This document shows, piece after piece, positions 1 to 64,000 of a stretch of 64,000 nucleotides of DNA. Below the pieces are notes generated by a model. The model was not told where the DNA came from and made no database searches. It worked only from the letters and a program-made list of their open reading frames with translations. The translations under genes were made by a program, and so were the position numbers. Where the stretch lies: contig NZ_RAHH01000011.1 of the NCBI RefSeq assembly GCF_003602095.1, positions 1-64,000 on the forward strand. Reading direction: 5' to 3'. Source of the DNA: Rahnella woolbedingensis. GTDB lineage: Bacteria; Pseudomonadota; Gammaproteobacteria; Enterobacterales; Enterobacteriaceae. Numbering within the stretch: position 1 is the first letter of the stretch; every line of letters begins with the position of its first letter.

Positions 1-570
1 TTTCCATAAACCCCACAGCGCAATGGCGGCGAGCACGGCAAATATCACAAACATCACCTGCCACGGCGCAACATGGATCAGCGCCGCACCGGCCAGCGGG
101 CCGAGCAGTGGCGCAATCAGCGCGACGTTGGCCATCATGGCGGTGATTTTGATACACACCGATTCCTCAAAAGATTCCTGTATCGCGGCATACCCGACGG
201 CGCCGATAAAGCACAGGCTAATCCCCTGAAGGAAACGCATCACCATAAACTGTTCGATGTTTTGTACGAATAAAATCGCCAGACAGGTAATGATGAAAAA
301 GGTCACGCCGGTCAGCAATACCGGACGACGCCCGCGGCGGTCTGACAACGGCCCGAGCAGCCATTGCAGGAACATCCCGCCAGCAAGATAGGCGGTCATG
401 GATGTCGGCACCCATTCTTCCCCGGCATTAAAATTAGCCACGACGGCCAGCATGCCCGGTTGGATCATATCGTTGCCGATATAGGTCGCGAACTCGAAAA
501 GCACCAGACACAGAGGGAACAAAAGCGCCTGCCGACCCAGAAGGGACGCAGTATTTGGAGAATTATGCAT
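1..570 (-). CDS. mdfA: Multidrug efflux MFS transporter MdfA (partial, N-terminal 190 residues)
   Basis: Proton-driven multidrug transporter of the inner membrane, MFS superfamily. The gene reads leftward and runs off the left edge, so only the first 190 codons are present. The ATG at 570 gives residues that align one-to-one with E. coli MdfA. Glu26 and Asp34, the membrane-embedded acidic residues used for cation and proton binding, fall at the same numbers within [11 protein letters not shown]. The MFS motif A sequence [11 protein letters not shown] follows, and [19 protein letters not shown] is visible further on. It is divergent from wecH. Identification is from remembered similarity and is strong. 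Confidence 0.93.
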
Positions 571-809
571 TTTTAGTTATTTCACAGACGTTAGGCTAAT
601 TGGTTGAAAATTAGCAAAAAATAAGAGACTGTCCGGGCGGGTTTCGCAAGCGAGGCAGTAATGCCGGCTATTTTGCCGATTATTTGAGCGCAACGCAATC
701 ATCTGATTTATGTTCAGCACAATCTGAGATCAGTGCTTTTGCCTTGTTAGCCGCGTGAAAGCTCGCTACGCTGCAAAGAGACCCATCGATAAGAAGGAAA
801 TTGCAGGTA

Positions 810-1805
810 ATGAGCCAAAAAATCAGCTGGATAGATAATCTGCGCGCGCTCGCCTGCATGATGGTAGTGGTGATCCACGCCAGCACGTCGCTGGTGGTGA
901 ATTTCGCTGCGGTCCATACGGCTGAATGGACCGTCGCCAATCTGCTCAATTCGGCTTCACGGGTCTGTGTGCCGCTGTTCTTTATGATTTCCGGCGCGCT
1001 GTTCTTTGGCGAGAAGAGTGCACAAAAACGGCATTTCCTGCGCGTCACGTTATGCCTGTTGTTCTACAGCGCCGTCTCGCTGATTTACATTTTCACGATG
1101 ACAAAAATCGGATTTTGGCCGTCTTTGCGCCTGATTCTGGAAAAACCGGTGTTTTATCACCTTTGGTTCTTCTACGCGATTATCGTCATTTACCTGCTTT
1201 CCCCGCTGATTAACGTCAAAGCCGTTTCCGGAAAATACCTGCTTATTGCCGGGCTTCTGCTTGGCGTGCTGGCGAACCCGCAACTTCCGGCAGTGACATG
1301 GCAGAAAATCCATCTTCTGCCGCTGGATTTGTACATCAGCGGCGATACATTTTATTACGTCCTTTACGCCCTGATGGGGCGCGCCATCAGCCAGCTTCAG
1401 ACTGAGAAAACGGCGGTCACGCTGGCGGCCAGCGTTACGTTTATTCTCAGCACGCTGGCGATTGCCACGGGCACATACAGGCAGATGCAAATTAACCAGA
1501 ATTTCGCCGACACTTTCTACGTCTACAGCGGCCCGCTGGTGTTTATTTCCGCCACGTCGCTATTTGTGGTTTCCAAAAACGGACTGGCGCATCGTATCCT
1601 GCCGGGATTTGCGCCTATCTCCCGTTATTCGCTAGCTATCTACGGCTTTCACGCGCTGATCATCATCGGGTTACGCAGTCAGCACTTCGATTTTCCGCAA
1701 TATCCGCTGCTGAACGTCGCGTATCTGTTTGCCTGCGGACTGGGCGGTGGTTTATTACTGGCGATGGCGCTGGGAAAAATAGACCGGCGGAATTGGGTGA
1801 GCTGA
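810..1805 (+). CDS. wecH: O-acetyltransferase WecH (acyltransferase family 3)
   Basis: Integral membrane O-acetyltransferase, which in E. coli acetylates the enterobacterial common antigen. The 331-residue protein starts MSQKISWIDNLRALACMMVV and carries the family's conserved His at residue 23 in VVIHAS. About ten hydrophobic segments follow. Stretches such as NSASRV.VPLFFMISG, PVFYHLWFF and YGFHALII match E. coli WecH closely. I chose the ATG at 810 because AAGGAA lies about ten bases upstream; a TTG at 801 in the same frame would add three residues. The gene is divergent from mdfA and convergent with the araC-type regulator. Confidence 0.93.
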   Translation: MSQKISWIDNLRALACMMVVVIHASTSLVVNFAAVHTAEWTVANLLNSASRVCVPLFFMISGALFFGEKSAQKRHFLRVTLCLLFYSAVSLIYIFTMTKIGFWPSLRLILEKPVFYHLWFFYAIIVIYLLSPLINVKAVSGKYLLIAGLLLGVLANPQLPAVTWQKIHLLPLDLYISGDTFYYVLYALMGRAISQLQTEKTAVTLAASVTFILSTLAIATGTYRQMQINQNFADTFYVYSGPLVFISATSLFVVSKNGLAHRILPGFAPISRYSLAIYGFHALIIIGLRSQHFDFPQYPLLNVAYLFACGLGGGLLLAMALGKIDRRNWVS

Positions 1806-1811
1806 ACGCCT

Positions 1812-2735
1812 TCAGCCCCATCGTTCCTGCGCCCGCCTGAATTGCCTTGCTGACGAGAATCCGGCGGCGAGGGCGGCTTTTTCGATACCCGCGCCCTGTT
1901 GCAGGCGCTGCTGCGCGACGGCGATGCGCAGTTGTTCGTGGTAGTCGCGCACGCTGATGCCCAGATGCTGGCGGAATAAACGGGTGAGGTGGCGGCCGCT
2001 GATGTGCGCTCTGGCGGCGACGTCTTCCACCTGCCAGGCGGATTCAGGTTCGGCGGCCATCAGGTTTTGCGCGCGATGTACGGCGGGGTGCAGGTGATTG
2101 CGGTAGCGCAGCCACGGGGAAAGTTGCGGATCATCGCCGCCACGGCGGAAATACACCACCATTTCGCGGGCGACATCCAGCGCGGCCTGCGGCCCTGAAT
2201 GCGTGGCGATCAGATGCAGCGCCAGATCGATACCGGCGCTGATGCCCGCGCTGGTCAGCACAAAACGGTCTTCGACAAATATCCGGTTATCTTTTACCTG
2301 CGCGGCGGGTACCTGCTGGCGTAAACGGTCGATCACATCGTGGTGCGTGGTGCACTGATAGCCATCGAGCAGCCCGGCTTTACCGGCCAGCAGGCTGCCG
2401 GAACAGATACAGACCAGCGTTAAACTCCCCGTTTCAATCGCCTGTTTCTGCTGATGCAGCCAGTCGCAGGCAGTTTGGGCCACCTGCGAGGTAAAGTTTT
2501 CGGCGGATTCCGCCACGCCCGGCATGATCAGAATACTGCCTGCGGGGAGACATTCGGGCAGCGGCTGTAAATGGCTGACCGTCAGGCCGGTCGACATCAT
2601 GACTTCCGCCTGCGGCCCGATGTAATGCAGGCGGAACTGCCCGCTCAGGCGCAGCGCTTCCGCCGGACCGGTGAGGTCTAACGACATCACGCCGGGTAGC
2701 GTCACAAAGTAGACATTGCGCTGCATAGTGTTCAT
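1812..2735 (-). CDS. GlxA-like transcriptional regulator (DJ-1/PfpI domain plus AraC-type HTH)
   Basis: About 307 residues from the ATG at 2735. The N-terminal two thirds is a DJ-1/PfpI fold, with a LVCICSGSLLAGKAGLL elbow that resembles the nucleophile turn of amidases. The C-terminal 100 residues are an AraC-type DNA-binding domain (ARAHISGRHLTRLFRQHLG ... AALAAGFSSARQFRRA). Such proteins are regulators of amine, cyanate or arginine-derived metabolism; the effector here is unknown. It lies 25 bases downstream of the cysteine hydrolase gene on the same strand, so the two are probably cotranscribed. The open frame extends upstream into that gene, but the longer start would overlap it and lacks family similarity. 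Confidence 0.82.
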   Translation of the reverse strand: MNTMQRNVYFVTLPGVMSLDLTGPAEALRLSGQFRLHYIGPQAEVMMSTGLTVSHLQPLPECLPAGSILIMPGVAESAENFTSQVAQTACDWLHQQKQAIETGSLTLVCICSGSLLAGKAGLLDGYQCTTHHDVIDRLRQQVPAAQVKDNRIFVEDRFVLTSAGISAGIDLALHLIATHSGPQAALDVAREMVVYFRRGGDDPQLSPWLRYRNHLHPAVHRAQNLMAAEPESAWQVEDVAARAHISGRHLTRLFRQHLGISVRDYHEQLRIAVAQQRLQQGAGIEKAALAAGFSSARQFRRAQERWG

Positions 2736-2760
2736 CCGTCCGCAGGAGAAAACGCTATCT

Positions 2761-3315
2761 TCACACAGCGCGGTCGAGTTGCGCCAGCGCACCGGATACG
2801 TCGGTGATGGTGGCAAAGCGGTCGGCGAGAACCAGTTCGGTACGCAATTTAATGTCCTGCGCACTCAGCGTGACGCCGCTGGCGTGGGTCATCGGGAAAG
2901 TCAGCGTCGCTTCGGTCACAAAAGTCACGGAATAGCCGAGATCCGACGCCACGCGCGCCGTAGTTTCGCAGCATTGTTCGGTGCGCATTCCGGCGATGAT
3001 CAGATGCGTGATGCCGTTTTCACGCAGCCAGCCGTCGAGGCCGGATTCGGTCAGGGAATTGTGCACGTGTTTATGCACCACGTGTTGCGACGTGTGTGTA
3101 AGAAAAGACATTGGTGTCACCAGACCGGAATCTAGCGAAAACACGCCATCAGGATTGACGTGAAACACGTCGATGGCCGGCACGTTGCGGGTCTGACAGC
3201 CGTCGATCAGGCAGGTTAATGCTGCTCTGAAAGCCGGTAAATCATCCTGCTGCCAGAAATCTTTTTCTTCGAAGGAACGCTGAACGTCGATATTTAACAG
3301 GGCGCTGTGTGTCAT
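2761..3315 (-). CDS. Isochorismatase-family cysteine hydrolase
   Basis: A 184-residue hydrolase of the isochorismatase/nicotinamidase fold. The Asp-Lys-Cys triad is visible as Asp10 (LLNIDVQ), Lys82 (VVHKHVH) and Cys115 (RTEQCCETTA), each in its family context. The substrate, an amide or enol ether of a small molecule, cannot be told from sequence. The ATG at 3315 follows GGAG at good spacing; the longer frame upstream has no family similarity. It is the first gene of a probable pair with the GlxA-like regulator, an arrangement common for this regulator family. Confidence 0.85.
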   Translation of the reverse strand: MTHSALLNIDVQRSFEEKDFWQQDDLPAFRAALTCLIDGCQTRNVPAIDVFHVNPDGVFSLDSGLVTPMSFLTHTSQHVVHKHVHNSLTESGLDGWLRENGITHLIIAGMRTEQCCETTARVASDLGYSVTFVTEATLTFPMTHASGVTLSAQDIKLRTELVLADRFATITDVSGALAQLDRAV

Positions 3316-3458
3316 TTTCGGACTCCGTCTGATGAGTGTGAAGTCAGTGTGCGCCTGAAAGAGAGAAGGGAGAATGCCAAAAACGGACATGATACTGACG
3401 GCGGCGGACGACTTATGCCATCCGCCGGCAGTTCAGTGTTTTAATCACAGCATTTTGA

Positions 3459-4055
3459 TCAGAGATTCTGGTCAGCGCGCCAGTGGTGATAATCGATATG
3501 GTCAGCCTGGAAATTAGTGGTTGCAGCGTCACCGGTCAGGCGGTACGCCAGCTGGAAAGCAAAATCAAACGCCAGCCCTAATCCTTTACCGCTCAGCAGG
3601 TTGCCGTCTTCCACAAAGGACTGATTGACGTAAACACCGTCTTTCACGTCTTTGTATAAATCGCCTGAACACACGTAGCGTCGCCCTTTCAGCAGGCCGT
3701 TCCCACCCAGCACGCGCGCCGCAGCGGAACACAGCGGACAGATAAGTTTTCCGGCTTCATCATGACGCCGGACAAATTCCACCACCTCTTTGCTGGCCGC
3801 CAGCGCCACTGAACCTTCCGGCCCGCCGGGCATGACGACGGCATCGAATAAACGGTCGCCCTGTGCAGAAAGCAATTCGTTGGCCTGCATCTGAATACCG
3901 TGATAGGTACGAAGCGTCAGGCTTTTCTGGCAGGCCAGCGTAGTGACCTGAATCTCCAGTCGCTCGAGAATATCGAGCACAATCACCGCTTCGCCTTCTT
4001 CAAATCCGTCGGCCAGCAGCAGCGCGACCTGCTTTTTCACGTTGTCCTTTACCAT
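3459..4055 (-). CDS. DJ-1/PfpI family protein
   Basis: A 198-residue single-domain DJ-1/PfpI protein. The family glutamate is in GFEEGEA (Glu22). The predicted reactive cysteine is Cys109 in ICPLCSAAARVLG, by alignment with YajL-type proteins; Cys106 lies three residues before it. MPGGPEGS near residue 75 matches the glycine-rich loop. Members act as chaperone-like or deglycase-like stress proteins or as amidases; the exact role here is unknown. The gene is downstream of idnD on the same strand with an 87-base gap, so cotranscription is possible but not shown. Confidence 0.85.
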   Translation of the reverse strand: MVKDNVKKQVALLLADGFEEGEAVIVLDILERLEIQVTTLACQKSLTLRTYHGIQMQANELLSAQGDRLFDAVVMPGGPEGSVALAASKEVVEFVRRHDEAGKLICPLCSAAARVLGGNGLLKGRRYVCSGDLYKDVKDGVYVNQSFVEDGNLLSGKGLGLAFDFAFQLAYRLTGDAATTNFQADHIDYHHWRADQNL

Positions 4056-4142
4056 AATGCAAATGTCCTCTGAGGATAAAAATCAGAGGACATCATAAAA
4101 TGAAACGATGTTTTAATATTGTGAGTGTCGTTGCAGACTGAA

Positions 4143-5174
4143 CTAGAAAACCAGCTGCACTTTCGATGCTTTGGATTTATCCATCGCGTAATCCAGTGCT
4201 TCGACCAGACTTTCCTGCGGGAATTCGGCTGACAGTAACGGCATCGGATCGACGGTTTTATTCGCCAGCCATTCAACTGCGGTGTTGAATTCTTCCGTGA
4301 ACCGGAAGCTGCCGACCCAGTTAATCTCTTTAGCAATCAGCATCATCAGCGGGAATTCATTCACCACCGGCCCCATGCCCACCTGTACCAGCGTGCCGCG
4401 TGCGCGGGTCACTTCCAGACAACGGCGGATGGAAGACGGATGGCCGGAGGCGTCAAAAGATACGTCGAAGAAACCTTTATCCGCCTGATATTCGCTGAAA
4501 TCGCCCTGCGCGGCATCCAGCGCTTTACTTGCGCCCACCGCCAGTGCCAGCGTGCGGCAGCGTTCGCTGGGGTCTGTCACCACGATTTGCGCGGCACCTT
4601 TGGCTTTCGCCGCCAGTACGATTAAACAGCCAATCGGGCCGACGCCGGAAACAAACACCGTTTTGCCATGTATATCGCCCGCCTGATTCACGGCATGAAT
4701 GGCAACGGCCAGCGGTTCTGCGAACACCATCAGACGGTCGCTGACCTGATTGTCGTAAGGAATGCACTGGTTGCTGTCGACGATTTTGTACTGCGTGAAC
4801 GCGCCGTTGATGTGCGGGAAATACATCGCGCTGCCGAAAAATTTCATGGTGGTGCACTGATTTTCATCGCCGGAAAGACAATATTTACAGGCTTTGCAAG
4901 GCTTGCTCGGGTTCAGCGCGACTTTCTGGCCGGGCTTGAAATCCGGGTTATCCGATTTCTCTACCACACCGACCACTTCGTGGCCGAGTACCATCGCCTC
5001 GCGCACTTTGAAATCACCCACCGCGCCGTGTTCGTAATAATGCAAATCGGAACCGCAGATGCCGCCGCGGGTGATTTTCACCAGCGTGCCCTGGCCTGTG
5101 TAGTCGATGGTCTGGTCGATCACCGAGACGTCTTTTTTCCCGGTCACGACGCAGGATTGTGTGGCAATAGTCAT
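4143..5174 (-). CDS. idnD: L-idonate 5-dehydrogenase
   Basis: Zinc-dependent medium-chain dehydrogenase that oxidises L-idonate to 5-ketogluconate with NAD(P), in the cytoplasm. The 343-residue protein shows the catalytic zinc ligands Cys40 (GGICGSDLHYY) and His65-Glu66 (VLGHEV). A structural zinc loop with four cysteines follows in CKACKYCLSGDENQC. The nucleotide-binding turn is SGVGPIGC. It matches E. coli IdnD closely over its length, ending KVQLVF. The usual partners idnO, idnT and idnR are not in this window, so the gene stands alone here and could serve another polyol. Confidence 0.9.
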   Translation of the reverse strand: MTIATQSCVVTGKKDVSVIDQTIDYTGQGTLVKITRGGICGSDLHYYEHGAVGDFKVREAMVLGHEVVGVVEKSDNPDFKPGQKVALNPSKPCKACKYCLSGDENQCTTMKFFGSAMYFPHINGAFTQYKIVDSNQCIPYDNQVSDRLMVFAEPLAVAIHAVNQAGDIHGKTVFVSGVGPIGCLIVLAAKAKGAAQIVVTDPSERCRTLALAVGASKALDAAQGDFSEYQADKGFFDVSFDASGHPSSIRRCLEVTRARGTLVQVGMGPVVNEFPLMMLIAKEINWVGSFRFTEEFNTAVEWLANKTVDPMPLLSAEFPQESLVEALDYAMDKSKASKVQLVF

Positions 5175-5228
5175 GGAATTCTCGCTCTTTAAAGGGCCTG
5201 ATTGCGCCCAGTAAAGAGGGTTTGCCGG

Positions 5229-6500
5229 TCAGAAAATGTGATCGTCGTCACTTTGCGCCGTGTTACGAAAACCTGTTACCCATAACTTGAACGGACTCAA
5301 CCTTTCCCGGGCGGATTTATCACGGTTTCGCGCCGGAATGCTGAGGATCAGATGCGTGATTACGCCACCCGCCAGCCCCCAGAATGCCGAACCAACACCC
5401 AGCAGCGTGACGCCGGAGGCAGTGATCAGAAAGGTGATAATCGCCGCATCGCGCTGACGTTCGTTTTCCAGCGCGCGGTACAAACTGCCCGCAATGGTGC
5501 CGAGCAACGCCAGCCCGGCGATAGTGTGGATCAGCGCTTCAGGCAGTGCGGTAAAGACCATGCCGATAGAGCCACCAAACACGCCGGCAATCAGATAGAA
5601 AACCCCTGCCGCGACGGCGGCCATATAACGCTTTTTCGGGTCAGGATGGATATCCTCGCCCATACAAATCGCGGCGGTAATGGCGGCAATGCACACGGTA
5701 AATCCGCCGAACGGCGCTAAAATTAACGCCGTCAGCGCCGTCCAGGAAATCAGCGGTGAAACGGGCAGGTGATAGCCATGCGCTTTCAGTGTGGCGATCC
5801 CCGGCGCATTTTGTGAGGCCATGGTCACGACAAAAAACGGAATGCCAATGCCGATAATGGAGGAAAGCGTGAAATGCGGCATGACAAACGCCGGTGCGGC
5901 GAAGGTCAGTGTCTGGCCGTGCAGCGCGATATCACCCTGCAATCCGGCGACGATCAGCCCGGCCGCCAGCGCGAGCACCACCGCATAACGCGCCACGGCA
6001 CGTTTCGCCAGCAGATACACCAGACACATGGTGCCTGCGAGGGCGAAATTGCTTTGCAGCGAGGTAAACGCATTCAGTCCGAAACGCAGCAGGATCCCGC
6101 CCAGCATCGCAGCCGAAAGCGCCTGCGGAATATAATGCATCAGTCTGGCAAACAGGCCGGTCACGCCGCACAGCAGGATCAGGCCGGTGGCAAAAACAAA
6201 CACACCGATGGCGTCGTTAAGCGAGGTGCCGGGCAGGCTGGTGACCAGTAACGCTGCGCCGGGCGTTGACCAGGCAGTCACTACCGGCGTGCGGTAGTAA
6301 AGCGACAAGCCAATACTGGTGACGCCCATACCGAGCCCCAGCATACTCAGCCAGCCGCCGATTTGTGCCACGCTGGCGCCCGCCGCTTCCGCCGCCTGAA
6401 AGATAATCGCTGCGGAGCTGGTATAACCGACTAAAACCGCGACAAATCCGGCGATTACCGCCGAAAAAGTGACATCCTGCAAACTGAAACGTGTGGCCAT
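5229..6500 (-). CDS. benE: BenE-family benzoate/proton symporter
   Basis: Inner-membrane transporter of the benzoate:H+ symporter family, about 423 residues, with roughly a dozen hydrophobic segments. Typical stretches are GYTSSAAIIFQAAEAAGAS, TAWSTPGAALL and FGGFTVCIAAITAAICMGEDIHPDP. I chose the ATG at 6500, with GAAGGA upstream; the longer frame to 6602 would run through both palindromic operators. No benzoate-degradation genes lie in the window, so the natural substrate may differ. The divergent XRE-cupin regulator and the two shared palindromes imply local control. Confidence 0.88.
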   Translation of the reverse strand: MATRFSLQDVTFSAVIAGFVAVLVGYTSSAAIIFQAAEAAGASVAQIGGWLSMLGLGMGVTSIGLSLYYRTPVVTAWSTPGAALLVTSLPGTSLNDAIGVFVFATGLILLCGVTGLFARLMHYIPQALSAAMLGGILLRFGLNAFTSLQSNFALAGTMCLVYLLAKRAVARYAVVLALAAGLIVAGLQGDIALHGQTLTFAAPAFVMPHFTLSSIIGIGIPFFVVTMASQNAPGIATLKAHGYHLPVSPLISWTALTALILAPFGGFTVCIAAITAAICMGEDIHPDPKKRYMAAVAAGVFYLIAGVFGGSIGMVFTALPEALIHTIAGLALLGTIAGSLYRALENERQRDAAIITFLITASGVTLLGVGSAFWGLAGGVITHLILSIPARNRDKSARERLSPFKLWVTGFRNTAQSDDDHIF

Positions 6501-6544
6501 TTGTGAAAATCCTTCGGGTGAGCGGATGCTGGCGGTATGCTGTT

Positions 6545-6600
6545 GTGCGTTATAGCGCACATATGATGCGCTCAAGATATCACTGTGCGTTATAACGCAC
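6545..6600. promoter_or_regulatory. Twin 16-bp palindromic operators between benE and the XRE-cupin gene
   Basis: Two copies of the same palindrome sit in the divergent intergenic region. Site 1 is at 6545-6560 (GTGCGTTATAGCGCAC, one mismatch). Site 2 is at 6585-6600 (GTGCGTTATAACGCAC, perfect). The centres are 40 bp apart, close to four helical turns, so both would face the same side of the DNA. They are the natural binding sites for the adjacent helix-turn-helix regulator, which I infer controls benE and itself. Confidence 0.8.
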
Positions 6601-6637
6601 AATCGCGATGAACGATCATCGTCGCAGAGGAGACAAA

Positions 6638-7204
6638 ATGCAGGAACTCACCCGTCATATTGGCAGCCAGCTGAAAGCGGTACGCAGCGAGCGCGGCTGG
6701 AGTCTCACTCAAACGGCAGAGCAGACCGGCGTCAGTAAGGCCATGCTGGGTCAGATTGAGCGTGGCGAGTCCAGTCCGACGGTGGCGACATTGTGGAAAA
6801 TTGCCAGCGGACTGAATGTCTCGTTCTCTGAGTTTCTCGAAACGTCACCTGAACAGTCAGCGGCGTTGCATCGTCACGGTTTACTGACCACGTTTAACAG
6901 CAAAACCTCGGGGATGTGCGTCGTGCCGTTATTTCCCTACGACACGACCTTGCGGATGGACATGTTTGTTATCGATCTCGAACCGGGCGGTTGCAGCGAA
7001 TCCACGCCTCATGAAGCCGGGGTTATTGAGCATGTGATTGTGATTGATGGTGAGCTGACGCTGACCGTCGACGGTGTGACGCGCTTACTGGGTGCCGGTG
7101 AAGCCCTGCGTTTTGCCGCCGACTGCCCGCACGCTTACCGCAACGAAAGCAGCCATTCCGTGCGTTTCCATGACCTGATACATTATCCGCAGTCGCGTCC
7201 GTAA
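6638..7204 (+). CDS. XRE-family regulator with C-terminal cupin domain
   Basis: A 188-residue transcriptional regulator. An XRE helix-turn-helix occupies roughly residues 8-62 (LTQTAEQTGVSKAMLGQIERGESSPTVATLWKIA). A small-ligand cupin barrel follows at about residues 105-180 (EHVIVIDGELTLTVDG ... GEALRFAADCPHAYRN). I chose the ATG at 6638 because AGAGGAGA lies directly upstream; an in-frame ATG at 6608 has no such site. It is divergent from benE across two palindromes. The GNAT gene 29 bases downstream is probably in the same transcript. Confidence 0.88.
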   Translation: MQELTRHIGSQLKAVRSERGWSLTQTAEQTGVSKAMLGQIERGESSPTVATLWKIASGLNVSFSEFLETSPEQSAALHRHGLLTTFNSKTSGMCVVPLFPYDTTLRMDMFVIDLEPGGCSESTPHEAGVIEHVIVIDGELTLTVDGVTRLLGAGEALRFAADCPHAYRNESSHSVRFHDLIHYPQSRP

Positions 7205-7233
7205 CGTTTTTATTTCCTGAGGAGAATGACCTG

Positions 7234-7686
7234 ATGAGCCAGCCGCAAGATATTGTGATCCGCCCGTTAACGCCCGCTGACCGCGAAGGTTGGGAAATTC
7301 TCTGGCGTGATTATCTGGATTTTTACCAGTCAGATTTGGATCCGGCGCAGTTTGATTACACTTTTCAGCGTTTGTCACAGCCTGACTATGCCGACATGTT
7401 TGGTTATGTGGCGGAGTATGAGGGGAAACTGGTCGGCCTGGTGAACTGCATCAATCACGATCACGGCTGGCACATGCAGCAGGTGGTCTATTTGCAGGAT
7501 TTATATGTCGATGACACTGCACGCAAGCTGGGGATCGGGCAGAAACTGATTGAAGCGGTTTACGCATACGCCGACCAGAACGACAAAGCCAATGTCTACT
7601 GGACGACGAAAACCTCAAACCATACAGCCCGCAAACTCTACGACCGTATTGGCGTGCTGACTGAATTTATTAAGTATTCCCGCTAA
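7234..7686 (+). CDS. GNAT-family N-acetyltransferase
   Basis: A 150-residue acetyl-CoA-dependent acetyltransferase. The acetyl-CoA binding motif is in the central strand and loop LQDLYVDDTARKLGIGQKLIEAV, which matches the R-x-x-G-x-G/A pattern (RKLGIG). The C-terminal part, NHTARKLYDRIG, is typical of the fold. The substrate is unknown. GGAG precedes the ATG. It follows the XRE-cupin gene by 29 bases. Its 3' end overlaps the convergent GNAT gene by 17 bases. Confidence 0.85.
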   Translation: MSQPQDIVIRPLTPADREGWEILWRDYLDFYQSDLDPAQFDYTFQRLSQPDYADMFGYVAEYEGKLVGLVNCINHDHGWHMQQVVYLQDLYVDDTARKLGIGQKLIEAVYAYADQNDKANVYWTTKTSNHTARKLYDRIGVLTEFIKYSR

Positions 7687-8152
7687 TCGGTTTACGCATA
7701 TTCATTTTGGTCGTGACGTAACCAAGACTGGCGTACAGTGCCTGTGCACCGGGATTGCTGGCAAAGACATTCAGTTCGATTGCCACACAGCCCTGTTCCC
7801 GCAGGCGTTCTTCCATCAGTCTGAATGCCGCCGCCGCATGACCCTGACGACGAAATTGCGGATAAACTGTCAGTTCGTACACGAATGCGCTACGCATACC
7901 ATAGCGTTCCACGTTGGAAAACCATAAATAACCTGCGGTTTCGCCGTGCTCTTCGGCTTTGATCTCGAATAGATAATGATCCGGCGTATCAATGCCTTGA
8001 GGCAGCGCACTTTGCGTTGAACTGCACGCACGTTCTAATGCCGACTCTGCCTGCCAAAGACCGGCGGTCACGTTCTCTTCGGCATAATCCTTCGCCAGCT
8101 GTCCAGCAAAATCCTGATAAAACGCGGCACTCATCGGTACTAAAACGGTCAT
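7670..8152 (-). CDS. GNAT-family N-acetyltransferase
   Basis: A 160-residue GNAT protein. The core AFVYELTVYPQFRRQGHAAAAFRLME holds the acetyl-CoA loop RRQGHA, followed by the C-terminal ALYASLGYVT typical of the fold. The substrate is unknown. Two ATG codons are adjacent at 8155 and 8152. The second is better placed behind AGAGGG, so I prefer 8152. It is convergent and overlapping with the previous acetyltransferase. The secreted-protein gene lies directly upstream with a 14-base gap. Confidence 0.82.
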   Translation of the reverse strand: MTVLVPMSAAFYQDFAGQLAKDYAEENVTAGLWQAESALERACSSTQSALPQGIDTPDHYLFEIKAEEHGETAGYLWFSNVERYGMRSAFVYELTVYPQFRRQGHAAAAFRLMEERLREQGCVAIELNVFASNPGAQALYASLGYVTTKMNMRKPISGNT

Positions 8153-8166
8153 CATTTCCCTCTGAT

Positions 8167-8706
8167 TTATTTAGTGTTTTCCGGTTTCTTATAAGGCGTG
8201 ACATAGCATTCGCTGATGGTCGTGGAGTGGCTTTCGACTTGCGTGATGATGTAGCCCTTATCGGTCAGCGCCACGGAGCTGTAAGGCGTTTCGTTATGCT
8301 TATCGGAAATCACGTCTTCGAATGACTGAATGATTTTCGCCTTCTCATTGGCACGCGCCGGATCGTCAAGCCCGTCAACCTGAATCATGGCCTGTTTGAA
8401 TTGGTTGTTGAAAGAGGTTTCCCCCGCGCGGCTTTCGATAATCGCCTTGATGTTCACCGTAATGTCATTGCCGAGCAAAAACAGCGTATTACTCTGATAA
8501 ATCAGCACGTTTTTCCGCTTCGACACGACAAAGCCGTTCTCAATGACTTTCATTTTGCTGTTGTTCGCATATGTCACGTCATCGAGGCAGATGGTTTTAT
8601 CCCCGACCTTAAACTGGCTGAAGCGCGCTTTGATTTCTTTCGGCGTGGAAGCCGCCTGCGAACACAATGGGGCAAGCAGCAAAAGAGGTAAGAGCCATGA
8701 CTTCAT
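8167..8706 (-). CDS. Secreted or periplasmic protein of unknown function
   Basis: A 179-residue protein with a clear signal peptide: Met-Lys, then a leucine-rich core (WLLPLLLLAPLCSQA) and a likely cut after Ala-Ala near residue 18. The mature part is polar with no membrane segment and has one cysteine near the start (KTICLDDV) and one near the end (SECYVTP) that could pair. I do not recognise the family. The ATG at 8706 is chosen because the signal peptide starts there and GGGAA precedes it; the frame is open to 8811. It probably shares a transcript with the GNAT gene 14 bases downstream. Confidence 0.7.
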   Translation of the reverse strand: MKSWLLPLLLLAPLCSQAASTPKEIKARFSQFKVGDKTICLDDVTYANNSKMKVIENGFVVSKRKNVLIYQSNTLFLLGNDITVNIKAIIESRAGETSFNNQFKQAMIQVDGLDDPARANEKAKIIQSFEDVISDKHNETPYSSVALTDKGYIITQVESHSTTISECYVTPYKKPENTK

Positions 8707-8805
8707 AGGAGTTCCCTGGAAAGGTGCTGAATCAGCCGACATAACAGCAGTATAGGGAGACGTGGGCAGGATGCGAACGTTTATCTTTACCGGCCGGTTT
8801 TTTAA

Positions 8806-9501
<696 letters not shown>

Positions 9502-9541
9502 CTGAAACATTGCGCGGCCAGTGCAGCCGCGCGTTGATCAT

Positions 9542-9988
9542 TTAGCCTAATGTCTTGGTCAGGAAATACCGCGTATGGGTAGACGGCGCATCTTCAGGCG
9601 TGCGGGTGTCGCGGATATAATCTTCCAGCGCCAGTTGCATCTGGTAGCCCATCCGCTCATAGAATGGCCGGGCCTGAAAACTAAAGGTATCAACCAGCGA
9701 ATAGCGACATCCCCGCGTTTTGGCTTCTGCTTCCGCTTCTGCAATCAGCTGTGTCCCGACATCTTTTCCGCGTAACGACTCATCCACCCACAACATTTGG
9801 ATATACATCCAGTTACCGACCGTTTCCGCCACAATCCCGGCCTGTTTGCTGCCGTTTTCATCTTCTACAAAAACACCTAACGCACGAAATTTCGACTGCG
9901 GGATAAAGTTGCGGTTGAAATTACGCATGCCAGTTTTGATCTCCTCGAGATCGTCTTCCGTCGGGGCATGGCTGAGGCGGGTCTTCAT
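9542..9988 (-). CDS. GNAT-family N-acetyltransferase
   Basis: A 148-residue GNAT protein. The acetyl-CoA motif lies in MLWVDESLRGKDVGTQLIAEAE. The C-terminal RPFYERMGYQ matches the fold's last helix and strand. The substrate is unknown. AAGGA stands eight bases before the ATG at 9988. It is convergent with yfcF, separated by 40 bases. It is the third GNAT gene within 3 kb; the three are not closely similar to each other. Confidence 0.85.
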   Translation of the reverse strand: MKTRLSHAPTEDDLEEIKTGMRNFNRNFIPQSKFRALGVFVEDENGSKQAGIVAETVGNWMYIQMLWVDESLRGKDVGTQLIAEAEAEAKTRGCRYSLVDTFSFQARPFYERMGYQMQLALEDYIRDTRTPEDAPSTHTRYFLTKTLG

Positions 9989-10113
9989 GACAGATTCCTT
10001 TTTTAGTTAACGTTTGGTCGTGGCGAAGCGAAGGCAAAAAAAACAGAATAGTTAACGAGATAGAGGATATGCAATGAGAATGTTAAAAAATGTGGTTTAA
10101 AGCCGGGGCAAAT

Positions 10114-10150
10114 AAAAAAGCCTGTGGAAGTCGGGCTTCCACAGGCTTTT
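10114..10150 (-). terminator. Intrinsic terminator after the DUF1471 gene
   Basis: A perfect 15-bp stem (10116-10130 with 10136-10150) and a five-base loop. Read leftward it ends in a T-run (AGGCTTTTTTATTT). It lies 22 bases after the stop of the small secreted protein gene and could work in both directions. Confidence 0.9.
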
Positions 10151-10172
10151 CAGAGGGTTTTATTACCGGAGA

Positions 10173-10430
10173 TTATTTATAGATTTCAGCGTCAGCGTGC
10201 AGTTTGTTATTACCGGTCACAGAGATGATGCGGTAAGAAGATGCACCTGCGTCTTTAGCCTGCTGAGATAATTTCGCTTCCAGACCGCCGAGGGTGGTGG
10301 AGTTGGCTGCGGAGATTACGCCGATTTTCTGCATGTCATTGGATGGCTGAGTAATCTGTTGAGCCGCGAAGCTACCAAAAGAAATCAGGGAAAGGGTTGC
10401 AGCTACAGCAAAAATTTTGACGTTTTTCAT
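10173..10430 (-). CDS. DUF1471 (YdgH/BhsA/McbA-like) periplasmic protein
   Basis: An 85-residue exported protein. Residues 1-22 form a signal peptide (KIFAVAATLSLISFGSFA, cut after Ala-Ala). The mature domain carries the pattern of the family: MQKIGVISAANSTTLGGLEAKLSQQAKDAGASSYRI. Members of this enterobacterial family affect stress tolerance, surface properties and biofilm. It is monocistronic: a terminator follows, and 406 bases of non-coding sequence separate it from yeaQ. Confidence 0.9.
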   Translation of the reverse strand: MKNVKIFAVAATLSLISFGSFAAQQITQPSNDMQKIGVISAANSTTLGGLEAKLSQQAKDAGASSYRIISVTGNNKLHADAEIYK

Positions 10431-10836
10431 GATGATTAATCCATTCAGGTTTGTGAGAGTGAAAGGTGTTTGCCTTTCGATGGATGCATAATAGGCCGGA
10501 TAGCGGACGATGAAAAACGGATTGATTTGAGTATCTCGTTCAAAATATTTGTTCTATATTTTACGCAATTTTACGTCCCCGTGCGGGTGGCTGACGAAAC
10601 CGCATTCGTGCTGACACAGCCTGAAAGTGCCTTAGATTTCTCTGCGTTTCTCTCCCTTCCTGCTGATTTTGGGCGGTTTTGTCGAAAGGGTGCTAGACTT
10701 TACTTGCAGTTCAAGAAGAGGGGCGTGGGTGTAAAACACACTTTCAGCTCGCAGAACCGGAGCGGTTCTGCTCTTGTTTAGCTAACTTGGTTGAACAATA
10801 TTCACGGTAACGGAAATTTATTCGGAGGAGTCGAAA
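10431..10836. other. Intergenic region between the DUF1471 gene and yeaQ
   Basis: 406 bases without a supported gene. One open frame at 10470-10781 has no start signal or family pattern. A hairpin with an 8-bp perfect stem (10751-10758 with 10764-10771, loop of five) precedes yeaQ and is followed by a weakly T-rich stretch. It may be a leader structure or weak terminator. The ribosome site for yeaQ (GGAGGAG) lies at 10824-10830. Confidence 0.5.
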
Positions 10837-11085
10837 ATGGGAATTTTATCCTGGATTATCTTTGGTCTGATTGCAGGTATTCTGGCGAAATGGATCATGC
10901 CTGGCAAAGATGGCGGCGGATTTATTCTGACTGTCGTTCTGGGTATTGTCGGTGCCGTGATCGGCGGCTATATCAGTACTTTCTTCGGCTTTGGTCGCGT
11001 AGACGGATTTAACTTCGGCAGCTTCGTTGTCGCTGTTATCGGTGCGATTGTGGTTCTGTTTATCTACCGTAAAGTCAGAAGTTAA
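10837..11085 (+). CDS. yeaQ: GlsB/YeaQ/YmgE-family stress-response membrane protein
   Basis: An 82-residue, very hydrophobic inner-membrane protein with three predicted membrane segments and glycine-rich packing faces. The start MGILSWIIFGLIAGILAKWI, followed by MPGKDGGGF, and the end FNFGSFVVAVIGAIVVLFIYRK are nearly identical to E. coli YeaQ as I recall it. Members are induced by general stress; molecular function is unknown. A strong GGAGGAG ribosome site precedes the ATG. An intrinsic terminator follows at 11111. Confidence 0.92.
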   Translation: MGILSWIIFGLIAGILAKWIMPGKDGGGFILTVVLGIVGAVIGGYISTFFGFGRVDGFNFGSFVVAVIGAIVVLFIYRKVRS

Positions 11086-11110
11086 GGTTTCGGCCTTATG
11101 TAGAAATGCT

Positions 11111-11137
11111 AAAAGCCGCGCAAGTCGCGGCTTTTTT
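11111..11137 (+). terminator. Intrinsic terminator of yeaQ
   Basis: A ten-base perfect stem (11111-11120 with 11126-11135), loop CAAGT, and a T-run. It ends just before the convergent antitoxin-like gene. Confidence 0.88.
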
Positions 11138-11144
11138 GTGTCTG

Positions 11145-11339
11145 TTACTCCTGAAGAATCGCCTGATAACAGGCGTCAGGTTCATGCAATCTCATAGCAA
11201 GAATATCGGCTGGAGAACGGCTGTGATGCATGACTGCGACGGGTTTGCCGTTACGATTGATCTGAACAGGTTCACGCTGGACGCTCAAAAGAACATCGCC
11301 AAATTGAGTTTTTACTTCATTAGCGCTTAATGATTTCAT
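11145..11339 (-). CDS. Phd/YefM-like antitoxin without an adjacent toxin
   Basis: A 64-residue protein with the N-terminal fold of Phd/YefM antitoxins: SANEVKTQFGDVLLSVQ, then EPVQINRNGKPVAVM. This half normally dimerises and binds DNA. The C-terminal toxin-binding tail is short here (family members usually have about 75-90 residues). No toxin gene follows; convergent yeaQ lies directly downstream. It is therefore an orphan or remnant antitoxin that may still act as a repressor. A 9-bp inverted repeat lies just upstream. Confidence 0.78.
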   Translation of the reverse strand: MKSLSANEVKTQFGDVLLSVQREPVQINRNGKPVAVMHHSRSPADILAMRLHEPDACYQAILQE

Positions 11340-11347
11340 TTTGCTTC

Positions 11348-11377
11348 CTTCGAATGTTTCGTTCGATTCATTCGAAG
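11348..11377. promoter_or_regulatory. Inverted repeat upstream of the Phd-like gene (likely operator)
   Basis: CTTCGAATG at 11348-11356 and its exact complement CATTCGAAG at 11369-11377, with TTCG-rich sequence between. It starts nine bases upstream of the start codon, where Phd-type antitoxins bind to repress their own operon. Confidence 0.65.
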
Positions 11378-11427
11378 AATTTTACGCCTGATAGCCTCAG
11401 ATTGCCTGAGATTTCATCAATTCAATT

Positions 11428-11811
11428 TCACTCCACCGGCGACGTCGGCAGCCGCACGATGTCCTGATTATCATTGCCCATCCAGTAAACGCCTTCCTTC
11501 GCCCAGAACGGCCCTTCGATAAAATCCAGCAGGTCGGAATACTCTTCGTAGAACTGTTTGCCGTCGCGATTGTACACACGCATATAACCGGAATAATGCC
11601 CACCATCACCCGGCATGGTCATGCGTGGGATAAATTCGAAGGTCCGGAACTCACGCACCACATATTGCTGATTCGGGCTCCACTGCTCGAAGACGAGTTT
11701 CCCCTGTTTCCACCACTGATAACCTGCCGTGATAAGCGCGACCAGTACCGCCAGCGTTACCCAGCGCTTGCGCTGACGCACCAGGGCTTCGTGACTTTTG
11801 ATTTTTGGCAT
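11428..11811 (-). CDS. Small membrane-anchored protein of unknown function
   Basis: A 127-residue protein. A basic N-terminus (MPKIKSHEALVRQRKR) is followed by one membrane segment at about residues 18-35 (WVTLAVLVALITAGYQWW). The rest is a soluble domain rich in aromatic and acidic residues, probably on the periplasmic side. I recall similar enterobacterial proteins grouped as DUF6201, but this is not certain. The ATG at 11811 follows GGGGA. A truncated frame ending at 11840 lies just upstream on the same strand, so the gene was once second in an operon. Confidence 0.65.
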   Translation of the reverse strand: MPKIKSHEALVRQRKRWVTLAVLVALITAGYQWWKQGKLVFEQWSPNQQYVVREFRTFEFIPRMTMPGDGGHYSGYMRVYNRDGKQFYEEYSDLLDFIEGPFWAKEGVYWMGNDNQDIVRLPTSPVE

Positions 11812-11839
11812 TTTGATCCCCAATCAATTTAAAACTATT

Positions 11840-11983
11840 TCACTTCCCGCACAGCTGCGCCTTAATCTCAGGATCCAGCAGGTAATAAAGTCCCTGCGCG
11901 CCAGTATAATGAGGCGAAGAAGGGGCTGACAGCGAAATGATTTTCCGGTGAGCGCCGAATATTTTGCAGCGGGATTTTTAGCA
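11840..11983 (-). pseudogene. Truncated C-terminal gene fragment
   Basis: A frame of about 40 residues ending HYTGAQGLYYLLDPEIKAQLCGK and a stop at 11840-11842. It is cut off at its 5' end at the left border of the 112-bp repeat (11984), just before which the frame meets a stop. The tail looks like real coding sequence and is followed at operon distance by the membrane-protein gene. I cannot name the family. Confidence 0.45.
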
Positions 11984-12095
11984 GGAAAGAAGTGTGAGAT
12001 GCCGCAAACCGCAGCGGCGGGCAGCAAATAATTTGATGCTGACACGCCGCTGGTGAGGAGAATTTTGTCGAAAGAGTGTGATGAACGTTAGATAG
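11984..12095. repeat. 112-bp direct repeat, left copy
   Basis: Matches 15137-15248 with four single-base mismatches and no gaps. The copies are 3153 bp apart and in the same orientation. The right copy contains the urtE stop codon and its original downstream flank. This left copy ends in the same bases (CGTTAGATAG), then diverges. The pair bounds an AT-rich segment holding the beta-helix gene and decayed fragments. Confidence 0.92.
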
Positions 12096-12121
12096 TTTCG
12101 ACTATGACTCACGATGAACTA

Positions 12122-13762
12122 TTAATCTCCATAGTATGCGATGCGAAGCTCCTTCATCACGTTGTTTAGGACATTGTTTTTCATAGTAATTAATACGTCG
12201 AGACTATTATCCAATCCGTGAGATGACGTTTTATTAGGAATATATCCCGGTGTTGTAGCTGTAGCCTGTGTGACAAGATTTGTATCAATCGGTATATCAG
12301 AGATAGCATTTCTATTATTTGTCATCTCTATAAATGGTGTTGTATTACTATTCCCATCAAATGCCGTCATTCTTCTTAGTGAAAGATTTACACTTGATGC
12401 ACCCGCTGGGTTACCTGTGAGAGCATTTTCTCCAAAAGTTAAATAGCATCGCACATCTGCAATGGCTTTCATGTTGTCTGGGATATTATAAAGAAATGAT
12501 ATTTCGGTTCCCGCTTTTGTTGCTACTGTTTTATTTAAGTTGACAATATTTGCATTTGACTTGTCGCTAAACATAATATCACCAGGTCTAAGGTATTTGT
12601 ATTGATATTTCCAACCTTTTATGATGTTATTTTGTAAGTATACAGAAGGTAATTTATCTGTATTGAATTTGAAATTTTTCACATCAAAATTAATAGTGTT
12701 TCCCGTTGCATTAAGGTTTCCAAAATAAATATCATAAAGACAGTTCTTTGTCATTACGTTATCAAAGATATTGTTTTTGGAATAAATGCTAATAGCATGG
12801 TCACAACCATTGGCAGACACTCCATTAATAAAGTTCGGTCTCGATGCATCATTAAAGTCGGCTAATGTATAATACGTTGAAACAGCATTGATGGCATTAC
12901 CAATAAAGATGTTTCTAATGATGCAACCTTTAGCATTATTAAGTAAAATTCCTTCAGATGACTTTGTACGTCCTAAGTTAGGAATGAATATATCTGCGAT
13001 TTCTATATTTTCCACTACGTTTGTAGCAACACCTGAACCATTAGCAGTACCCGACGCCATTGGCTGAATTTGCTTGGCTCGTTTGATGGAGCAGTCTGTG
13101 GAGTTAGCTATGAACCCGATAGAATAATATGTTTTGCTTTGATTAGGAGTAATGACGTGTAAATCATAAGCATGGCACTCATAATTAGAAGGAGTCTCTG
13201 GAGTAACGTCTGAACCAATCCCGATAAGTTGAGTCCATCCTTCTCCCCAAATATTATAAACAGAACAAAATTGGCTATTGACAATATTTACGCCATAGCC
13301 ACCATCAAGGGTGGTTCCGGTATATTTTGCTACGAGGTATAAATCATGTACGGAACATTTCGAGGATTGGACGAACTGTTGATTATCCCTTAAGAAAGTG
13401 CCAAGTTTAGGGTTAACGAAGGATCTATCTGTAACAGATGCAAGTGGGAATGTGCCTGCATTGTATGAAGCTATAGCTTTATCTCGGTTTATTTCATTAC
13501 TTGAACCAATAACTATACAACCACGGCCCTTTATTGCAAATGTAGGGTCTTCCATTACAATACGACAGCAAGAACCCGTACCAAATAGCTCTGTATTGCT
13601 GAATAAAAAAATTGGATACGTAAGACGATACTCAACGTTCGGGGTGGGTACAAATACACTTCCACCCCCTAACTGATGAGCCGCCGTCAGTGCACTTTGG
13701 AAAGCTAAGGAATCGTCTGCTACTCCATCACCTACAGCGCCAAAATCAATAACTGAAATCAT
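12122..13762 (-). CDS. Pectate-lyase-superfamily beta-helix protein (tailspike or depolymerase-like)
   Basis: A 546-residue protein. Its first 45 residues (SVIDFGAVGDGVADDSLAFQ, then ALTAAHQLGGGSVFVP) are the classic start of Pfam pectate-lyase-3 right-handed beta-helices, as in phage tailspikes and polysaccharide depolymerases. The middle is rich in Asn, Ile and Val repeats (for example GCIIRNIFIGNAIN and FDNVMTKNCLYDIYFGN) that fit helix rungs. The last 120 residues may be a separate beta domain. There is no signal peptide. The gene is far more AT-rich than its neighbours and lies between direct repeats, so it was probably acquired. The substrate is unknown; a phage-derived origin is likely but no other phage gene is present. 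Confidence 0.75.
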   Translation of the reverse strand: MISVIDFGAVGDGVADDSLAFQSALTAAHQLGGGSVFVPTPNVEYRLTYPIFLFSNTELFGTGSCCRIVMEDPTFAIKGRGCIVIGSSNEINRDKAIASYNAGTFPLASVTDRSFVNPKLGTFLRDNQQFVQSSKCSVHDLYLVAKYTGTTLDGGYGVNIVNSQFCSVYNIWGEGWTQLIGIGSDVTPETPSNYECHAYDLHVITPNQSKTYYSIGFIANSTDCSIKRAKQIQPMASGTANGSGVATNVVENIEIADIFIPNLGRTKSSEGILLNNAKGCIIRNIFIGNAINAVSTYYTLADFNDASRPNFINGVSANGCDHAISIYSKNNIFDNVMTKNCLYDIYFGNLNATGNTINFDVKNFKFNTDKLPSVYLQNNIIKGWKYQYKYLRPGDIMFSDKSNANIVNLNKTVATKAGTEISFLYNIPDNMKAIADVRCYLTFGENALTGNPAGASSVNLSLRRMTAFDGNSNTTPFIEMTNNRNAISDIPIDTNLVTQATATTPGYIPNKTSSHGLDNSLDVLITMKNNVLNNVMKELRIAYYGD

Positions 13763-13821
13763 TTCGTTAACCTTTTAAGCTAGTATATTGGGAATATTTT
13801 CTGAAATCTCAGGATTAAAAC

Positions 13822-14091
13822 CTATTGGATCAAATTTTTCTGGGTGAGTCGTGCTGAATTTCGTCGCGATTTAGCCAACCATCTTTGTATTACCGAAAGC
13901 GTGTTTTCCTTTATTAAAATGTTGCTAAAGCTAAAAGAATCGATGAAACTACATTCATTATGAGTAAAAGATTTCGTTAGACCAATTATTATTGAGGGTG
14001 TCAGGAGTAGCACAAAAAGTATCTTACTAGATAGGCGTTTTTTGTCATAAATGTGGCAACTGTCATTCCTGATTTCGGTGGGGTGGCCCAT
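13822..14091 (-). CDS. Doubtful small ORF upstream of the beta-helix gene
   Basis: About 89 residues, AT-rich, with one hydrophobic stretch (KILFVLLLTPSIIIGLTKS) and a basic C-terminus. It ends 59 bases before the beta-helix gene on the same strand. I recognise no family and see no convincing ribosome site. It may be a fragment left by the rearrangement that produced this region. Confidence 0.25.
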   Translation of the reverse strand: MGHPTEIRNDSCHIYDKKRLSSKILFVLLLTPSIIIGLTKSFTHNECSFIDSFSFSNILIKENTLSVIQRWLAKSRRNSARLTQKNLIQ

Positions 14092-14310
14092 CAAGCCCAA
14101 AAAATATAAACCTGGATCGCCACCACGCCTCGAATCTTTTACGCCTCCAACCTCTTATTACAATACTAGGGATTGATATCAACCGTATAGCTTGCGGCAG
14201 TGATTTGCAGGAGAATATAAATACATTTTGGCAGAAATGCCTGTATGTAGTTATACGAATTGATGTTTTATTATTTGTGTAAAGCCGCGTTACTCAAGGA
14301 ACAGGAAAAG
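14092..14310. other. AT-rich non-coding stretch within the repeat-bounded segment
   Basis: I see no supported gene, RNA or clear repeat here. Base composition shifts back to GC-rich near 14310, where the alpha/beta-hydrolase remnant starts. Confidence 0.4.
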
Positions 14311-14645
14311 TAATTAATACAACTTCGTCGTCGTTCTGGACGCCTGAAAAAACTGTTACTGGCGCTGATTCTGGTGATTATTACGCTTTTGGGTGTGCGG
14401 ATTCATGACGCCTTGCAGGAGCCGCTGCTGGAGCCCTGGCATAAGCTGGCACCAGACGAGCTGAGTGCTGAGCAGCGGGCGTTTGTTGAGGTAAAGCAGT
14501 AAGTGACGGACAAACTCGATAGAGAAGATCATATCCCCCTGAACCGCTATTACGATCGCAGTCCGATTTAGCCTGAACATTTTGCGCAGGACTAGAATCA
14601 CTCTTATGAGCTGATACCCGCCGGGAAGCAGCATCAGTTCGCTGT
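14311..14645 (+). pseudogene. Remnant of an alpha/beta hydrolase gene (N-terminal part)
   Basis: Reads rightward as a basic start and membrane segment (LKKLLLALILVIITLLGVR), then HDALQEPLLEPWHKLAPDEL. It goes on through TDKLDREDHIPLNRYYDRSPI and PEHFAQD to NHSYELIPAGK. The same frame holds three stops (TAA 14500, TAG 14569, TAG 14593). I recognise the pattern from membrane-anchored enterobacterial alpha/beta hydrolases (LAPxEL ... NRYYxxSPI ... FxQDYNxSY), so the family call is moderate. The catalytic part is missing: the frame gives way to unrelated sequence near 14645. Confidence 0.6.
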
Positions 14646-14953
14646 CTACCGGCTGCCTGCTCAGTTCGTCCACCAGAATCGCGTAATGCTGCGGCCGCTG
14701 GCCGGAAGGTACCGGTGTGATTTCCGGCTGCCAGATTTGGGCATTCTCCAGCCCGTTCATTTCACCGGTCATGTGCTGCCAGTCCCAGCCGTGTGGCAGA
14801 TCAACACGCACCGCATCCGGCAGATTCGGATACCGGCTGGCATCAAGCAGTGGCAGCAGATGCCCGTCGTCGGCCATCAGGTTCATCGCATACTGAAAGC
14901 GGCTATGCCCTTTCAGCGCCTGCGTAAGCCGGTCTTTAACCAGATGCCCGTAA
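14640..14953 (-). pseudogene. Fragment of an unidentified gene
   Basis: Reads leftward from YGHLVKDRLTQALKGHSRFQ through LPHGWDWQHMTGEMNGLENA to QPVDSEL, about 105 residues of plausible protein. It then runs antisense into the alpha/beta-hydrolase remnant. It has no start of its own: a stop lies immediately upstream, next to the hydrolase fragment. I do not recognise the family. Confidence 0.4.
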
Positions 14954-14960
14954 TTTCACG

Positions 14961-15145
14961 TTATGCCTTTAAGCCGCCGACTATGGCGTCCGTGTTGCTT
15001 ACCCAGCCAAAAATCGCGCCCTGTACTTTGATCATCCCTAGTGCAGATTTCTGGAATAATGCATCCAAAACCGCGGTCATTGGCTTCGCGCACGGTGGTG
15101 GTTACGCACAATTCGGTGGTCACGCCGCAGACGATCGGAAAGAAG
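14961..15145 (-). pseudogene. Remnant of an isochorismatase-family amidohydrolase (C-terminal part)
   Basis: The core CGVTTELCVTTTVREANDR is the catalytic-cysteine region of biuret or ureidoacrylate-type amidohydrolases. After GFGCIIPEICT the frame breaks. A second frame gives MIKVQGAIFGWVSNTDA and a stop at 14961, the normal C-terminus of such proteins. So an internal deletion has removed the stretch between them, and the 5' part is cut at the right copy of the 112-bp repeat. It lies directly downstream of urtE on the same strand, which suggests it was once the last gene of the urea operon. Confidence 0.72.
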
Positions 15146-15248
15146 TGTGAGATGACGCAAACCGCAGCGGCGGGCAGAAAATAATTTGATGCTGACACGC
15201 CGCTTGTGAGGAGAATTTTGTCGAAAAAGTGTGATGAACGTTAGATAG
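15137..15248. repeat. 112-bp direct repeat, right copy
   Basis: Partner of 11984-12095 (four mismatches). It covers the last two codons and stop of urtE plus the following 100 bases. At its left border the amidohydrolase remnant begins. Confidence 0.92.
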
Positions 15249-15939
15249 CCACCAGCCCCCGCACGCCTTCCGCCTCCATTTCTTCCCCGCGGCCGCGTTT
15301 GACGATGCTGCCGCGCGACATCACCAGATAGCTGTCGGCGAGTTCTGCGGCGAAATCGTAGAACTGCTCGACCAGCAGAATTGCCATGTCACCGCGGGCG
15401 GCGAGTTGTTTAATCACTGCGCCGATTTCCTTGATAACCGACGGCTGAATGCCTTCGGTCGGTTCGTCGAGGATCAGGAGATTCGGTTTGCACGCCAGCG
15501 CGCGGCCAATTGCCAGCTGTTGCTGCTGACCGCCGGACAAATCCCCGCCGCGACGATGTTTCATTTCCAGCAGGATCGGAAACAGATGGTAGATTTCATC
15601 CGGTACCTGCTTTGCATTGCTGCCGGAAAAGCGCGATAAGCCCATCAGCAGATTTTCTTCGACAGTCAGGCGCGGAAAAATTTCGCGACCCTGTGGGACG
15701 TAAGCAATTCCCGCCTGCACGCGCTGGTGCGGTTTGCGGGAATTGATCACCTGATCCTGCCAGCTGATGGTGCCGGATTTCGCCGGGATCAGCCCCATCA
15801 GGCATTTCAGCAACGTAGTTTTGCCGACGCCGTTGCGCCCGAGGAGGCACGTCACTTCGCCGATTTTTGCCTCAAAAGACAGTCCGCGCAGAATATGACT
15901 GCCGCCATAAAACTGATTCAGTTCATTCACCTGCAACAT
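15241..15939 (-). CDS. urtE: Urea ABC transporter ATP-binding protein UrtE
   Basis: A 232-residue ATPase subunit of the high-affinity urea importer, of the branched-chain amino-acid (LivF-like) type. It shows Walker A GRNGVGKTT, signature DLSGGQQQQLAIGRAL and Walker B LLILDEPTEGIQPS. The opening MLQVNELNQFYGGSHILRG and the DEPTEGIQPS element are typical of UrtE. It is the last gene of the urt block, 11 bases after urtD. Its stop lies inside the right copy of the 112-bp repeat. Confidence 0.93.
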   Translation of the reverse strand: MLQVNELNQFYGGSHILRGLSFEAKIGEVTCLLGRNGVGKTTLLKCLMGLIPAKSGTISWQDQVINSRKPHQRVQAGIAYVPQGREIFPRLTVEENLLMGLSRFSGSNAKQVPDEIYHLFPILLEMKHRRGGDLSGGQQQQLAIGRALACKPNLLILDEPTEGIQPSVIKEIGAVIKQLAARGDMAILLVEQFYDFAAELADSYLVMSRGSIVKRGRGEEMEAEGVRGLVAI

Positions 15940-15950
15940 AATGCAATTCC

Positions 15951-16757
15951 TCAGCGCCCTAAATACACGTCGATAACCTGCTCGTTGGCCTGCACTTCCC
16001 GCAGCGAACCTTCGGCCAGAACCTGCCCCTGATGCAGCACCGTCACGTGATCGGCGATGGTTTCCACAAACCCCATGTCGTGCTCGACCACCATCAGCGA
16101 ATGCTTGCCCGCCAGCTGTTTGAACAGCTCGGCGGTGTATTCCGTTTCGGCGTCGGTCATGCCTGCTGCCGGTTCATCGAGCAGTAATAAATGCGGCTCC
16201 TGTACCAGCAGCATGCCGATTTCCAGAAACTGTTTCTGACCGTGAGACAGCAGCCCCGCGAGGCGATGGCGCTCAGCCGCCAGACGCAGTGTGCCGAGCA
16301 TTTCATCAATGCGGTCGCGCTGCTCGCTGTTCATTTTGGCGCGCAGGCACGCCCATACCGACTTATTAGTTTTCTGCGCGATTTCCAGATTTTCGAACAC
16401 CGTCAGTGCTTCAAACACCGTCGGTTTCTGGAATTTCCGGCCGATGCCGGACTGCGCAATGCGTACCGGATCCAGCTTCGTCAGGTCGGTGCGCTGATCG
16501 TAAAAAACGCGGCCACTTTGCGGTTTGGTTTTTCCTGTGATTACGTCCATCAGCGTAGTTTTTCCTGCGCCGTTCGGGCCAATCACACAACGTAATTCGC
16601 CGACGCCGATGTTCAGCGACAAATTGGTCAGCGCCTTAAATCCGTCAAAGCTGACGTTGATGTTTTCCAGCTGCAAAATCGGATCGGTTTGCCGGCGATG
16701 CTTGTCCGCCAGGTGTGGCTGGGTAAACAGGTCTTCGGTCATGGTCATCGGGCTCAT
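15951..16757 (-). CDS. urtD: Urea ABC transporter ATP-binding protein UrtD
   Basis: A 268-residue LivG-like ATPase. Walker A is GPNGAGKTTLMDVITGKTKP, the signature is LSHGQKQFLEIGMLL and Walker B is LLLLDEPAAGMTDAE. It forms a heterodimer with UrtE on the cytoplasmic face of the UrtB-UrtC channel. The start ATG shares one base with the urtC stop (TGATG), which indicates translational coupling. An N-terminal extension of about 25 residues before the ATPase domain is normal for the family. Confidence 0.93.
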   Translation of the reverse strand: MSPMTMTEDLFTQPHLADKHRRQTDPILQLENINVSFDGFKALTNLSLNIGVGELRCVIGPNGAGKTTLMDVITGKTKPQSGRVFYDQRTDLTKLDPVRIAQSGIGRKFQKPTVFEALTVFENLEIAQKTNKSVWACLRAKMNSEQRDRIDEMLGTLRLAAERHRLAGLLSHGQKQFLEIGMLLVQEPHLLLLDEPAAGMTDAETEYTAELFKQLAGKHSLMVVEHDMGFVETIADHVTVLHQGQVLAEGSLREVQANEQVIDVYLGR

Positions 16758-17830
16758 CAGGATTTCCTCTTACGCAGCAGGCCAATTACGCCTTGCGGCA
16801 GAAACAAGGTGACCAGAATAAACATGCCGCCGAGAACAAATTGCCAGTATTCGGGAATGGCGACGGTGAACCAGCTTTTCGCGCCGTTGACGATGCCCGC
16901 GCCGATAATCGGGCCGATCAGCGTGCCGCGTCCGCCAAGCGCCACCCAGATGGCGGCTTCGATGGAGTTGGTTGGCGACATTTCGCTGGGGTTGATGATG
17001 CCGACCTGCGGCACGTACAGCGCGCCCGCCAGCCCGCACAGCATGGCGGAAATCGTCCAGACGAACAGCTTGAAACCTTTCGGATCGTAGCCGCAGAAAA
17101 TCAGCCGGTTTTCGGCGTCGCGCACTGCCGTCAGCACGCGGCCATATTTACTGCGCGCCAGCGCGAAACCGAGCGCAAGGCTGGCGACCAGCACCAGAAC
17201 CGTCGCCAGAAACAGGCCGACACGCGTGCCGGTGGCGGTGACCGGAAAGCCGAGCAGGGTGGTGAAACCGGTGAAACCATTGTTGCCGCCGAAGCCGGTT
17301 TCATTGCGGAAAAACAGCAACATACCGGCGTAGGTCAGCGCTTGCGTCATTATGGAAAAATACACGCCTTTAATTTTTGAGCGGAAAGCGAAATAGCCGA
17401 ACACAAACGCCAGCGCGCCGGGTACCAGAACAATCAGACACAGTGCCCAGGCGAAATGCTGGGTACCTGCCCAGAACCACGGCAGTTCAGTCCACGACAG
17501 AAACGACATGAAATCCGGCACCCCGCTGCCTGCGGCCTGGCGCATTAAATACATGCCCATCGCATAGCCGCCGAGCGCAAAAAACAGTCCGTGACCGAGC
17601 GATAACAAACCGGCGTAGCCCCAGACCAGATCGAGCGCGATCGCGACGATCGCATAGCAAAGGATCTTACCGAGCAGCGTCAGCGTGTAGGTGGAGATCG
17701 CCAGCGGATTAGTGGCGGGCAGCAGCGCCAGAAACGGCATCACAATCAGGATGATGAGCACCAGCGTGCCCACCGAAATCGCAATCTTCGGCGCTTTTTG
17801 TACGCCGGTAATCGTCAGCGGCTGGCTCAT
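16757..17830 (-). CDS. urtC: Urea ABC transporter permease UrtC
   Basis: A 357-residue LivM-type permease with about ten membrane segments. Diagnostic stretches are ALDLVWGYAGLLSLGHGLFFALGGYAMGMYLM and the C-terminal WVALGGRGTLIGPIIGAG. It pairs with UrtB to form the inner-membrane urea channel. It is coupled to urtB upstream and urtD downstream through one-base TGATG overlaps. Confidence 0.94.
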   Translation of the reverse strand: MSQPLTITGVQKAPKIAISVGTLVLIILIVMPFLALLPATNPLAISTYTLTLLGKILCYAIVAIALDLVWGYAGLLSLGHGLFFALGGYAMGMYLMRQAAGSGVPDFMSFLSWTELPWFWAGTQHFAWALCLIVLVPGALAFVFGYFAFRSKIKGVYFSIMTQALTYAGMLLFFRNETGFGGNNGFTGFTTLLGFPVTATGTRVGLFLATVLVLVASLALGFALARSKYGRVLTAVRDAENRLIFCGYDPKGFKLFVWTISAMLCGLAGALYVPQVGIINPSEMSPTNSIEAAIWVALGGRGTLIGPIIGAGIVNGAKSWFTVAIPEYWQFVLGGMFILVTLFLPQGVIGLLRKRKS

Positions 17831-19407
17831 CAGTCAATCACCCTGCCTTTGAAGGCGAAGAGTCCCTGCGGACGTTTCTGGATAAACAGGATTATCAGCG
17901 CGAGGATCAGGATTTTCCCCAGTACTGCGCCAATTTCCGGCTCAAGAATTTTGTTCACGATGCCCAGACCAAAAGCCGCCACCACGGTGCCTGCCAGTTG
18001 TCCGACGCCGCCGAGCACCACCACTAAGAAGGAGTCGATGATGTAGCCCTGACCGAGTTCCGGACCGACGTTACTCAGTTGCGACAGCGCAACGCCGCCC
18101 AGACCGGCGATACCGGAACCGAGGCCGAACGCCAACATATCGACACGTCCGGTCGGTACACCGCAGCAGGCCGCCATCGCGCGATTTTGCGTCACGGCGC
18201 GCACGTTCATGCCGAGGCGCGTTTTATTGAGCAGCAGCCAGGTCAGGCCGAGTACCAGCAATACAAAGATGATCACCGCGATGCGGTTGTACGGCAGCAC
18301 CAGATTGGGCAGCAGCTGAATTCCGCCGGAGAGCCAGCCGGGATTCGCCACCTCGACGTTTTGCGCGCCAAACAGCACGCGCACGCCCTGAATCAGGATC
18401 AGGCTGATGCCCCATGTCGCCAGCAGGGTTTCCAGCGGACGACCGTATAAATGGCGGATGACGGTGCGCTCGAGCGCCATGCCAATCCCCGCCGTGATGA
18501 AAAAGGCCACCGGCAGCGCGACCAGCGGATACAGTGCCAGCAGCCCCGGCGTGTAGTGCTGAAACAGCGACTGCACCATGTAAGTCGAATAGGAGCCGAG
18601 CATTAACATCTCGCCGTGCGCCATGTTAATCACGCCCAGCAAACCGTAAGTGATCGCCAGACCGAGCGCGGCGAGCAGCAGAATCGAGCCGAGCGATAAA
18701 CCGGTAAAGGCCTGCCCAAGTAAATCGCCGATCATCAGGCGATGCTGCACGGCTTTCAGGCTGGCCAGCGCGGCGTTACGCACTGTGGCATCAGGCTCGG
18801 TTTTCGGATCCGTCAGACTTTGCAAACGGCCTTGTGTGTCCGGATCGCCCGATGTGCCGAGCAGTTCAACGGCTTTCAGACGTATCTGCGGGCTGGGATC
18901 GGCCAGCTGTAAATTTGCCAGCGCGATGGAAAGGGCGTCGTGAACCGTGCTGTCTTTTTCCAGTTCAAGACGATGCGTCAGCAGCGGCAACTGATCGGCC
19001 TGCGCTTCACGTTGTAAGGATTTGGCGGCCTGCAAGCGAACGGCGCTGTCGTTGCTGACCAGACGGTGCGCGGAAAGCGCGTTGGCAATCAAAATACGCA
19101 GGCGGTTGTTCAGCCAGACTTTCCTGGCCTCGCCCTGCGGTTTGACGTCGCCCTCCAGCGGCGTCAGATGATCGCCGTTCTGGATGAACGCGTGTTTTGC
19201 TTCGTCGATGACGACGTTTTCCTGCTTCAGCGCCTCGAGCAGCGGCAGCCTTTCCGGCTGCGGATCCGTCGCCCAAAGCTGTAATAACGTGGCCTGCTGA
19301 CTGCGGCTGGCGGCAGCAAAGTCATTCGCCGCACCCGCCTCGGCCAGAAGCGGAAGGCAACAAAGCAGGAAAAGCAGTGGCCTGAAGTGAGATAAAAAAT
19401 GCGTCAT
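17830..19407 (-). CDS. urtB: Urea ABC transporter permease UrtB
   Basis: A 525-residue LivH-type permease. Residues 1-25 are a signal peptide. An N-terminal soluble domain of about 200 residues follows, with HEAT-like helical repeats (for example LQLADPSPQIRLKAVELLG). The membrane permease part begins near residue 225 (LSLGSILLLAALGLAITYGLLGVINMAHGE). This extended N-terminus is the usual form of proteobacterial UrtB. It ends with FIQKRPQGLFAFKGR and its stop overlaps the urtC start. A repetitive GC-rich inverted element lies between it and urtA. Confidence 0.93.
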   Translation of the reverse strand: MTHFLSHFRPLLFLLCCLPLLAEAGAANDFAAASRSQQATLLQLWATDPQPERLPLLEALKQENVVIDEAKHAFIQNGDHLTPLEGDVKPQGEARKVWLNNRLRILIANALSAHRLVSNDSAVRLQAAKSLQREAQADQLPLLTHRLELEKDSTVHDALSIALANLQLADPSPQIRLKAVELLGTSGDPDTQGRLQSLTDPKTEPDATVRNAALASLKAVQHRLMIGDLLGQAFTGLSLGSILLLAALGLAITYGLLGVINMAHGEMLMLGSYSTYMVQSLFQHYTPGLLALYPLVALPVAFFITAGIGMALERTVIRHLYGRPLETLLATWGISLILIQGVRVLFGAQNVEVANPGWLSGGIQLLPNLVLPYNRIAVIIFVLLVLGLTWLLLNKTRLGMNVRAVTQNRAMAACCGVPTGRVDMLAFGLGSGIAGLGGVALSQLSNVGPELGQGYIIDSFLVVVLGGVGQLAGTVVAAFGLGIVNKILEPEIGAVLGKILILALIILFIQKRPQGLFAFKGRVID

Positions 19408-19437
19408 GATATTTTCCTGTTGCCCGGAGTTCGTTGC

Positions 19438-19533
19438 TAAACCCCCTCCCAGCCTCCCCCTTCGCAGGGGGAGGAGTGAAAAGCGCCGATCTGCTCCCTC
19501 CCCTGCGAAGAGGAGGGTTGGGGTGGGGTATTA
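19438..19533. repeat. REP-like inverted repeat pair between urtA and urtB
   Basis: Two imperfect inverted halves: a C-rich arm at about 19439-19476 and a G-rich arm at about 19490-19532. Each contains its own small palindrome around TTCGCAGG or CTGCGAAG. The same units recur at 63291-63476. It sits inside the operon, where such elements often stabilise upstream mRNA. Here that would favour urtA, which encodes the binding protein needed in excess. Confidence 0.85.
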
Positions 19534-19551
19534 ATGGCGACTCATGAATTA

Positions 19552-20820
19552 TCAGTGAGTCGTCTTCACCGGGGTATCTGGTTTTTTATCGTTACCCGCG
19601 ATGTATGGGCTCCACGGCTGGGCGCGGATAGGTTTGTCGGTCTGCCAGACCACGTTGAACTGACCGTTGGATTCGATTTCGCCGATCATCACGGGTTTGT
19701 GCAGGTGATGGTTGGTTTTATCCATGGTCAGTGTGAAGCCAGAAGGTGCAGCGAAGGTTTGTCCGGCCATGGCGGCGCGGACTTTATCCACATCCGTCGT
19801 CCCGGCTTTTTCCACCGCCTGCGCCCACATATGGATGCCGACATAGGTCGCTTCCATCGGGTCGTTGGTGACAGCGGTATCGGCGTTTGGCAGTTTGTGA
19901 GCTTTGGCGTAGGCCTTCCATTCGGCCACGAATTTCTTGTTGGTCGGGTTATCAACAGACTGGAAGTAGTTCCATGCCGCGAGGTCACCGACCAGGGGTT
20001 TGGTGTCGATGCCGCGCAGTTCTTCTTCGCCAACCGAGAACGCCACTACCGGCACATCGGTCGCTTTCACGCCCTGGTTCGCCAGTTCTTTGTAGAACGG
20101 CACATTGGAATCGCCGTTGATGGTGGAGATCACCGCAGTTTTGCCGCCGGCGGAGAATTTCTTAATGTTGGAAACGATGGTCTGATAATCGCTGTATCCG
20201 AACGGCGTATAGACTTCTTCGATATCGCTGTCTTTCACGCCTTTGGAATGCAGGAAGGCGCGCAGGATTTTGTTGGTGGTGCGCGGATACACATAGTCCG
20301 TGCCGAGCAGGAAGAAGCGTTTAGCCGCACCGCCGTCTTCACTCATCAGATATTCCACCGCCGGAATAGCCTGCTGGTTAGGCGCGGCGCCGGTGTAGAA
20401 CACGTTTGGCGACATCTCTTCGCCTTCGTACTGCACCGGATAGAACAGCAGACCGTTCAGCTCTTCAAATACCGGCAGCACCGATTTACGCGACACCGAC
20501 GTCCAGCAGCCGAACACCACCGCGACTTTATCCTGCGTCAGCAACTGGCGGGCTTTTTCGGCAAACAGCGGCCAGTTAGAGGCCGGATCGACTACCACCG
20601 GCTCCAGCTTTTTACCCAGCACGCCGCCGTGGGCGTTGATGTCGTCAATGGTCATCAGTGCGATGTCTTTGAGCGGCGTTTCTGAAATGGCCATGGTGCC
20701 GGAAAGCGAATGCATGATACCGACTTTAATGGTGTCGGCAGCCTGGGCGCTCCAGGCTAAGCCCATGCTGACTACGGTGGCGGAAAGAGCAAAGGCTTTA
20801 ATAAAACGTCGACGTTGCAT
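19552..20820 (-). CDS. urtA: Urea ABC transporter substrate-binding protein UrtA
   Basis: A 422-residue periplasmic urea-binding protein of the Leu/Ile/Val-binding fold. The N-terminus MQRRRFIKAFALSATVV has a twin-arginine pattern (RRRFIK) before the hydrophobic core, so export may use the Tat path; cleavage is after AQAA. The mature start DTIKVGIMHSLSGTMAISET is diagnostic of UrtA/FmdD. I chose the ATG at 20820; the longer frame to 21003 runs into the GntR gene. It lies 85 bases downstream of gntR and 144 bases upstream of urtB. Confidence 0.94.
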   Translation of the reverse strand: MQRRRFIKAFALSATVVSMGLAWSAQAADTIKVGIMHSLSGTMAISETPLKDIALMTIDDINAHGGVLGKKLEPVVVDPASNWPLFAEKARQLLTQDKVAVVFGCWTSVSRKSVLPVFEELNGLLFYPVQYEGEEMSPNVFYTGAAPNQQAIPAVEYLMSEDGGAAKRFFLLGTDYVYPRTTNKILRAFLHSKGVKDSDIEEVYTPFGYSDYQTIVSNIKKFSAGGKTAVISTINGDSNVPFYKELANQGVKATDVPVVAFSVGEEELRGIDTKPLVGDLAAWNYFQSVDNPTNKKFVAEWKAYAKAHKLPNADTAVTNDPMEATYVGIHMWAQAVEKAGTTDVDKVRAAMAGQTFAAPSGFTLTMDKTNHHLHKPVMIGEIESNGQFNVVWQTDKPIRAQPWSPYIAGNDKKPDTPVKTTH

Positions 20821-20905
20821 AGATGAATCCTCTGTAAAAATGCTGTGATTTAAATAAGTTAAGAGAACGCTGTTATGGTGAAAGTCGAAAAAACATTTAA
20901 AAAAG

Positions 20906-21628
20906 TCATGACGGGTTGCCCTCGTCACTCTCCGCCCGCGCCCGGTGCAGCATATGCAGAGTAATTTTGCGCACCTCGGCTTTACTGACGGCAATGTGAT
21001 CATGTAGCTGACGCTGTGCCTCCTCAGTTTGTTGATGAATGATGGCGAGCAAAATGCTCGCGTGTTCTTTGTAAGTGGCGTTCACACGCTCACCTTTGGT
21101 GAAATCCAGCCGCCGGATGATGCGGATTTTCTCCGTCAGCTCGCGATGTATTCGCGCCATCTCGGCGTTACCGGCGGCCGCCACCAGCGTCATGTGAAAC
21201 TCTTCGTCATAACGCGAAACCAGCTGACCGTCTTCGAGTTGCGGCTGGTCAATCCAGAACGCTTTCAGCCCGGCAAGTTGTAACGGCTGCAGGGACGGCG
21301 GAAGGGCGCAAAGACGTTTCACCGCTTCCAGTTCCAGCACGATGCGCAGATCATAAAGTTGCTCGAAAAAGTCGAAATCGAACGGACGAACCTGCCAGCC
21401 GCTGCGGAAAAACACCTCGACGTAGCCTTCGTGTTCCAGCCAGAACAGCGCCTGACGCACCGGTGTCCGGCTGACGTCCATCCGGTCGGCGATGTCGTTT
21501 TCGCTGAACCGGTCGCCCGGCAGCAGACGAAAGCTGAAAATGTCGTCTTTCAGCTGCTGATAAATACGTTCCGCCAGTCCTTCCGGACGGCTTTTACTGC
21601 GTGAAGATTTCGGGCCCGTCAGTTGCAT
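20906..21628 (-). CDS. GntR-family (FCD) regulator of the urea operon
   Basis: A 240-residue regulator. A winged helix occupies residues 15-80 (GLAERIYQQLKDDI ... SENDIADRMDVSRTPVRQALFWLEHEGYVEV). An all-helical FCD ligand domain follows (LYDLRIVLELEAVKRL ... YDEEFHMTLVAAAGN). I chose the ATG at 21628, with AGGGAA before it; a longer frame overlaps uca. It sits inside the operon between uca and urtA, so it most likely controls these genes. A matching operator lies upstream of atzF at 27179. The effector may be urea, allophanate or another urea derivative; this is inference. Confidence 0.87.
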   Translation of the reverse strand: MQLTGPKSSRSKSRPEGLAERIYQQLKDDIFSFRLLPGDRFSENDIADRMDVSRTPVRQALFWLEHEGYVEVFFRSGWQVRPFDFDFFEQLYDLRIVLELEAVKRLCALPPSLQPLQLAGLKAFWIDQPQLEDGQLVSRYDEEFHMTLVAAAGNAEMARIHRELTEKIRIIRRLDFTKGERVNATYKEHASILLAIIHQQTEEAQRQLHDHIAVSKAEVRKITLHMLHRARAESDEGNPS

Positions 21629-21654
21629 GAAATATTCCCTGTTTGTCGATAGCG

Positions 21655-24600
21655 TTAAACGGCTGCGTCCAGCCACAGCAAGGCATCACCCGGCCCGACC
21701 GGACGGCCCTGCTGGCAACTGATTTTCAGTACGGTTCCGGCACATGGCGCATTCACCGAGAGTTCCATTTTCATGGCTTCGACCACGATCAGCGGCTGGC
21801 CTTCTTCGACCTGCTGACCCGGCTCCACCAGGATTTTCCAGACGTTACCGTTGAGGTCAGCGCTGACTAAATGCCCGTCCTGACCTGCATCGTCTTCCAC
21901 CCACTGCACGGCATTGGCGGCGGCTTCCACTGCGGCGCTTTCCGCTTCGTGCCAGTGCGCAACTTCGCGGGTAAAGGCTTCTGACTGCTTTGTGCGGAAA
22001 TCAGCAATATCGGCGGCGTTATCAGCAAGAAATTGCGTATATTGCGTAAAATCGAACTCGGTCTCTTCGATGCGAACTTGTGTGCGGCCTTCGCGGAACG
22101 CCTCGCGCTGAATGTCCAGTTCGGCTTCGGTGACCTCGTAGAAGCGCACCTGATCGAAGAAGTGCAGCAGCCACGGCTCGCCGTTTTTAGACTGCTCGTT
22201 GCTGAGACTTTTATTTTTAAGGAAGGTGTTCCAGATCGGCAGCGTGCGGCCAACCAGCTGATAGCCACCCGGCGAATCCATGCCATAAATGCACATGTAC
22301 ATGCCGCCGATACCGACCGTGCCTTCAGCGGTGAACGTGCGTGCCGGGTTGTATTTGGAACTGAGCAGACGATGGCGCGGATCGACAGGCACCGCACAAG
22401 GCGCGCCGAGATAGACATCGCCGAGCCCGAGGATCAGATAGCTGGCGTCGAGGATGATGTTTTTCACTGCTTCGCGGCTCGCCAGCCCGTTGGTGCGCTG
22501 GATGAAATCGACGTTATTCGGCAGCCACGGCGCGTCGGCGCGCACGGTTTGCTGATAACGTTCGACTGCACCGAGCGTGGCGGAATCTTCAAAGGCCATC
22601 GGCATATGTACGATGCGGGTCGGGATTTTGAGCTGGCTGACATCAGTCAGGTTGTGTTCCAGCGTCAGCAAATGCTGGAGCAGCGCCGTCTGATGCAGCA
22701 CGCGGCTGTCGTAGCGGATTTGCAGCGAACGCACGCCCGGAGAAAGTTCTTCAATGCCCGGCTGGCCCGCGGCTTTGATGGCGTTCATCAGCAGATAAAT
22801 GCGCATACGCACCGCCAGATCCAGCACGTTATCGCCGTACTCAATCAGCACGTAGCCGTCGCCCGCCTGACGGTATTCCACCGACGGACAGTCTGCTGTG
22901 GCCGGTAGGGCCGCAAGAATAGTGGCGGATGCGGTGGTATCCGGCAGCAGCGACGGCACCGGCAGCGCCATCGCGTTAACCGGCATCAGCGAATCGAGCG
23001 TGCCCTGCTGCGCCAGTTCCAGCGCCTGCGCCTGTTCAAAACTGATCGGATGGAAACGGATCTTATCGCCCGGTTTTACCTGTCCGACTTTCCACAATTC
23101 GGCTTTAGCGATGGTCACCGGGCAGACGAAACCGCCGAGGCTTGGCCCGTCGCGGGTCAGAATGACCGGGAAATCGCCGGTGAAGTTAATCGCGCCGATA
23201 GCGTATTCACAGTCATGCACGTTCGACGGATGCAGACCGGCTTCGCCGCCGTCCTGCCGCGCCCACTGCGGTTTCGGGCCGACCAGCCGCACACCGAGAC
23301 GGTTAGAGTTGTAATGCACCTGCCATTCAGATTGAAAGAAAATGTCGATGGATTCTTTGGTGAAAAAATCCGGTGCGCCGTGCGGCCCGTAAAGCACGCC
23401 GATATTCCAGATATCACCGTAAGGCGGCACGATATTTTCCGCCGCTGCCAGTGGTAAACCAACCGGGGCAGGCGTGGTGCAGGCGGCGAGTTCCGGCTGC
23501 GAAACGGTCAGCATATCGGCGACGCGCAGCGTGCGGCCTGCGTGCCCGCCAAACTGCCCGAGCGCAAAGGTGGAGCGGCTGCCGAGATAGACCGGCACGT
23601 CGAAACCGTTACGCACCGCGAGATAGGTACGGCAACCCTGCGTCGCGCGCCCCAGTGTCAGCGTCTGACCGGCTTTTACATCCACCGGCTGCCAGTAAGA
23701 AACCGGTTCGCCATTGAGCGTGGCAGGACAACGTGCGCCGGTCAGGGCGATAATTGCGTCGCAATGAAAACGCAGCACGGGCCCCTGTAATGTGAACTCC
23801 AGACCGGCGGCATCCAGATGATTACCGACAATGCGGTTGGCGAGGCGGAAGGCAAAATCGTCCATCGGGCCGGAAGGCGGCACGCCGACATCCCAGTAAC
23901 CGAGACGTCCCGGATAATCCTGCACGCTGCTGTACGTGCCGGGCGCGATGACTTCGATGGCTTTCGGTGCATAGGCAAAACTGTCGAGCATCCGCGTCCA
24001 CATGTTTCCGTCGCGGAACACCGGCGTGGCGACCACCTGACGCAGATAATCAATGTTGGTGGCGATGCCGTGCAAACGCGTAGCAGCCAGCGCGGCAGAC
24101 ATTTTTGCCAGCGCGTCCTGCCGGTCCGTACCGTGAACAATCAGTTTGGCGATCATCGGGTCGTAAAACGCCGACACTTCGCTGCCGGTAGAAACCCAGC
24201 CGTCGACACGCACGTCTTCAGGGAAAAATACTTCGGTCAGAACACCGGGGCTTGGCTGGAAGTTCTTCAGCGGATCTTCGGCGTAAATACGCACTTCTAC
24301 CGAGACGCCCTGCGGGGCTTTTTCCATCGCAGACCAGTCCAGAGGCTCGTCTGCGGCGACTTTCAGCATGCAGTCGATGAGATCTAAACCGGTGACCATT
24401 TCGGTGACCGGATGCTCCACCTGCAAACGGGTATTCACTTCGAGGAAATAAAATTCGTCGCGCGCGGCGTCATAGATAAATTCAACGGTTCCGGCACTGC
24501 GGTAATTTACCGATTCACCCAGCTGCACGGCGGCGCGGTGTAATGCTTCGCGGCTGGCCTGCGGCAGATTTGGCGCAGGCGTTTCTTCCACCACTTTCTG

Positions 24601-25302
24601 ATTACGACGCTGCAACGAACAGTCACGTTCCCCGAGCGCCACCACGCGGCCTTTACCGTCGCCAAAAATCTGCACTTCGACGTGACGGGCGCGATCGACA
24701 AAGCGTTCCAGAAATACACCGGCGTCGCGGAAAAACTGCTCGCCGAGACGCTTCACGCTGTCCCACGCGGCGCGCAATGCCTCTTCGTCGTCACAGCGTG
24801 TCAGGCCAATGCCCCCGCCGCCAGCGGTACTTTTCAGCATGATCGGGTAACCGATGTCTGCGGCTGCTTTGACGGCATCTTCAATGCTTGCGAGCAAACC
24901 GGTGCCCGGCGTCATTGGAACATTCGCAGCCCCGGCTAATTCGCGGGCGCGGTGTTTAAGGCCAAACTCGCGGATTTGTCCGGCAGTCGGCCCGATAAAC
25001 GCAATTCCCGCCGCTTCACAGGCATCGGCGAATTCTGCGCTTTCGGATAAAAAGCCGTATCCCGGATAAATTGCCTGTGCGCCGGTTTTTTTCGCGGCGG
25101 CCAGAATTTTGTCGATCATCAGGTAGCTTTCACTGGCCTTTTCGCCGCCCAGTGCGATAGCGATATCGGCCTGCGTGACGTGTGGTGCGTTGCGGTCAGC
25201 GTCGGAATAAACAGCCACGCTGGTGACGCCCAGGCGTTTCAGCGTCCGGATGGCGCGGCAGGCGATTTCGCCACGGTTAGCAATTAAAACGGTGTTAAAC
25301 AT
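21655..25302 (-). CDS. uca: Urea carboxylase
   Basis: A 1215-residue biotin enzyme that carboxylates urea to allophanate with ATP and bicarbonate, the first step of the urea amidolyase path. Domains in order: biotin carboxylase (residues 1-450; FNTVLIANRGEIACRAIRTL, ATP-grasp loop STAGGGGIGL, FLEVNTRLQVEHPVTE); KipA- and KipI-like carboxyltransferase domains (about 460-1080; YWDVGVPPSGPMD, GPSLGGF, GDVYLGAPCAVPVDPRHR); and a C-terminal biotinyl domain with VEAMKMEL. The full domain set is present with no break. The ATG at 25302 follows GAGGG that overlaps the atzF stop, ten bases upstream. A GTG at 25308 is also in frame. Confidence 0.95.
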   Translation of the reverse strand: MFNTVLIANRGEIACRAIRTLKRLGVTSVAVYSDADRNAPHVTQADIAIALGGEKASESYLMIDKILAAAKKTGAQAIYPGYGFLSESAEFADACEAAGIAFIGPTAGQIREFGLKHRARELAGAANVPMTPGTGLLASIEDAVKAAADIGYPIMLKSTAGGGGIGLTRCDDEEALRAAWDSVKRLGEQFFRDAGVFLERFVDRARHVEVQIFGDGKGRVVALGERDCSLQRRNQKVVEETPAPNLPQASREALHRAAVQLGESVNYRSAGTVEFIYDAARDEFYFLEVNTRLQVEHPVTEMVTGLDLIDCMLKVAADEPLDWSAMEKAPQGVSVEVRIYAEDPLKNFQPSPGVLTEVFFPEDVRVDGWVSTGSEVSAFYDPMIAKLIVHGTDRQDALAKMSAALAATRLHGIATNIDYLRQVVATPVFRDGNMWTRMLDSFAYAPKAIEVIAPGTYSSVQDYPGRLGYWDVGVPPSGPMDDFAFRLANRIVGNHLDAAGLEFTLQGPVLRFHCDAIIALTGARCPATLNGEPVSYWQPVDVKAGQTLTLGRATQGCRTYLAVRNGFDVPVYLGSRSTFALGQFGGHAGRTLRVADMLTVSQPELAACTTPAPVGLPLAAAENIVPPYGDIWNIGVLYGPHGAPDFFTKESIDIFFQSEWQVHYNSNRLGVRLVGPKPQWARQDGGEAGLHPSNVHDCEYAIGAINFTGDFPVILTRDGPSLGGFVCPVTIAKAELWKVGQVKPGDKIRFHPISFEQAQALELAQQGTLDSLMPVNAMALPVPSLLPDTTASATILAALPATADCPSVEYRQAGDGYVLIEYGDNVLDLAVRMRIYLLMNAIKAAGQPGIEELSPGVRSLQIRYDSRVLHQTALLQHLLTLEHNLTDVSQLKIPTRIVHMPMAFEDSATLGAVERYQQTVRADAPWLPNNVDFIQRTNGLASREAVKNIILDASYLILGLGDVYLGAPCAVPVDPRHRLLSSKYNPARTFTAEGTVGIGGMYMCIYGMDSPGGYQLVGRTLPIWNTFLKNKSLSNEQSKNGEPWLLHFFDQVRFYEVTEAELDIQREAFREGRTQVRIEETEFDFTQYTQFLADNAADIADFRTKQSEAFTREVAHWHEAESAAVEAAANAVQWVEDDAGQDGHLVSADLNGNVWKILVEPGQQVEEGQPLIVVEAMKMELSVNAPCAGTVLKISCQQGRPVGPGDALLWLDAAV

Positions 25303-25312
25303 GTGCACGCCC

Positions 25313-27163
25313 TCAGCTTTTTACCGGTGAAGAATTCAGGCTCTGGATGTAATTTCTCCAGCCACCAAATGCCGTGATTTCCGTGGCTTCCGGGATCGCC
25401 CATGGCTCGCAGATAAAGCCTTTCACGATGCGACCATCGGCCAGTTCAAGCGACCCGATACCGAGCGGTGCCGGGATTTCAGCGACGAATTCGCCAAAGC
25501 GCGCCAGCGGGATATCCCACAATTCGACGATAATCGCGCTGCCGCTTTCAGCCCGCACCAGCCCCGGTTTTGGCGGTTTGGTGTTGGCGAGGGCGTAAAG
25601 TTTGTAGGTTGCGGCGGTGGTGGTTTGCTCGACGCGCACCGCGTTTCGGCGGGTGAGCTGGAAATTGAGCGGCATGCCGGTCAGGTGCGCCCCCACCACG
25701 GCGACGCGTACGCTGGCAGCACTGGCTGGCGCGGGGGTCATAAATTCTTCGGGCTTCATCGCCAGCCCGGTCGCGCCGAGCGGCAGGTTCAGGCTGCGCT
25801 GCCACTGGCGGCCAAAGATCGCCAGCGCATCGTCGTGCCAGGCAGGGGCGAGCAGCGTGATACCGGCGGGCAGGCCGTCGGCGCGCAAACTGGAAGGCAG
25901 CGCCAGTGCGGACAAATCAGCCAGATTGGTGAAGTTGGTGTAAATGCCGAACTGCGAGTTGTAGAGCACGGGCTCCTGCACCATCTCTTCCTGCGTGCGG
26001 ATGGTCGGGGATGTGGGCACGACCAGTGCGTCAAATCCTTCCAGCGCCAGATTGATTTTACGCGACAGTTCAGCGCGTAAATATTCGGCGCGCCAGGCGT
26101 CGCACGCACTGTAGTTCAGGCCGTTGGCGACAATCCCGCGGACTACCGGATCCATCACCTCAGGGCTTTCTTCGAAAATTTCGCCGACGGCTACGGTGCG
26201 TTCTGCCACCCATGCACCGTAATACAATTGCTCCGCCAGCTCGCGGAACGGGGTGAAATCAATCGTCTCCAGCGTGACGCCATGGTGACGCAGGCGGTCG
26301 GTTGCCTCGCTGAAAGCCGCTTGTGCCAGATCATCACCAAAAAACTCCACACGGTCAGGGATGGCGATGCGCGGCTGTGCCGGAAAAGCCACCGGCGCGG
26401 TATGCGGATTTTTACGTGAATAGGCATCGGCGGCGTCATATCCGCCTGCGGCATGGGCTACGGTTTGGGCGTCGCCCACGGTGAGCGTAAAAATGGAGAC
26501 GGCATCGTTGAGGCGACAGGCCGGAACCACGCCGGTATTCGACAGCCAGCCTTTGGTCGGTTTCAGCCCGACGACATTGTTAAAGCCAGCCGGCACGCGA
26601 CCTGAACCGGCAGTGTCGGTGCCCAGCGAAAAGGCGACCAGACCGCGGGCCAGAACAGAAGCTGAGCCAGAGCTTGAACCGCCGCTGACGTAATCAGGAT
26701 TGAAGGTATTGCGCACCGCGCCGTAAGGGGAGCGGGTACCGACCAGTCCGGTGGCGAACTGATCAAGATTGGTTTTCCCGATGACCACCGCGCCTTTGGC
26801 TTTCAGATTAGCAATCACGGTGGCGTCGGCTTCTGCGGTATAGGCAAATGCCGGACACGCCGCCGTCGTCGGCCAGCCCGCGATATCCATATTGTCTTTG
26901 ACGGCAAACGGCACGCCAAACAGCGGCAGGGCGCTCAGCGAACCTTCGGCCTGAGCACGCAGGGTTTCAAGACGGATGATTTGCGCTTCAAGTTGTTCTG
27001 CCGTGGCGAGATAAATCCAGGCATTGTCTGTTTCACTCAGGCTCCCGAGAACCAGAGAAAGCGTGGTGCGCAGGCTGTCTGGCGCACTGCGGTAATGCTG
27101 CTGCCATTCCCGCAAGGTAAAACCGCGAAAGGGTGATGCGACGGTATCTGAAGCTGGAGGCAT
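25313..27163 (-). CDS. atzF: Allophanate hydrolase
   Basis: A 616-residue amidase that splits allophanate to ammonia and carbon dioxide, the second step of ATP-dependent urea breakdown. The amidase-signature Ser-cisSer-Lys triad is visible: Lys in FAVKDNMDIAGWPTTAACPA and the serines in VSGGSSSGSASVLARG and TDTAGSGRVPAGF. The C-terminal 150 residues, from about VRVAVVGAHLTGMPLN to IKGFICEPWAI, form the extra domain seen in AtzF and yeast DUR1,2. It is the first gene of the leftward operon, with a putative GntR operator just upstream. Confidence 0.95.
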   Translation of the reverse strand: MPPASDTVASPFRGFTLREWQQHYRSAPDSLRTTLSLVLGSLSETDNAWIYLATAEQLEAQIIRLETLRAQAEGSLSALPLFGVPFAVKDNMDIAGWPTTAACPAFAYTAEADATVIANLKAKGAVVIGKTNLDQFATGLVGTRSPYGAVRNTFNPDYVSGGSSSGSASVLARGLVAFSLGTDTAGSGRVPAGFNNVVGLKPTKGWLSNTGVVPACRLNDAVSIFTLTVGDAQTVAHAAGGYDAADAYSRKNPHTAPVAFPAQPRIAIPDRVEFFGDDLAQAAFSEATDRLRHHGVTLETIDFTPFRELAEQLYYGAWVAERTVAVGEIFEESPEVMDPVVRGIVANGLNYSACDAWRAEYLRAELSRKINLALEGFDALVVPTSPTIRTQEEMVQEPVLYNSQFGIYTNFTNLADLSALALPSSLRADGLPAGITLLAPAWHDDALAIFGRQWQRSLNLPLGATGLAMKPEEFMTPAPASAASVRVAVVGAHLTGMPLNFQLTRRNAVRVEQTTTAATYKLYALANTKPPKPGLVRAESGSAIIVELWDIPLARFGEFVAEIPAPLGIGSLELADGRIVKGFICEPWAIPEATEITAFGGWRNYIQSLNSSPVKS

Positions 27164-27178
27164 GTTTTGAATCCCATC

Positions 27179-27188
27179 TGGTATACAA
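27179..27188. promoter_or_regulatory. Putative GntR (FCD) operator upstream of atzF
   Basis: TGGTATACAA fits the TNGT-N(0-3)-ACNA pattern of FadR-subfamily GntR regulators and resembles the VanR-type TTGTATACAA site. It lies 16 bases before the atzF start, where a bound repressor would block the operon. The regulator in the same operon belongs to that subfamily. Confidence 0.55.
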
Positions 27189-27471
27189 GATTGAATTCAT
27201 CTAAGCAAAGCCTGTGCCAGATTATTATTCATTGATATTGTTGGGTTTGTGTTTTGTTGTATGCCCGTGTTGTATATTTGTTGCACCACAGAGGGCATGC
27301 AACTGAACAAAAATGGGGCGAAAATTTGCGCTTCGCGCCGTCGTCACCAATCCTGATAACATTATGGTGTTTCTCTTATTGCTCAGAAGCGGCATATTTT
27401 TTAACTCAATCTTTGCGCCAAACTTTCTTTAAGGGATCCGCCCCGCCCCGGTGTAGTGAAAAGAAAGCGCT

Positions 27472-27486
27472 TGCGATTATATCGCA
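27472..27486. promoter_or_regulatory. OhrR operator upstream of ohrR
   Basis: TGCGATTATATCGCA is a perfect 6-3-6 palindrome 26 bases before the ohrR start. A near-identical site recurs upstream of ohr at 28054. Autoregulation and control of ohr by the same peroxide-sensing repressor is the family rule. Confidence 0.78.
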
Positions 27487-27511
27487 CACTATATATATTG
27501 GTGGCATGAAC

Positions 27512-27970
27512 ATGACAACAGATACCGACTCAACACAAAACGGCATGCTGCATCTGGATCAACAGATGTGTTTCGCGCTGTACTCCGCGAATCTGGCGCT
27601 GCATAAGGTTTACCGTAAGTTGCTCGGGCAACTCGACCTTACGTATCCACAATATCTGGTGATGCTGGTGCTGTGGCAGCGTGATGAAGTGACGGTATCT
27701 GAAATCGGCGAAAAGCTGTTTCTCGATTCTGCTACCTTAACGCCGCTGTTAAAGCGTCTGGAAACCGCAGGTTTACTGATGCGTCAGCGGGCGAAAGCGG
27801 ATGAGCGTCAGGTGATTATCTCCCTGACTGCAGAAGGCAGGGCGTTACGCGAGAAAGCGCAGGGTATTCCCGATGCTATTTTGTGTGCGACCGATTGTCA
27901 GGTAGGCGAGATTGTCGCGCTCAAACAGCAGCTGGAAGTATTGCGATCTAAACTTCAGGACAAAGCGTAA
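27512..27970 (+). CDS. ohrR: MarR-family organic-hydroperoxide regulator OhrR
   Basis: A 152-residue winged-helix repressor. The conserved reactive cysteine of OhrR is in [18 protein letters not shown], about residue 20, where organic peroxides oxidise it and release DNA. The helix-turn-helix and wing are in [28 protein letters not shown] and [15 protein letters not shown] prefer the ATG at 27512 because GGTGG lies about seven bases before it; 27506 is also in frame. It lies 136 bases upstream of ohr, each with its own operator copy. Confidence 0.9.
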
Positions 27971-28053
27971 AACCGCGTTTTGCTCAAAGAGTGTTAAACA
28001 GACGAGTCTGAAGGAACAACGTGGATTCGTCTGGTAGAATCAAATAAGTAGCG

Positions 28054-28068
28054 TGCGATTAAATCGCT
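28054..28068. promoter_or_regulatory. OhrR operator upstream of ohr
   Basis: TGCGATTAAATCGCT, with GCGAT-TAA-ATCGC as the palindromic core, matches the site before ohrR except at the spacer and outer edge. It lies 39 bases before the ohr start. Confidence 0.78.
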
Positions 28069-28106
28069 TAATATTTTTGTAACTCTCACTGATTAAGGAA
28101 CGAAAT

Positions 28107-28529
28107 ATGTCTATTGAAAAAGTTGTGTATCGTGCTCATGCCTCAGCCACCGGCGGCCGTGATGGTCGTGCGACTTCTGACGACGGTGTTCTTGACGTCA
28201 AACTGGGTGTTCCAAAAGAAATGGGCGGTATGGGCGGCGGCACCAACCCTGAGCAGCTGTTCGCAGCGGGCTATTCCGCTTGTTTCCTCGGCGCTCTGAA
28301 AGCTGTGGCAGCACAGGAAAAAATTAAGATCCCTGCGGATGCGAAAATTGAAGGCGCGGTAGGCATCGGTGCAATTCCTGGCGGTTACGGTATCGAAGTA
28401 CAGCTCGATATCACTTTGCCGGGCTTTGAGCGCAGTGAAGCCGAAGCGCTGGTAGCGAAAGCCCATCAGGTTTGCCCGTACTCTAATGCGACCCGTGGCA
28501 ATATCGATGTAACATTGAATATTAAGTAA
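28107..28529 (+). CDS. ohr: Organic hydroperoxide resistance protein Ohr
   Basis: A 140-residue OsmC/Ohr-family thiol peroxidase that reduces organic hydroperoxides. The two catalytic cysteines are in [10 protein letters not shown] and [13 protein letters not shown]. The conserved Arg (GGRDGRA) that positions the peroxide is near residue 20. AAGGA precedes the ATG. Expression should be governed by the adjacent OhrR through the palindrome at 28054. A terminator follows. Confidence 0.94.
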
Positions 28530-28576
28530 TTTTTAATCAGACCGCTTTCACCAGAAGGCGTTTTAAGAAAGTTCAG

Positions 28577-28597
28577 GGAGGCTCAGGCCTCCTTTTT
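28577..28597 (+). terminator. Intrinsic terminator of ohr
   Basis: Six-base GC-rich stem (GGAGGC at 28577-28582 with GCCTCC at 28587-28592), loop TCAG and five Ts. Confidence 0.82.
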
Positions 28598-28771
28598 CAC
28601 GTCTGAAATACTCTCTCTGGTTTTGTTAATTTTTCTGTGCAACGCCTGTGTCCTGCGGTTCATGTAGGTATGTATATAAACGTAATCTCAGCATATTCCG
28701 TGAACTCGACGAGCAGAAACATGTCACAATGATTCAGAATCTTTCAAAAAACTTCCGGAAAATTACATTAC

Positions 28772-30451
28772 ATGAATAGAGTGAAGACTCTATCGCAGCA
28801 AAATATCTCAATATTGTTAGCGATTTACATTGGCATTTTCCTGAATGTCTCCGTGTTTCGACGCCGCTTTGCCGCTTTAATTAACCACTTCACTTCTACT
28901 GAACTGCTGCAAGCGGTCACCGAAGTTTGTGCCATCGTGTTGTTTACCTTTTTCGTTCTGCGTTTAATTTCGCTGGGGGGAAAACTGTTTTTCCGCATTA
29001 TCGCCACGTTACTGGTGCTGATTTCGGTCGCAGCCAGTTATTACATGGTCATGTTCAATGTGGTGATTGGCTACGGCATTGTCGTTTCGGTCATGACCAC
29101 GGATATCGATCTGAGTAAAGAAATCATCGGATGGCATCTGTTTATCTGGATGGCGCTGCTCAGTGCGGTTCCGTTATTCCTTATCTGGAAAAACAACCTG
29201 CGTCTGACGCTGATGGAGCAGATAAGAACGCCGGGACAACGCGCGCTGCCGCTGATTGTTCTGCTGGCGACAGCATTGCTGGTCTGGCTGCCGCTGCGTT
29301 ATCTCGACCACCAACAAAGTGTGAATGAGAAGAAAACCAACGTCGATTTGCCGAGCTATGGCGGCGTCGTCGCGCACTCTTATTTGCCATCAAACTGGCT
29401 GGCAGCGCTGGGTTTATATGCTTATACACAGGTTGATGAGAGCCAGGACTCCAGTAATTACTTTGATCCGGCTAAGGAATTTACCTATGTGCCACCCGCG
29501 GATATCGACGATACCTACGTCGTGTTTATCATCGGTGAAACGACCCGTTGGGATCACTTAGGCATTCTGGGGTACGAGCGTGACACCACGCCGCGTTTGT
29601 CGAAAGAGAAGAATCTGGTCGCGTTCCGCGGGACGTCCTGCGATACCGCCACCAAGCTCTCACTGCGCTGTATGTTTGTGCGCGAAGGCGGTACGGCGGA
29701 TAACCCGCAGCGTACGCTGAAAGAGCAGAACATTTTTGCAGTGATGAAATCTCTGGGCTTCACCTCAGAGTTGTTCGCCATGCAAAGCGAGCTGTGGTTC
29801 TACAATAACGCGGATACCAATAACTTCTCTTTCCGTGAAATCATCGCCTCTGAGAAGCGCAACGACGGTAAACCGGTCGATGACATGTTGCTGGTCAACG
29901 AGTTAAAGGAATCGCTCAGGACGCACCCGAAAGGCAAGCATCTGGTGATCCTGCATACCAAAGGTTCGCATTACCTGTATTCGCAACGTTATCCGCGCAG
30001 TTATGCCCGTTATACGCCGGAATGTAAGAGCAACACCTGTACCAAAGCGGAACTGATCAATGCCTTTGATAACAGCGTGTTGTACACCGATACCTTCATC
30101 GACAGCGTGATTGATCAGTTGCGTGATAAGAAAGCGCTGGTGTTTTACGCCTCCGATCACGGTGAATCGATTGATGAGAATTCGCACCTGCACGGTACGC
30201 CACGCGAAATGGCGCCACCGGAGCAATTCCGCGTGCCGATGATGGTATGGGCATCCGACAGTTTCCTGGAGCAACCGGACCACAAACTGGCGTTTGAGCA
30301 GTTACAGGCGCAACAGCGGGTGGGCGCGAAGAAACGCCACGTTGAATTATTCGACTCGATTTTGGGCTGCCTGGGCTATACCTCGCCGGACGGCGGTATC
30401 AACCCGGCGAACAACTGGTGTGCAAAACCCCAGGCAGAACAGAAGCCATAG
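28772..30451 (+). CDS. eptB: Kdo2-lipid A phosphoethanolamine 7''-transferase EptB
   Basis: A 559-residue inner-membrane enzyme that adds phosphoethanolamine to the outer Kdo of lipopolysaccharide. Five membrane segments fill residues 1-200. The periplasmic alkaline-phosphatase-like domain follows. Its metal and nucleophile features are visible: VFIIGETTRWDH, the nucleophile Thr in CDTATKLSLRC, and YASDHGESIDE. VDLPSYGGVVAHSYLPSNWL matches E. coli EptB nearly exactly. Its position before a tRNA-Pro gene and dppA is the conserved enterobacterial order. Confidence 0.95.
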   Translation: MNRVKTLSQQNISILLAIYIGIFLNVSVFRRRFAALINHFTSTELLQAVTEVCAIVLFTFFVLRLISLGGKLFFRIIATLLVLISVAASYYMVMFNVVIGYGIVVSVMTTDIDLSKEIIGWHLFIWMALLSAVPLFLIWKNNLRLTLMEQIRTPGQRALPLIVLLATALLVWLPLRYLDHQQSVNEKKTNVDLPSYGGVVAHSYLPSNWLAALGLYAYTQVDESQDSSNYFDPAKEFTYVPPADIDDTYVVFIIGETTRWDHLGILGYERDTTPRLSKEKNLVAFRGTSCDTATKLSLRCMFVREGGTADNPQRTLKEQNIFAVMKSLGFTSELFAMQSELWFYNNADTNNFSFREIIASEKRNDGKPVDDMLLVNELKESLRTHPKGKHLVILHTKGSHYLYSQRYPRSYARYTPECKSNTCTKAELINAFDNSVLYTDTFIDSVIDQLRDKKALVFYASDHGESIDENSHLHGTPREMAPPEQFRVPMMVWASDSFLEQPDHKLAFEQLQAQQRVGAKKRHVELFDSILGCLGYTSPDGGINPANNWCAKPQAEQKP

Positions 30452-30512
30452 GTTGTTTTGACGGCGTTTCGGATAAAATCTGGTCAGTCAGTTCGGATGT
30501 TATAAAAAGCCG

Positions 30513-30541
30513 TTGACGCTCTGAGGGGGTCGCAGTAAGAT
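30513..30541 (+). promoter_or_regulatory. Promoter of the tRNA-Pro gene
   Basis: TTGACG (30513-30518) and TAAGAT (30536-30541) with a 17-base spacer. A GC-rich discriminator (GCGCCCC) follows, the usual mark of stringently controlled stable-RNA promoters. The tRNA begins 11 bases after the -10 box. Confidence 0.85.
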
Positions 30542-30551
30542 GCGCCCCATT

Positions 30552-30628
30552 CGGCGAGTAGCGCAGCTTGGTAGCGCAACTGGTTTGGGACCAGTGGGTC
30601 GGAGGTTCGAATCCTCTCTCGCCGACCA
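30552..30628 (+). tRNA. tRNA-Pro (anticodon UGG)
   Basis: A 77-base tRNA with encoded CCA. The acceptor stem is CGGCGAG paired with CTCGCCG. The anticodon loop TTTGGGA is flanked by ACTGG and CCAGT. The T arm is GGAGG-TTCGAAT-CCTCT. The sequence looks identical to E. coli proM (UGG), although the locus next to dppA in E. coli carries proK (CGG). A terminator follows at 30635. Confidence 0.97.
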
Positions 30629-30634
30629 CATTTG

Positions 30635-30668
30635 AAAAACCTGCTTTAAAAGCAGGTTTTTTTTCGCC
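30635..30668 (+). terminator. Terminator of tRNA-Pro
   Basis: AAAACCTGCTT paired with AAGCAGGTTTT around a TAA loop, then a run of eight Ts. It is part of the 65-bp unit duplicated downstream. Confidence 0.9.
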
Positions 30669-30772
30669 TGTAGTAAACGAGGATGAGAGCCTCCGAAGGA
30701 GGTTTGAGCCGAGCGAAGCGAGACCACGTTGCTTTAGCAACGGCCCGAAGGGCAAGCATCGAAGATGCGCGT

Positions 30773-30837
30773 AATCCTCTCTCGCCGACCACATTTGAAA
30801 AACCTGCTTTAAAAGCAGGTTTTTTTTCGCCTGTAGT
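30773..30837 (+). repeat. Exact 65-bp copy of the tRNA-Pro 3' end plus terminator
   Basis: Identical to 30610-30674, offset 163 bp. It contains the last 19 bases of the tRNA (through CCA) and the whole terminator, but no 5' tRNA part, so it is not a second tRNA. The 98 bases between the copies contain several short hairpins (for example CCTCCGAAGGAGG). It looks like the scar of an integration or unequal exchange at the tRNA 3' end. Confidence 0.93.
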
Positions 30838-30853
30838 TTATGGAATTTCAGGG

Positions 30854-31333
30854 TTAGGGCTGCCCTTCCTGAGTCACAACATTGCGCGACTCTTCCCAAA
30901 GCGCCTGCCAGTTGTCGGGCGGTTTGCCGCTTTTGAGCATTTTGCTGAACACCCGGTAGGCATCTGTTTTACTCTCATACGCCCGCAATTCTTTATCATC
31001 ATTGACCCAGGCGTAAATAATGATCCGGCTTTTCAGGTTATAACGAAAAAACAGCCGATATTGTTGGAAGAATTTTGCCCTGAACCAGTGTGAGAATTCC
31101 CCACCTAAAGTATCCCCTTGACGGAATTCACTGCGGGCCGGATCTTGCGGGATAGCGTCAAACATCAGCTTATTGATAGCGGCCAGCCGTTTGGTGGCAT
31201 TCTTGCTTTTATAGCCAGCTGGATCTTTGCGGCGTAGCAAAACAACCTGATCAGTGAGTTCCTGTATCTGTTGCAGGATCAGTGGATGAGCGAGAAGGGT
31301 CCATCCGTTAATCTCCAGAGCCTGATTGTGCAT
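30854..31333 (-). CDS. yhaV: YhaV-type RelE-superfamily toxin
   Basis: A 159-residue toxin of the YhaV family, a ribosome-dependent mRNA nuclease. Characteristic stretches are NGWTLLAHPLI, then NATKRLAAINKLMFDAIPQDPA and FRQGDTLGGEFSHWFRAKFFQQYRLFFRY. The basic Arg and Lys residues in the last stretch belong to the nuclease surface. It follows the antitoxin prlF by six bases on the same strand, the normal order. It lies just beyond the duplicated tRNA end, a frequent place for inserted modules. Confidence 0.92.
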   Translation of the reverse strand: MHNQALEINGWTLLAHPLILQQIQELTDQVVLLRRKDPAGYKSKNATKRLAAINKLMFDAIPQDPARSEFRQGDTLGGEFSHWFRAKFFQQYRLFFRYNLKSRIIIYAWVNDDKELRAYESKTDAYRVFSKMLKSGKPPDNWQALWEESRNVVTQEGQP

Positions 31334-31339
31334 AATCCG

Positions 31340-31684
31340 TTACTCGTCATCGTCAGAAAGCGGGCTCTCAAGATCGATAGCCATCCCTGCGGTCAGTACA
31401 TTGATTTTTTCATGCAGGGATAACGTCACCGGTTGCATATTTGCCGGGCTATTGAGCATATCCGTCGCAACGAAATCGAGGAAGGCATTGATGACGGGAT
31501 CTTCCGTTTCTTCGAGTTGCCTCGAAATAACCACCTGTCCGTCCGGCAAAATCTTGTACTGAATACGATCGTTTTCGGTGAGATTTAATGCCTTACGAAT
31601 AGTAGCCGGAATGGTGGTCTGGAAACGGCGGGTGACTTTAGATTCTGCTTTGAATTTGATTCCCCATACTGCCGAGGCTGACAT
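31340..31684 (-). CDS. prlF: PrlF antitoxin (SohA), AbrB-like
   Basis: A 114-residue antitoxin. The N-terminal AbrB/SpoVT swapped-hairpin domain is in ESKVTRRFQTTIPATIRKALNLTENDRIQYKILPDGQV. The C-terminal part that binds YhaV includes INAFLDFVATDM and ends in an acidic tail (SDDDE), as in E. coli PrlF. The complex represses its own promoter. A 12-bp inverted repeat directly upstream is the likely operator. Confidence 0.92.
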   Translation of the reverse strand: MSASAVWGIKFKAESKVTRRFQTTIPATIRKALNLTENDRIQYKILPDGQVVISRQLEETEDPVINAFLDFVATDMLNSPANMQPVTLSLHEKINVLTAGMAIDLESPLSDDDE

Positions 31685-31729
31685 AATGAGACTCCCTGAT
31701 GGTGCTTATTTGAGCGATTTTGTCAGCGT

Positions 31730-31760
31730 AATGCATTTGCACGTCCAATGCAAATGCATT
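31730..31760. promoter_or_regulatory. Operator of the prlF-yhaV module
   Basis: AATGCATTTGCA (31730-31741) and its exact complement TGCAAATGCATT (31749-31760) with a seven-base spacer. It lies 45 bases upstream of prlF, where the AbrB-type antitoxin would bind as a dimer. Confidence 0.75.
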
Positions 31761-32515
31761 GGTTATACGTGTTTAAATCTGCATACCCGTGCGCAAACCT
31801 GTCGGAAACCATCGCGTAAAAACTAGCAATAACTACGCCAAAATTTAAAATTTGGTTAGCCTATTCGTATCAACCCATGTCCATGTGGCGTATCCCTACT
31901 GCCGTCAAAGCAGCCAAAATCCGCACGGATCATCACCTGCACCACCAGTGTGCATTTGCGCTATTTTGGGGTGTTTTGCCGGTGCCGGGGCAAACACGTT
32001 CCCTGTAAAGCCACAGCCGTTTACTGCACTTGTCAGCATTTTCAGCTGGTTTCCACCCCTATCTCAAAAATAACCGTTCATATATTCATCATTTAGCCAG
32101 AAATTTTTAGGGATTTAAAATGGGCGAATGAGCCAGAAATATTCTTTTACAGAGGGGATTATGTGGTTATTGCCGGAACAAACTGAACATTCATCCTAAT
32201 TTGGTTAACGAAATGTTTTTTTATGTTTGTTTGTTGTAACTCACAGTCTGTGTAAATGCCTGATGGTTATATTGACGTCAAGGATAGGAGTTGCCAAATT
32301 GATAGCCCCAAGGAAGACCAGTGATTATTTCCGGTACGGTTTTGTAAACACAACTTTACAGATCACAGGAAAAAAATGGCAGTTCACCATGCGCTGGTTG
32401 GACTTATTGCAGCGCACGAGCAAACACAGTCACCCGCAAATAAAAATAAAGGGTGACGTGAGCTGTATACACAACACACACATCCACATCACCATTAATC
32501 GATGGAGCAGAAGCG
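31761..32515. other. Long intergenic and leader region upstream of dppA
   Basis: About 755 bases, AT-rich, with no supported gene. One open frame at 32227-32535 overlaps the dppA start and has no family pattern. The dppA promoter must lie here; I could not fix its boxes. The last 50 bases contain a CA-rich tract annotated separately. Confidence 0.5.
32468..32493 (+). promoter_or_regulatory. CA-rich GcvB small-RNA target in the dppA leader
   Basis: A run of C and A that includes CACAACAC, which fits the CACAaCAY target motif of the GcvB R1 region. GcvB is known to repress dppA through such a tract just upstream of the ribosome site. Here it ends about ten bases before GGAG (32504). The inference rests on motif and on the known E. 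coli and Salmonella case. Confidence 0.72.
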
Positions 32516-34123
32516 ATGACAATCTCTTTAGGTAAGTCGGGGCTACTGAAATTCAGTATGGGCCTGATTGCGCTGACCGTTGCGGCCAGTGTCCAGGCAA
32601 AAACGTTAGTATATTGCTCTGAAGGTTCACCTGAAGGCTTCAACCCTCAGCTGTTCACCTCAGGCACCACGTATGACGCAAGCTCCGTGCCTATCTACAA
32701 CCGTCTGGTTGAATTCAAGATCGGGACCACTGAAATCCAGCCTGGCCTGGCTGAAAAGTGGGACATCTCTGCTGATGGCAAAACCTACACCTTCCATTTG
32801 CGCAAAGGCGTGAAATGGCAGGACAACAAAGAGTTCAAACCAAGCCGTGATTTCAACGCGGACGACGTTGTGTTCTCCTTTGAGCGTCAGTTGGACAAAA
32901 ATAACGCCTACCACGGTGTTTCTGGCGGCAGCTACGAATACTTCGAAGGTATGGGGATGGGCGATCTGATCAACAAGATCGTGAAAGTGGACGACAACAC
33001 CGTGCAGTTCGTACTGAACCGCCCTGAGTCTCCATTCCTGGCTGACCTGGCGATGGACTTCGCTTCTATCCTGTCTGCGGAATACGCTGACAACATGATG
33101 AAAGCGAAAACTCCTGAGAAAGTTGACCTGGACCCAATCGGTACTGGTCCGTTCCAGCTTGTGCAATACCAGAAAGATTCACGCATCCTCTACAAAGCAT
33201 TCCCGGGCTACTGGGGTACCAAGCCGCAGATCGACCGTTTAGTCTTCTCCATCACGCCTGACGCTTCCGTGCGTTACGCGAAACTGCAGAAAAACGAATG
33301 CCAGGTGATGCCGTACCCGAACCCGGCTGACATCGCAGCAATGAAAAAAGATAAGTCCATCAACCTGATGCAACAACCAGGTCTGAACGTGGGTTATCTG
33401 TCCTTCAACGTTGAGAAAAAACCACTGGATGAAGTGAAAGTGCGTCAGGCACTGACCATGGCTGTGAACAAAAAAGCCATCATCGAAGCGGTTTATCAGG
33501 GTGCTGGCCAGCCGGCTAAAAACCTGATCCCACCAACAATGTGGGGCTACAACAAAGACGTGGTGGATTACCCGTATGATCCAGCCAAAGCCAAAGAACT
33601 GCTGAAAGAAGCAGGACACGCAGACGGTTTCACTATCGATCTGTGGGCGATGCCGGTACAGCGTCCATACAACCCGAACGCACGCCGTATGGCTGAAATG
33701 ATCCAGGCTGACTGGGCGAAAATTGGCGTGAAAGCCAACATCGTGACTTACGAGTGGGGCGAATACCTCAAGCGTGCGAAAAACGGTGAGCATCAGTCTG
33801 TCATGATGGGCTGGACCGGCGACAATGGGGATCCGGATAACTTCTTCGCGACCCTGTTCAGCTGTGCTGCAGCAAAAGACGGTTCCAACTACTCCCGCTG
33901 GTGCTACAAGCCGTTTGAAGACTTGATCCAGCCAGCCCGTGCTGAATCTGATCACGCTAAACGTGCTGCGCTGTACCAACAGGCTCAGGTTGTGATGCAT
34001 GACCAGGCTCCTGCGCTGATCATCGCCCACTCCACTGTGTACGAACCGGTTCGTAAAGAAGTCAAAGGCTATGTCGTTGATCCTCTTGGCAAACACCACT
34101 TCGAAAACGTAAGCATGGAGTGA
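32516..34123 (+). CDS. dppA: Dipeptide ABC transporter periplasmic binding protein DppA
   Basis: A 535-residue periplasmic dipeptide-binding protein that also delivers haem and serves as a chemoreceptor ligand carrier in E. coli. The signal peptide is residues 1-28, with the cut after VQA. The mature start KTLVYCSEGSPEGFNPQ and the end DPLGKHHFENVS are essentially those of E. coli DppA. GGAG lies eight bases before the ATG. A 205-base gap with a terminator-like hairpin separates it from dppB, so dppA can be expressed above the rest of the operon. Confidence 0.97.
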   Translation: MTISLGKSGLLKFSMGLIALTVAASVQAKTLVYCSEGSPEGFNPQLFTSGTTYDASSVPIYNRLVEFKIGTTEIQPGLAEKWDISADGKTYTFHLRKGVKWQDNKEFKPSRDFNADDVVFSFERQLDKNNAYHGVSGGSYEYFEGMGMGDLINKIVKVDDNTVQFVLNRPESPFLADLAMDFASILSAEYADNMMKAKTPEKVDLDPIGTGPFQLVQYQKDSRILYKAFPGYWGTKPQIDRLVFSITPDASVRYAKLQKNECQVMPYPNPADIAAMKKDKSINLMQQPGLNVGYLSFNVEKKPLDEVKVRQALTMAVNKKAIIEAVYQGAGQPAKNLIPPTMWGYNKDVVDYPYDPAKAKELLKEAGHADGFTIDLWAMPVQRPYNPNARRMAEMIQADWAKIGVKANIVTYEWGEYLKRAKNGEHQSVMMGWTGDNGDPDNFFATLFSCAAAKDGSNYSRWCYKPFEDLIQPARAESDHAKRAALYQQAQVVMHDQAPALIIAHSTVYEPVRKEVKGYVVDPLGKHHFENVSME

Positions 34124-34279
34124 TCGACTACTGAGCGCGCCGGGAGCTGCGTTGTGAGGTGCTCGCAATTTTTGCCTGCCTGAGGGTATGCCTCAATTGC
34201 GATGTTCCTCCGCACTGCTCACTGAGCGCTCACTACGTCTTTTAGTTCAGCGGTACATAGTTTTGTGAGCTATCCATAA

Positions 34280-34311
34280 GCCCGGCGAGCTACGGTTTTC
34301 CGGGCATTTTA
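34280..34311 (+). terminator. Partial terminator or mRNA stabiliser between dppA and dppB
   Basis: GCCCGG (34280-34285) pairs with CCGGGC (34300-34305), followed by ATTTTAT. The T-run is weak, so read-through into dppB is expected. Such a structure would keep the binding-protein mRNA more abundant. Confidence 0.5.
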
Positions 34312-34328
34312 TACAGAGAGTACGGGAT

Positions 34329-35348
34329 ATGTTGCAGTTCATACTCCGACGTTTGGGGTTAGTTATCCCAACGTTTATCGGCATTACTTTGCTGACTTTT
34401 GCCTTCGTACACATGATACCAGGCGACCCGGTCACCATCATGGCAGGCGAGCGCGGGGTTTCCCCCGAACGTCACGCCCAGTTGATGGCAGATATGGGGC
34501 TCGACAAGCCTCTCTACCAGCAATATTTCAAATACGTGAACGGGGTGCTGCATGGCGACCTGGGCACCTCCTTAAAAAGCCGCATCCCTGTCTGGCAGGA
34601 ATTTGTACCGCGCTTTAAAGCAACACTGGAGCTGGGTATCTGCGCGATGATTTTCGCGATCATTGTCGGTATTCCGACGGGTGTGCTGGCGGCGGTAAAA
34701 CGGGGATCGATATTCGACCACACGGCTGTGGGGATATCGCTGACCGGCTATTCGATGCCCATATTCTGGTGGGGGATCATGCTGGTGATGCTGGTCTCGG
34801 TGCAGCTGAATCTGACGCCCGTATCGGGGCGAATAAACGATACCGTTTTCCTGGATGACAGCCTGCCGCTGACCGGCTTTATGCTGATCGATACGCTGCT
34901 CTGGGGCGAACCGGGTGATTTCGTTGATGCCGTAATGCACATGATTTTACCGGCTATCGTCCTGGGCACTATTCCGCTGGCGGTGATTGTGCGTATGACC
35001 CGTTCATCCATGCTGGAAGTTCTGGGCGAAGACTACATCCGTACTGCGCGCGCCAAAGGCGTCAGCCGTATGCGGGTGATCGTCATCCACGCACTGCGTA
35101 ATGCGCTGTTGCCGGTGGTGACCATCATTGGTTTACAGGTCGGTACGCTGCTCGGTGGCGCCATTCTGACGGAAACCATCTTCTCCTGGCCGGGACTCGG
35201 CCGGTGGCTGATCGACGCACTCCAGCGCCGCGACTATCCGGTCGTGCAGGGCGGGGTGTTGCTGGTCGCTACTCTGATCATTGTGGTTAACCTGCTGGTA
35301 GATGTGCTCTACGGCGTGGTCAACCCGCGTATTCGCCACAAGAAATAA
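34329..35348 (+). CDS. dppB: Dipeptide ABC transporter permease DppB
   Basis: A 339-residue inner-membrane permease with six core membrane segments. The N-terminal MLQFILRRLGLVIPTFIGI and the cytoplasmic EAA-type loop EDYIRTARAKGVSRMRVIVIHALRNALLPVVT are diagnostic. It forms the channel with DppC. It is ten bases upstream of dppC. Confidence 0.96.
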   Translation: MLQFILRRLGLVIPTFIGITLLTFAFVHMIPGDPVTIMAGERGVSPERHAQLMADMGLDKPLYQQYFKYVNGVLHGDLGTSLKSRIPVWQEFVPRFKATLELGICAMIFAIIVGIPTGVLAAVKRGSIFDHTAVGISLTGYSMPIFWWGIMLVMLVSVQLNLTPVSGRINDTVFLDDSLPLTGFMLIDTLLWGEPGDFVDAVMHMILPAIVLGTIPLAVIVRMTRSSMLEVLGEDYIRTARAKGVSRMRVIVIHALRNALLPVVTIIGLQVGTLLGGAILTETIFSWPGLGRWLIDALQRRDYPVVQGGVLLVATLIIVVNLLVDVLYGVVNPRIRHKK

Positions 35349-35358
35349 GGGGCGCACA

Positions 35359-36273
35359 ATGTCTCAAACCACTGAGCCGGTCGCTAACGAGTTAGTGACG
35401 GCTGCGCCAGTGCCGATGCCGCCTTTGCGCGAATTCTGGCATTACTTCAAGCGTAACAAAGGGGCCGTTGTCGGCCTGGTTTACATCATTATCATGTTGG
35501 TCATTGCGATTGGCGCGAACGTGATTGCACCTCACCTGCCTGCTGAACAGTTCCGTGACGCGCTGCTGCGCCCGCCGGTCTGGATGGAAGGCGGCAGCTG
35601 GAAATTCCTGTTGGGCACGGACGACGTGGGCCGCGATATTATGTCGCGGCTGATGTACGGCGCGCGTTTATCGCTGCTGGTCGGTTGTATGGTCGTGGTG
35701 TTGTCGCTGCTCCTCGGCGTGGTTCTCGGCCTGTTTGCCGGTTACTACGGCGGTGTGACTGACGCCATCATCATGCGCGTGGTCGATATCATGCTGGCTC
35801 TGCCGAGCCTGCTGCTGGCGCTGGTGCTGGTGGCGATTTTCGGTCCGTCGATCGTCAATGCCTCGCTGGCGCTAACCTTTGTCGCCCTGCCGCACTATGT
35901 CCGCTTAACCCGTGCCGCGGTTCTGGTGGAAGTGAACCGTGACTACGTGACCGCTTCGCGCGTTGCCGGTGCCGGTGCTGCCCGCCAGATGTTCGTCAAT
36001 ATTTTACCTAACTGCTTAGCGCCGCTGATTGTTCAGGCATCGCTCGGCTTCTCCAACGCCATCCTCGACATGGCAGCGTTGGGCTTCCTCGGTATGGGCG
36101 CACAGCCGCCAACGCCTGAGTGGGGCACCATGCTGTCGGACGTCTTACAGTTTGCTCAAAGTGCCTGGTGGGTTGTGACCTTCCCTGGCGTGATCATTCT
36201 GCTGACGGTACTGGCATTTAACCTGATGGGTGATGGCCTGCGTGATGCCCTCGACCCTAAACTCAAGCAGTAA
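35359..36273 (+). CDS. dppC: Dipeptide ABC transporter permease DppC
   Basis: A 304-residue permease. It shows the DppC/OppC N-terminal segment [18 protein letters not shown], then [26 protein letters not shown] and the EAA loop [25 protein letters not shown]. The start at 35359 is chosen over an upstream in-frame codon inside dppB. The downstream dppD start is ten bases after its stop. Confidence 0.96.
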
Positions 36274-36283
36274 GGGGTTGGAG

Positions 36284-37309
36284 ATGGAAACAACATTAAC
36301 GAATGACGTTCAGGTCGGCAAAACATTGCTGACCGTGGATAAGCTCTCCGTTCACTTCGGTGACGAAGGGACGCCGTTCCGCGCCGTAGACCGTATCAGT
36401 TACAGCGTGAAACAGGGAGAAGTGGTCGGGATCGTCGGCGAATCCGGCTCCGGTAAATCGGTCAGTTCACTGGCACTGATGGGGCTGATCGACTTCCCCG
36501 GCAAAGTGATGGCGGAAAAACTGGAGTTTGGCGGGCGTAACCTGCAAGGCATCAGTGAAAAAGAGCGCCGTCAGATTGTCGGTGCCGAAGTCGCGATGAT
36601 TTTCCAGGATCCGATGACCAGCCTCAACCCATGTTACACCGTCGGTTTCCAGATTATGGAAGCTATCAAGGTGCATCAGGGCGGCAACAAAAAGACCCGT
36701 CGTCAGCGCACTATCGACTTGCTGAATCTGGTCGGGATCCCTGACCCGGCTTCGCGTCTTGACGTGTATCCGCATCAGCTTTCCGGCGGAATGAGCCAGC
36801 GCGTAATGATCGCGATGGCGATTGCCTGTCGTCCAAAACTGCTGATTGCCGATGAGCCGACGACCGCGCTTGATGTGACCATTCAGGCGCAGATCATCGA
36901 GCTGCTGCTTGAGCTGCAACAAAAAGAAAACATGGCGCTGATGCTGATCACCCATGACCTGGCGCTGGTGGCGGAAGCCGCGCATCACATCATCGTGATG
37001 TACGCCGGTCAGGTAGTGGAATCGGCAAAAGCCACGGAAATTTTCCGTGCACCGCGCCATCCGTATACGCAGGCGCTGCTGCGCTCATTGCCAGAATTCT
37101 CCACTGACAAAGCCCGTTTACAGTCATTGCCGGGCGTGGTGCCGGGCAAATATGACCGTCCTAACGGCTGTCTGCTGAATCCGCGCTGCCCGTATGCAAC
37201 TGACCGTTGCCGTAAAGAAGAACCTGCGCTGCGTGACCTCGCAAACGGTCGTCAGTCGAAGTGCCATTATCCGCTGGATGATGCCGGGAGACCTACTCAT
37301 GAGTCCTGA
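36284..37309 (+). CDS. dppD: Dipeptide ABC transporter ATP-binding protein DppD
   Basis: A 341-residue ATPase. Walker A is [16 protein letters not shown], the signature is [18 protein letters not shown] and Walker B is [13 protein letters not shown]. The C-terminal oligopeptide-transporter domain holds [11 protein letters not shown], the cysteine-rich motif that binds an iron-sulphur cluster in this ATPase family. GGAG precedes the ATG. Its 3' end overlaps dppF by 11 bases. Confidence 0.96.
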
Positions 37310-38312
37310 TAACACCCAATCGCAGCCGCTGCTGCACGCGATTGATCTGAAAAAGCATTATCCGGTGAAGAAGGGCCTCTTCGGCCAGGAACGCACGGTG
37401 AAAGCGCTCGACGGCGTCTCTTTTACGCTCGAACGCGGTAAAACGCTGGCGGTGGTCGGAGAATCAGGTTGTGGTAAATCCACGCTGGGCCGTCTGCTGA
37501 CCATGATTGAAGTGCCGACCGGCGGTGAGTTGTATTACCGCGGTCAGGATTTGCTGAAACCTGATGCGACCGCTGAAAAGCTGCGACGTCAGAAGATCCA
37601 AATCGTGTTCCAGAATCCTTACGGATCGCTGAACCCGCGCAAGAAAGTAGGGCAGATTCTCGAAGAGCCGCTGTTGATCAACACCAAGCTGACCCGCGAA
37701 GAGCGCCGTGAGAAATCACTGGCGATGATGGCGAAAGTCGGCCTGAAAACCGAGCACTACGACCGTTATCCGCATATGTTCTCCGGCGGTCAGCGTCAGC
37801 GTATCGCTATCGCGCGTGGTCTGATGCTGGATCCGGATGTGGTGATCGCCGATGAACCGGTATCTGCACTCGACGTTTCCGTACGCGCGCAGGTGCTGAA
37901 CCTGATGATGGATTTGCAGCAGGATTTGGGGCTGTCATACGTCTTCATTTCTCACGATTTGTCCGTGGTGGAGCATATCGCTGACGAAGTGATGGTGATG
38001 TATCTGGGACGTTGTGTGGAGAAGGGCTCGAAAGACGCCATCTTCAGCAATCCGCGTCATCCGTACACGCAGGCATTGCTGTCAGCGACGCCACGTCTGA
38101 ATCCGGACGAGCGTCGTGAACGCATCAAGCTGACCGGCGAACTGCCAAGCCCGCTGAATCCGCCTGCCGGTTGTGCGTTTAACGCCCGCTGCCGCCGTGC
38201 GTTCGGCACCTGCAAACAGTTCCAGCCTCAGTTGAAACAGTATGGCGACCAGTTGGTTGCCTGTTTCGCTGTCGATCAGGATGAAACCGGGACAACGCAG
38301 ACTGTGGCGTAA
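37299..38312 (+). CDS. dppF: Dipeptide ABC transporter ATP-binding protein DppF
   Basis: A 337-residue partner ATPase. Walker A is [18 protein letters not shown], the signature is [16 protein letters not shown] and Walker B is [14 protein letters not shown]. The C-terminal cysteine motif is [15 protein letters not shown]. The ATG at 37299 lies inside the end of dppD. It ends the operon, with a terminator 23 bases after the stop. Confidence 0.96.
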
Positions 38313-38334
38313 AACCGGTTTAACAGCAGAAATG

Positions 38335-38358
38335 AAAAACCCACGAAAGTGGGTTTTT
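38335..38358 (+). terminator. Intrinsic terminator of the dpp operon
   Basis: AAAAACCCAC paired with GTGGGTTTTT around a GAAA tetraloop. The run of Ts on one side and As on the other makes it usable in both directions. Confidence 0.9.
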
Positions 38359-38579
38359 CATAGGTATAGCCTGTATAAATCCCAAAAAAAAGCCCGATAA
38401 CGAGTATTGGGCAAAGGGACTTAATGAAAATTTGGATGCTATTTCTACGATCTAAGTGTGAAGGAAGATCGGTTATTGAGGTTACTGCTACCACATTAAT
38501 GGTTCATTTATCCGCATGGCGGGCTACTGAGCACGGTATGAATTCGTGACTTAGCAGCCCGCAGAGGGCAATTTTGGAC

Positions 38580-39629
38580 TTATTTCTGACCGGTGATTTC
38601 AATCACGACACGGCGATCTGGCGCAAGGCAATCTTTCAGCTGCGCGGAAGGCATACTGTTATCGCACTGGGTACCGGTGACGGAATCGTTGCTACCGCGG
38701 CCTTCTGAACTGACGTTCTGAGCTGACAGGCCCTGAGCAATCAGTGCATCAGCAACGACCTGAGCACGTTTTGAAGAAAGCTGCTGATTGTATTGATCAG
38801 CGCCCAGACGATCGCTGTAGCCGATAACCATCGTGGAGCTGTTTTTGGCACCCTGCATTTCCGGGCTGTTGTACAGCTGAGTAATGGCCGCGTTACCTTC
38901 AGGCGTCAGCGTCGCTGAATCGTAAGCGAACAGGACGTCAGATTTCATGTTGAAGGTGGTGACTTCTGGTGCCGCCTCTGCTGCAACAGCGACAGGAACA
39001 GCAACCGGGGTTTCGTCATGCTGACCAAAACGGTAAACCAGACCAGCAGACACGGAGCTAACATCGCTGCTGATACCGATCTGATTGGAGTTGCCTACGT
39101 TGCTGACCCATTGGTATTCCAGACGGCCAGCCCAGTTTTTGTTGAAGGCATATTCTGTACCAACCGCGGCCAGAGGGCGCACACCCGTTTCAAAATTGTC
39201 ATGACCGGCAATTTTGGTTTCTGCGCGATAAGCCATCGCACCTGCACGGCCATAAAGGTCCCAGCTATCGGTCAGGCCGTAGCTGGCTTTCAGGGACATT
39301 TGCAGACCCTGGCTTTCGAGTTTTGCGCCCGGAGCACCGTGATTGCCGTGAATATCCATATTGCCGAGATAATCGTAGCCGCCTTCTACTGCCAACCAGG
39401 GAGTAATCTGATAGCCGCCGAATACGCCGCCGCTGACATTATCTTTGTCGTAATCAAAGTCATTGGCTTTGCTCAGGTTATCATCGAAATTACCTTTGCC
39501 GCTGGCGTCAAAATAATGTGACCAGCCCAGTTTCGCACCAGCGTACCAGGTATTCGCATCCCCGGCGGCATAGGCAGTTGAAACAGCACAGACATTTAAC
39601 ACGAGTAAAGCGACAAGAGTCTTTTTCAT
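38580..39629 (-). CDS. OmpA-type outer-membrane porin
   Basis: A 349-residue outer-membrane protein. A 21-residue signal peptide (cut after AYA) precedes an eight-strand beta-barrel starting NTWYAGAKLGWSHYFDASGK and ending GLVYRFGQ. An Ala-Pro-Val linker follows, then a periplasmic peptidoglycan-binding OmpA/MotB domain (about residues 225-349) with FAYDSATLTPEG, GYSDRLGADQYNQQLSSKRAQ and the C-terminal cysteine pair (GTQCDN and LKDCLAPDRRVVIE). Length and layout match OmpA. Canonical ompA lies near sulA and matP, so this copy beside dpp is probably a paralogue; that part is inference from known gene order. Confidence 0.9.
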   Translation of the reverse strand: MKKTLVALLVLNVCAVSTAYAAGDANTWYAGAKLGWSHYFDASGKGNFDDNLSKANDFDYDKDNVSGGVFGGYQITPWLAVEGGYDYLGNMDIHGNHGAPGAKLESQGLQMSLKASYGLTDSWDLYGRAGAMAYRAETKIAGHDNFETGVRPLAAVGTEYAFNKNWAGRLEYQWVSNVGNSNQIGISSDVSSVSAGLVYRFGQHDETPVAVPVAVAAEAAPEVTTFNMKSDVLFAYDSATLTPEGNAAITQLYNSPEMQGAKNSSTMVIGYSDRLGADQYNQQLSSKRAQVVADALIAQGLSAQNVSSEGRGSNDSVTGTQCDNSMPSAQLKDCLAPDRRVVIEITGQK

Positions 39630-39789
39630 AATTTCCCTGGATTTTTATTTTCTGCCCATCAGGACAGAATTTAATTACGTGTGATGTTGATCGGCAGGGA
39701 TACTAATTAAAAAAGCAGACTCTTTAAAATGGTAAACCGTTTAAATCTAAACTTTGGGAGAATGAGAATTATTCACACCCCCAACGTTA

Positions 39790-40419
39790 TTAGAATTCTT
39801 CAGGCAACGGATTCAGTTCCAGTAAATATCCGCCACGGCTTGTCGAAATATAATCGCCTTGTTTAAGGGCATGGATGATATTTAATACCGTACTGCGAGA
39901 TAAATGCGTCCTCTCCTGAATATATTCGAGAATGGAAACCCGTAACCGGGTCTCAAGAGGCAACTGGATCATCTCCTGCAAATGGTTGCAGATGACCGAG
40001 TAAGTACGCTGCTGCACGACCAGCGCGTCGCGGTAAAACAGATAGCTGCTGAAATAGGAAAATGAGCTCGCGACATCCTGCCAAAGTTGTTTTTCAGTAA
40101 GAATGTTCATGGCCTGTTCGGCATCCACCCGGCGCAGCGTAGCCTGAGTGTCCACCCGCAAGGTTTGACAGTGCACGCCTTGCATAGCTTCCGCCACGCC
40201 AAACAACAGCGGATCATAGGCAGTGGCCATCACCAGCCCGTCAGTGGCGCGCAGGACAGATACTTCACCTTCAAGAAACAGGTAAAACTGAGGTTTGCCC
40301 TGATATGACCATGCCAATCTTTTGCGCGGCACCACGCTCACCGGTGTACTTACCGGCATAAGGGCAGAAATCAGGCGCTGAATTGACGCTTCCGGGCGTT
40401 CGGGGGGCATTATTTTCAC
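39790..40419 (-). CDS. IprA/YaiV-like regulator with Crp-type HTH
   Basis: A 209-residue protein. The N-terminal half resembles a cNMP-type beta-barrel (FYLFLEGEVSVLRATDGLVMA). The C-terminal half carries a helix-turn-helix, LEYIQERTHLSRSTVLNIIHALKQGDYI, and ends LLELNPLPEEF. It matches E. coli IprA (YaiV), a regulator linked to peroxide resistance, over the C-terminus. The frame starts with GTG at 40419; an ATG at 40410 is an alternative. It is divergent from the DUF3289/DUF943 array and might regulate the array, though nothing in the sequence proves this. Confidence 0.82.
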   Translation of the reverse strand: MKIMPPERPEASIQRLISALMPVSTPVSVVPRKRLAWSYQGKPQFYLFLEGEVSVLRATDGLVMATAYDPLLFGVAEAMQGVHCQTLRVDTQATLRRVDAEQAMNILTEKQLWQDVASSFSYFSSYLFYRDALVVQQRTYSVICNHLQEMIQLPLETRLRVSILEYIQERTHLSRSTVLNIIHALKQGDYISTSRGGYLLELNPLPEEF

Positions 40420-40744
40420 GGTTTATTCTCGTTTCAAAAGACAGCATTATGTTAGCTATTATAGCCAAATAAGCCCAGCTTACTTTTTATCGTAACAGAT
40501 TCTTATAACTTTTTCTAAATTGCAGCTAAGGATGCAACATCTGTTGTTTACTTGGCGTGGTTTTTATTTAATTATTAAGTTTGCAAACCAGATCAATAAT
40601 TATTTAAACAATAATACTAATGTAATGTTCACCATAAAGTTGCGCGATGCATTATCCGCATGAATTTATGGTGTTTTAACATAAGCGAATTTTATCTATT
40701 CTCTTATGAATGGAGTAGTTTGAAATTACGTAAAAGGAATTTAT
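40420..40744. other. AT-rich promoter region between the IprA-like gene and the array
   Basis: 325 bases with no gene. From 40586 onward it is nearly identical to 43481-43639, so both DUF3289 genes share one promoter and leader. Confidence 0.6.
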
Positions 40745-41226
40745 ATGTCACAAATCAGACTGCCTGCCAGAATATATACAACCCCCGCAGGTGCGAGGTC
40801 CTCAGATGATTTGCAGTATGGTGATATGACGGAGCAGCAGCTCAGATCTGTCTACCATCTGAATGATATTTCAGCAAGAGTAAATCCTTATACCCTGACT
40901 AAATTTGAAGAGATAAACGCCTCTCCTTTTTCGGATTATAATTTCCCAGACCGACCCTCTTCTTTACTCATCGATTACTTTCCAAAAAAGACGTCACGTC
41001 TTCTTCAACCTTACCCGGAAACAAAAAGTACGCTTTCAGTGAAACAATGCAGCGATATTCTTTTTGATGAAATGAGGGAACTGTCTAAGCCTTTCGCGTT
41101 ATATGGCGTTTACAGCGGATTGATCGTGAAGATGATCAACCATATGCAAAAGAACAGCGGGTTGCCATTCAGGGATTATCTTTTTAATAAGGCACTTGAG
41201 GAACAGATTAGATATGATTTTTCTCA
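40586..41226 (+). repeat. Long direct repeat, copy 1 (leader plus DUF3289 5' part)
   Basis: About 640 bases that match 43481-44121 at a constant offset of 2895 with scattered substitutions and no gaps. It covers the 159-base leader and about 160 codons of the DUF3289 gene. After that the two genes diverge strongly. Confidence 0.9.
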
Positions 41227-41643
41227 GATTAGCAGTTTAAGTACTATAAAAGAGACACTACTGAAGAACATAAATTGGGAAAAAATCTTTACACTCAAGA
41301 TACTGAAACATTGCTTAGAAGAAATTTACAGTCGTGCATTCTACCAAAATTCAAAAGATTCAAAGATAACTTTAATGGTATGGGGATCTCCGTTCACGAT
41401 ACTTACGCCACTCAGATAACATTGACATCACTCTCGATTGACAATAATGAATATAAGGCAACTATCAATTATAAAGTTCAGGATCATTTTGGGTTGGATA
41501 AGAAAGATATTTCAAATTCTCAATTTAAAATGCTGAGATTTTTCAGAATTTGGTTTGTTTTGCAACGTTGGGAGAAATTGGGATTTAAACCATTTACGAC
41601 TGAGATGGAAGCAAACATTACTATTAAAGGGGGCATTCGGTGA
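40745..41643 (+). pseudogene. DUF3289-like gene, copy 1, broken by a one-base frameshift
   Basis: The protein opens MSQIRLPARIYTTPAGARSS. It continues YGDMTEQQLRSVYHLNDISARVNPYTLTK and CSDILFDEMRELSKPFALYGVYSGLI, the pattern I know as DUF3289. At about 41281 the reading moves from frame 1 (NINWEK) to frame 3 (KNLYTQDTE) at a run of six As. One extra A would restore INWEKNLYTQDTE. The gene is 899 bases against 900 in copy 2, which fits a one-base loss. The C-terminal part is otherwise whole (FNGMGISVHDTYATQITL, HFGLDKKDI, MLRFFRIWFVLQRWEKLGF). Its stop overlaps the first DUF943 gene (GTGA), so the two are coupled. Sequencing error or slippage cannot be excluded. Confidence 0.78.
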
Positions 41644-42080
41644 ATAAAAAACATGTCATCCCCATAATGATTTTAATAATTATATTACGTTATTTTTTTG
41701 TTTTAAGAGATCCGAAAATTATCTATGTCCACGAAGATGAAGATAGTACCTATATCATAGTTAGAAACTTTCCCATTACGCAGCGGGGTAAGATTGACTG
41801 GTGGGAACATCATAAGGATTTAATTAGAGAAAAATATCAATTACCCAGCGTTGATTCTGATGGGAATTATTATGTTGCTATATTAGATGTCAGTGATGGT
41901 TTTAAGAAAGTTACAGAAGCTAATTTATATTGGTTTAGTTTTGAACATACCGAGCTCTATTGTTTTAATGAAATTAAGTCAGAGGATCGATGCATTGAGA
42001 AAAATTTCATCATGCAGATTAATAACGGAATGCAAAATAAAACAGACTATTTTATAAAGGGGAAGTACGTTACTAAATGA
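41640..42080 (+). CDS. DUF943-like membrane protein, copy a
   Basis: A 146-residue protein with one N-terminal membrane segment (VIPIMILIIILRYFFVL) and a soluble domain outside it. Family marks are NFPITQRGKIDWWEHHKDLI, then KYQLP, NYYVAILDVSDGFKK and LYCFNEIKSEDRCIEKN, with two conserved cysteines. I recall this as the enterobacterial DUF943 family. It starts with a GTG that overlaps the stop of DUF3289 copy 1, so it is translationally coupled. Function is unknown. Pairing with DUF3289 suggests an accessory or immunity role, which is inference. Confidence 0.82.
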   Translation: MNKKHVIPIMILIIILRYFFVLRDPKIIYVHEDEDSTYIIVRNFPITQRGKIDWWEHHKDLIREKYQLPSVDSDGNYYVAILDVSDGFKKVTEANLYWFSFEHTELYCFNEIKSEDRCIEKNFIMQINNGMQNKTDYFIKGKYVTK

Positions 42081-42135
42081 AAAGATTTTTATAAAAATGG
42101 AATAATTATAATGTGGTTTTTTTAAGGAGTAAGTT

Positions 42136-42588
42136 ATGAAAATCAAAATGACGATTACACTCATCACGTTAGTGATTACAGTTATTTATCTTATTTTTTT
42201 TAGAATTCCTGAGATTGTGCTTGTTCAACAAAGTGATACCTACACAGATATAGTGGCAAAAAACTTCCCTTTAACAAAATATGGAAAAATAAAATGGTGG
42301 AATGAAAATAAATTGTTTTTGAAAAATAAATACCAAATCCCCAAGCCAGATCAGCATGGAAACTATAATATAGTTATTTGGGATGGAGGTAGTGGCTTTA
42401 AGAAGATGCCAGAAGGCTCAACACTTTTTAGTCTTGGCACCAATGATCTCTACTGTTTTTCGGTAATAGACTCCAATAAAAATTGCATTGAGAAAAATAT
42501 ATTTATGGAAATAGAAAATTGGCAAGACGGGCAAGCAATGATCCGTATTGGCAATGATGAAATAATACAAATGCCACTTAAAGAATGA
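42136..42588 (+). CDS. DUF943-like membrane protein, copy b
   Basis: A 150-residue relative of copy a. The N-terminal membrane segment is ITLITLVITVIYLIFF. The soluble part keeps NFPLTKYGKIKWWNENK, KYQIPKPDQHGNY, GGSGFKK and LYCFSVIDSNKNCIEKN. The KSE-R motif before the second cysteine is altered to DSNKN. AAGGAG lies before the ATG. It has no own DUF3289 partner directly in front and follows copy a by 55 bases, so it may be a duplicate. Confidence 0.8.
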   Translation: MKIKMTITLITLVITVIYLIFFRIPEIVLVQQSDTYTDIVAKNFPLTKYGKIKWWNENKLFLKNKYQIPKPDQHGNYNIVIWDGGSGFKKMPEGSTLFSLGTNDLYCFSVIDSNKNCIEKNIFMEIENWQDGQAMIRIGNDEIIQMPLKE

Positions 42589-42611
42589 TGTATTCATTTA
42601 ACACGAATGGT

Positions 42612-42817
42612 ATGTCACAAATCCGATTGTCAGAAATAATATATTGCAAAGTTCAGGGTTATTTCGGACTAGATAAATGGCATGTTAGGAAAATAGTAGG
42701 TCATACCTTAAGGTTTTTGAGGATTTGGTTTTTTGCAACACTATGAAAAATTGGCATTCAGAGCCTTTTGTGACTGAAATGGAAACGCACATTTATCTGT
42801 CAGGTGGAAGATCATGA
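42612..42817 (+). pseudogene. DUF3289-like remnant, copy 3, with internal deletion
   Basis: Begins MSQIRL, the same six residues as the intact family start. It jumps at once to the C-terminal region CKVQGYFGLDKWHV ... LRFLRIWFF. The frame then shifts, with the remainder of the family C-terminus readable in another frame up to an ATGA overlap with the next DUF943 gene. About 600 bases of the middle are missing. The short direct start-to-end junction suggests a deletion between copies. Confidence 0.78.
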
Positions 42818-43260
42818 AAAAAAAGACAGTCATCATTACATGCGCTGCTCTGAGTGTTTTAATACCATCATATTTTTTATTTTTTAGAAAAGCAGAAATT
42901 ATTTTTGTACAACATATTGACGGGGTTACTGACATAGTAGTCAAAAAATTCCCAGTGACACAAAGAGGGAGAGTATCGTGGTGGGAAGATAACCAGGATA
43001 TGCTTAAATATAAATATGGAATACCTGAGCGTGATAAAAATGGTGTTTACTATATTGCTATTTCAGATGTAAGTGATGGATTTAAAAAAGCCTCTGAGGA
43101 AAATTTTTCGGTATGGTATTCGCTTTCCAGAAGCGATCTGTTATGTTTCGATCAGATAAAATCAGAAAATAGATGTATAGAAAAAAATGTGCTTATGGAA
43201 ATAATGAGTACAAAGGTGGGTGAAATGAGTTATATGTTCGATGGCGAATATATTAATTAA
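42814..43260 (+). CDS. DUF943-like membrane protein, copy c
   Basis: A 148-residue member with membrane segment VIITCAALSVLIPSYFLFF. Conserved parts are IIFVQHIDG, then KKFPVTQRGRVSWWEDNQDM, KYGIPERDKNGVYYIAISDVSDGFKK and LLCFDQIKSENRCIEKN. It overlaps the end of the DUF3289 remnant by an ATGA, so the original coupled pair is still recognisable although the partner is dead. It is more like copy d than copies a or b in its first 45 residues. Confidence 0.82.
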   Translation: MKKKTVIITCAALSVLIPSYFLFFRKAEIIFVQHIDGVTDIVVKKFPVTQRGRVSWWEDNQDMLKYKYGIPERDKNGVYYIAISDVSDGFKKASEENFSVWYSLSRSDLLCFDQIKSENRCIEKNVLMEIMSTKVGEMSYMFDGEYIN

Positions 43261-43344
43261 TTTTCATTCATAAAAATCCATTCTGTGGCAATGATCTTCA
43301 TAAACCCAACACGCTATCTAAAAGGGTGAGGGTTATTTAAAACC

Positions 43345-43468
43345 GCTTTTACCCTTTTTGACTCGTCCCGGCTCAGTAGTTGCAGTGTTGAGGAGTGGTA
43401 ATCGTCTTTCGGTGCGAGAGTCGGACTGATAGCACTGGGGTTGGCCATGAAATGACGGATGGCTAATT
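43345..43468 (-). pseudogene. Decayed copy of the 3' end of bcsZ inside the array
   Basis: Aligns with 45559-45682, the last 40 codons of bcsZ, with many substitutions and small gaps. Shared runs include GAGGAGTGGTAATCGTCTTTC against the same bases with one change, and GTTGGCCAT and ACGGATGGCTAA. It no longer encodes a usable peptide. The real bcsZ lies 2.2 kb to the right with the array's last gene next to it, so this is the fossil right edge of an earlier array copy. Confidence 0.82.
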
Positions 43469-43480
43469 CTTGATTTTGCC

Positions 43481-44121
43481 AACCAGATCAATAATTATTT
43501 AAACAATAATACTAATGTAATGTTCACCATAAAGTTGCGCGATACATTATCCGCATGAATTTATGGTGTTTTAACATAAGCGAATTTTATCTATTCTCTT
43601 ATGAATGGAGTAGTTTGAAATTACATAAAAGGAATTTATATGTCACAAATCAGACTGCCTGCCAGAATATATACAACCCCCGCAGGGGCGAGGTCCTCAG
43701 ACGATTTGCAGTACGGTGATATGACGGAGCAACAACTCAGGTCTGTGTACCATCTGGATGATGTTTCAGCAAGAGTAAATCCTTACACCCTGACTAAAAT
43801 TGAAGAGATAAAAGCCTCTCCTTTTTCGGATTATAATTTCCCCGACCGGCCCTCTTCTTTACTCATCGATTACTTTCCAAAAAAGACGTCACGTCTTCTT
43901 CAACCTTACCCGGAAACAAAAAGTACGCTTTCAGTGAAACAATGCAGCGATATTCTTTTTGATGAAATGAGGGAACTGTCTAAGCCTTTCGCGTTATATG
44001 GTGTTTATAGCGGACTGATCGTGAAGATGATCAACCATATGCAAAAGAACAGCGGGTTGCCGTTCAGCGATTACCTTTTGAATAAGGCACTTGAGGATCA
44101 GATCAGACATGATTTTTCTGG
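43481..44121 (+). repeat. Long direct repeat, copy 2 (leader plus DUF3289 5' part)
   Basis: Partner of 40586-41226 at an offset of 2895. It begins 12 bases after the bcsZ fossil ends. The junction reads TTTTGCCAACCAG here against GTTTGCAAACCAG at copy 1, so some bases at the boundary are shared. Confidence 0.9.
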
Positions 44122-44539
44122 GGGAAGTACCTTAAAAATAATAAAAGGAATTTTGATTGATAATATAGATTGGAAGGGAAAGGTATTTGATGAAACATCT
44201 CGAGGTTTATTAACTCTTGGAGTAAACCGTGGGGTTGTTCCAAAATTTGACCGATTTAAAGATAAAATTAATGGAATGGGGATTACAGTTCATGACACCT
44301 ATGCCACTTAGATAACGTTAAAATCACTTTTAATTACTAACAGCGGATTCAACGCGTGTATTAATTATAAGTCTCAGGATCATTTCGGTTTGGATAAAGA
44401 TGACATCTCAAAGGGGAAATTTAACGCTCTGAGATTTTTCAGAATTTGGTTTGTTTTGCAACACTATGAAAAATTGGCATTCAGACCTTTTGTGACTGAA
44501 ATGGAAACGGATATTCATCTGTCAGGTGGAAAACCATGA
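43640..44539 (+). pseudogene. DUF3289-like gene, copy 2, broken by a nonsense codon
   Basis: Exactly 300 codons including the stop. The first 160 are nearly identical to copy 1. The C-terminal half diverges (DETSRGLLTLGVNRGVVPKF) but returns to the family core FDRFKDKINGMGITVHDTYAT. Here TAG at 44309 replaces the CAG (Gln) of copy 1, a single C-to-T change. The frame continues unbroken behind it (HFGLDKDDI, LRFFRIWFVLQHYEKLAF) to a natural stop that overlaps the next DUF943 start (ATGA). The truncated product would be 223 residues. Confidence 0.82.
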
Positions 44540-44979
44540 GAAAGATAATAGTGATAGTCACTGTTCTATGCATTTCCGTATCAGCTTATTTACTGTTACT
44601 TAGAAAAACAGAAATCATTTTCGTACACCATGTCAAAGGGGATACAGACATAGTCGTCAGAAACTTCCCTCTGACTCAGGTAGGTAAAATAATTTGGTGG
44701 GAAACTAATAAGGATAGCCCTCTTATAAGGAATAAGATGTCTGATGTTGATGAATATGGCAACTATTTTGTTGGAATAGAAGATGTTGGAGTGGGGTTTA
44801 TTAAAGTGTCAGAGGTAAGTTTTACATCATGGTATTCTTTTTCAAGAAATGATCTTATTTGTTTCGATGAAATAAAATCAGAAAATAGGTGCATAGAAAA
44901 AAATAATTTAATGACGATCCATAATGGACGAGATAATAAAACAGTCTATTATATTGACGGGAATACAATAAAAAAATGA
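44536..44979 (+). CDS. DUF943-like membrane protein, copy d
   Basis: A 147-residue member with membrane segment IVIVTVLCISVSAYLLLL. It keeps EIIFVHHVKGDTDIVVRNFP, then LTQVGKIIWWE, GVGFIKVSE and LICFDEIKSENRCIEKN. It is coupled to the nonsense-broken DUF3289 copy 2 by an ATGA overlap and to copy e by another. The KYGIP motif is altered (RNKMSDVDEYGNY). Confidence 0.82.
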   Translation: MRKIIVIVTVLCISVSAYLLLLRKTEIIFVHHVKGDTDIVVRNFPLTQVGKIIWWETNKDSPLIRNKMSDVDEYGNYFVGIEDVGVGFIKVSEVSFTSWYSFSRNDLICFDEIKSENRCIEKNNLMTIHNGRDNKTVYYIDGNTIKK

Positions 44980-45485
44980 TAAGAATGTCTGCACGCTTTT
45001 TCATTAAATGGACTGGTGAGTTGCTGAGGAGTAAAAAAAACATCACAGTGTATATTCTATTGGCTGCACTTTTTTTATTTCGACTTATAACCAGAAGCCC
45101 TGAAATTATTTATGTCGATCAAGATGTAGGAACAATGGTTATTGTGGTCAAACAACCTCCTTTGACCCAGGAAGGTAAAATAACCTGGTGGGAAGTTCAC
45201 GAAGGTGCTATTAAAAACAAATATGGTTCACCGAAGCCTGATGAAAATGGAGTTTATTACGTCTCTGTAATAGATGGCGGAAATGGATTTAAGAAAACAT
45301 CTCAAGATAATTCAAATTGGTTTTCTTTTTATAACAGAAAGCTTTATTGTTTTGATGAAGTTAAATCAGAGGAAAGATGCCTTGAAAATGATGAGGTAAT
45401 GACAGTCATCCATGATGAAAATAATAAAATTTCTTATTTGATAGATGACTCACAAATAGTGAAGCAGCCACAAAATGAATATTAA
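44976..45485 (+). CDS. DUF943-like membrane protein, copy e
   Basis: A 169-residue member, longer at the N-terminus (SARFFIKWTGELLRSKKN) before the membrane segment ITVYILLAALFLFRLI. Conserved parts are EIIYVDQDVG, PPLTQEGKITWWEVHEGAI, KYGSPKPDENGVYYVSVIDGGNGFKK and LYCFDEVKSEERCLEN. The ATG at 44976 overlaps the copy d stop; an ATG at 44985 is also possible. It is the last gene of the array and convergent with bcsZ, 72 bases away. Confidence 0.82.
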   Translation: MIRMSARFFIKWTGELLRSKKNITVYILLAALFLFRLITRSPEIIYVDQDVGTMVIVVKQPPLTQEGKITWWEVHEGAIKNKYGSPKPDENGVYYVSVIDGGNGFKKTSQDNSNWFSFYNRKLYCFDEVKSEERCLENDEVMTVIHDENNKISYLIDDSQIVKQPQNEY

Positions 45486-45557
45486 AATACATTTTGTGGC
45501 GATGTCTTCATTACCCCAATACGTTATAAAAATGGTGAGGTTTTTTTCAAACGGTAT

Positions 45558-46571
45558 TTACCCTTTATGACTCGCCCACCAGCTCAGCAGTTGCAGCGTT
45601 GAGGAGTAGTAATCGTCTTTCGGGGCCAGGTTCGGGCTGATGGCTCCGGCGTTGGCCATAGTGAAATCACGGATGGCTAAAAGACCCGGCGACATGTTGT
45701 AGCTGGCTTTAGTGCCGGTCATAACGTCAATCCAGGCGGGCGTAGTGTTACGTGGCGATTTCTGCCACCACAGGATAAACGGTGCCAGCTGCGGGCTGCC
45801 AGGATGCGCCCAGCCGAGATACAGCGGGATACGCACGGCATCGTAACTGAAACGCGTCGGCCAGCGACTTGCCGGTTTCATGGTGCCATCAGCCTGCATA
45901 TCCACCCAGTCGGTCGGCAGGCGGAATTCACCAAACGCCATTTTACTGAGCATCGCGGTGCCGCTTTCATCCAGATCCTTCCAGACTTTTAAATGACTGT
46001 GCGCGTAAAACGCCTGCCACGCAGGGAAGATGAAATAGGACGGATTGACGGTCACGTTGCTGGTCTGATTAAAACCCTTCACGCCCGGCAGCATCACTTT
46101 ATAGCCGGCATAATCAATCACATTGTATTTGATCAGCGCCGCCTGCAATTTTTCGGAAGCTTTGGTGTAACGGCTGTCGTTCCACTTATCGCCCGCCAGC
46201 AGCAGCGCCCAGGCCATCAGCGTATCGCCATCGGAGGCATTGTTGGTGTCCGCCACATGCGGGGTGCTGTTCGGGTCATAGCGCCAGGAATACAAACCGA
46301 TATCTTTGCGGTAAAGCGCGGTATTCGCCCACTGCCAGAGTTTGTCGAATGTTGCCTGATCGTCATTGAAGACCGCCAGCAGCATGCTGAATCCCTGGCC
46401 TTCTGTGTGACTGACGTTTTTATTGGCGGTATCAATGATGCGCCCGTCTGGCATCAGAAAGCGGCTTTTGTACGCTGACCAGCCAGAGTCCTGAGCCATT
46501 ACGGCAGAGCTGAAAAAAGCGAAAACAAGGCCGAGCCACAGCACCAGACTGTAGCGCCGAAATAACGACAT
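45558..46571 (-). CDS. bcsZ: Periplasmic endo-beta-1,4-glucanase BcsZ (GH8)
   Basis: A 337-residue glycoside hydrolase family 8 cellulase needed for proper cellulose secretion. The signal peptide is residues 1-26, cut after VMA. The catalytic acid is the Glu of SHTEGQGFSMLLAV, and the second acidic residue is in NNASDGDTLMAWALLLAG. RWPTRFSYDAVRIPLYLGWA matches the family's substrate cleft. It is the last gene of the leftward bcs operon. Its 3' end is the source of a decayed copy at 43345-43468. Confidence 0.95.
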   Translation of the reverse strand: MSLFRRYSLVLWLGLVFAFFSSAVMAQDSGWSAYKSRFLMPDGRIIDTANKNVSHTEGQGFSMLLAVFNDDQATFDKLWQWANTALYRKDIGLYSWRYDPNSTPHVADTNNASDGDTLMAWALLLAGDKWNDSRYTKASEKLQAALIKYNVIDYAGYKVMLPGVKGFNQTSNVTVNPSYFIFPAWQAFYAHSHLKVWKDLDESGTAMLSKMAFGEFRLPTDWVDMQADGTMKPASRWPTRFSYDAVRIPLYLGWAHPGSPQLAPFILWWQKSPRNTTPAWIDVMTGTKASYNMSPGLLAIRDFTMANAGAISPNLAPKDDYYSSTLQLLSWWASHKG

Positions 46572-46580
46572 AGTGATTCC

Positions 46581-47060
46581 TTACAAACCATTTTGATAAC
46601 GGAAAACGAACGCGCCTTCCGGTGTGCTTTCCTGCCAGCGCAGCGGAACATACGGCTGTCCGCCCTGTGATAACAACCACTGTGCATACAGACCTTCGAA
46701 CAGGGAAATCAGCGCAATGCGCCAGAGCTCATCATCCTGCCCCTGCGGTGACACCGGCCAGGCTATGTGCACCAGCGCCAGCTGTTGCTGAGTGGCTTCC
46801 AGTTTCACCACACCCCAGTCGAAGCGGCTGAGGATGTGATTGATATTGTCTTCCAGCTCCCCCAGTGTCGCAGAGGCAGGAAGCTGATGCTGACGCGCCA
46901 GATTATTGCCCATCAGCGTGAGGAAACGACGACCATCTTCGTCGTCGGCGGAGGCCAGAATACCTGAAAATAGCACCTGCACCAGGCTTTGCCAGCCCGG
47001 AGTGGTATGACGCTGGCGATAATATTCCTGCGCGACCTGAGTATAGTTTTGTTCTTGCAT
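46581..47060 (-). CDS. bcsD: Cellulose synthase subunit BcsD
   Basis: A 159-residue periplasmic protein that in Komagataeibacter forms an octameric barrel through which glucan chains pass and align. The sequence fits the family: YYRQRHTTPGWQSLVQVLFSG, then MGNNLARQHQLPASATLGELEDNIN and FDWGVVKLEATQQQLALVHIAWP. It has no signal peptide, as is normal. It lies between bcsC and bcsZ with gaps of 18 and nine bases. Its presence marks a type I-like bcs operon, unlike E. coli K-12, which lacks bcsD. Confidence 0.9.
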   Translation of the reverse strand: MQEQNYTQVAQEYYRQRHTTPGWQSLVQVLFSGILASADDEDGRRFLTLMGNNLARQHQLPASATLGELEDNINHILSRFDWGVVKLEATQQQLALVHIAWPVSPQGQDDELWRIALISLFEGLYAQWLLSQGGQPYVPLRWQESTPEGAFVFRYQNGL

Positions 47061-47078
47061 GGTTTTATTTCACCGCGA

Positions 47079-50000
47079 TTAATTTTGACCCATCAGGTAA
47101 CGGAAGTAGACCTGTGCTGTACTTTCGTTGTAATCGCCGAAAGTATCGTAGCCAACCTTGCCGCCAATCTGCATGTTTTTATTCAGATGATAATTACCGC
47201 CCACGCCTGCGTTCCAGCCGATGCCGTTCTGCGTTTTCCCGCCGTAATAGGCTTCAGTGCCGTAACCTTCTGCCACCAGGTCTTCCAGCTGTTTCTGCAG
47301 GTCCGGGTTATTCGGGAAGTAGGCGCTCTTATCCTGAGAATAAGACTGATAACCCACCGCGCCGGACAGTTTCAGATCCCAGTCGTCATATTTCTGGGTG
47401 TATTCCACCGGGAAGGAGACGCTGACATAGTTTTGCGGGCTGAAGTAACCACCCTGACCATAGGTGTAGTAGCTGAGGTTTTTGTCGAAGTTCATATAGC
47501 CGACGTTGATACCAGTTTTCAGCTCGCGATCGTCATAACGGTAAGGGCGGACATACAGACCGGCATTGGCGTTCACCGACTGGTTGCTCTTCACGTTATT
47601 ACCCAGATAACTGTAGTAACCCCCTTCGGCATAGAAACCGGCGTCGCCATCGTCGTAGGACAGATTGATACTGCCGCCGTTTTTGGTGACCTGGCCCCAT
47701 TCCTTGCCGCTGTAATTATCTTTGGTCCCGACGTAAGACAAAATACTGTCGGTGACGGCGCGACGTTCAGCGGTCACGCGCAGGGTGGTGAAGTCCGTGA
47801 GTTTTGGTGCCCACTGCACGCCACCGACCAGCGAGTTCAGATCCTGCCCGAGCGGTGTACTGCCGATATCAGCTTTATAGCTCTCGCCGGTCAGCGCGGC
47901 GTTCACTTCCACGCCGGTCGCGCTCTGATTTCCAGCGGATGGCGCAGAATAGGTTGTCGGATCGGTGCCGGTAATGGTGTTGTACGCCACGCACTGATCG
48001 GACGTTGCGTTGGCTGACGTACAGTTGGTGCTGGAGTTAGCTGCGGCTGCCGCCTGCAATTTGGCAAAGGTGCTGTAGTTGGCGATATCCAGACCGGCTG
48101 CTGCTGCGGCGGCGGCCACATCTTTTTGCGCCGACTGCGCTGCAGCCAGTGCACCCTGTCCGAAGCGGGAATTGCCGGTGCCTGAAGGGCTGCCTGCGCT
48201 GAGGGAAACCGGCGTGACGCCGATGCTCAGACGTGACGTATCAAACGGCACGAAGGCAAAAGTCATCGGTGCTTTGGCTTCGGTCAGCTGGCTCAGACCG
48301 CTTTCGCCGTCACGGCCACGAATCGACATATTGCCCTGCGCCCAGGTAGCCGTTTTGCCCTGCAAATCGTCGAGCATCTCGTCGATCTGTTTTTCAGTCG
48401 CATTACGTTGCGCCACGGCTGTGGGTTGTGCGGTAGCCGCCGGAATATTGCCCGGCGTGGAAGCCTGATCAGACACCTGCCACGGCAACACGGTACCGTA
48501 AGAGGACTGTGTCGCCGGACGTGAAGCCGAAGTCCGCGTCGAGCGGTTGATGAACGGGTTGTCGCTTATCTGCAATCCGGCGACCTGCGCTGAACTGTCT
48601 GCGCCTTCGAGCCCGATCATCTTGCCCTTCGCGGAGCGCAACAGCGCCAGCGCCTGCTGGTGATCGCCCTGCGCTTCGGCGACGCGTGCTTCTAACAGCA
48701 GACGGTCTGGTGTCCGTGGCCCGGTCAGGCCTTCCATCAGGGTTTTCGCCCGCTGGTTATCGCCTTCGCCCAGCGCCACGTTAATCGCCCCCACGCGGGC
48801 ATCCTGCGTCGGCGTATCGTTGCTCATCAGGTAGTTATAAACCTGACCCGCCTGTTTATTGAGTTTTCCGGACTGATATAAACGCGCCATCGCCAGCATC
48901 AGATCACGGTTTTGCGGATCTGCCTGCAATGCGACGACCAGTTTGTCGTAAGCCGCAGCGTACTGACCCTGCTCACGCAGCTGATCAGCCTGAGTAATCA
49001 CGAAACCGTTACGCAGATTTGCCAGCGCCGTTGGTGAAGTACCGGACTGAATCTGCGGATTTTGCAGGAAGGCTTGCGCCTCATTGCTCAGACCCGCCTG
49101 ATTGAGCACGGTAACCTGATCGGCATAATCACCGGCATTGCCTTTAACACCCTGACGCATATTCTGCCGAACCAGCTGCACCGCCAGAGGAAGCTGACCG
49201 GACGCCGCGAGGTTTTTTGCCAGTGCACCGACGTCCGCCGGTGCGGTGGGTGGATTTTGTGCCAGTGCGCGCAGCGTATTCGACGCCGCGGCGGTATTGC
49301 CCTGCTGGAGATAGCTTTCGGCATCGGCCATTTGTGCATTGAAGTTGGCGCGCTGCGCCAGTTCACGCATCCCCTGATTCTGACTGTTGCGCGGAATGCG
49401 CGAGAGCAGGGCGTTGGCGGTGGACCAGTTTTTGGTTTCGGAAGCAAAAAGCGCTGCTGCGTACAAATCGGCGGAAGACGCTCCCGGACGCGAAGACGGC
49501 GCCATGATCGACTGCGCCTGCGCGGTTTGTCCCTGCGATTGCAGGATGCGCGCCATATCCAGTTTCACCCAGACGTTCGACGGCTGGCGTTCCTGTGCCT
49601 GTTGCAGAATATTAAGTGCGCGCTGCGGATCGTTGTTCGCCACTGCCTGTGCGGCCTGACGGCGCATCGGCTCGATAACATCGGCCACGGTCGGCGGGTT
49701 CATTTTCGCCTGCAATCCGGCTGGCAGAGTTTTCAGCACCTGATTAGCTTCGGCAGTTTTATTTTGCTGACGGAGCACGTAATACAAGCCGGCACGGGCA
49801 TCAGCATTATCGCCCAGCGCACTGTATTGCTGCTCCGCGCCGGGCAGATCGCCTTTGCGGCGCAGAATATCCGCACGCAGCAAGCTGGCAGACTGACCTT
49901 TCTCGCCACCGACCTGGGTCAGAGGAGTGACAGCGGCCAGCGCCGCGTCGTAACTGCCGGAACCGGCGGCTTCTTTGGCTTTGGCTAACTGCGCGTAAAA

Positions 50001-51041
50001 CGCCGAATCCTGCGCCTGATTGCTCAACTGCGCGCTGTTCGGACCACCCTGTGCGGCGGCTTTGCTCAGATATTGCGACGCCTGTTCAAAGTTGCCGCTG
50101 CGCTGGGCGATATAACCCAGACCGGCCAGAGCATCGGCATCGTTCGGGTTATCGGCCAGCACTGTTTCAAATTTGGCTTTTGCGCTGGTGACGTCGCCGC
50201 TGTTCAGGGCAGTAAAGCCCTGACCTTTCGCCGCGCCGCCAATGTTTTTCTGGAAATAGGCCATCACGCTGGTGTCATTAGGATGACGCGCCTGATAACC
50301 CTGATACAAATCACGGTCGCCTTCCTGCGGCGCCATCCACAACAGAGCCTGACGCAAAGAGCGGTCAGCCTCAGTGCTGGAACCGGCCATGGTGCTCAGC
50401 AACTTAATGCCATCGCGACGGGTCGATTCCTGATAAGTCAGCACTTTACCCAGTCCGAGACGCGCCTGCGTGTCATCCGGACGTGCGGCGACGCGCTGTT
50501 GTAATCCGGCAATCGCCTGTGGCTGGAGCGATTTATCACCCGCCATCGTCAGATAATATTCGGTCGCCAGACTGTCGAGCGGCTGGTTGCCGTTAAAAAT
50601 AGTGCGATAGGCCGAAAGCGCACCACTGACGTTCCCTTGTGCCGCCATCTGACGGGCAGAAGCCAACTGAGCCGGTGGAATGGACTGCATCGCTTTGGCG
50701 CTGTTGAGGGACGCCAGACGCGGATCGTCCGGTGATACGCTGACCAGCTTTTCGCGCCACTGATTAGCCGCCGCTTTATCGCCACTTTGCATGGAATACA
50801 GCGACATCAGGTACATCGCCTGCGCATTGTTCGGCTCAACCAGCAGCACTTTCTGCAGGGCGTCTTTAGCCAGATCGTCATGCGCGCGTTCGTGCCAGTA
50901 AGCGGCCTGATCAAACAGGGCTTTCATGGCCGGATTGGAGGTGTCCGCTGCAAACGTAGCGGCGCTAAAACTTGCGACTCCGGCGATCCCTACCAGATAA
51001 ATAGCCCTGATCACCGCCAGGGACAGTTTATGTTTTTTCAT
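47079..51041 (-). CDS. bcsC: Cellulose synthase outer-membrane subunit BcsC
   Basis: A 1320-residue outer-membrane export protein. The signal peptide is residues 1-30 (cut after TFAA). A long periplasmic superhelix of tetratricopeptide repeats follows to about residue 830 (for example NDADALAGLGYIAQRSGNFEQASQYLSKA). The C-terminal 350 residues form the beta-barrel pore, ending QVYFRYLMGQN. I chose the ATG at 51041, with GGAG before it, because the signal peptide starts there. An Ala, Asn and Ser-rich stretch with two cysteines (about 47945-48150) interrupts the region before the barrel and looks inserted. Confidence 0.94.
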   Translation of the reverse strand: MKKHKLSLAVIRAIYLVGIAGVASFSAATFAADTSNPAMKALFDQAAYWHERAHDDLAKDALQKVLLVEPNNAQAMYLMSLYSMQSGDKAAANQWREKLVSVSPDDPRLASLNSAKAMQSIPPAQLASARQMAAQGNVSGALSAYRTIFNGNQPLDSLATEYYLTMAGDKSLQPQAIAGLQQRVAARPDDTQARLGLGKVLTYQESTRRDGIKLLSTMAGSSTEADRSLRQALLWMAPQEGDRDLYQGYQARHPNDTSVMAYFQKNIGGAAKGQGFTALNSGDVTSAKAKFETVLADNPNDADALAGLGYIAQRSGNFEQASQYLSKAAAQGGPNSAQLSNQAQDSAFYAQLAKAKEAAGSGSYDAALAAVTPLTQVGGEKGQSASLLRADILRRKGDLPGAEQQYSALGDNADARAGLYYVLRQQNKTAEANQVLKTLPAGLQAKMNPPTVADVIEPMRRQAAQAVANNDPQRALNILQQAQERQPSNVWVKLDMARILQSQGQTAQAQSIMAPSSRPGASSADLYAAALFASETKNWSTANALLSRIPRNSQNQGMRELAQRANFNAQMADAESYLQQGNTAAASNTLRALAQNPPTAPADVGALAKNLAASGQLPLAVQLVRQNMRQGVKGNAGDYADQVTVLNQAGLSNEAQAFLQNPQIQSGTSPTALANLRNGFVITQADQLREQGQYAAAYDKLVVALQADPQNRDLMLAMARLYQSGKLNKQAGQVYNYLMSNDTPTQDARVGAINVALGEGDNQRAKTLMEGLTGPRTPDRLLLEARVAEAQGDHQQALALLRSAKGKMIGLEGADSSAQVAGLQISDNPFINRSTRTSASRPATQSSYGTVLPWQVSDQASTPGNIPAATAQPTAVAQRNATEKQIDEMLDDLQGKTATWAQGNMSIRGRDGESGLSQLTEAKAPMTFAFVPFDTSRLSIGVTPVSLSAGSPSGTGNSRFGQGALAAAQSAQKDVAAAAAAAGLDIANYSTFAKLQAAAAANSSTNCTSANATSDQCVAYNTITGTDPTTYSAPSAGNQSATGVEVNAALTGESYKADIGSTPLGQDLNSLVGGVQWAPKLTDFTTLRVTAERRAVTDSILSYVGTKDNYSGKEWGQVTKNGGSINLSYDDGDAGFYAEGGYYSYLGNNVKSNQSVNANAGLYVRPYRYDDRELKTGINVGYMNFDKNLSYYTYGQGGYFSPQNYVSVSFPVEYTQKYDDWDLKLSGAVGYQSYSQDKSAYFPNNPDLQKQLEDLVAEGYGTEAYYGGKTQNGIGWNAGVGGNYHLNKNMQIGGKVGYDTFGDYNESTAQVYFRYLMGQN

Positions 51042-51120
51042 TTTCCAGCTCCGGTAATCGCCAGAGGGTCGCCTGAAATACAGGCGACTTTCATTGTTTT
51101 TGTTATACAGCCTATGCTTT

Positions 51121-53628
51121 TCATTTCTGACCCAGACGTTTAGCCGCATGACGACGCAGGACGACGAACAGGCTCAGTCCGATCACCAGCGAAAGCAGGG
51201 TGGCAATCAGCGACAGGATCACGATATGCGTGCTGGCGTACCAGAGCACCATCATGTACCACGGCATTTGTCCGGTCGGGAATTGCTGGCCGACGGAGAA
51301 ACTGCGGATGCCGTTTTCATCGGTAATGATCGCCAGGTCACCGCGCACGTTGGCGTTAATTTTTGGCGATTTCAGATCGTTATGGATTTTCAGCAACTGC
51401 TGATCGTCTGTGCCGGTCGCTACCACCACCACGTGATCGTTAGACCAGCGTGAGCGGTAACTGACGAAGCCACGCCATGCGCCGGTCGAGGACAGATAAC
51501 GGTCAGCATCCACCGGCTGGCGGTACCAGTCACCGGTCAGCCAGGCCACGAGGCGCTGCACTTCGGTGGGTGTTTTCACGCCCATCGAACCGGCATTGAC
51601 GCTAAACGGCGAGTCAGCCAGCAGTTGCTGATTGAACGGGGTATCGCCAAGCGTGGTGACGGCCAGAATATCGCGGTCAAACAGCGGGTTATTCTGCTCA
51701 TCACCTTTCAGACCGAAGGCCACCTGAACGTGATTGACCGGCACACCGGTGGCTTTACCGGCGCGCGACGCGAGGTTTAGCAGCGTGTGGATTTCATCCG
51801 CCGTCGGCGTTTGCGGCAACAGCATCAGGGTGTCGGAGAAATCAGCCAGTTTGGAATACGGATATGACGCACCGACGAAATACGACAGGTTCGGTAACTG
51901 GGCGAAGTGATAGCTTCCGCTCAGGTCGATGAAGGATTTCGGATCGATACGGCTCTTGATGTTATCGCTGGTCAGAATGCTGCACGGCGCATCTTTTTTC
52001 GGCTTGATGTCGAAATAGAATTGCAACTGGTTATCACCGTAAATCAGGTATGGCGCGAGCTGAATGGTGTAGCGCTCCTGACGGCTGTCACCGCCGAGAC
52101 GACGCCAGATGTTTTCCACCAGACCGACTTTGTTGACCGTCAGGCTGCGCAGATAGTTGCTGTTGATGGAGACATTAAGCTTCGAGTTATCTTCATCAAT
52201 CCAGTTTTCCGTCGGGAACCGGTAATCGATGCGCACCGGAATATTGTGGCCATCCCACATAAATAAGTCCGGCGCGGCGCGGAACGCCACCTGAATACCG
52301 TCGTGATAAATCCCGTTGGAAATCAGTGAATCCTGATCTTTACCCGCCAGTTCACCCAGCGTGACCGGACGTGACGTATCTATCCAGCGCGGCGCGTCAT
52401 ACGGTTTGCTCGATGGAATAGTTTGCTGCGCGACATCCAGATGATCGGTATTGTTCGGCATGCCGCCATTGATCAGCCGGTATGCAGCCTGACGCAGTTC
52501 ATTGTCGTCATTGCCGAGCACCAGCAGCAGTTTGTAGACCGGATTAATCGGGTTATCGATAATCTGAATGGATGCGCCGTTGCTTGGTGGCAGCGTCAGC
52601 GAACCAATTTTATCGCCAGGTCTGCCGAACAGAATGCCGTTTTGGTCGGGTAAATCATTCAGAATGACTGGGAAATCAACGCTGCGATAATCGGACAACA
52701 TGCCGAGATAAGAAGAGACCATCGCCGCTGCGCTGACATCGCCGGGTTTCATTGACGCCGAGAAGCCCATGGTGATTTTGGACTCCTGCATTTGCAGGCC
52801 ATCAAAGAACGGACGCGGGAAGTTACCCAGATTGCGGCCGATATTGAGCTGCTGACCTTCCAGACCAATGCTGGTGGTCGGCAAAATCGTGACCCAGTAT
52901 TTATCCGACTGATCTTTCTCGCAGGTCATGGTGTTGCTGTCATGCACGCGAAAGCTCAGGTTGTTGCTGGACACCACCATCGCAGAAGGGATATCCAGAT
53001 CGTAAACATCGCCGCCGTTGCTGCTCTGATTCAGCGGAAGATTACCCAGCGGCTGGCCGTTGAGCATCAGCTCGAGCGTGGTATCACGGGCAATCAGTGC
53101 CGGAGAAATTTTCAGAGCCAGAGAAAGATGGGCGTTAGTAACAACTTCGTCCGCAGGCAAGGTAAAGAGAATACCGGACTGCAACTGGCCGCCGCTGAGC
53201 GTCAGCCCGTTTGGCTGGCCCATTTCTGCCACGGTAATATTACTGGTGACCGGCTGAACCAGCGGGATCACCGGCGCTGACGCTGCCCCCGGATCGGTAA
53301 CCGGAGCCACAGGTACGGAAAGTGAGCTGCTGTTGTTCACCGGCGTGGTATCGGCCTGCGGCAAGTCCGCGGAAGGTGCCGGAGTGGACGTTGCAGCATT
53401 GCTGGTGGGCGCGTTGTCTTCTGGCATCGGTGTCACCGGCGGCAGCCACGACGGCGCGGCAGGCAAACTGGTGGCAGGATCAACCGCCGGAGCAGGCGTT
53501 TCCTCCGCCTGCGTAAACGGCAGACTGCTGAACGTCAGCAACAAACCGGTGGTGATTTTCCTGAGCAGGGATGAGCCCGGCACAGCAGAGAAACGGCGCT
53601 TTACGGTCGGTTTACGTGGTCGGTTCAT
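51121..53628 (-). CDS. bcsB: Cellulose synthase periplasmic subunit BcsB
   Basis: An 835-residue membrane-anchored periplasmic protein that guides the nascent glucan and activates BcsA. A signal peptide at residues 1-41 (TGLLLTFSSLPFTQA) is followed by about 90 residues rich in Pro, Ala and Thr. The carbohydrate-binding and flavodoxin-like domains come next. One C-terminal membrane helix (IVILSLIATLLSLVIGLSLFVVL) anchors it beside BcsA. The ATG overlaps the bcsA stop by four bases (ATGA). Confidence 0.94.
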   Translation of the reverse strand: MNRPRKPTVKRRFSAVPGSSLLRKITTGLLLTFSSLPFTQAEETPAPAVDPATSLPAAPSWLPPVTPMPEDNAPTSNAATSTPAPSADLPQADTTPVNNSSSLSVPVAPVTDPGAASAPVIPLVQPVTSNITVAEMGQPNGLTLSGGQLQSGILFTLPADEVVTNAHLSLALKISPALIARDTTLELMLNGQPLGNLPLNQSSNGGDVYDLDIPSAMVVSSNNLSFRVHDSNTMTCEKDQSDKYWVTILPTTSIGLEGQQLNIGRNLGNFPRPFFDGLQMQESKITMGFSASMKPGDVSAAAMVSSYLGMLSDYRSVDFPVILNDLPDQNGILFGRPGDKIGSLTLPPSNGASIQIIDNPINPVYKLLLVLGNDDNELRQAAYRLINGGMPNNTDHLDVAQQTIPSSKPYDAPRWIDTSRPVTLGELAGKDQDSLISNGIYHDGIQVAFRAAPDLFMWDGHNIPVRIDYRFPTENWIDEDNSKLNVSINSNYLRSLTVNKVGLVENIWRRLGGDSRQERYTIQLAPYLIYGDNQLQFYFDIKPKKDAPCSILTSDNIKSRIDPKSFIDLSGSYHFAQLPNLSYFVGASYPYSKLADFSDTLMLLPQTPTADEIHTLLNLASRAGKATGVPVNHVQVAFGLKGDEQNNPLFDRDILAVTTLGDTPFNQQLLADSPFSVNAGSMGVKTPTEVQRLVAWLTGDWYRQPVDADRYLSSTGAWRGFVSYRSRWSNDHVVVVATGTDDQQLLKIHNDLKSPKINANVRGDLAIITDENGIRSFSVGQQFPTGQMPWYMMVLWYASTHIVILSLIATLLSLVIGLSLFVVLRRHAAKRLGQK

Positions 53629-55724
53629 GCTGCTTCACTCTTGCTGGTGGCGTCAGCGGGTTTATTTTTAGCGCGGCGTTCTTTCCACGTGTTGTAGAAC
53701 AATTCGAACACGCAACGGATGATGCTGAGCAATGACTTGAACGGGTTATCCGGCGGGTATTCTTCGCCAATCCAGGCATCCGCACGGCATAACACCACGC
53801 GCACCAGTTCACGACGTTTCGAGAGCGGCAGGTTTTCAAATTGCAGACGAATGCGCTCTTTGTTACCGCTCACCTGGCTGACCGGGAAACTTTCGGCGCC
53901 GGATGAAAGCTGGATCTCCACTTCTTCAATTTCTTCTTCGAGATAACGCGCATCCGGCGTGACCAGCTGTACGCCACCCATCGACATATCAATTGTGGTG
54001 GTGCGCAGCGAAATCCCGTTGGCGTAATGAATGATGGCCGGGATCGCCACATCAATACGGATGGTTTTACGCACCTGACGCGTTTCTTTTGCCACCGCAA
54101 TCGCCGCCAGCAGGATCAGCACGCTGAAGCTGCCCCACGCCACGTTGAGTGCGATAACGTTGGGATCAATGGCAAAGTAATCGTGGAAGATGGCGCGCAC
54201 CACGCCATAGCCGATGCCGATAATCATCAGAATGGCGACAATCAGGTGTGGTTTTACGATGTTGAAGTCAAAGAAGCCGACATCAAGCAAACCGCCTTTG
54301 TCCGTCACGTTGAACTTGCCGCGTTTGGGCGCGAACAGGGTCACAATCGTTGGCAGGATCAGGTGGAACGCCATGACGGTTTCATAAATTTCACCCCAGA
54401 AGGTGTAACGGAAACGGCCATTCATACGGGAGTTGATGTACAGCGACATCACCAGATGCGGCAGCGCGTAAGCGAAAATCAGGCTGGCGGATGAGGAAAT
54501 AATGTTCAGGTTAAACAGCAGGAACGCCAGCGGGGCGGTCAGGAAGACCACGCGGGGTAAACCGAACTGGAAATGCAGCATGGCGTTCAGATAGCACAGA
54601 CGTTGCTGCCATTTCAGACCACGGCCAAAAAGCGGATTATCGACGCGGAAAATCTGTGTCATGCCGCGCGCCCAGCGGGTACGCTGAATGACGTGCAGGC
54701 CGAGACGTTCCGTTGCCAGACCGGCAGCCAGCGGGATATCCAGAAACGCAGTGTTCCAGCCACGGCGCTGCATCTTCAGCGCGGAGTGGGCATCTTCGGT
54801 GACCGTTTCTACCGCAAACCCTCCCACTTCTTCCAGCGCTACGCGGCGGATAACCGCACAGGAGCCGCAGAAGAAGGTTGCGTTCCAGTTATCGTTACCT
54901 TGCTGAACCGGGCCGTAGAACAGCGCGCCTTCGTTGGGCATGGTGCGTCCGGCGGAAAGGTTACGTTCGAACGGGTCAGGCGAATAGAAATAGTGAGGCG
55001 TCTGAATAAGCGCCAGGCGCGGATCTTTCAGGAAGCTGCCGACGGTGGCCTGCAGGAACGCGCGGGTGGCTACGTGGTCACAGTCGAACACGCAAATCAG
55101 CTCGCCTTTGGTGAGTTTCATCGCATGGTTCAGGTTACCGGCTTTGGCGTGGGAGTTGTCGTTACGGGTGATATAACCGACACCGGCATCCGCCGAGAAC
55201 ACCGCAAATTCGTCGCGTTTACCGTCATCGAGGACGTAAATTTTGATTTTATCTTTTGGATAATCGATGCACTGCGCCGCCAGAACGGTATCGCGAACCA
55301 CGTCGAGGCTTTCGTTATAAGAAGGAATATACACGTCGACGGTGGGCCACAAATTGGTGTCATCCGGCAACGGTTCGATAGTGCGTTTTAATGGCCAGGT
55401 GGTTTGCAGATAGCCCAGCAACAGAATCAGCCAGACATACAGTTCTGCGAGGAATAATCCAATCCCTAAAATGGCTTCAATCGTCGAATTAAAATGCAGC
55501 GTTTCCGTCGCACGCCAGTAAATATAACGAGTCGACATTATTATGGACATGATGACCATGACCACACTAATGCGGCGGCTTTTACTGATGCCGAGCAGGA
55601 ATAACAGCCCGATGCTGATCAGGCCAAAAATGTACTGCTTCTGGCTGTCCATCGGAGTGATGATAATGACTGCTGCCACAGGCAACAGCAGAAGCAAAAG
55701 CAGGGAAAACAGGAATTTATTCAT
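53625..55724 (-). CDS. bcsA: Cellulose synthase catalytic subunit BcsA
   Basis: A 699-residue inner-membrane glycosyltransferase family 2 enzyme that polymerises UDP-glucose. The catalytic motifs are in order: VLDDGKRDEFAVF, CVFDCDHVATRAFL, VTEDAHSALKMQRRGW and QRTRWARGM (QxxRW). About eight membrane segments surround them. The C-terminal PilZ domain has the c-di-GMP motif RKTIR and then DMSMGG, so activity should depend on c-di-GMP. It lies 29 bases after bcsQ and overlaps bcsB. Confidence 0.96.
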   Translation of the reverse strand: MNKFLFSLLLLLLLPVAAVIIITPMDSQKQYIFGLISIGLLFLLGISKSRRISVVMVIMSIIMSTRYIYWRATETLHFNSTIEAILGIGLFLAELYVWLILLLGYLQTTWPLKRTIEPLPDDTNLWPTVDVYIPSYNESLDVVRDTVLAAQCIDYPKDKIKIYVLDDGKRDEFAVFSADAGVGYITRNDNSHAKAGNLNHAMKLTKGELICVFDCDHVATRAFLQATVGSFLKDPRLALIQTPHYFYSPDPFERNLSAGRTMPNEGALFYGPVQQGNDNWNATFFCGSCAVIRRVALEEVGGFAVETVTEDAHSALKMQRRGWNTAFLDIPLAAGLATERLGLHVIQRTRWARGMTQIFRVDNPLFGRGLKWQQRLCYLNAMLHFQFGLPRVVFLTAPLAFLLFNLNIISSSASLIFAYALPHLVMSLYINSRMNGRFRYTFWGEIYETVMAFHLILPTIVTLFAPKRGKFNVTDKGGLLDVGFFDFNIVKPHLIVAILMIIGIGYGVVRAIFHDYFAIDPNVIALNVAWGSFSVLILLAAIAVAKETRQVRKTIRIDVAIPAIIHYANGISLRTTTIDMSMGGVQLVTPDARYLEEEIEEVEIQLSSGAESFPVSQVSGNKERIRLQFENLPLSKRRELVRVVLCRADAWIGEEYPPDNPFKSLLSIIRCVFELFYNTWKERRAKNKPADATSKSEAA

Positions 55725-55753
55725 CGCTTTGGGGTCGCTGTTAACAGTGATAG

Positions 55754-56557
55754 TTAATAACTGCCAGATTTAGGCGCGGCGTGTAATTCACCATCACCAA
55801 CTTTAATCCCTAAAATGGCGGCGACTTTTTTGCTGATCAGTTCAATATCAAATGCCGAAGCAGATACCGGACTGAAATCAATAATAGAGCGCTGCGAGGC
55901 ATTGGCCTCTGGCACGCATTCATCCCTGTGGATTGTGCCTAATAACCTTTCGTTTAATCGCTGTTCAAAAAATTGTGTGACGTCGCGGCTTAAAGTCCGG
56001 CGGGTGTCACTTTGGTTAACAACGTAATATTCACCCTTCTTATTATTAAGAGGAGTGCCTATTAATTTGTTCTTTTCCATTAACGGCAATAAAGATAATG
56101 ACGCGGTATCTGCCAGCATGACCACCACATGTAAATCGGCAATCGCCTGAACTGCTTTTAATGCCGGGCTCGGGCCCGGAGGAAAATCGGCGATAATAAT
56201 TAAACCCGGATAATTTAAGACGGTATTTAATCCACGTTGTAAAAAATGCGGATCGGTCGCCAGCTGGTGTTCGAATTCCAGACGCTGGTCTTCGGTGACT
56301 TCGCCGTAAGGTAATACAAAGGTATTGGAACCCGCCTTGAGAATAAACTGGCTCCAGTCGGATTCATTACCTGAACCCGCTACAAAGCCGCGGGTATCGG
56401 AAATAGGCACACCGAAATGAAGGCGAAGGGCGTTCTGCACATCAAAATCGATGACCAGCACTTTGCTTCCGCTGCGGGCAAGCGAATAGGCCAGATTGGA
56501 GGCCACCGTGGTTTTTCCTACTCCACCTTTCGGTGAACAAACGCAAACTAACGGCAT
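55754..56557 (-). CDS. bcsQ: Cellulose biosynthesis protein BcsQ (MinD/ParA-like ATPase)
   Basis: A 267-residue cytoplasmic ATPase of the MinD/ParA class. The deviant Walker A motif CSPKGGVGKTTVASNLAY is at residues 7-24. VLVIDFDVQNALRLHFG and LIIIADFPPGPS supply the remaining switch elements. In E. coli BcsQ belongs to the inner-membrane synthase complex and is needed for cellulose production. Its start overlaps the end of the bcsO-like gene by ten bases. Confidence 0.92.
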   Translation of the reverse strand: MPLVCVCSPKGGVGKTTVASNLAYSLARSGSKVLVIDFDVQNALRLHFGVPISDTRGFVAGSGNESDWSQFILKAGSNTFVLPYGEVTEDQRLEFEHQLATDPHFLQRGLNTVLNYPGLIIIADFPPGPSPALKAVQAIADLHVVVMLADTASLSLLPLMEKNKLIGTPLNNKKGEYYVVNQSDTRRTLSRDVTQFFEQRLNERLLGTIHRDECVPEANASQRSIIDFSPVSASAFDIELISKKVAAILGIKVGDGELHAAPKSGSY

Positions 56558-57357
56558 GAGGCAATCATCTCTAACAATGGTTGAAGCGGTGTGTCGCGAT
56601 GTAAATAAGCGCTGGCAGGCTGCGGAGCCCGCTGTTTAAACATCTGTTTAAAGCGCTGGTTAACATCAGCAGACGACGGGGACGCAGGCATCACGGGCGC
56701 CGGACTGTGCACGGGCGCAGGGGGGTAAGCGGGCGCTGAATTTTGTACCGGCGGCTGGTGATACACCGTCGCGGCCGGTTGTTGTACTGGCTGAGATGCC
56801 TGAACCGGCGCGGGCTGAGCCGGAGCAGGCGCCGGAGATTTTGGCGCTTCAGGCATGGCTTTACGCAGCGAATCGAGTAAACCCGAACCGCTGTCAGGAA
56901 TGACAGCCTGTGCATGCAGCGTCGGAGCCGTATGAACCGGCTGATGCTGTGCGGGCTGAACCGGTGCTGGCGCAGGTTTTGCTGCGGCAGGCGGCAGCGT
57001 TTCACGCAGGGCATCCAGCAAGCCAAAACCGGCAGCCGGAGGAGGCACTTCCGATGACAGCGGCGCGCTTTGCGCGTGCGTTACGGGCCGTTGTGCTGCC
57101 TGGTATTCAGGCACAGGCTGTGCAACAGATAGAGAAAACTCATCCGCAGAAATGGCTTGGGGAGTGGGTTGCGTCGAACGGCCGTTATCGAGGGGACCCG
57201 CAGGCTCTTCGCTGGCTGAGACTTGTTTAATCAGTGTCCATTGATTCATTGAACCGGTAATGGATTCACCGGTCGATTTTTCATTAAGCTCTTTATAATC
57301 AAGATTTTCCAACTTCGTCTTATCCATAAAACGTTTAATGTCGTCATATTTATTCAT
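56548..57357 (-). CDS. bcsO: Proline-rich cellulose biosynthesis protein BcsO-like
   Basis: A 269-residue cytoplasmic protein. A short ordered start, MNKYDDIKRFMDKTKLENLDYKEL, recalls the BcsR/BcsP type. A long region rich in Pro, Ala, Gln and Val follows, with two related motifs (GLLDALRETLP and GLLDSLRKAMP). The C-terminal part VNQRFKQMFKQRAPQ ... PLQPLLEMIASCR is typical of proteins called BcsO. It is the first gene of the bcs operon and overlaps bcsQ. A scaffold role in the synthase complex is inferred from position; BcsP is the main alternative name. Confidence 0.75.
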   Translation of the reverse strand: MNKYDDIKRFMDKTKLENLDYKELNEKSTGESITGSMNQWTLIKQVSASEEPAGPLDNGRSTQPTPQAISADEFSLSVAQPVPEYQAAQRPVTHAQSAPLSSEVPPPAAGFGLLDALRETLPPAAAKPAPAPVQPAQHQPVHTAPTLHAQAVIPDSGSGLLDSLRKAMPEAPKSPAPAPAQPAPVQASQPVQQPAATVYHQPPVQNSAPAYPPAPVHSPAPVMPASPSSADVNQRFKQMFKQRAPQPASAYLHRDTPLQPLLEMIASCR

Positions 57358-57915
57358 AAATCCTGCCCGGTAGGATTATATATTTCGGTGTTTTCTGGAC
57401 GTCAAAACGACCCTGAATGGCCGCTAACAAAGAGTGTGAAAAAGTTTAATTTTTTTAAAGTTTTATGTGGGAATAAGACTTGTCTTAATATATCAGTTCT
57501 TTTACAGCATAGAGCGTTTTTTACAAAAAATAGGATTTTCCCGTATAAAAAGGTCACCTCTATAAATGATTGTCACAAAAGGCTTTTAGCATTTATTTGC
57601 TGCGTGTTTGTGTTAAAGCAGTTGAAATGTTCGTCTTTGATGTGATCAATAGCACACAAACTTCATCAGTTGCGCTGAAGTTAGTAGGTTCTTTTTTGAG
57701 TGATTTTCGATTACGTCCCGTAATGTATGTTTTTCGTAAGTGAATAGGCTCAACGATTAATTAGTGTAGAGGGCTTCTTTCAAACGTGTTGTTTTTTATA
57801 GTCAAAATATTGAGTTTGACGTGGTCTTTACCGGTTATCAGGTATACTGCGCATAAGTACCGTTCCTGATAAAGTGTGCGGGGAAAATCGTGTCTGCGGT
57901 GAATGGAGAATTAAG
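57358..57915. other. Divergent regulatory region between the bcs operon and hmsP
   Basis: About 558 bases, AT-rich, with no supported gene. It must hold the leftward bcs promoter and the rightward hmsP promoter. A TATACT box at 57843-57848 is a fair -10 candidate for hmsP, but no well-spaced -35 box accompanies it. I see no clear operator palindrome. Confidence 0.5.
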
Positions 57916-59898
57916 TTGCGGGTCAGGCGTTCATTAACGATCAAACAGATGGCGGCGGTATCAGGCATCGCTGTATTCACTATCTGTATCTTTATCGTCA
58001 TCCAGCTGTTTCACTTTGTACAACAGCGGAGGGACGATTACGCCCAGCAACTTGAAAATATTGCACATTCTGTCCGTGAGCCGCTGTCGCAAGCCGTGCT
58101 GGATGTCGATCTGGAAGAAACTCAGGACATCCTGAATACGCTGCAACCGGTGGGCATTCTCAGTCGTGCCGATGTTGTGATGCCCAACCAAATCGCGGCG
58201 CTGCATACGCATTTCCCGCCTGGCCGCCCGGTACCGCAATGGGTTACCCGCGGGTTTAATTTACCGGTGACCATTTCAGTTCCTCTTTATTCTGCTGCCG
58301 CCAGCCCCAAAGCGCCTAAGCCTCTGGCCTTTTTAGTTCTTCAGGCCGATTCCTACCGCATGTATCAGTTTATCGTCAGCGCCCTGTCGACCATGCTGAC
58401 AACTTATCTGCTGCTGGCGTTGATCCTGACGATTTCCCTGAGCTGGGTGATCAATCGTCTGATCGTTAAACCGCTGCGCACGATTGCCAGTGAACTGGAA
58501 TCCCTGCCGGAAAGCGACATCCCTTATCACCAGCTGACACTGCCTGAACGTCATGAAGATGACGAAATCGGTATGCTGGTACGCAGCTACAACCGCAATC
58601 AGCAACAGCGTGAAAAGTTACCGCAAAATAGTGAAGGCGCGCTGCCGCGTTCCGAAACCGGTCTGAATAATGAAGAACAGTTCATACAGCATCTGCAACA
58701 ACGGCTCAGTTCAGCGGAGTCGGAAAAAGGTTTCCACCTGCTGCTGATCGGCATCGAAAGCCTGCGCGATGACGGCCATGTCGATTGCCCGCTGATCTCT
58801 TCTGTTATGGAGGTGCTGCCAGAACACTGTCTGATGGCACGTCTGAGTTACAACGAATTTGCCCTGCTCGCGGGGGACATTGCGCGTCCCTTTATGGCGA
58901 TGCGGCTGGCACGACAAATTATGGAACGCATTAACGCGCCGCAGGAAAGTCACGCGGGGAATATGTCGCTGCATCCGACGGGCAGTATCGGCATTGTTCA
59001 GCACACGGATGAATTCCCGGTGAGTGCGCAACAGATGATGTCTAACGCGCGTGCCGCCAGACTTTCCGCTTGTCAGCAGGGTAAAAATCAGATCCTGTTC
59101 TTTGAGCCGGAGCTGACAGAAAAGATTCAGAAACGCTTATTGCAGGAAAACGAAATTCTGCACGCCATGGAGCAAAGCGATTTCACGCTGTTTATCCAGC
59201 CGCAAATGAATATGAGATCCGGTGCTGTGGTCGGCGCAGAGGCTTTGCTGCGCCGTAAAATGGCCGACGGCAGCTACGGGCTGGAAAGTGATTTCATCGT
59301 GCTGGCCGAAGAAATTGGCGTGATGAGCCTGCTGGGTTACAAAATTCTTGAGCTCGGATGCCAGATACTCGCGGACTGGCAGCAGCGCGGTATCACGTTG
59401 CCCCTGTCGGTTAATCTTTCCGGTGTTCAGGTGCAGCAGCGTAATTTCCTGCCGGAGCTGCGCAGCCTGCTGAGCCGTTACAAAATCAATCCGGGACAGC
59501 TGGTTCTGGAAATTACCGAAACAGCGCGAATTGAAGATTTGGATCGCGCACTCGTGTTGCTGAGTGAATTACGCGCAGCGGGCGTATCGATTGAGCTGGA
59601 TGATTTTGGCCTGGGTTATTCTGGTCTGGAATATCTCAACCGCCTGCGTTCTCTGCCGATTGATGTCATCAAAATCGACCGCAGCTTTGTCAGCGTTCTG
59701 CCTGAAGATGAAGTGATGGTGAACATTGTGGCCTCCATCGGGCGTGCAATGAATATCCAGCTGGTCGCCGAAGGCGTCGAAACCGAGGAGCAGCGTTTGT
59801 GGCTGCTGAATGCAAATATTCACCTCGGGCAGGGGTATCTATTCTCTCCGCCGCTTTCTAAAAAAGAATTCGAACGCAAATTCTGTCAGCGTTCCTGA
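57916..59898 (+). CDS. hmsP: Cyclic di-GMP phosphodiesterase HmsP/PdeK-like (HAMP, degenerate GGDEF, EAL)
   Basis: A 660-residue inner-membrane enzyme that breaks down c-di-GMP. Two membrane segments (residues 11-32 and about 153-177) flank a periplasmic sensor. A HAMP segment follows (IVKPLRTIASELESLP), then a GGDEF domain without its signature (YNEFALLAGD). The C-terminal EAL domain keeps its metal and catalytic residues: AEALLRR, SVNLSG, LEITETA, LDDFGLGYSGLEYL, IKIDRSF and VAEGVETEEQ. The start is a TTG at 57916: GGAGAA lies just before it, and MRVRRSLTIKQMA fits HmsP. A GTG-type start at 57874 would add 14 residues. It is divergent from bcs, so it likely opposes BcsA activation. Confidence 0.9.
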   Translation: MRVRRSLTIKQMAAVSGIAVFTICIFIVIQLFHFVQQRRDDYAQQLENIAHSVREPLSQAVLDVDLEETQDILNTLQPVGILSRADVVMPNQIAALHTHFPPGRPVPQWVTRGFNLPVTISVPLYSAAASPKAPKPLAFLVLQADSYRMYQFIVSALSTMLTTYLLLALILTISLSWVINRLIVKPLRTIASELESLPESDIPYHQLTLPERHEDDEIGMLVRSYNRNQQQREKLPQNSEGALPRSETGLNNEEQFIQHLQQRLSSAESEKGFHLLLIGIESLRDDGHVDCPLISSVMEVLPEHCLMARLSYNEFALLAGDIARPFMAMRLARQIMERINAPQESHAGNMSLHPTGSIGIVQHTDEFPVSAQQMMSNARAARLSACQQGKNQILFFEPELTEKIQKRLLQENEILHAMEQSDFTLFIQPQMNMRSGAVVGAEALLRRKMADGSYGLESDFIVLAEEIGVMSLLGYKILELGCQILADWQQRGITLPLSVNLSGVQVQQRNFLPELRSLLSRYKINPGQLVLEITETARIEDLDRALVLLSELRAAGVSIELDDFGLGYSGLEYLNRLRSLPIDVIKIDRSFVSVLPEDEVMVNIVASIGRAMNIQLVAEGVETEEQRLWLLNANIHLGQGYLFSPPLSKKEFERKFCQRS

Positions 59899-59909
59899 CT
59901 GCCCTGAAT

Positions 59910-59939
59910 GGCAGGAAATTCCCTCCTGCCGGCTTTTTT
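59910..59939 (+). terminator. Intrinsic terminator of hmsP
   Basis: GGCAGGA (59910-59916) pairs with TCCTGCC (59924-59930), loop of seven, then GGC and six Ts. Confidence 0.85.
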
Positions 59940-60133
59940 CTGCCCCTCTTTAATTTCTTTACTTACTTAAATCCGCGCTGAATGGTTTCCGCTCTGGTTT
60001 TTAATGAGTCGTCATTGCGCAGAGAAACGAAATATTTCCATCATGTTGTGTTGATGTTACTTCAATGCACTCGCCTCATTATCTTTACTCTTAAAAAACC
60101 AAGGGCGATGCACTCACTTCAGGATGGGTATTC

Positions 60134-61426
60134 ATGAAAAAATCACTCTTCAAGAGTCTGTATTTTCAGGTTCTTTTAGCAATTACTGTGGGCGTGCTGC
60201 TGGGGCATTTCTATCCGGATATCGGCGCGCAAATGAAACCGTTAGGTGATGGTTTTGTTAAGTTAATCAAAATGATCATCGCGCCGGTCATCTTCTGTAC
60301 CGTCGTCACCGGTATCGCAGGCATGGAAAGCATGAAAGCGGTGGGGCGCACAGGGGCCATCGCGCTGCTCTATTTTGAAATCGTCAGTACTCTGGCGCTG
60401 ATTATCGGACTGGTGATCGTTAACATCGTGCAGCCGGGCGCCGGGATGAATGTCGATCCCGCCGCGCTGGATGCCAAAGCTGTCGCGGTTTATGCCGAGC
60501 AGGCACAAAGCCAGGGCATCATTCCTTTCCTGCTCGATGTGATCCCATCGAGTGTGATTGGTGCGTTCGCCAGCGGTAATATTTTGCAGGTGCTGCTGTT
60601 TGCTGTGCTGTTTGGCTTTGCGCTGCACCGCATGGGCCACAAAGGCCAGCTGATTTTCAATGTGATTGAAAGCTTCTCCGGGGTCATTTTCGGCATCATC
60701 AATATGATTATGCGTCTGGCGCCTTTGGGGGCCTTCGGGGCGATGGCGTTCACTATCGGTAAATATGGCGTCGGTTCCCTGGTACAGCTCGGCCAGCTGA
60801 TCCTGTGCTTCTACCTGACCTGTATTCTGTTCGTGGTGGTGGTGCTCGGGCTTATCGCGCGCTTCACCGGTTTCAGCATCTTCAAATTTGTGAATTACAT
60901 AAAAGAAGAACTGTTGATCGTGCTCGGAACGTCGTCTTCTGAATCCGCACTGCCGCGTATGCTGGATAAAATGGAGCGTCTGGGGTGTAAAAAATCGGTG
61001 GTCGGTCTGGTTATCCCGACGGGTTATTCCTTCAATCTGGATGGCACCTCGATTTATCTGACCATGGCGGCGGTGTTTATCGCTCAGGCCACCAATACTC
61101 ACATGGATATCTGGCATCAGATCACCCTGATTGTGGTGCTGTTGTTGTCTTCAAAAGGCGCAGCGGGCGTGACCGGCAGTGGCTTCATCGTGCTGGCGGC
61201 CACACTGTCAGCCGTTGGGCACTTGCCGGTTGCGGGTCTGGCGCTGATTCTGGGCATCGACCGGTTTATGTCTGAAGCGCGCGCGCTGACCAATTTAGTG
61301 GGTAACGGCGTTGCCACTATCGTGGTAGCAAAATGGTGCGATCAGCTCGATGAAGGGCAGTTAAAAGCGACATTAAACGGCCAGAAAGGTCTGACAGAGG
61401 CCGAGAAGTCCGCTTCAGGTTTCTGA
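60134..61426 (+). CDS. dctA: C4-dicarboxylate:H+ symporter DctA
   Basis: A 430-residue transporter of the DAACS (glutamate-transporter) family that takes up succinate, fumarate and malate. Diagnostic parts are [19 protein letters not shown], the serine-rich hairpin [38 protein letters not shown] (substrate and cation site) and the second hairpin [20 protein letters not shown]. It ends with [19 protein letters not shown]. Length and order between hmsP and yhjJ match E. coli. Confidence 0.96.
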
Positions 61427-61740
61427 AAAAGGCCTGAGAATGGCTGGAAATATTGTTAAACGTTTCTAAAACGCATCTTTTTAGTCTCAAACCCCCCTAT
61501 AATCCACCGGTTACTTGATGTAACCGGTGGATTATCTTCATAATATGTTCCAGAACGCCGCATCCGGCGATCATTCCCAGAATATTTTTGATGACTGCGC
61601 GACTTTGCAGGAAAAGCGCGGTCTAACGAAGGGCTGTATTTTTCGTCCTTAAACTTACGCATTCAGTTCCTGTGGGCGAGTCAACTGACACCGGCAGGAC
61701 AGCAAATTTAAAATTAGATTGTCATTACGTAGGGGTTCAC
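61427..61740. other. Intergenic region between dctA and yhjJ with a large hairpin
   Basis: 314 bases with no supported gene. An open frame through 61672 leads into yhjJ and is only its upstream extension. The main feature is the perfect 16-bp inverted repeat at 61499-61535, listed separately. Confidence 0.55.
61499..61535. repeat. Perfect 16-bp inverted repeat (large hairpin) after dctA
   Basis: ATAATCCACCGGTTAC at 61499-61514 pairs without mismatch with 61520-61535; the loop is TTGAT. No clear T-run follows in either direction (ATTATCTTC rightward; AGGGGGGTT leftward), so it is a poor terminator. It may be a transcript-end stabiliser or a protein-binding palindrome. Confidence 0.85.
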
Positions 61741-63258
61741 ATGCAGGGCACCAAAATCCGTTTACTCATTGGTGGATTGTTGCTGGCAGCAGCCGCAAGT
61801 CATGTGCAAGCTGAAGCATTACAGCCTGATCCTGCCTGGCAGCAGGGCAAGCTGAACAATGGATTTACCTGGCAGTTGCTGACCACCCCGCAACGCCCGA
61901 GCGATCGTATCGAATTACGCCTGGTGGTCCGCACCGGCTCGCTGGCAGAATCTGCCCAGCAATCGGGCTATGCCCATTTTCTTCCGCGTCTGGCACTGAT
62001 GCACAGCGAAGGATTCAGCACGTCTCAGTTACAGTCTTTATGGCAGCAAAGTATTAATCCGCAGCGCCCGCTGCCACCGGCTGTCAGTTCTTACGACTTC
62101 ACCATGTACAACCTGAGCCTGCCCAATAACCGTCCAGATCTTCTCAAGGATGCGCTGAACTGGCTGGCGAACACTGCCGGTAAAATCTCTGTCACACCGG
62201 CGCTGGTGAGTGCCGCGCGTCAGGAATCTCAGGATCCGGTGGGCTCGTTACCGCAAAATACGCAGGATGCCTGGTGGCGTGCGCGTATGGCGGGTTCGAC
62301 GCTGGTCGGCCACAGTCCCGATCAGTTACCGACAAAACCCGTCAATATCGAAGCGTTAACGAAGTTCTATCATCAGTGGTATACCCCTGATGCGATGACG
62401 CTGTTTGTGGTCGGCAATGTCGATGGCCGTGGTCTGAGCGAACAAATCAACCGGACTTTCTCCGTTCTTAAGGGCAGCCGTCAGACGCCACAAACTTTGC
62501 CGACGCTGTCTGAAGTCACCACCAAGTCGATGACTGTGATGGATGAAAACCTGACTCAGGATCGTCTCTCATTAATGTGGGACAACGCCTGGCAGCCGAT
62601 TCAGGATTCACAGGCGCTTTCCGCTTACTGGCGCAGTGATTTAGCCCGTGAGGCGCTGTTCTGGCATTTGCAGGAAGCTCTGAAAAGCGCTTTCGAATCG
62701 AAGAAAGATGCCACCACACCGGGCCCGGCGCTGGGCTTTGACTGCAACGTGCAGTATCAGCGCGCCCAGTGTGCTATCCGCATCGAAGCCCCGCAGGAGA
62801 AACTTGCGGAGCTGTTTAAGCGACTTTCCGAAGAGTTGCTGGTGGTACGTGATAAAGGCATTTCACAGGCTGAGTTTGATGCGCTGATTGCGCAGAAAAA
62901 CGATCAACTGAGCAAGCTCTTCGCGACCTATGCGCGTACCGATACGGATGTGCTGATGAGCCAGCGTTTACGCTCTCAGCAGAACGGCGTCGTGGATATC
63001 GCACCTGAGCAATACCAGCAGTTGCGTCAGCAGTTCCTTTCCACGCTGACGTTGCCGGTACTGAATCAGGAGCTGAAACAGCAGCTTTCCCGTGAACCCG
63101 CCATGCTGATTGCACAACCGAAAGGCGAGCCTGAACTGAATGCCGGTGAACTGCGGGCTGTGTATGACAAAGTGATGGCCCCGGCGGAGGCAGCTCCGTC
63201 TGCGGATGCCCCGGTCACGGATGCGCCAGCGGCATCGGCGGCGACGAGTGCGCAATAA
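61741..63258 (+). CDS. yhjJ: YhjJ, periplasmic M16-like protein without the zinc motif
   Basis: A 505-residue exported protein with an insulinase-like (M16) fold. The signal peptide is residues 1-23, cut after VQA. The start MQGTKIRLLIGGLL and the run LQPDPAWQQGKLNNGFTWQL match E. coli YhjJ. Where active M16 peptidases have HxxEH, this has AHFLPRLALMH, so zinc binding is lost, as in E. coli YhjJ. The C-terminus is Ala and Pro-rich. I chose the ATG at 61741 from homology; the frame is open to 61672. Function is unknown. It lies between dctA and kdgK, as in E. coli. Confidence 0.92.
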   Translation: MQGTKIRLLIGGLLLAAAASHVQAEALQPDPAWQQGKLNNGFTWQLLTTPQRPSDRIELRLVVRTGSLAESAQQSGYAHFLPRLALMHSEGFSTSQLQSLWQQSINPQRPLPPAVSSYDFTMYNLSLPNNRPDLLKDALNWLANTAGKISVTPALVSAARQESQDPVGSLPQNTQDAWWRARMAGSTLVGHSPDQLPTKPVNIEALTKFYHQWYTPDAMTLFVVGNVDGRGLSEQINRTFSVLKGSRQTPQTLPTLSEVTTKSMTVMDENLTQDRLSLMWDNAWQPIQDSQALSAYWRSDLAREALFWHLQEALKSAFESKKDATTPGPALGFDCNVQYQRAQCAIRIEAPQEKLAELFKRLSEELLVVRDKGISQAEFDALIAQKNDQLSKLFATYARTDTDVLMSQRLRSQQNGVVDIAPEQYQQLRQQFLSTLTLPVLNQELKQQLSREPAMLIAQPKGEPELNAGELRAVYDKVMAPAEAAPSADAPVTDAPAASAATSAQ

Positions 63259-63290
63259 GGTTTATGGCAGGCAGTTAAGTAAAAGTTCGG

Positions 63291-63476
63291 TCTGCTCCCT
63301 CCCATGCAAAGGGGAGGGTTGGGGTGGGGTATTAAAGTCAAATCAGGCAGTTAAATTGTGCTTTGACAGTTGTTTAGGTTTGTAAAACCCCCTCCCAACC
63401 TCCCCCTTCGCAGGGGGAGGAGTAAAACCAAAGCGAATACAACCCGGTCTGCTCCCTCACTTTCTCAGGGAGGAGC
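63291..63476. repeat. REP-like element cluster between yhjJ and kdgK
   Basis: Three units: a G-rich arm at 63291-63335, a C-rich arm at 63384-63426 and a shorter hairpin unit at 63448-63476. The first two match the two arms at 19438-19533, with small changes. It sits between the convergent genes yhjJ and kdgK, a typical site for repetitive extragenic palindromes. Confidence 0.87.
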
Positions 63477-63481
63477 AACGA

Positions 63482-64000
63482 TTATACGTGCTTGGGCATA
63501 AACTCCATCGGGATGATCGCCCCGCGATGCTGGATAACGGTGCTTGCCGTTTCATGTCCGCGAACCGCTGCTTCCACTGCGCTGCCGCCGGTGAGCCTCA
63601 CGGCTAAATATCCGGCGCTGAAGGAATCGCCTGCTGCGGTCGTATCAATCACTTTCTCTTTCGGCAATTTCACCGCTGGCACATCATGCTGCTCGCCTTC
63701 GGCGCTGGACACGATGCAGCTGTCGGCTCCGCGTTTCACCACCACTTCGCTGACGCCCAGCGCATGAGTGCGCGCAATCACTTCGTCATACGGTTTCTGG
63801 CCCCACAACATGTCTTCGTCGTCGAGCGTCAGGAAGGCGATATCCGTGCAGGAAAGCATCGCGTTGTAGGCGGACTGCGTCTGTTCTTTGCTGGCCCACA
63901 GACGCGGACGGTAGTTGTTGTCAAAAATGACTTTGCCACCGCGTGAACGGCAGGCTTTTAGCAGGGTCATCAGGCGGTCGCGACTTTCATCGTTAAGGAT
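63482..64000 (-). CDS. kdgK: 2-dehydro-3-deoxygluconokinase KdgK (partial, C-terminal part)
   Basis: Sugar kinase of the PfkB/ribokinase family that phosphorylates 2-keto-3-deoxygluconate in the pectin and hexuronate path. Only the last 172 residues are inside the window; the start lies beyond 64000. GGKVIFDNNYRPRLWASKEQT and the catalytic anion-hole motif DTTAAGDSFSAGYLAVRL, with its catalytic Asp, match E. coli KdgK nearly exactly. It reads leftward and is convergent with yhjJ. Confidence 0.95.
   Translation of the reverse strand: MLNDESRDRLMTLLKACRSRGGKVIFDNNYRPRLWASKEQTQSAYNAMLSCTDIAFLTLDDEDMLWGQKPYDEVIARTHALGVSEVVVKRGADSCIVSSAEGEQHDVPAVKLPKEKVIDTTAAGDSFSAGYLAVRLTGGSAVEAAVRGHETASTVIQHRGAIIPMEFMPKHV

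Follow-up and report, generated by a model that had tools for sequence, protein, structure and literature searches.

How does a bacterium come to keep five immunity genes in a row beside three toxin genes or remnants, every one of which is broken? The question is raised by a window of 64,000 nucleotides of Rahnella woolbedingensis, the whole stretch of DNA analysed here, which lies within a 189-kb contig of a draft genome of 113 contigs. Rows of immunity genes have received rival published answers, namely import of modules from other strains in V. cholerae and local duplication and recombination in Rhs and esaG loci. The two families concerned are DUF3289, described as a colicin-M homologue that is toxic in the periplasm, and DUF943, its immunity protein (Geller et al. 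2024, PMC11148199); the same linked pair is reported in Klebsiella (PMC12469244), and a DUF3289 protein of Aeromonas jandaei is reported to be an antibacterial T6SS effector (PMC12135965). Our comparison set consisted of 14 Rahnella genomes, the window genome and 13 relatives including R. bruchi DSM 27398 and R. ecdela FRB 231; several of these relatives are drafts, and in one (G002) bcsZ lies at a contig end.

The array is read on the forward strand. Its five DUF943 genes are open, free of internal stops, and belong to PF06092 with 89.4-122.8 bits against a cut-off of 25: genes a (41640..42080, E 3.2e-32), b (42136..42588, E 1.2e-35) and c (42814..43260, E 1.2e-33) in unit 1, and genes d (44536..44979, E 2.2e-25) and e (44976..45485, E 1.1e-27) in unit 2. 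Toxin copy T1 (40745..41643) carries a frameshift between its N-terminal part and its C-terminal core, and its PF11692 match is split over two frames (130.4 and 176.5 bits), while T2 (43640..44538) gives one match of 181.1 bits containing a single in-frame TAG at 44309-44311. Both are DUF3289 genes by the curated profile cut-off of 25 bits. The third remnant, scrap X (42611..42810, delimited from repeat families), falls below it, with 18.7 bits at 42633-42734; its first ~33 bases resemble a DUF3289 start and then jump to the C-terminal end across a large internal deletion. None of the three has the uninterrupted frame by which we define an active toxin, and the four DUF3289 matches in the genome all lie at this array.

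The origin of this layout is recorded in the middle of the array. An earlier note on this DNA had read the bases ahead of the second leader as a degenerate remnant of the final 40 codons of bcsZ, left by tandem duplication, and this remnant is real. The relic (43270..43466, reverse strand) comprises the 3' edge of bcsZ and its downstream flank; its coding part spans 43349-43466, from the equivalent of the stop codon at 43349-43351 to the relic end at 43466. Its source is the intact bcsZ (45558..46571, reverse strand), which encodes a family 8 glycosyl hydrolase (PF01270, E 1.3e-92). Aligned with 45481-45680, the relic shows 163 identities in 202 columns, 7 of them gapped (E 1e-46 when the two stretches are searched against each other), and its translation corresponds to BcsZ residues 298-331 at 82% identity (E 2.5e-7 in a whole-genome search). 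The portion 43280-43466 scores 159 bits against 45461-46580, far above the best of 500 dinucleotide-preserving shuffles (26.8 bits), which rules out chance similarity. The note was thus right about the 40 codons and placed the start of similarity ~75 bp too late, the additional bases lying in the flank after gene c, with which the DUF943 genes of unit 1 end. An assembly artefact might be suspected in a draft of 113 contigs, and no support for one was found; misassembly of a single sequence would not yield copies that diverge, as these do, by 3-50% over their length, and with chance refuted by the shuffles and E-values we give this whole class of explanation a negligible probability.

The window genome alone has two bcsZ matches, each of the 13 other Rahnella genomes having one, and neither a DNA search nor a translated search found a second bcsZ edge in any of the 13; nor was any of these relatives seen to have the relic without the array. 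Over the 40 codons up to the join the relic has accumulated two indels (5 gapped positions) and 16 substitutions. The substitutions fall at codon positions 1, 2 and 3 in 6 of 38, 1 of 38 and 9 of 39 cases, which is at most mildly uneven (p 0.05; this and all other codon counts, like the site patterns, pass over stop codons and any column gapped in one of the rows compared), and positions 1 and 2 together have changed at 7 of 76 sites, about 9%. We considered whether such a pattern could prove a foreign source and rejected this, as it is also expected from decay of the relic combined with silent change in the true copy. Import of the relic from a sister species was likewise rejected on four-way site patterns: among only 5 informative sites, 4 group the relic with its own bcsZ, against 1 and 0 for the alternatives. 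With these few sites (4 for, 1 against) placing the relic beside the resident gene, the duplication looks like the lineage's own. Lastly, we rejected a recent import of bcsZ itself from another species, since it is 96.1% identical to R. bruchi and 97.1% to R. ecdela, near the level of the flanks, which is 91.5-98.0% in the 1-kb bins of 32-39 and 46-64 kb, save for one R. ecdela bin at 85.2%.

The relic ends where a second leader begins. Leader 1 (40569..40744, forward strand) lies upstream of T1 and is identical at 170 of 176 positions (96.6%) to leader 2 (43464..43639, forward strand), compared with 77.8-84.7% between species. Leader homology starts exactly where bcsZ homology stops, at a TAA (43464..43466) that is common to the interior of bcsZ (45678-45680) and the start of leader 1 (40569-40571). 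The leader was earlier said to start 12 bases later, but its homology begins at the join itself and only its first ~20 bases are worn. Since no homology longer than these 3 bp spans the breakpoint, the join looks illegitimate; a match of at least 3 bp is reached by 4.5% of random breakpoint pairs in the region, so the microhomology fits an illegitimate join without proving it and says little about mechanism. The head-to-tail junction of bcsZ edge and leader, together with the lack of a second bcsZ edge in 13 of 13 relatives, makes a tandem duplication at the array well supported, as the note had proposed.

What was duplicated is another matter. The note had described a constant 2895-bp offset and one 2.9-kb unit copied with its DUF943 genes, and neither description holds for the array in its present form: the copies lie 2895 bp apart over the leader and the 5' part of the toxin, 2896 bp in the toxin 3' part and 2209-2211 bp at the relic, a difference of about 684 bp that arises because unit 2 is shorter by that much, and neither unit has immunity types copied from the other. 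The toxins themselves are copies over part of their length. The N parts of T1 and T2 are 95.1% identical, whereas for two C-terminal stretches the values are 50.4% and 71.8% (columns gapped in T1 were left out, as for the leaders), T2 thus having an N-terminal part like that of T1 and a different C-terminal part, CT2. Over 40569-41160, 12 informative sites in the four-way patterns join T1 to T2, and the two other groupings are favoured by 5 and 0. The N part of T2 has 7 private third-position changes, 5 of them silent and 5 of them in its last 46 bp, a clustering at the N/CT boundary that a splice near there predicts. The C-terminal core of T1 is 91.8% identical to that of R. ecdela.

The immunity genes have an older history than the copy. 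In a tree of 67 DUF943 proteins, from which the a and d/e genes of R. bruchi were excluded, both being broken, three of the window genes pair with the R. ecdela gene of their own type (a 96/84, d 100/98, e 100/100), and the partner of b is R. bruchi b (100/100). These four types therefore predate both the duplication and the separation of the species, and unit 2 did not obtain its immunity genes by recent copying from unit 1. The suggestion that the array grew in place accordingly fits the leader, the toxin N-terminus and the bcsZ edge, but four of the five immunity types were there beforehand. The ten Rahnella genes in the tree do not form one clade (2 changes), which leaves a purely local expansion of gene types unsupported by the tree, and gene b stands beside three genes of other genera at the weak support of 90/60. 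Gene c found its best matches by E-value among its own array mates in a 295-genome sample that lacked R. bruchi and R. ecdela, and it shares only 48% identity with its R. bruchi counterpart in the same slot; dS to the R. ecdela partner is 0.94 for d and 0.24 for a and e. Genes c and d thus stand further from their counterparts in the same slots than a, b and e do, which is unlike plain vertical descent and suggests that some modules were probably exchanged.

Both sister species carry the array with a single leader match each. The R. ecdela array begins with its leader and a broken toxin, followed by a, a CT2 tail of 53 bp, d, e and finally bcsZ. That of R. bruchi starts with its leader and an intact toxin; after these come a broken a-like gene, b, a scrap, c, a scrap of CT2, a d/e fusion that is broken, and bcsZ. 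In both relatives CT2 is a piece devoid of the N part, directly before d or the d/e fusion, unlike the window, where CT2-d is preceded by a full leader and N part. Window stretches 40421-42148 and 44488-45560 match R. ecdela stretches that are adjacent (ending at 8668 and starting at 8675 of the oriented locus), and what the window has in addition to R. ecdela is b, scrap X, c, the relic, leader 2 and most of T2. It is also worth recording that the R. bruchi locus (L037, about 6310-9600, reverse strand), with its intact DUF3289 toxin, broken a-like DUF943 gene and broken d/e fusion, is nearly the reverse of the window in its toxin and immunity state.

These arrays bear on two other histories. 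The double array could be older than the divergence of the three species, with the inner bcsZ edge, the second leader and the second N-terminus lost from R. bruchi and R. ecdela; such an age would agree with the position of CT2-d before e or bcsZ in all three species and with a T1/T2 N-part dS of 0.177 that resembles the between-species values of 0.167-0.217. The informative sites, however, group T1 with T2 and the relic with its own bcsZ, and a trace of the relic was found in neither R. bruchi nor R. ecdela, so that we regard so old a double array as quite improbable. The second possibility is that two complete alleles of one locus in the gene pool, leader-T1-a-b-X-c-bcsZ and leader-T2-d-e-bcsZ, were stacked by recombination, the incoming first allele being placed in front of the second by homology upstream and by the 3-bp match at its bcsZ edge. 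A single event would then yield the whole layout, the differing C-termini and immunity sets would be as expected of alleles, and homology-facilitated illegitimate recombination has been proposed for V. cholerae arrays (PMC5361080). Yet R. bruchi and R. ecdela each carry an a-type slot and d/e in one unit behind one leader match, which means that the two immunity sets were already together and that joining of alleles would need extra losses in these lineages. We consider it rather unlikely.

The history that we favour, with slightly better than even confidence, is duplication of a single T6SS-type toxin/immunity array followed by complementary losses, reloading with CT2, later breakage of the toxins and a protective role at present. 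The starting array would have had roughly the order of R. bruchi: leader, toxin, a, b, toxin scrap, c, CT2, d, e and bcsZ. A point 120 bp inside bcsZ would have been joined to the leader start at the shared TAA. Copy 1 may then have lost CT2-d-e, which would leave gene c abutting the 3' flank of e and the bcsZ relic, and copy 2 may have lost CT1-a-b-scrap-c, which would fuse the copied leader and toxin N-terminus to CT2. These two deletions, for which no intermediates were observed, would leave each immunity type surviving exactly once. The copied constant part now lies on an otherwise orphan C-terminus, with the duplication junction at 43464-43466, and the direction of change would be the loading of orphan CT2 onto the copied N part. 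Later events in the proposed order would be the T1 frameshift and the T2 nonsense codon, the five immunity genes staying open.

As to timing, the change in the relic (7 of 76) is about half the T1/T2 N-part dS of 0.177, and both point to an event near the species divergence. Several observations count against this duplication model: five leader and N-part sites conflict with it, c and d are more divergent than it expects, and the leaders are too alike. Indeed, their 96.6% identity exceeds what the toxin N part and the relic predict, and later gene conversion must be assumed.

With five open DUF943 genes and none of three toxins intact, the locus is an orphan immunity array, and from this state of its genes it probably acts as an immunity array today. 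Pooled over the pairs of a, b, d and e, pN is 0.090 and pS 0.261; taken singly, a, d and e give significant tests of constraint and b does not, and c has no close partner for such a test. Across the three species 1 of 8 toxins or remnants and 10 of 12 immunity genes are intact (Fisher p 0.0045), as against 0 of 3 and 5 of 5 in the window (p 0.018), a contrast that is only suggestive, since these tests treat related genes as independent. The DUF943 proteins have hydrophobic N-termini as judged by eye and T6IC1, which is reported to neutralise a DUF3289 toxin, has a predicted membrane anchor (PMC11148199); together these suggest that the window proteins are anchored in the membrane. In the present role that we propose, they would block colicin-M-like toxins injected by kin, and protection against kin or neighbours armed with DUF3289 toxins would be the most likely use. 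For the colicin M-like fold we rely on the report in PMC11148199; the R. bruchi toxin is matched by two DUF3289 proteins of solved structure (E 4.7e-9 and 1.7e-8), and an AlphaFold model of that toxin built from 4 sequences has a mean pLDDT of 36.1, too low to judge the fold by.

A search of the genome for the TssC/VipB family (PF05943) gave 4 matches, from which the genome very likely carries T6SS machinery; inspection of the 36-50 kb ORFs by eye revealed no T6SS gene. A promoter scan of the locus returned 21 sites, no excess over the 21.6 in shuffles, and terminator-like sites numbered 8 against 2.4. In the taxonomic family, DUF3289 is present in 58 of 295 sampled genomes and DUF943 in 56, of which 19 have at least five matches among the matches listed. 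In another genus, six DUF943 genes lie within about 4 kb (L080, G114:C1:4191100-4195300) and form one tight clade (100/99), which is likely a recent tandem expansion.

The array occupies an insertion site whose contents differ among Rahnella genomes. The gene names dppF, ompA-like and bcsC were assigned from the translations; the name of the iprA-like regulator that flanks the array (39790..40419, reverse strand; PF15977 winged helix, E 9.8e-24) comes from the earlier note. The interval from dppF to bcsZ (38313-45557) is an insertion hotspot with varying contents among the 13 relatives. It is empty (<140 bp) in four (G006, G007, G010, G011) and holds an array of the window type in two, R. bruchi and R. 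ecdela. G005 has an Ntox44 toxin followed by a candidate immunity gene, to which a candidate in G004 and in G008 is related; G003, G012 and G013 have a Fic/HTH pair, accompanied in G013 by the candidate immunity gene; and in G002 the contig ends. In this survey, shorter overlapping ORFs were hidden, and the proteins of G005 and G012 were scanned against Pfam, the rest being judged by eye. The G005 locus (L042, 8658-9489) encodes the Ntox44-type toxin (E 3.9e-14) followed by an ORF that has no Pfam match and is the candidate immunity gene; similar ORFs occur at the site in G004, G008 and G013. The ompA-like and iprA-like genes are present at the site in 3 of the 13 relatives and were not found in 9, one contig ending there, and the window stretch that holds them (39000-41000) is 81.5-86.4% identical to R. 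bruchi and R. ecdela in 1-kb bins, below most of the flanks.

How does this array compare with described systems? With T6EC1/T6IC1 (PMC11148199) it shares the two Pfam families, the order of toxin then immunity gene and the hydrophobic DUF943 N-terminus; it differs in that its toxins are all broken, its immunity genes number five and no T6SS gene was made out by eye around it, whereas T6EC1 sits in a T6SS operon. A second comparison is with the CDI and Rhs loci, for which tandem duplication followed by recombination with orphan modules, so that immunity is not lost, was put forward by Poole et al. 2011 (PMC3150448), and the same route was proposed for laboratory-evolved Salmonella and tested by Southern blot by Koskiniemi et al. 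2014 (PMC3967940). As there, the window has a duplicated constant part, an orphan toxin C-terminus on the copy and immunity kept by the other copy. Unlike there, the effector is a small DUF3289 protein, the event is old and apparently fixed, the toxins have since broken, and the duplication was joined at 3 bp of microhomology, leaving a scar from a neighbouring host gene. In the V. cholerae T6SS arrays, too, immunity genes stand in rows, separated by what is left of toxin 3' ends, and Kirchberger et al. 2017 (PMC5361080) attribute these arrays to import of modules from other strains, arguing against duplication; the window, by contrast, has a duplication scar and five immunity genes of one family. 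The esaG genes of the S. aureus T7SS similarly form a row of one immunity family whose paralogues have recombined with each other and so reshaped it (Garrett et al. 2022, PMC9484751), although the secretion system is different and the accessible part of that report contains no whole-locus duplication scar. No description of the Rahnella array was found in searches of a library of open papers.

A host-gene scar inside such an array is unusually direct evidence of local duplication, and one that can be dated against species divergence. Somewhat short of an even chance, in our estimate, the locus may be a small T6SS effector array in which duplicate-then-reload has left a natural record that is now fixed, with a copy made at microhomology, complementary shedding, every immunity type retained once and a new chimeric toxin. 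Its open immunity genes beside dead toxins suggest that they have had lasting value in defence.
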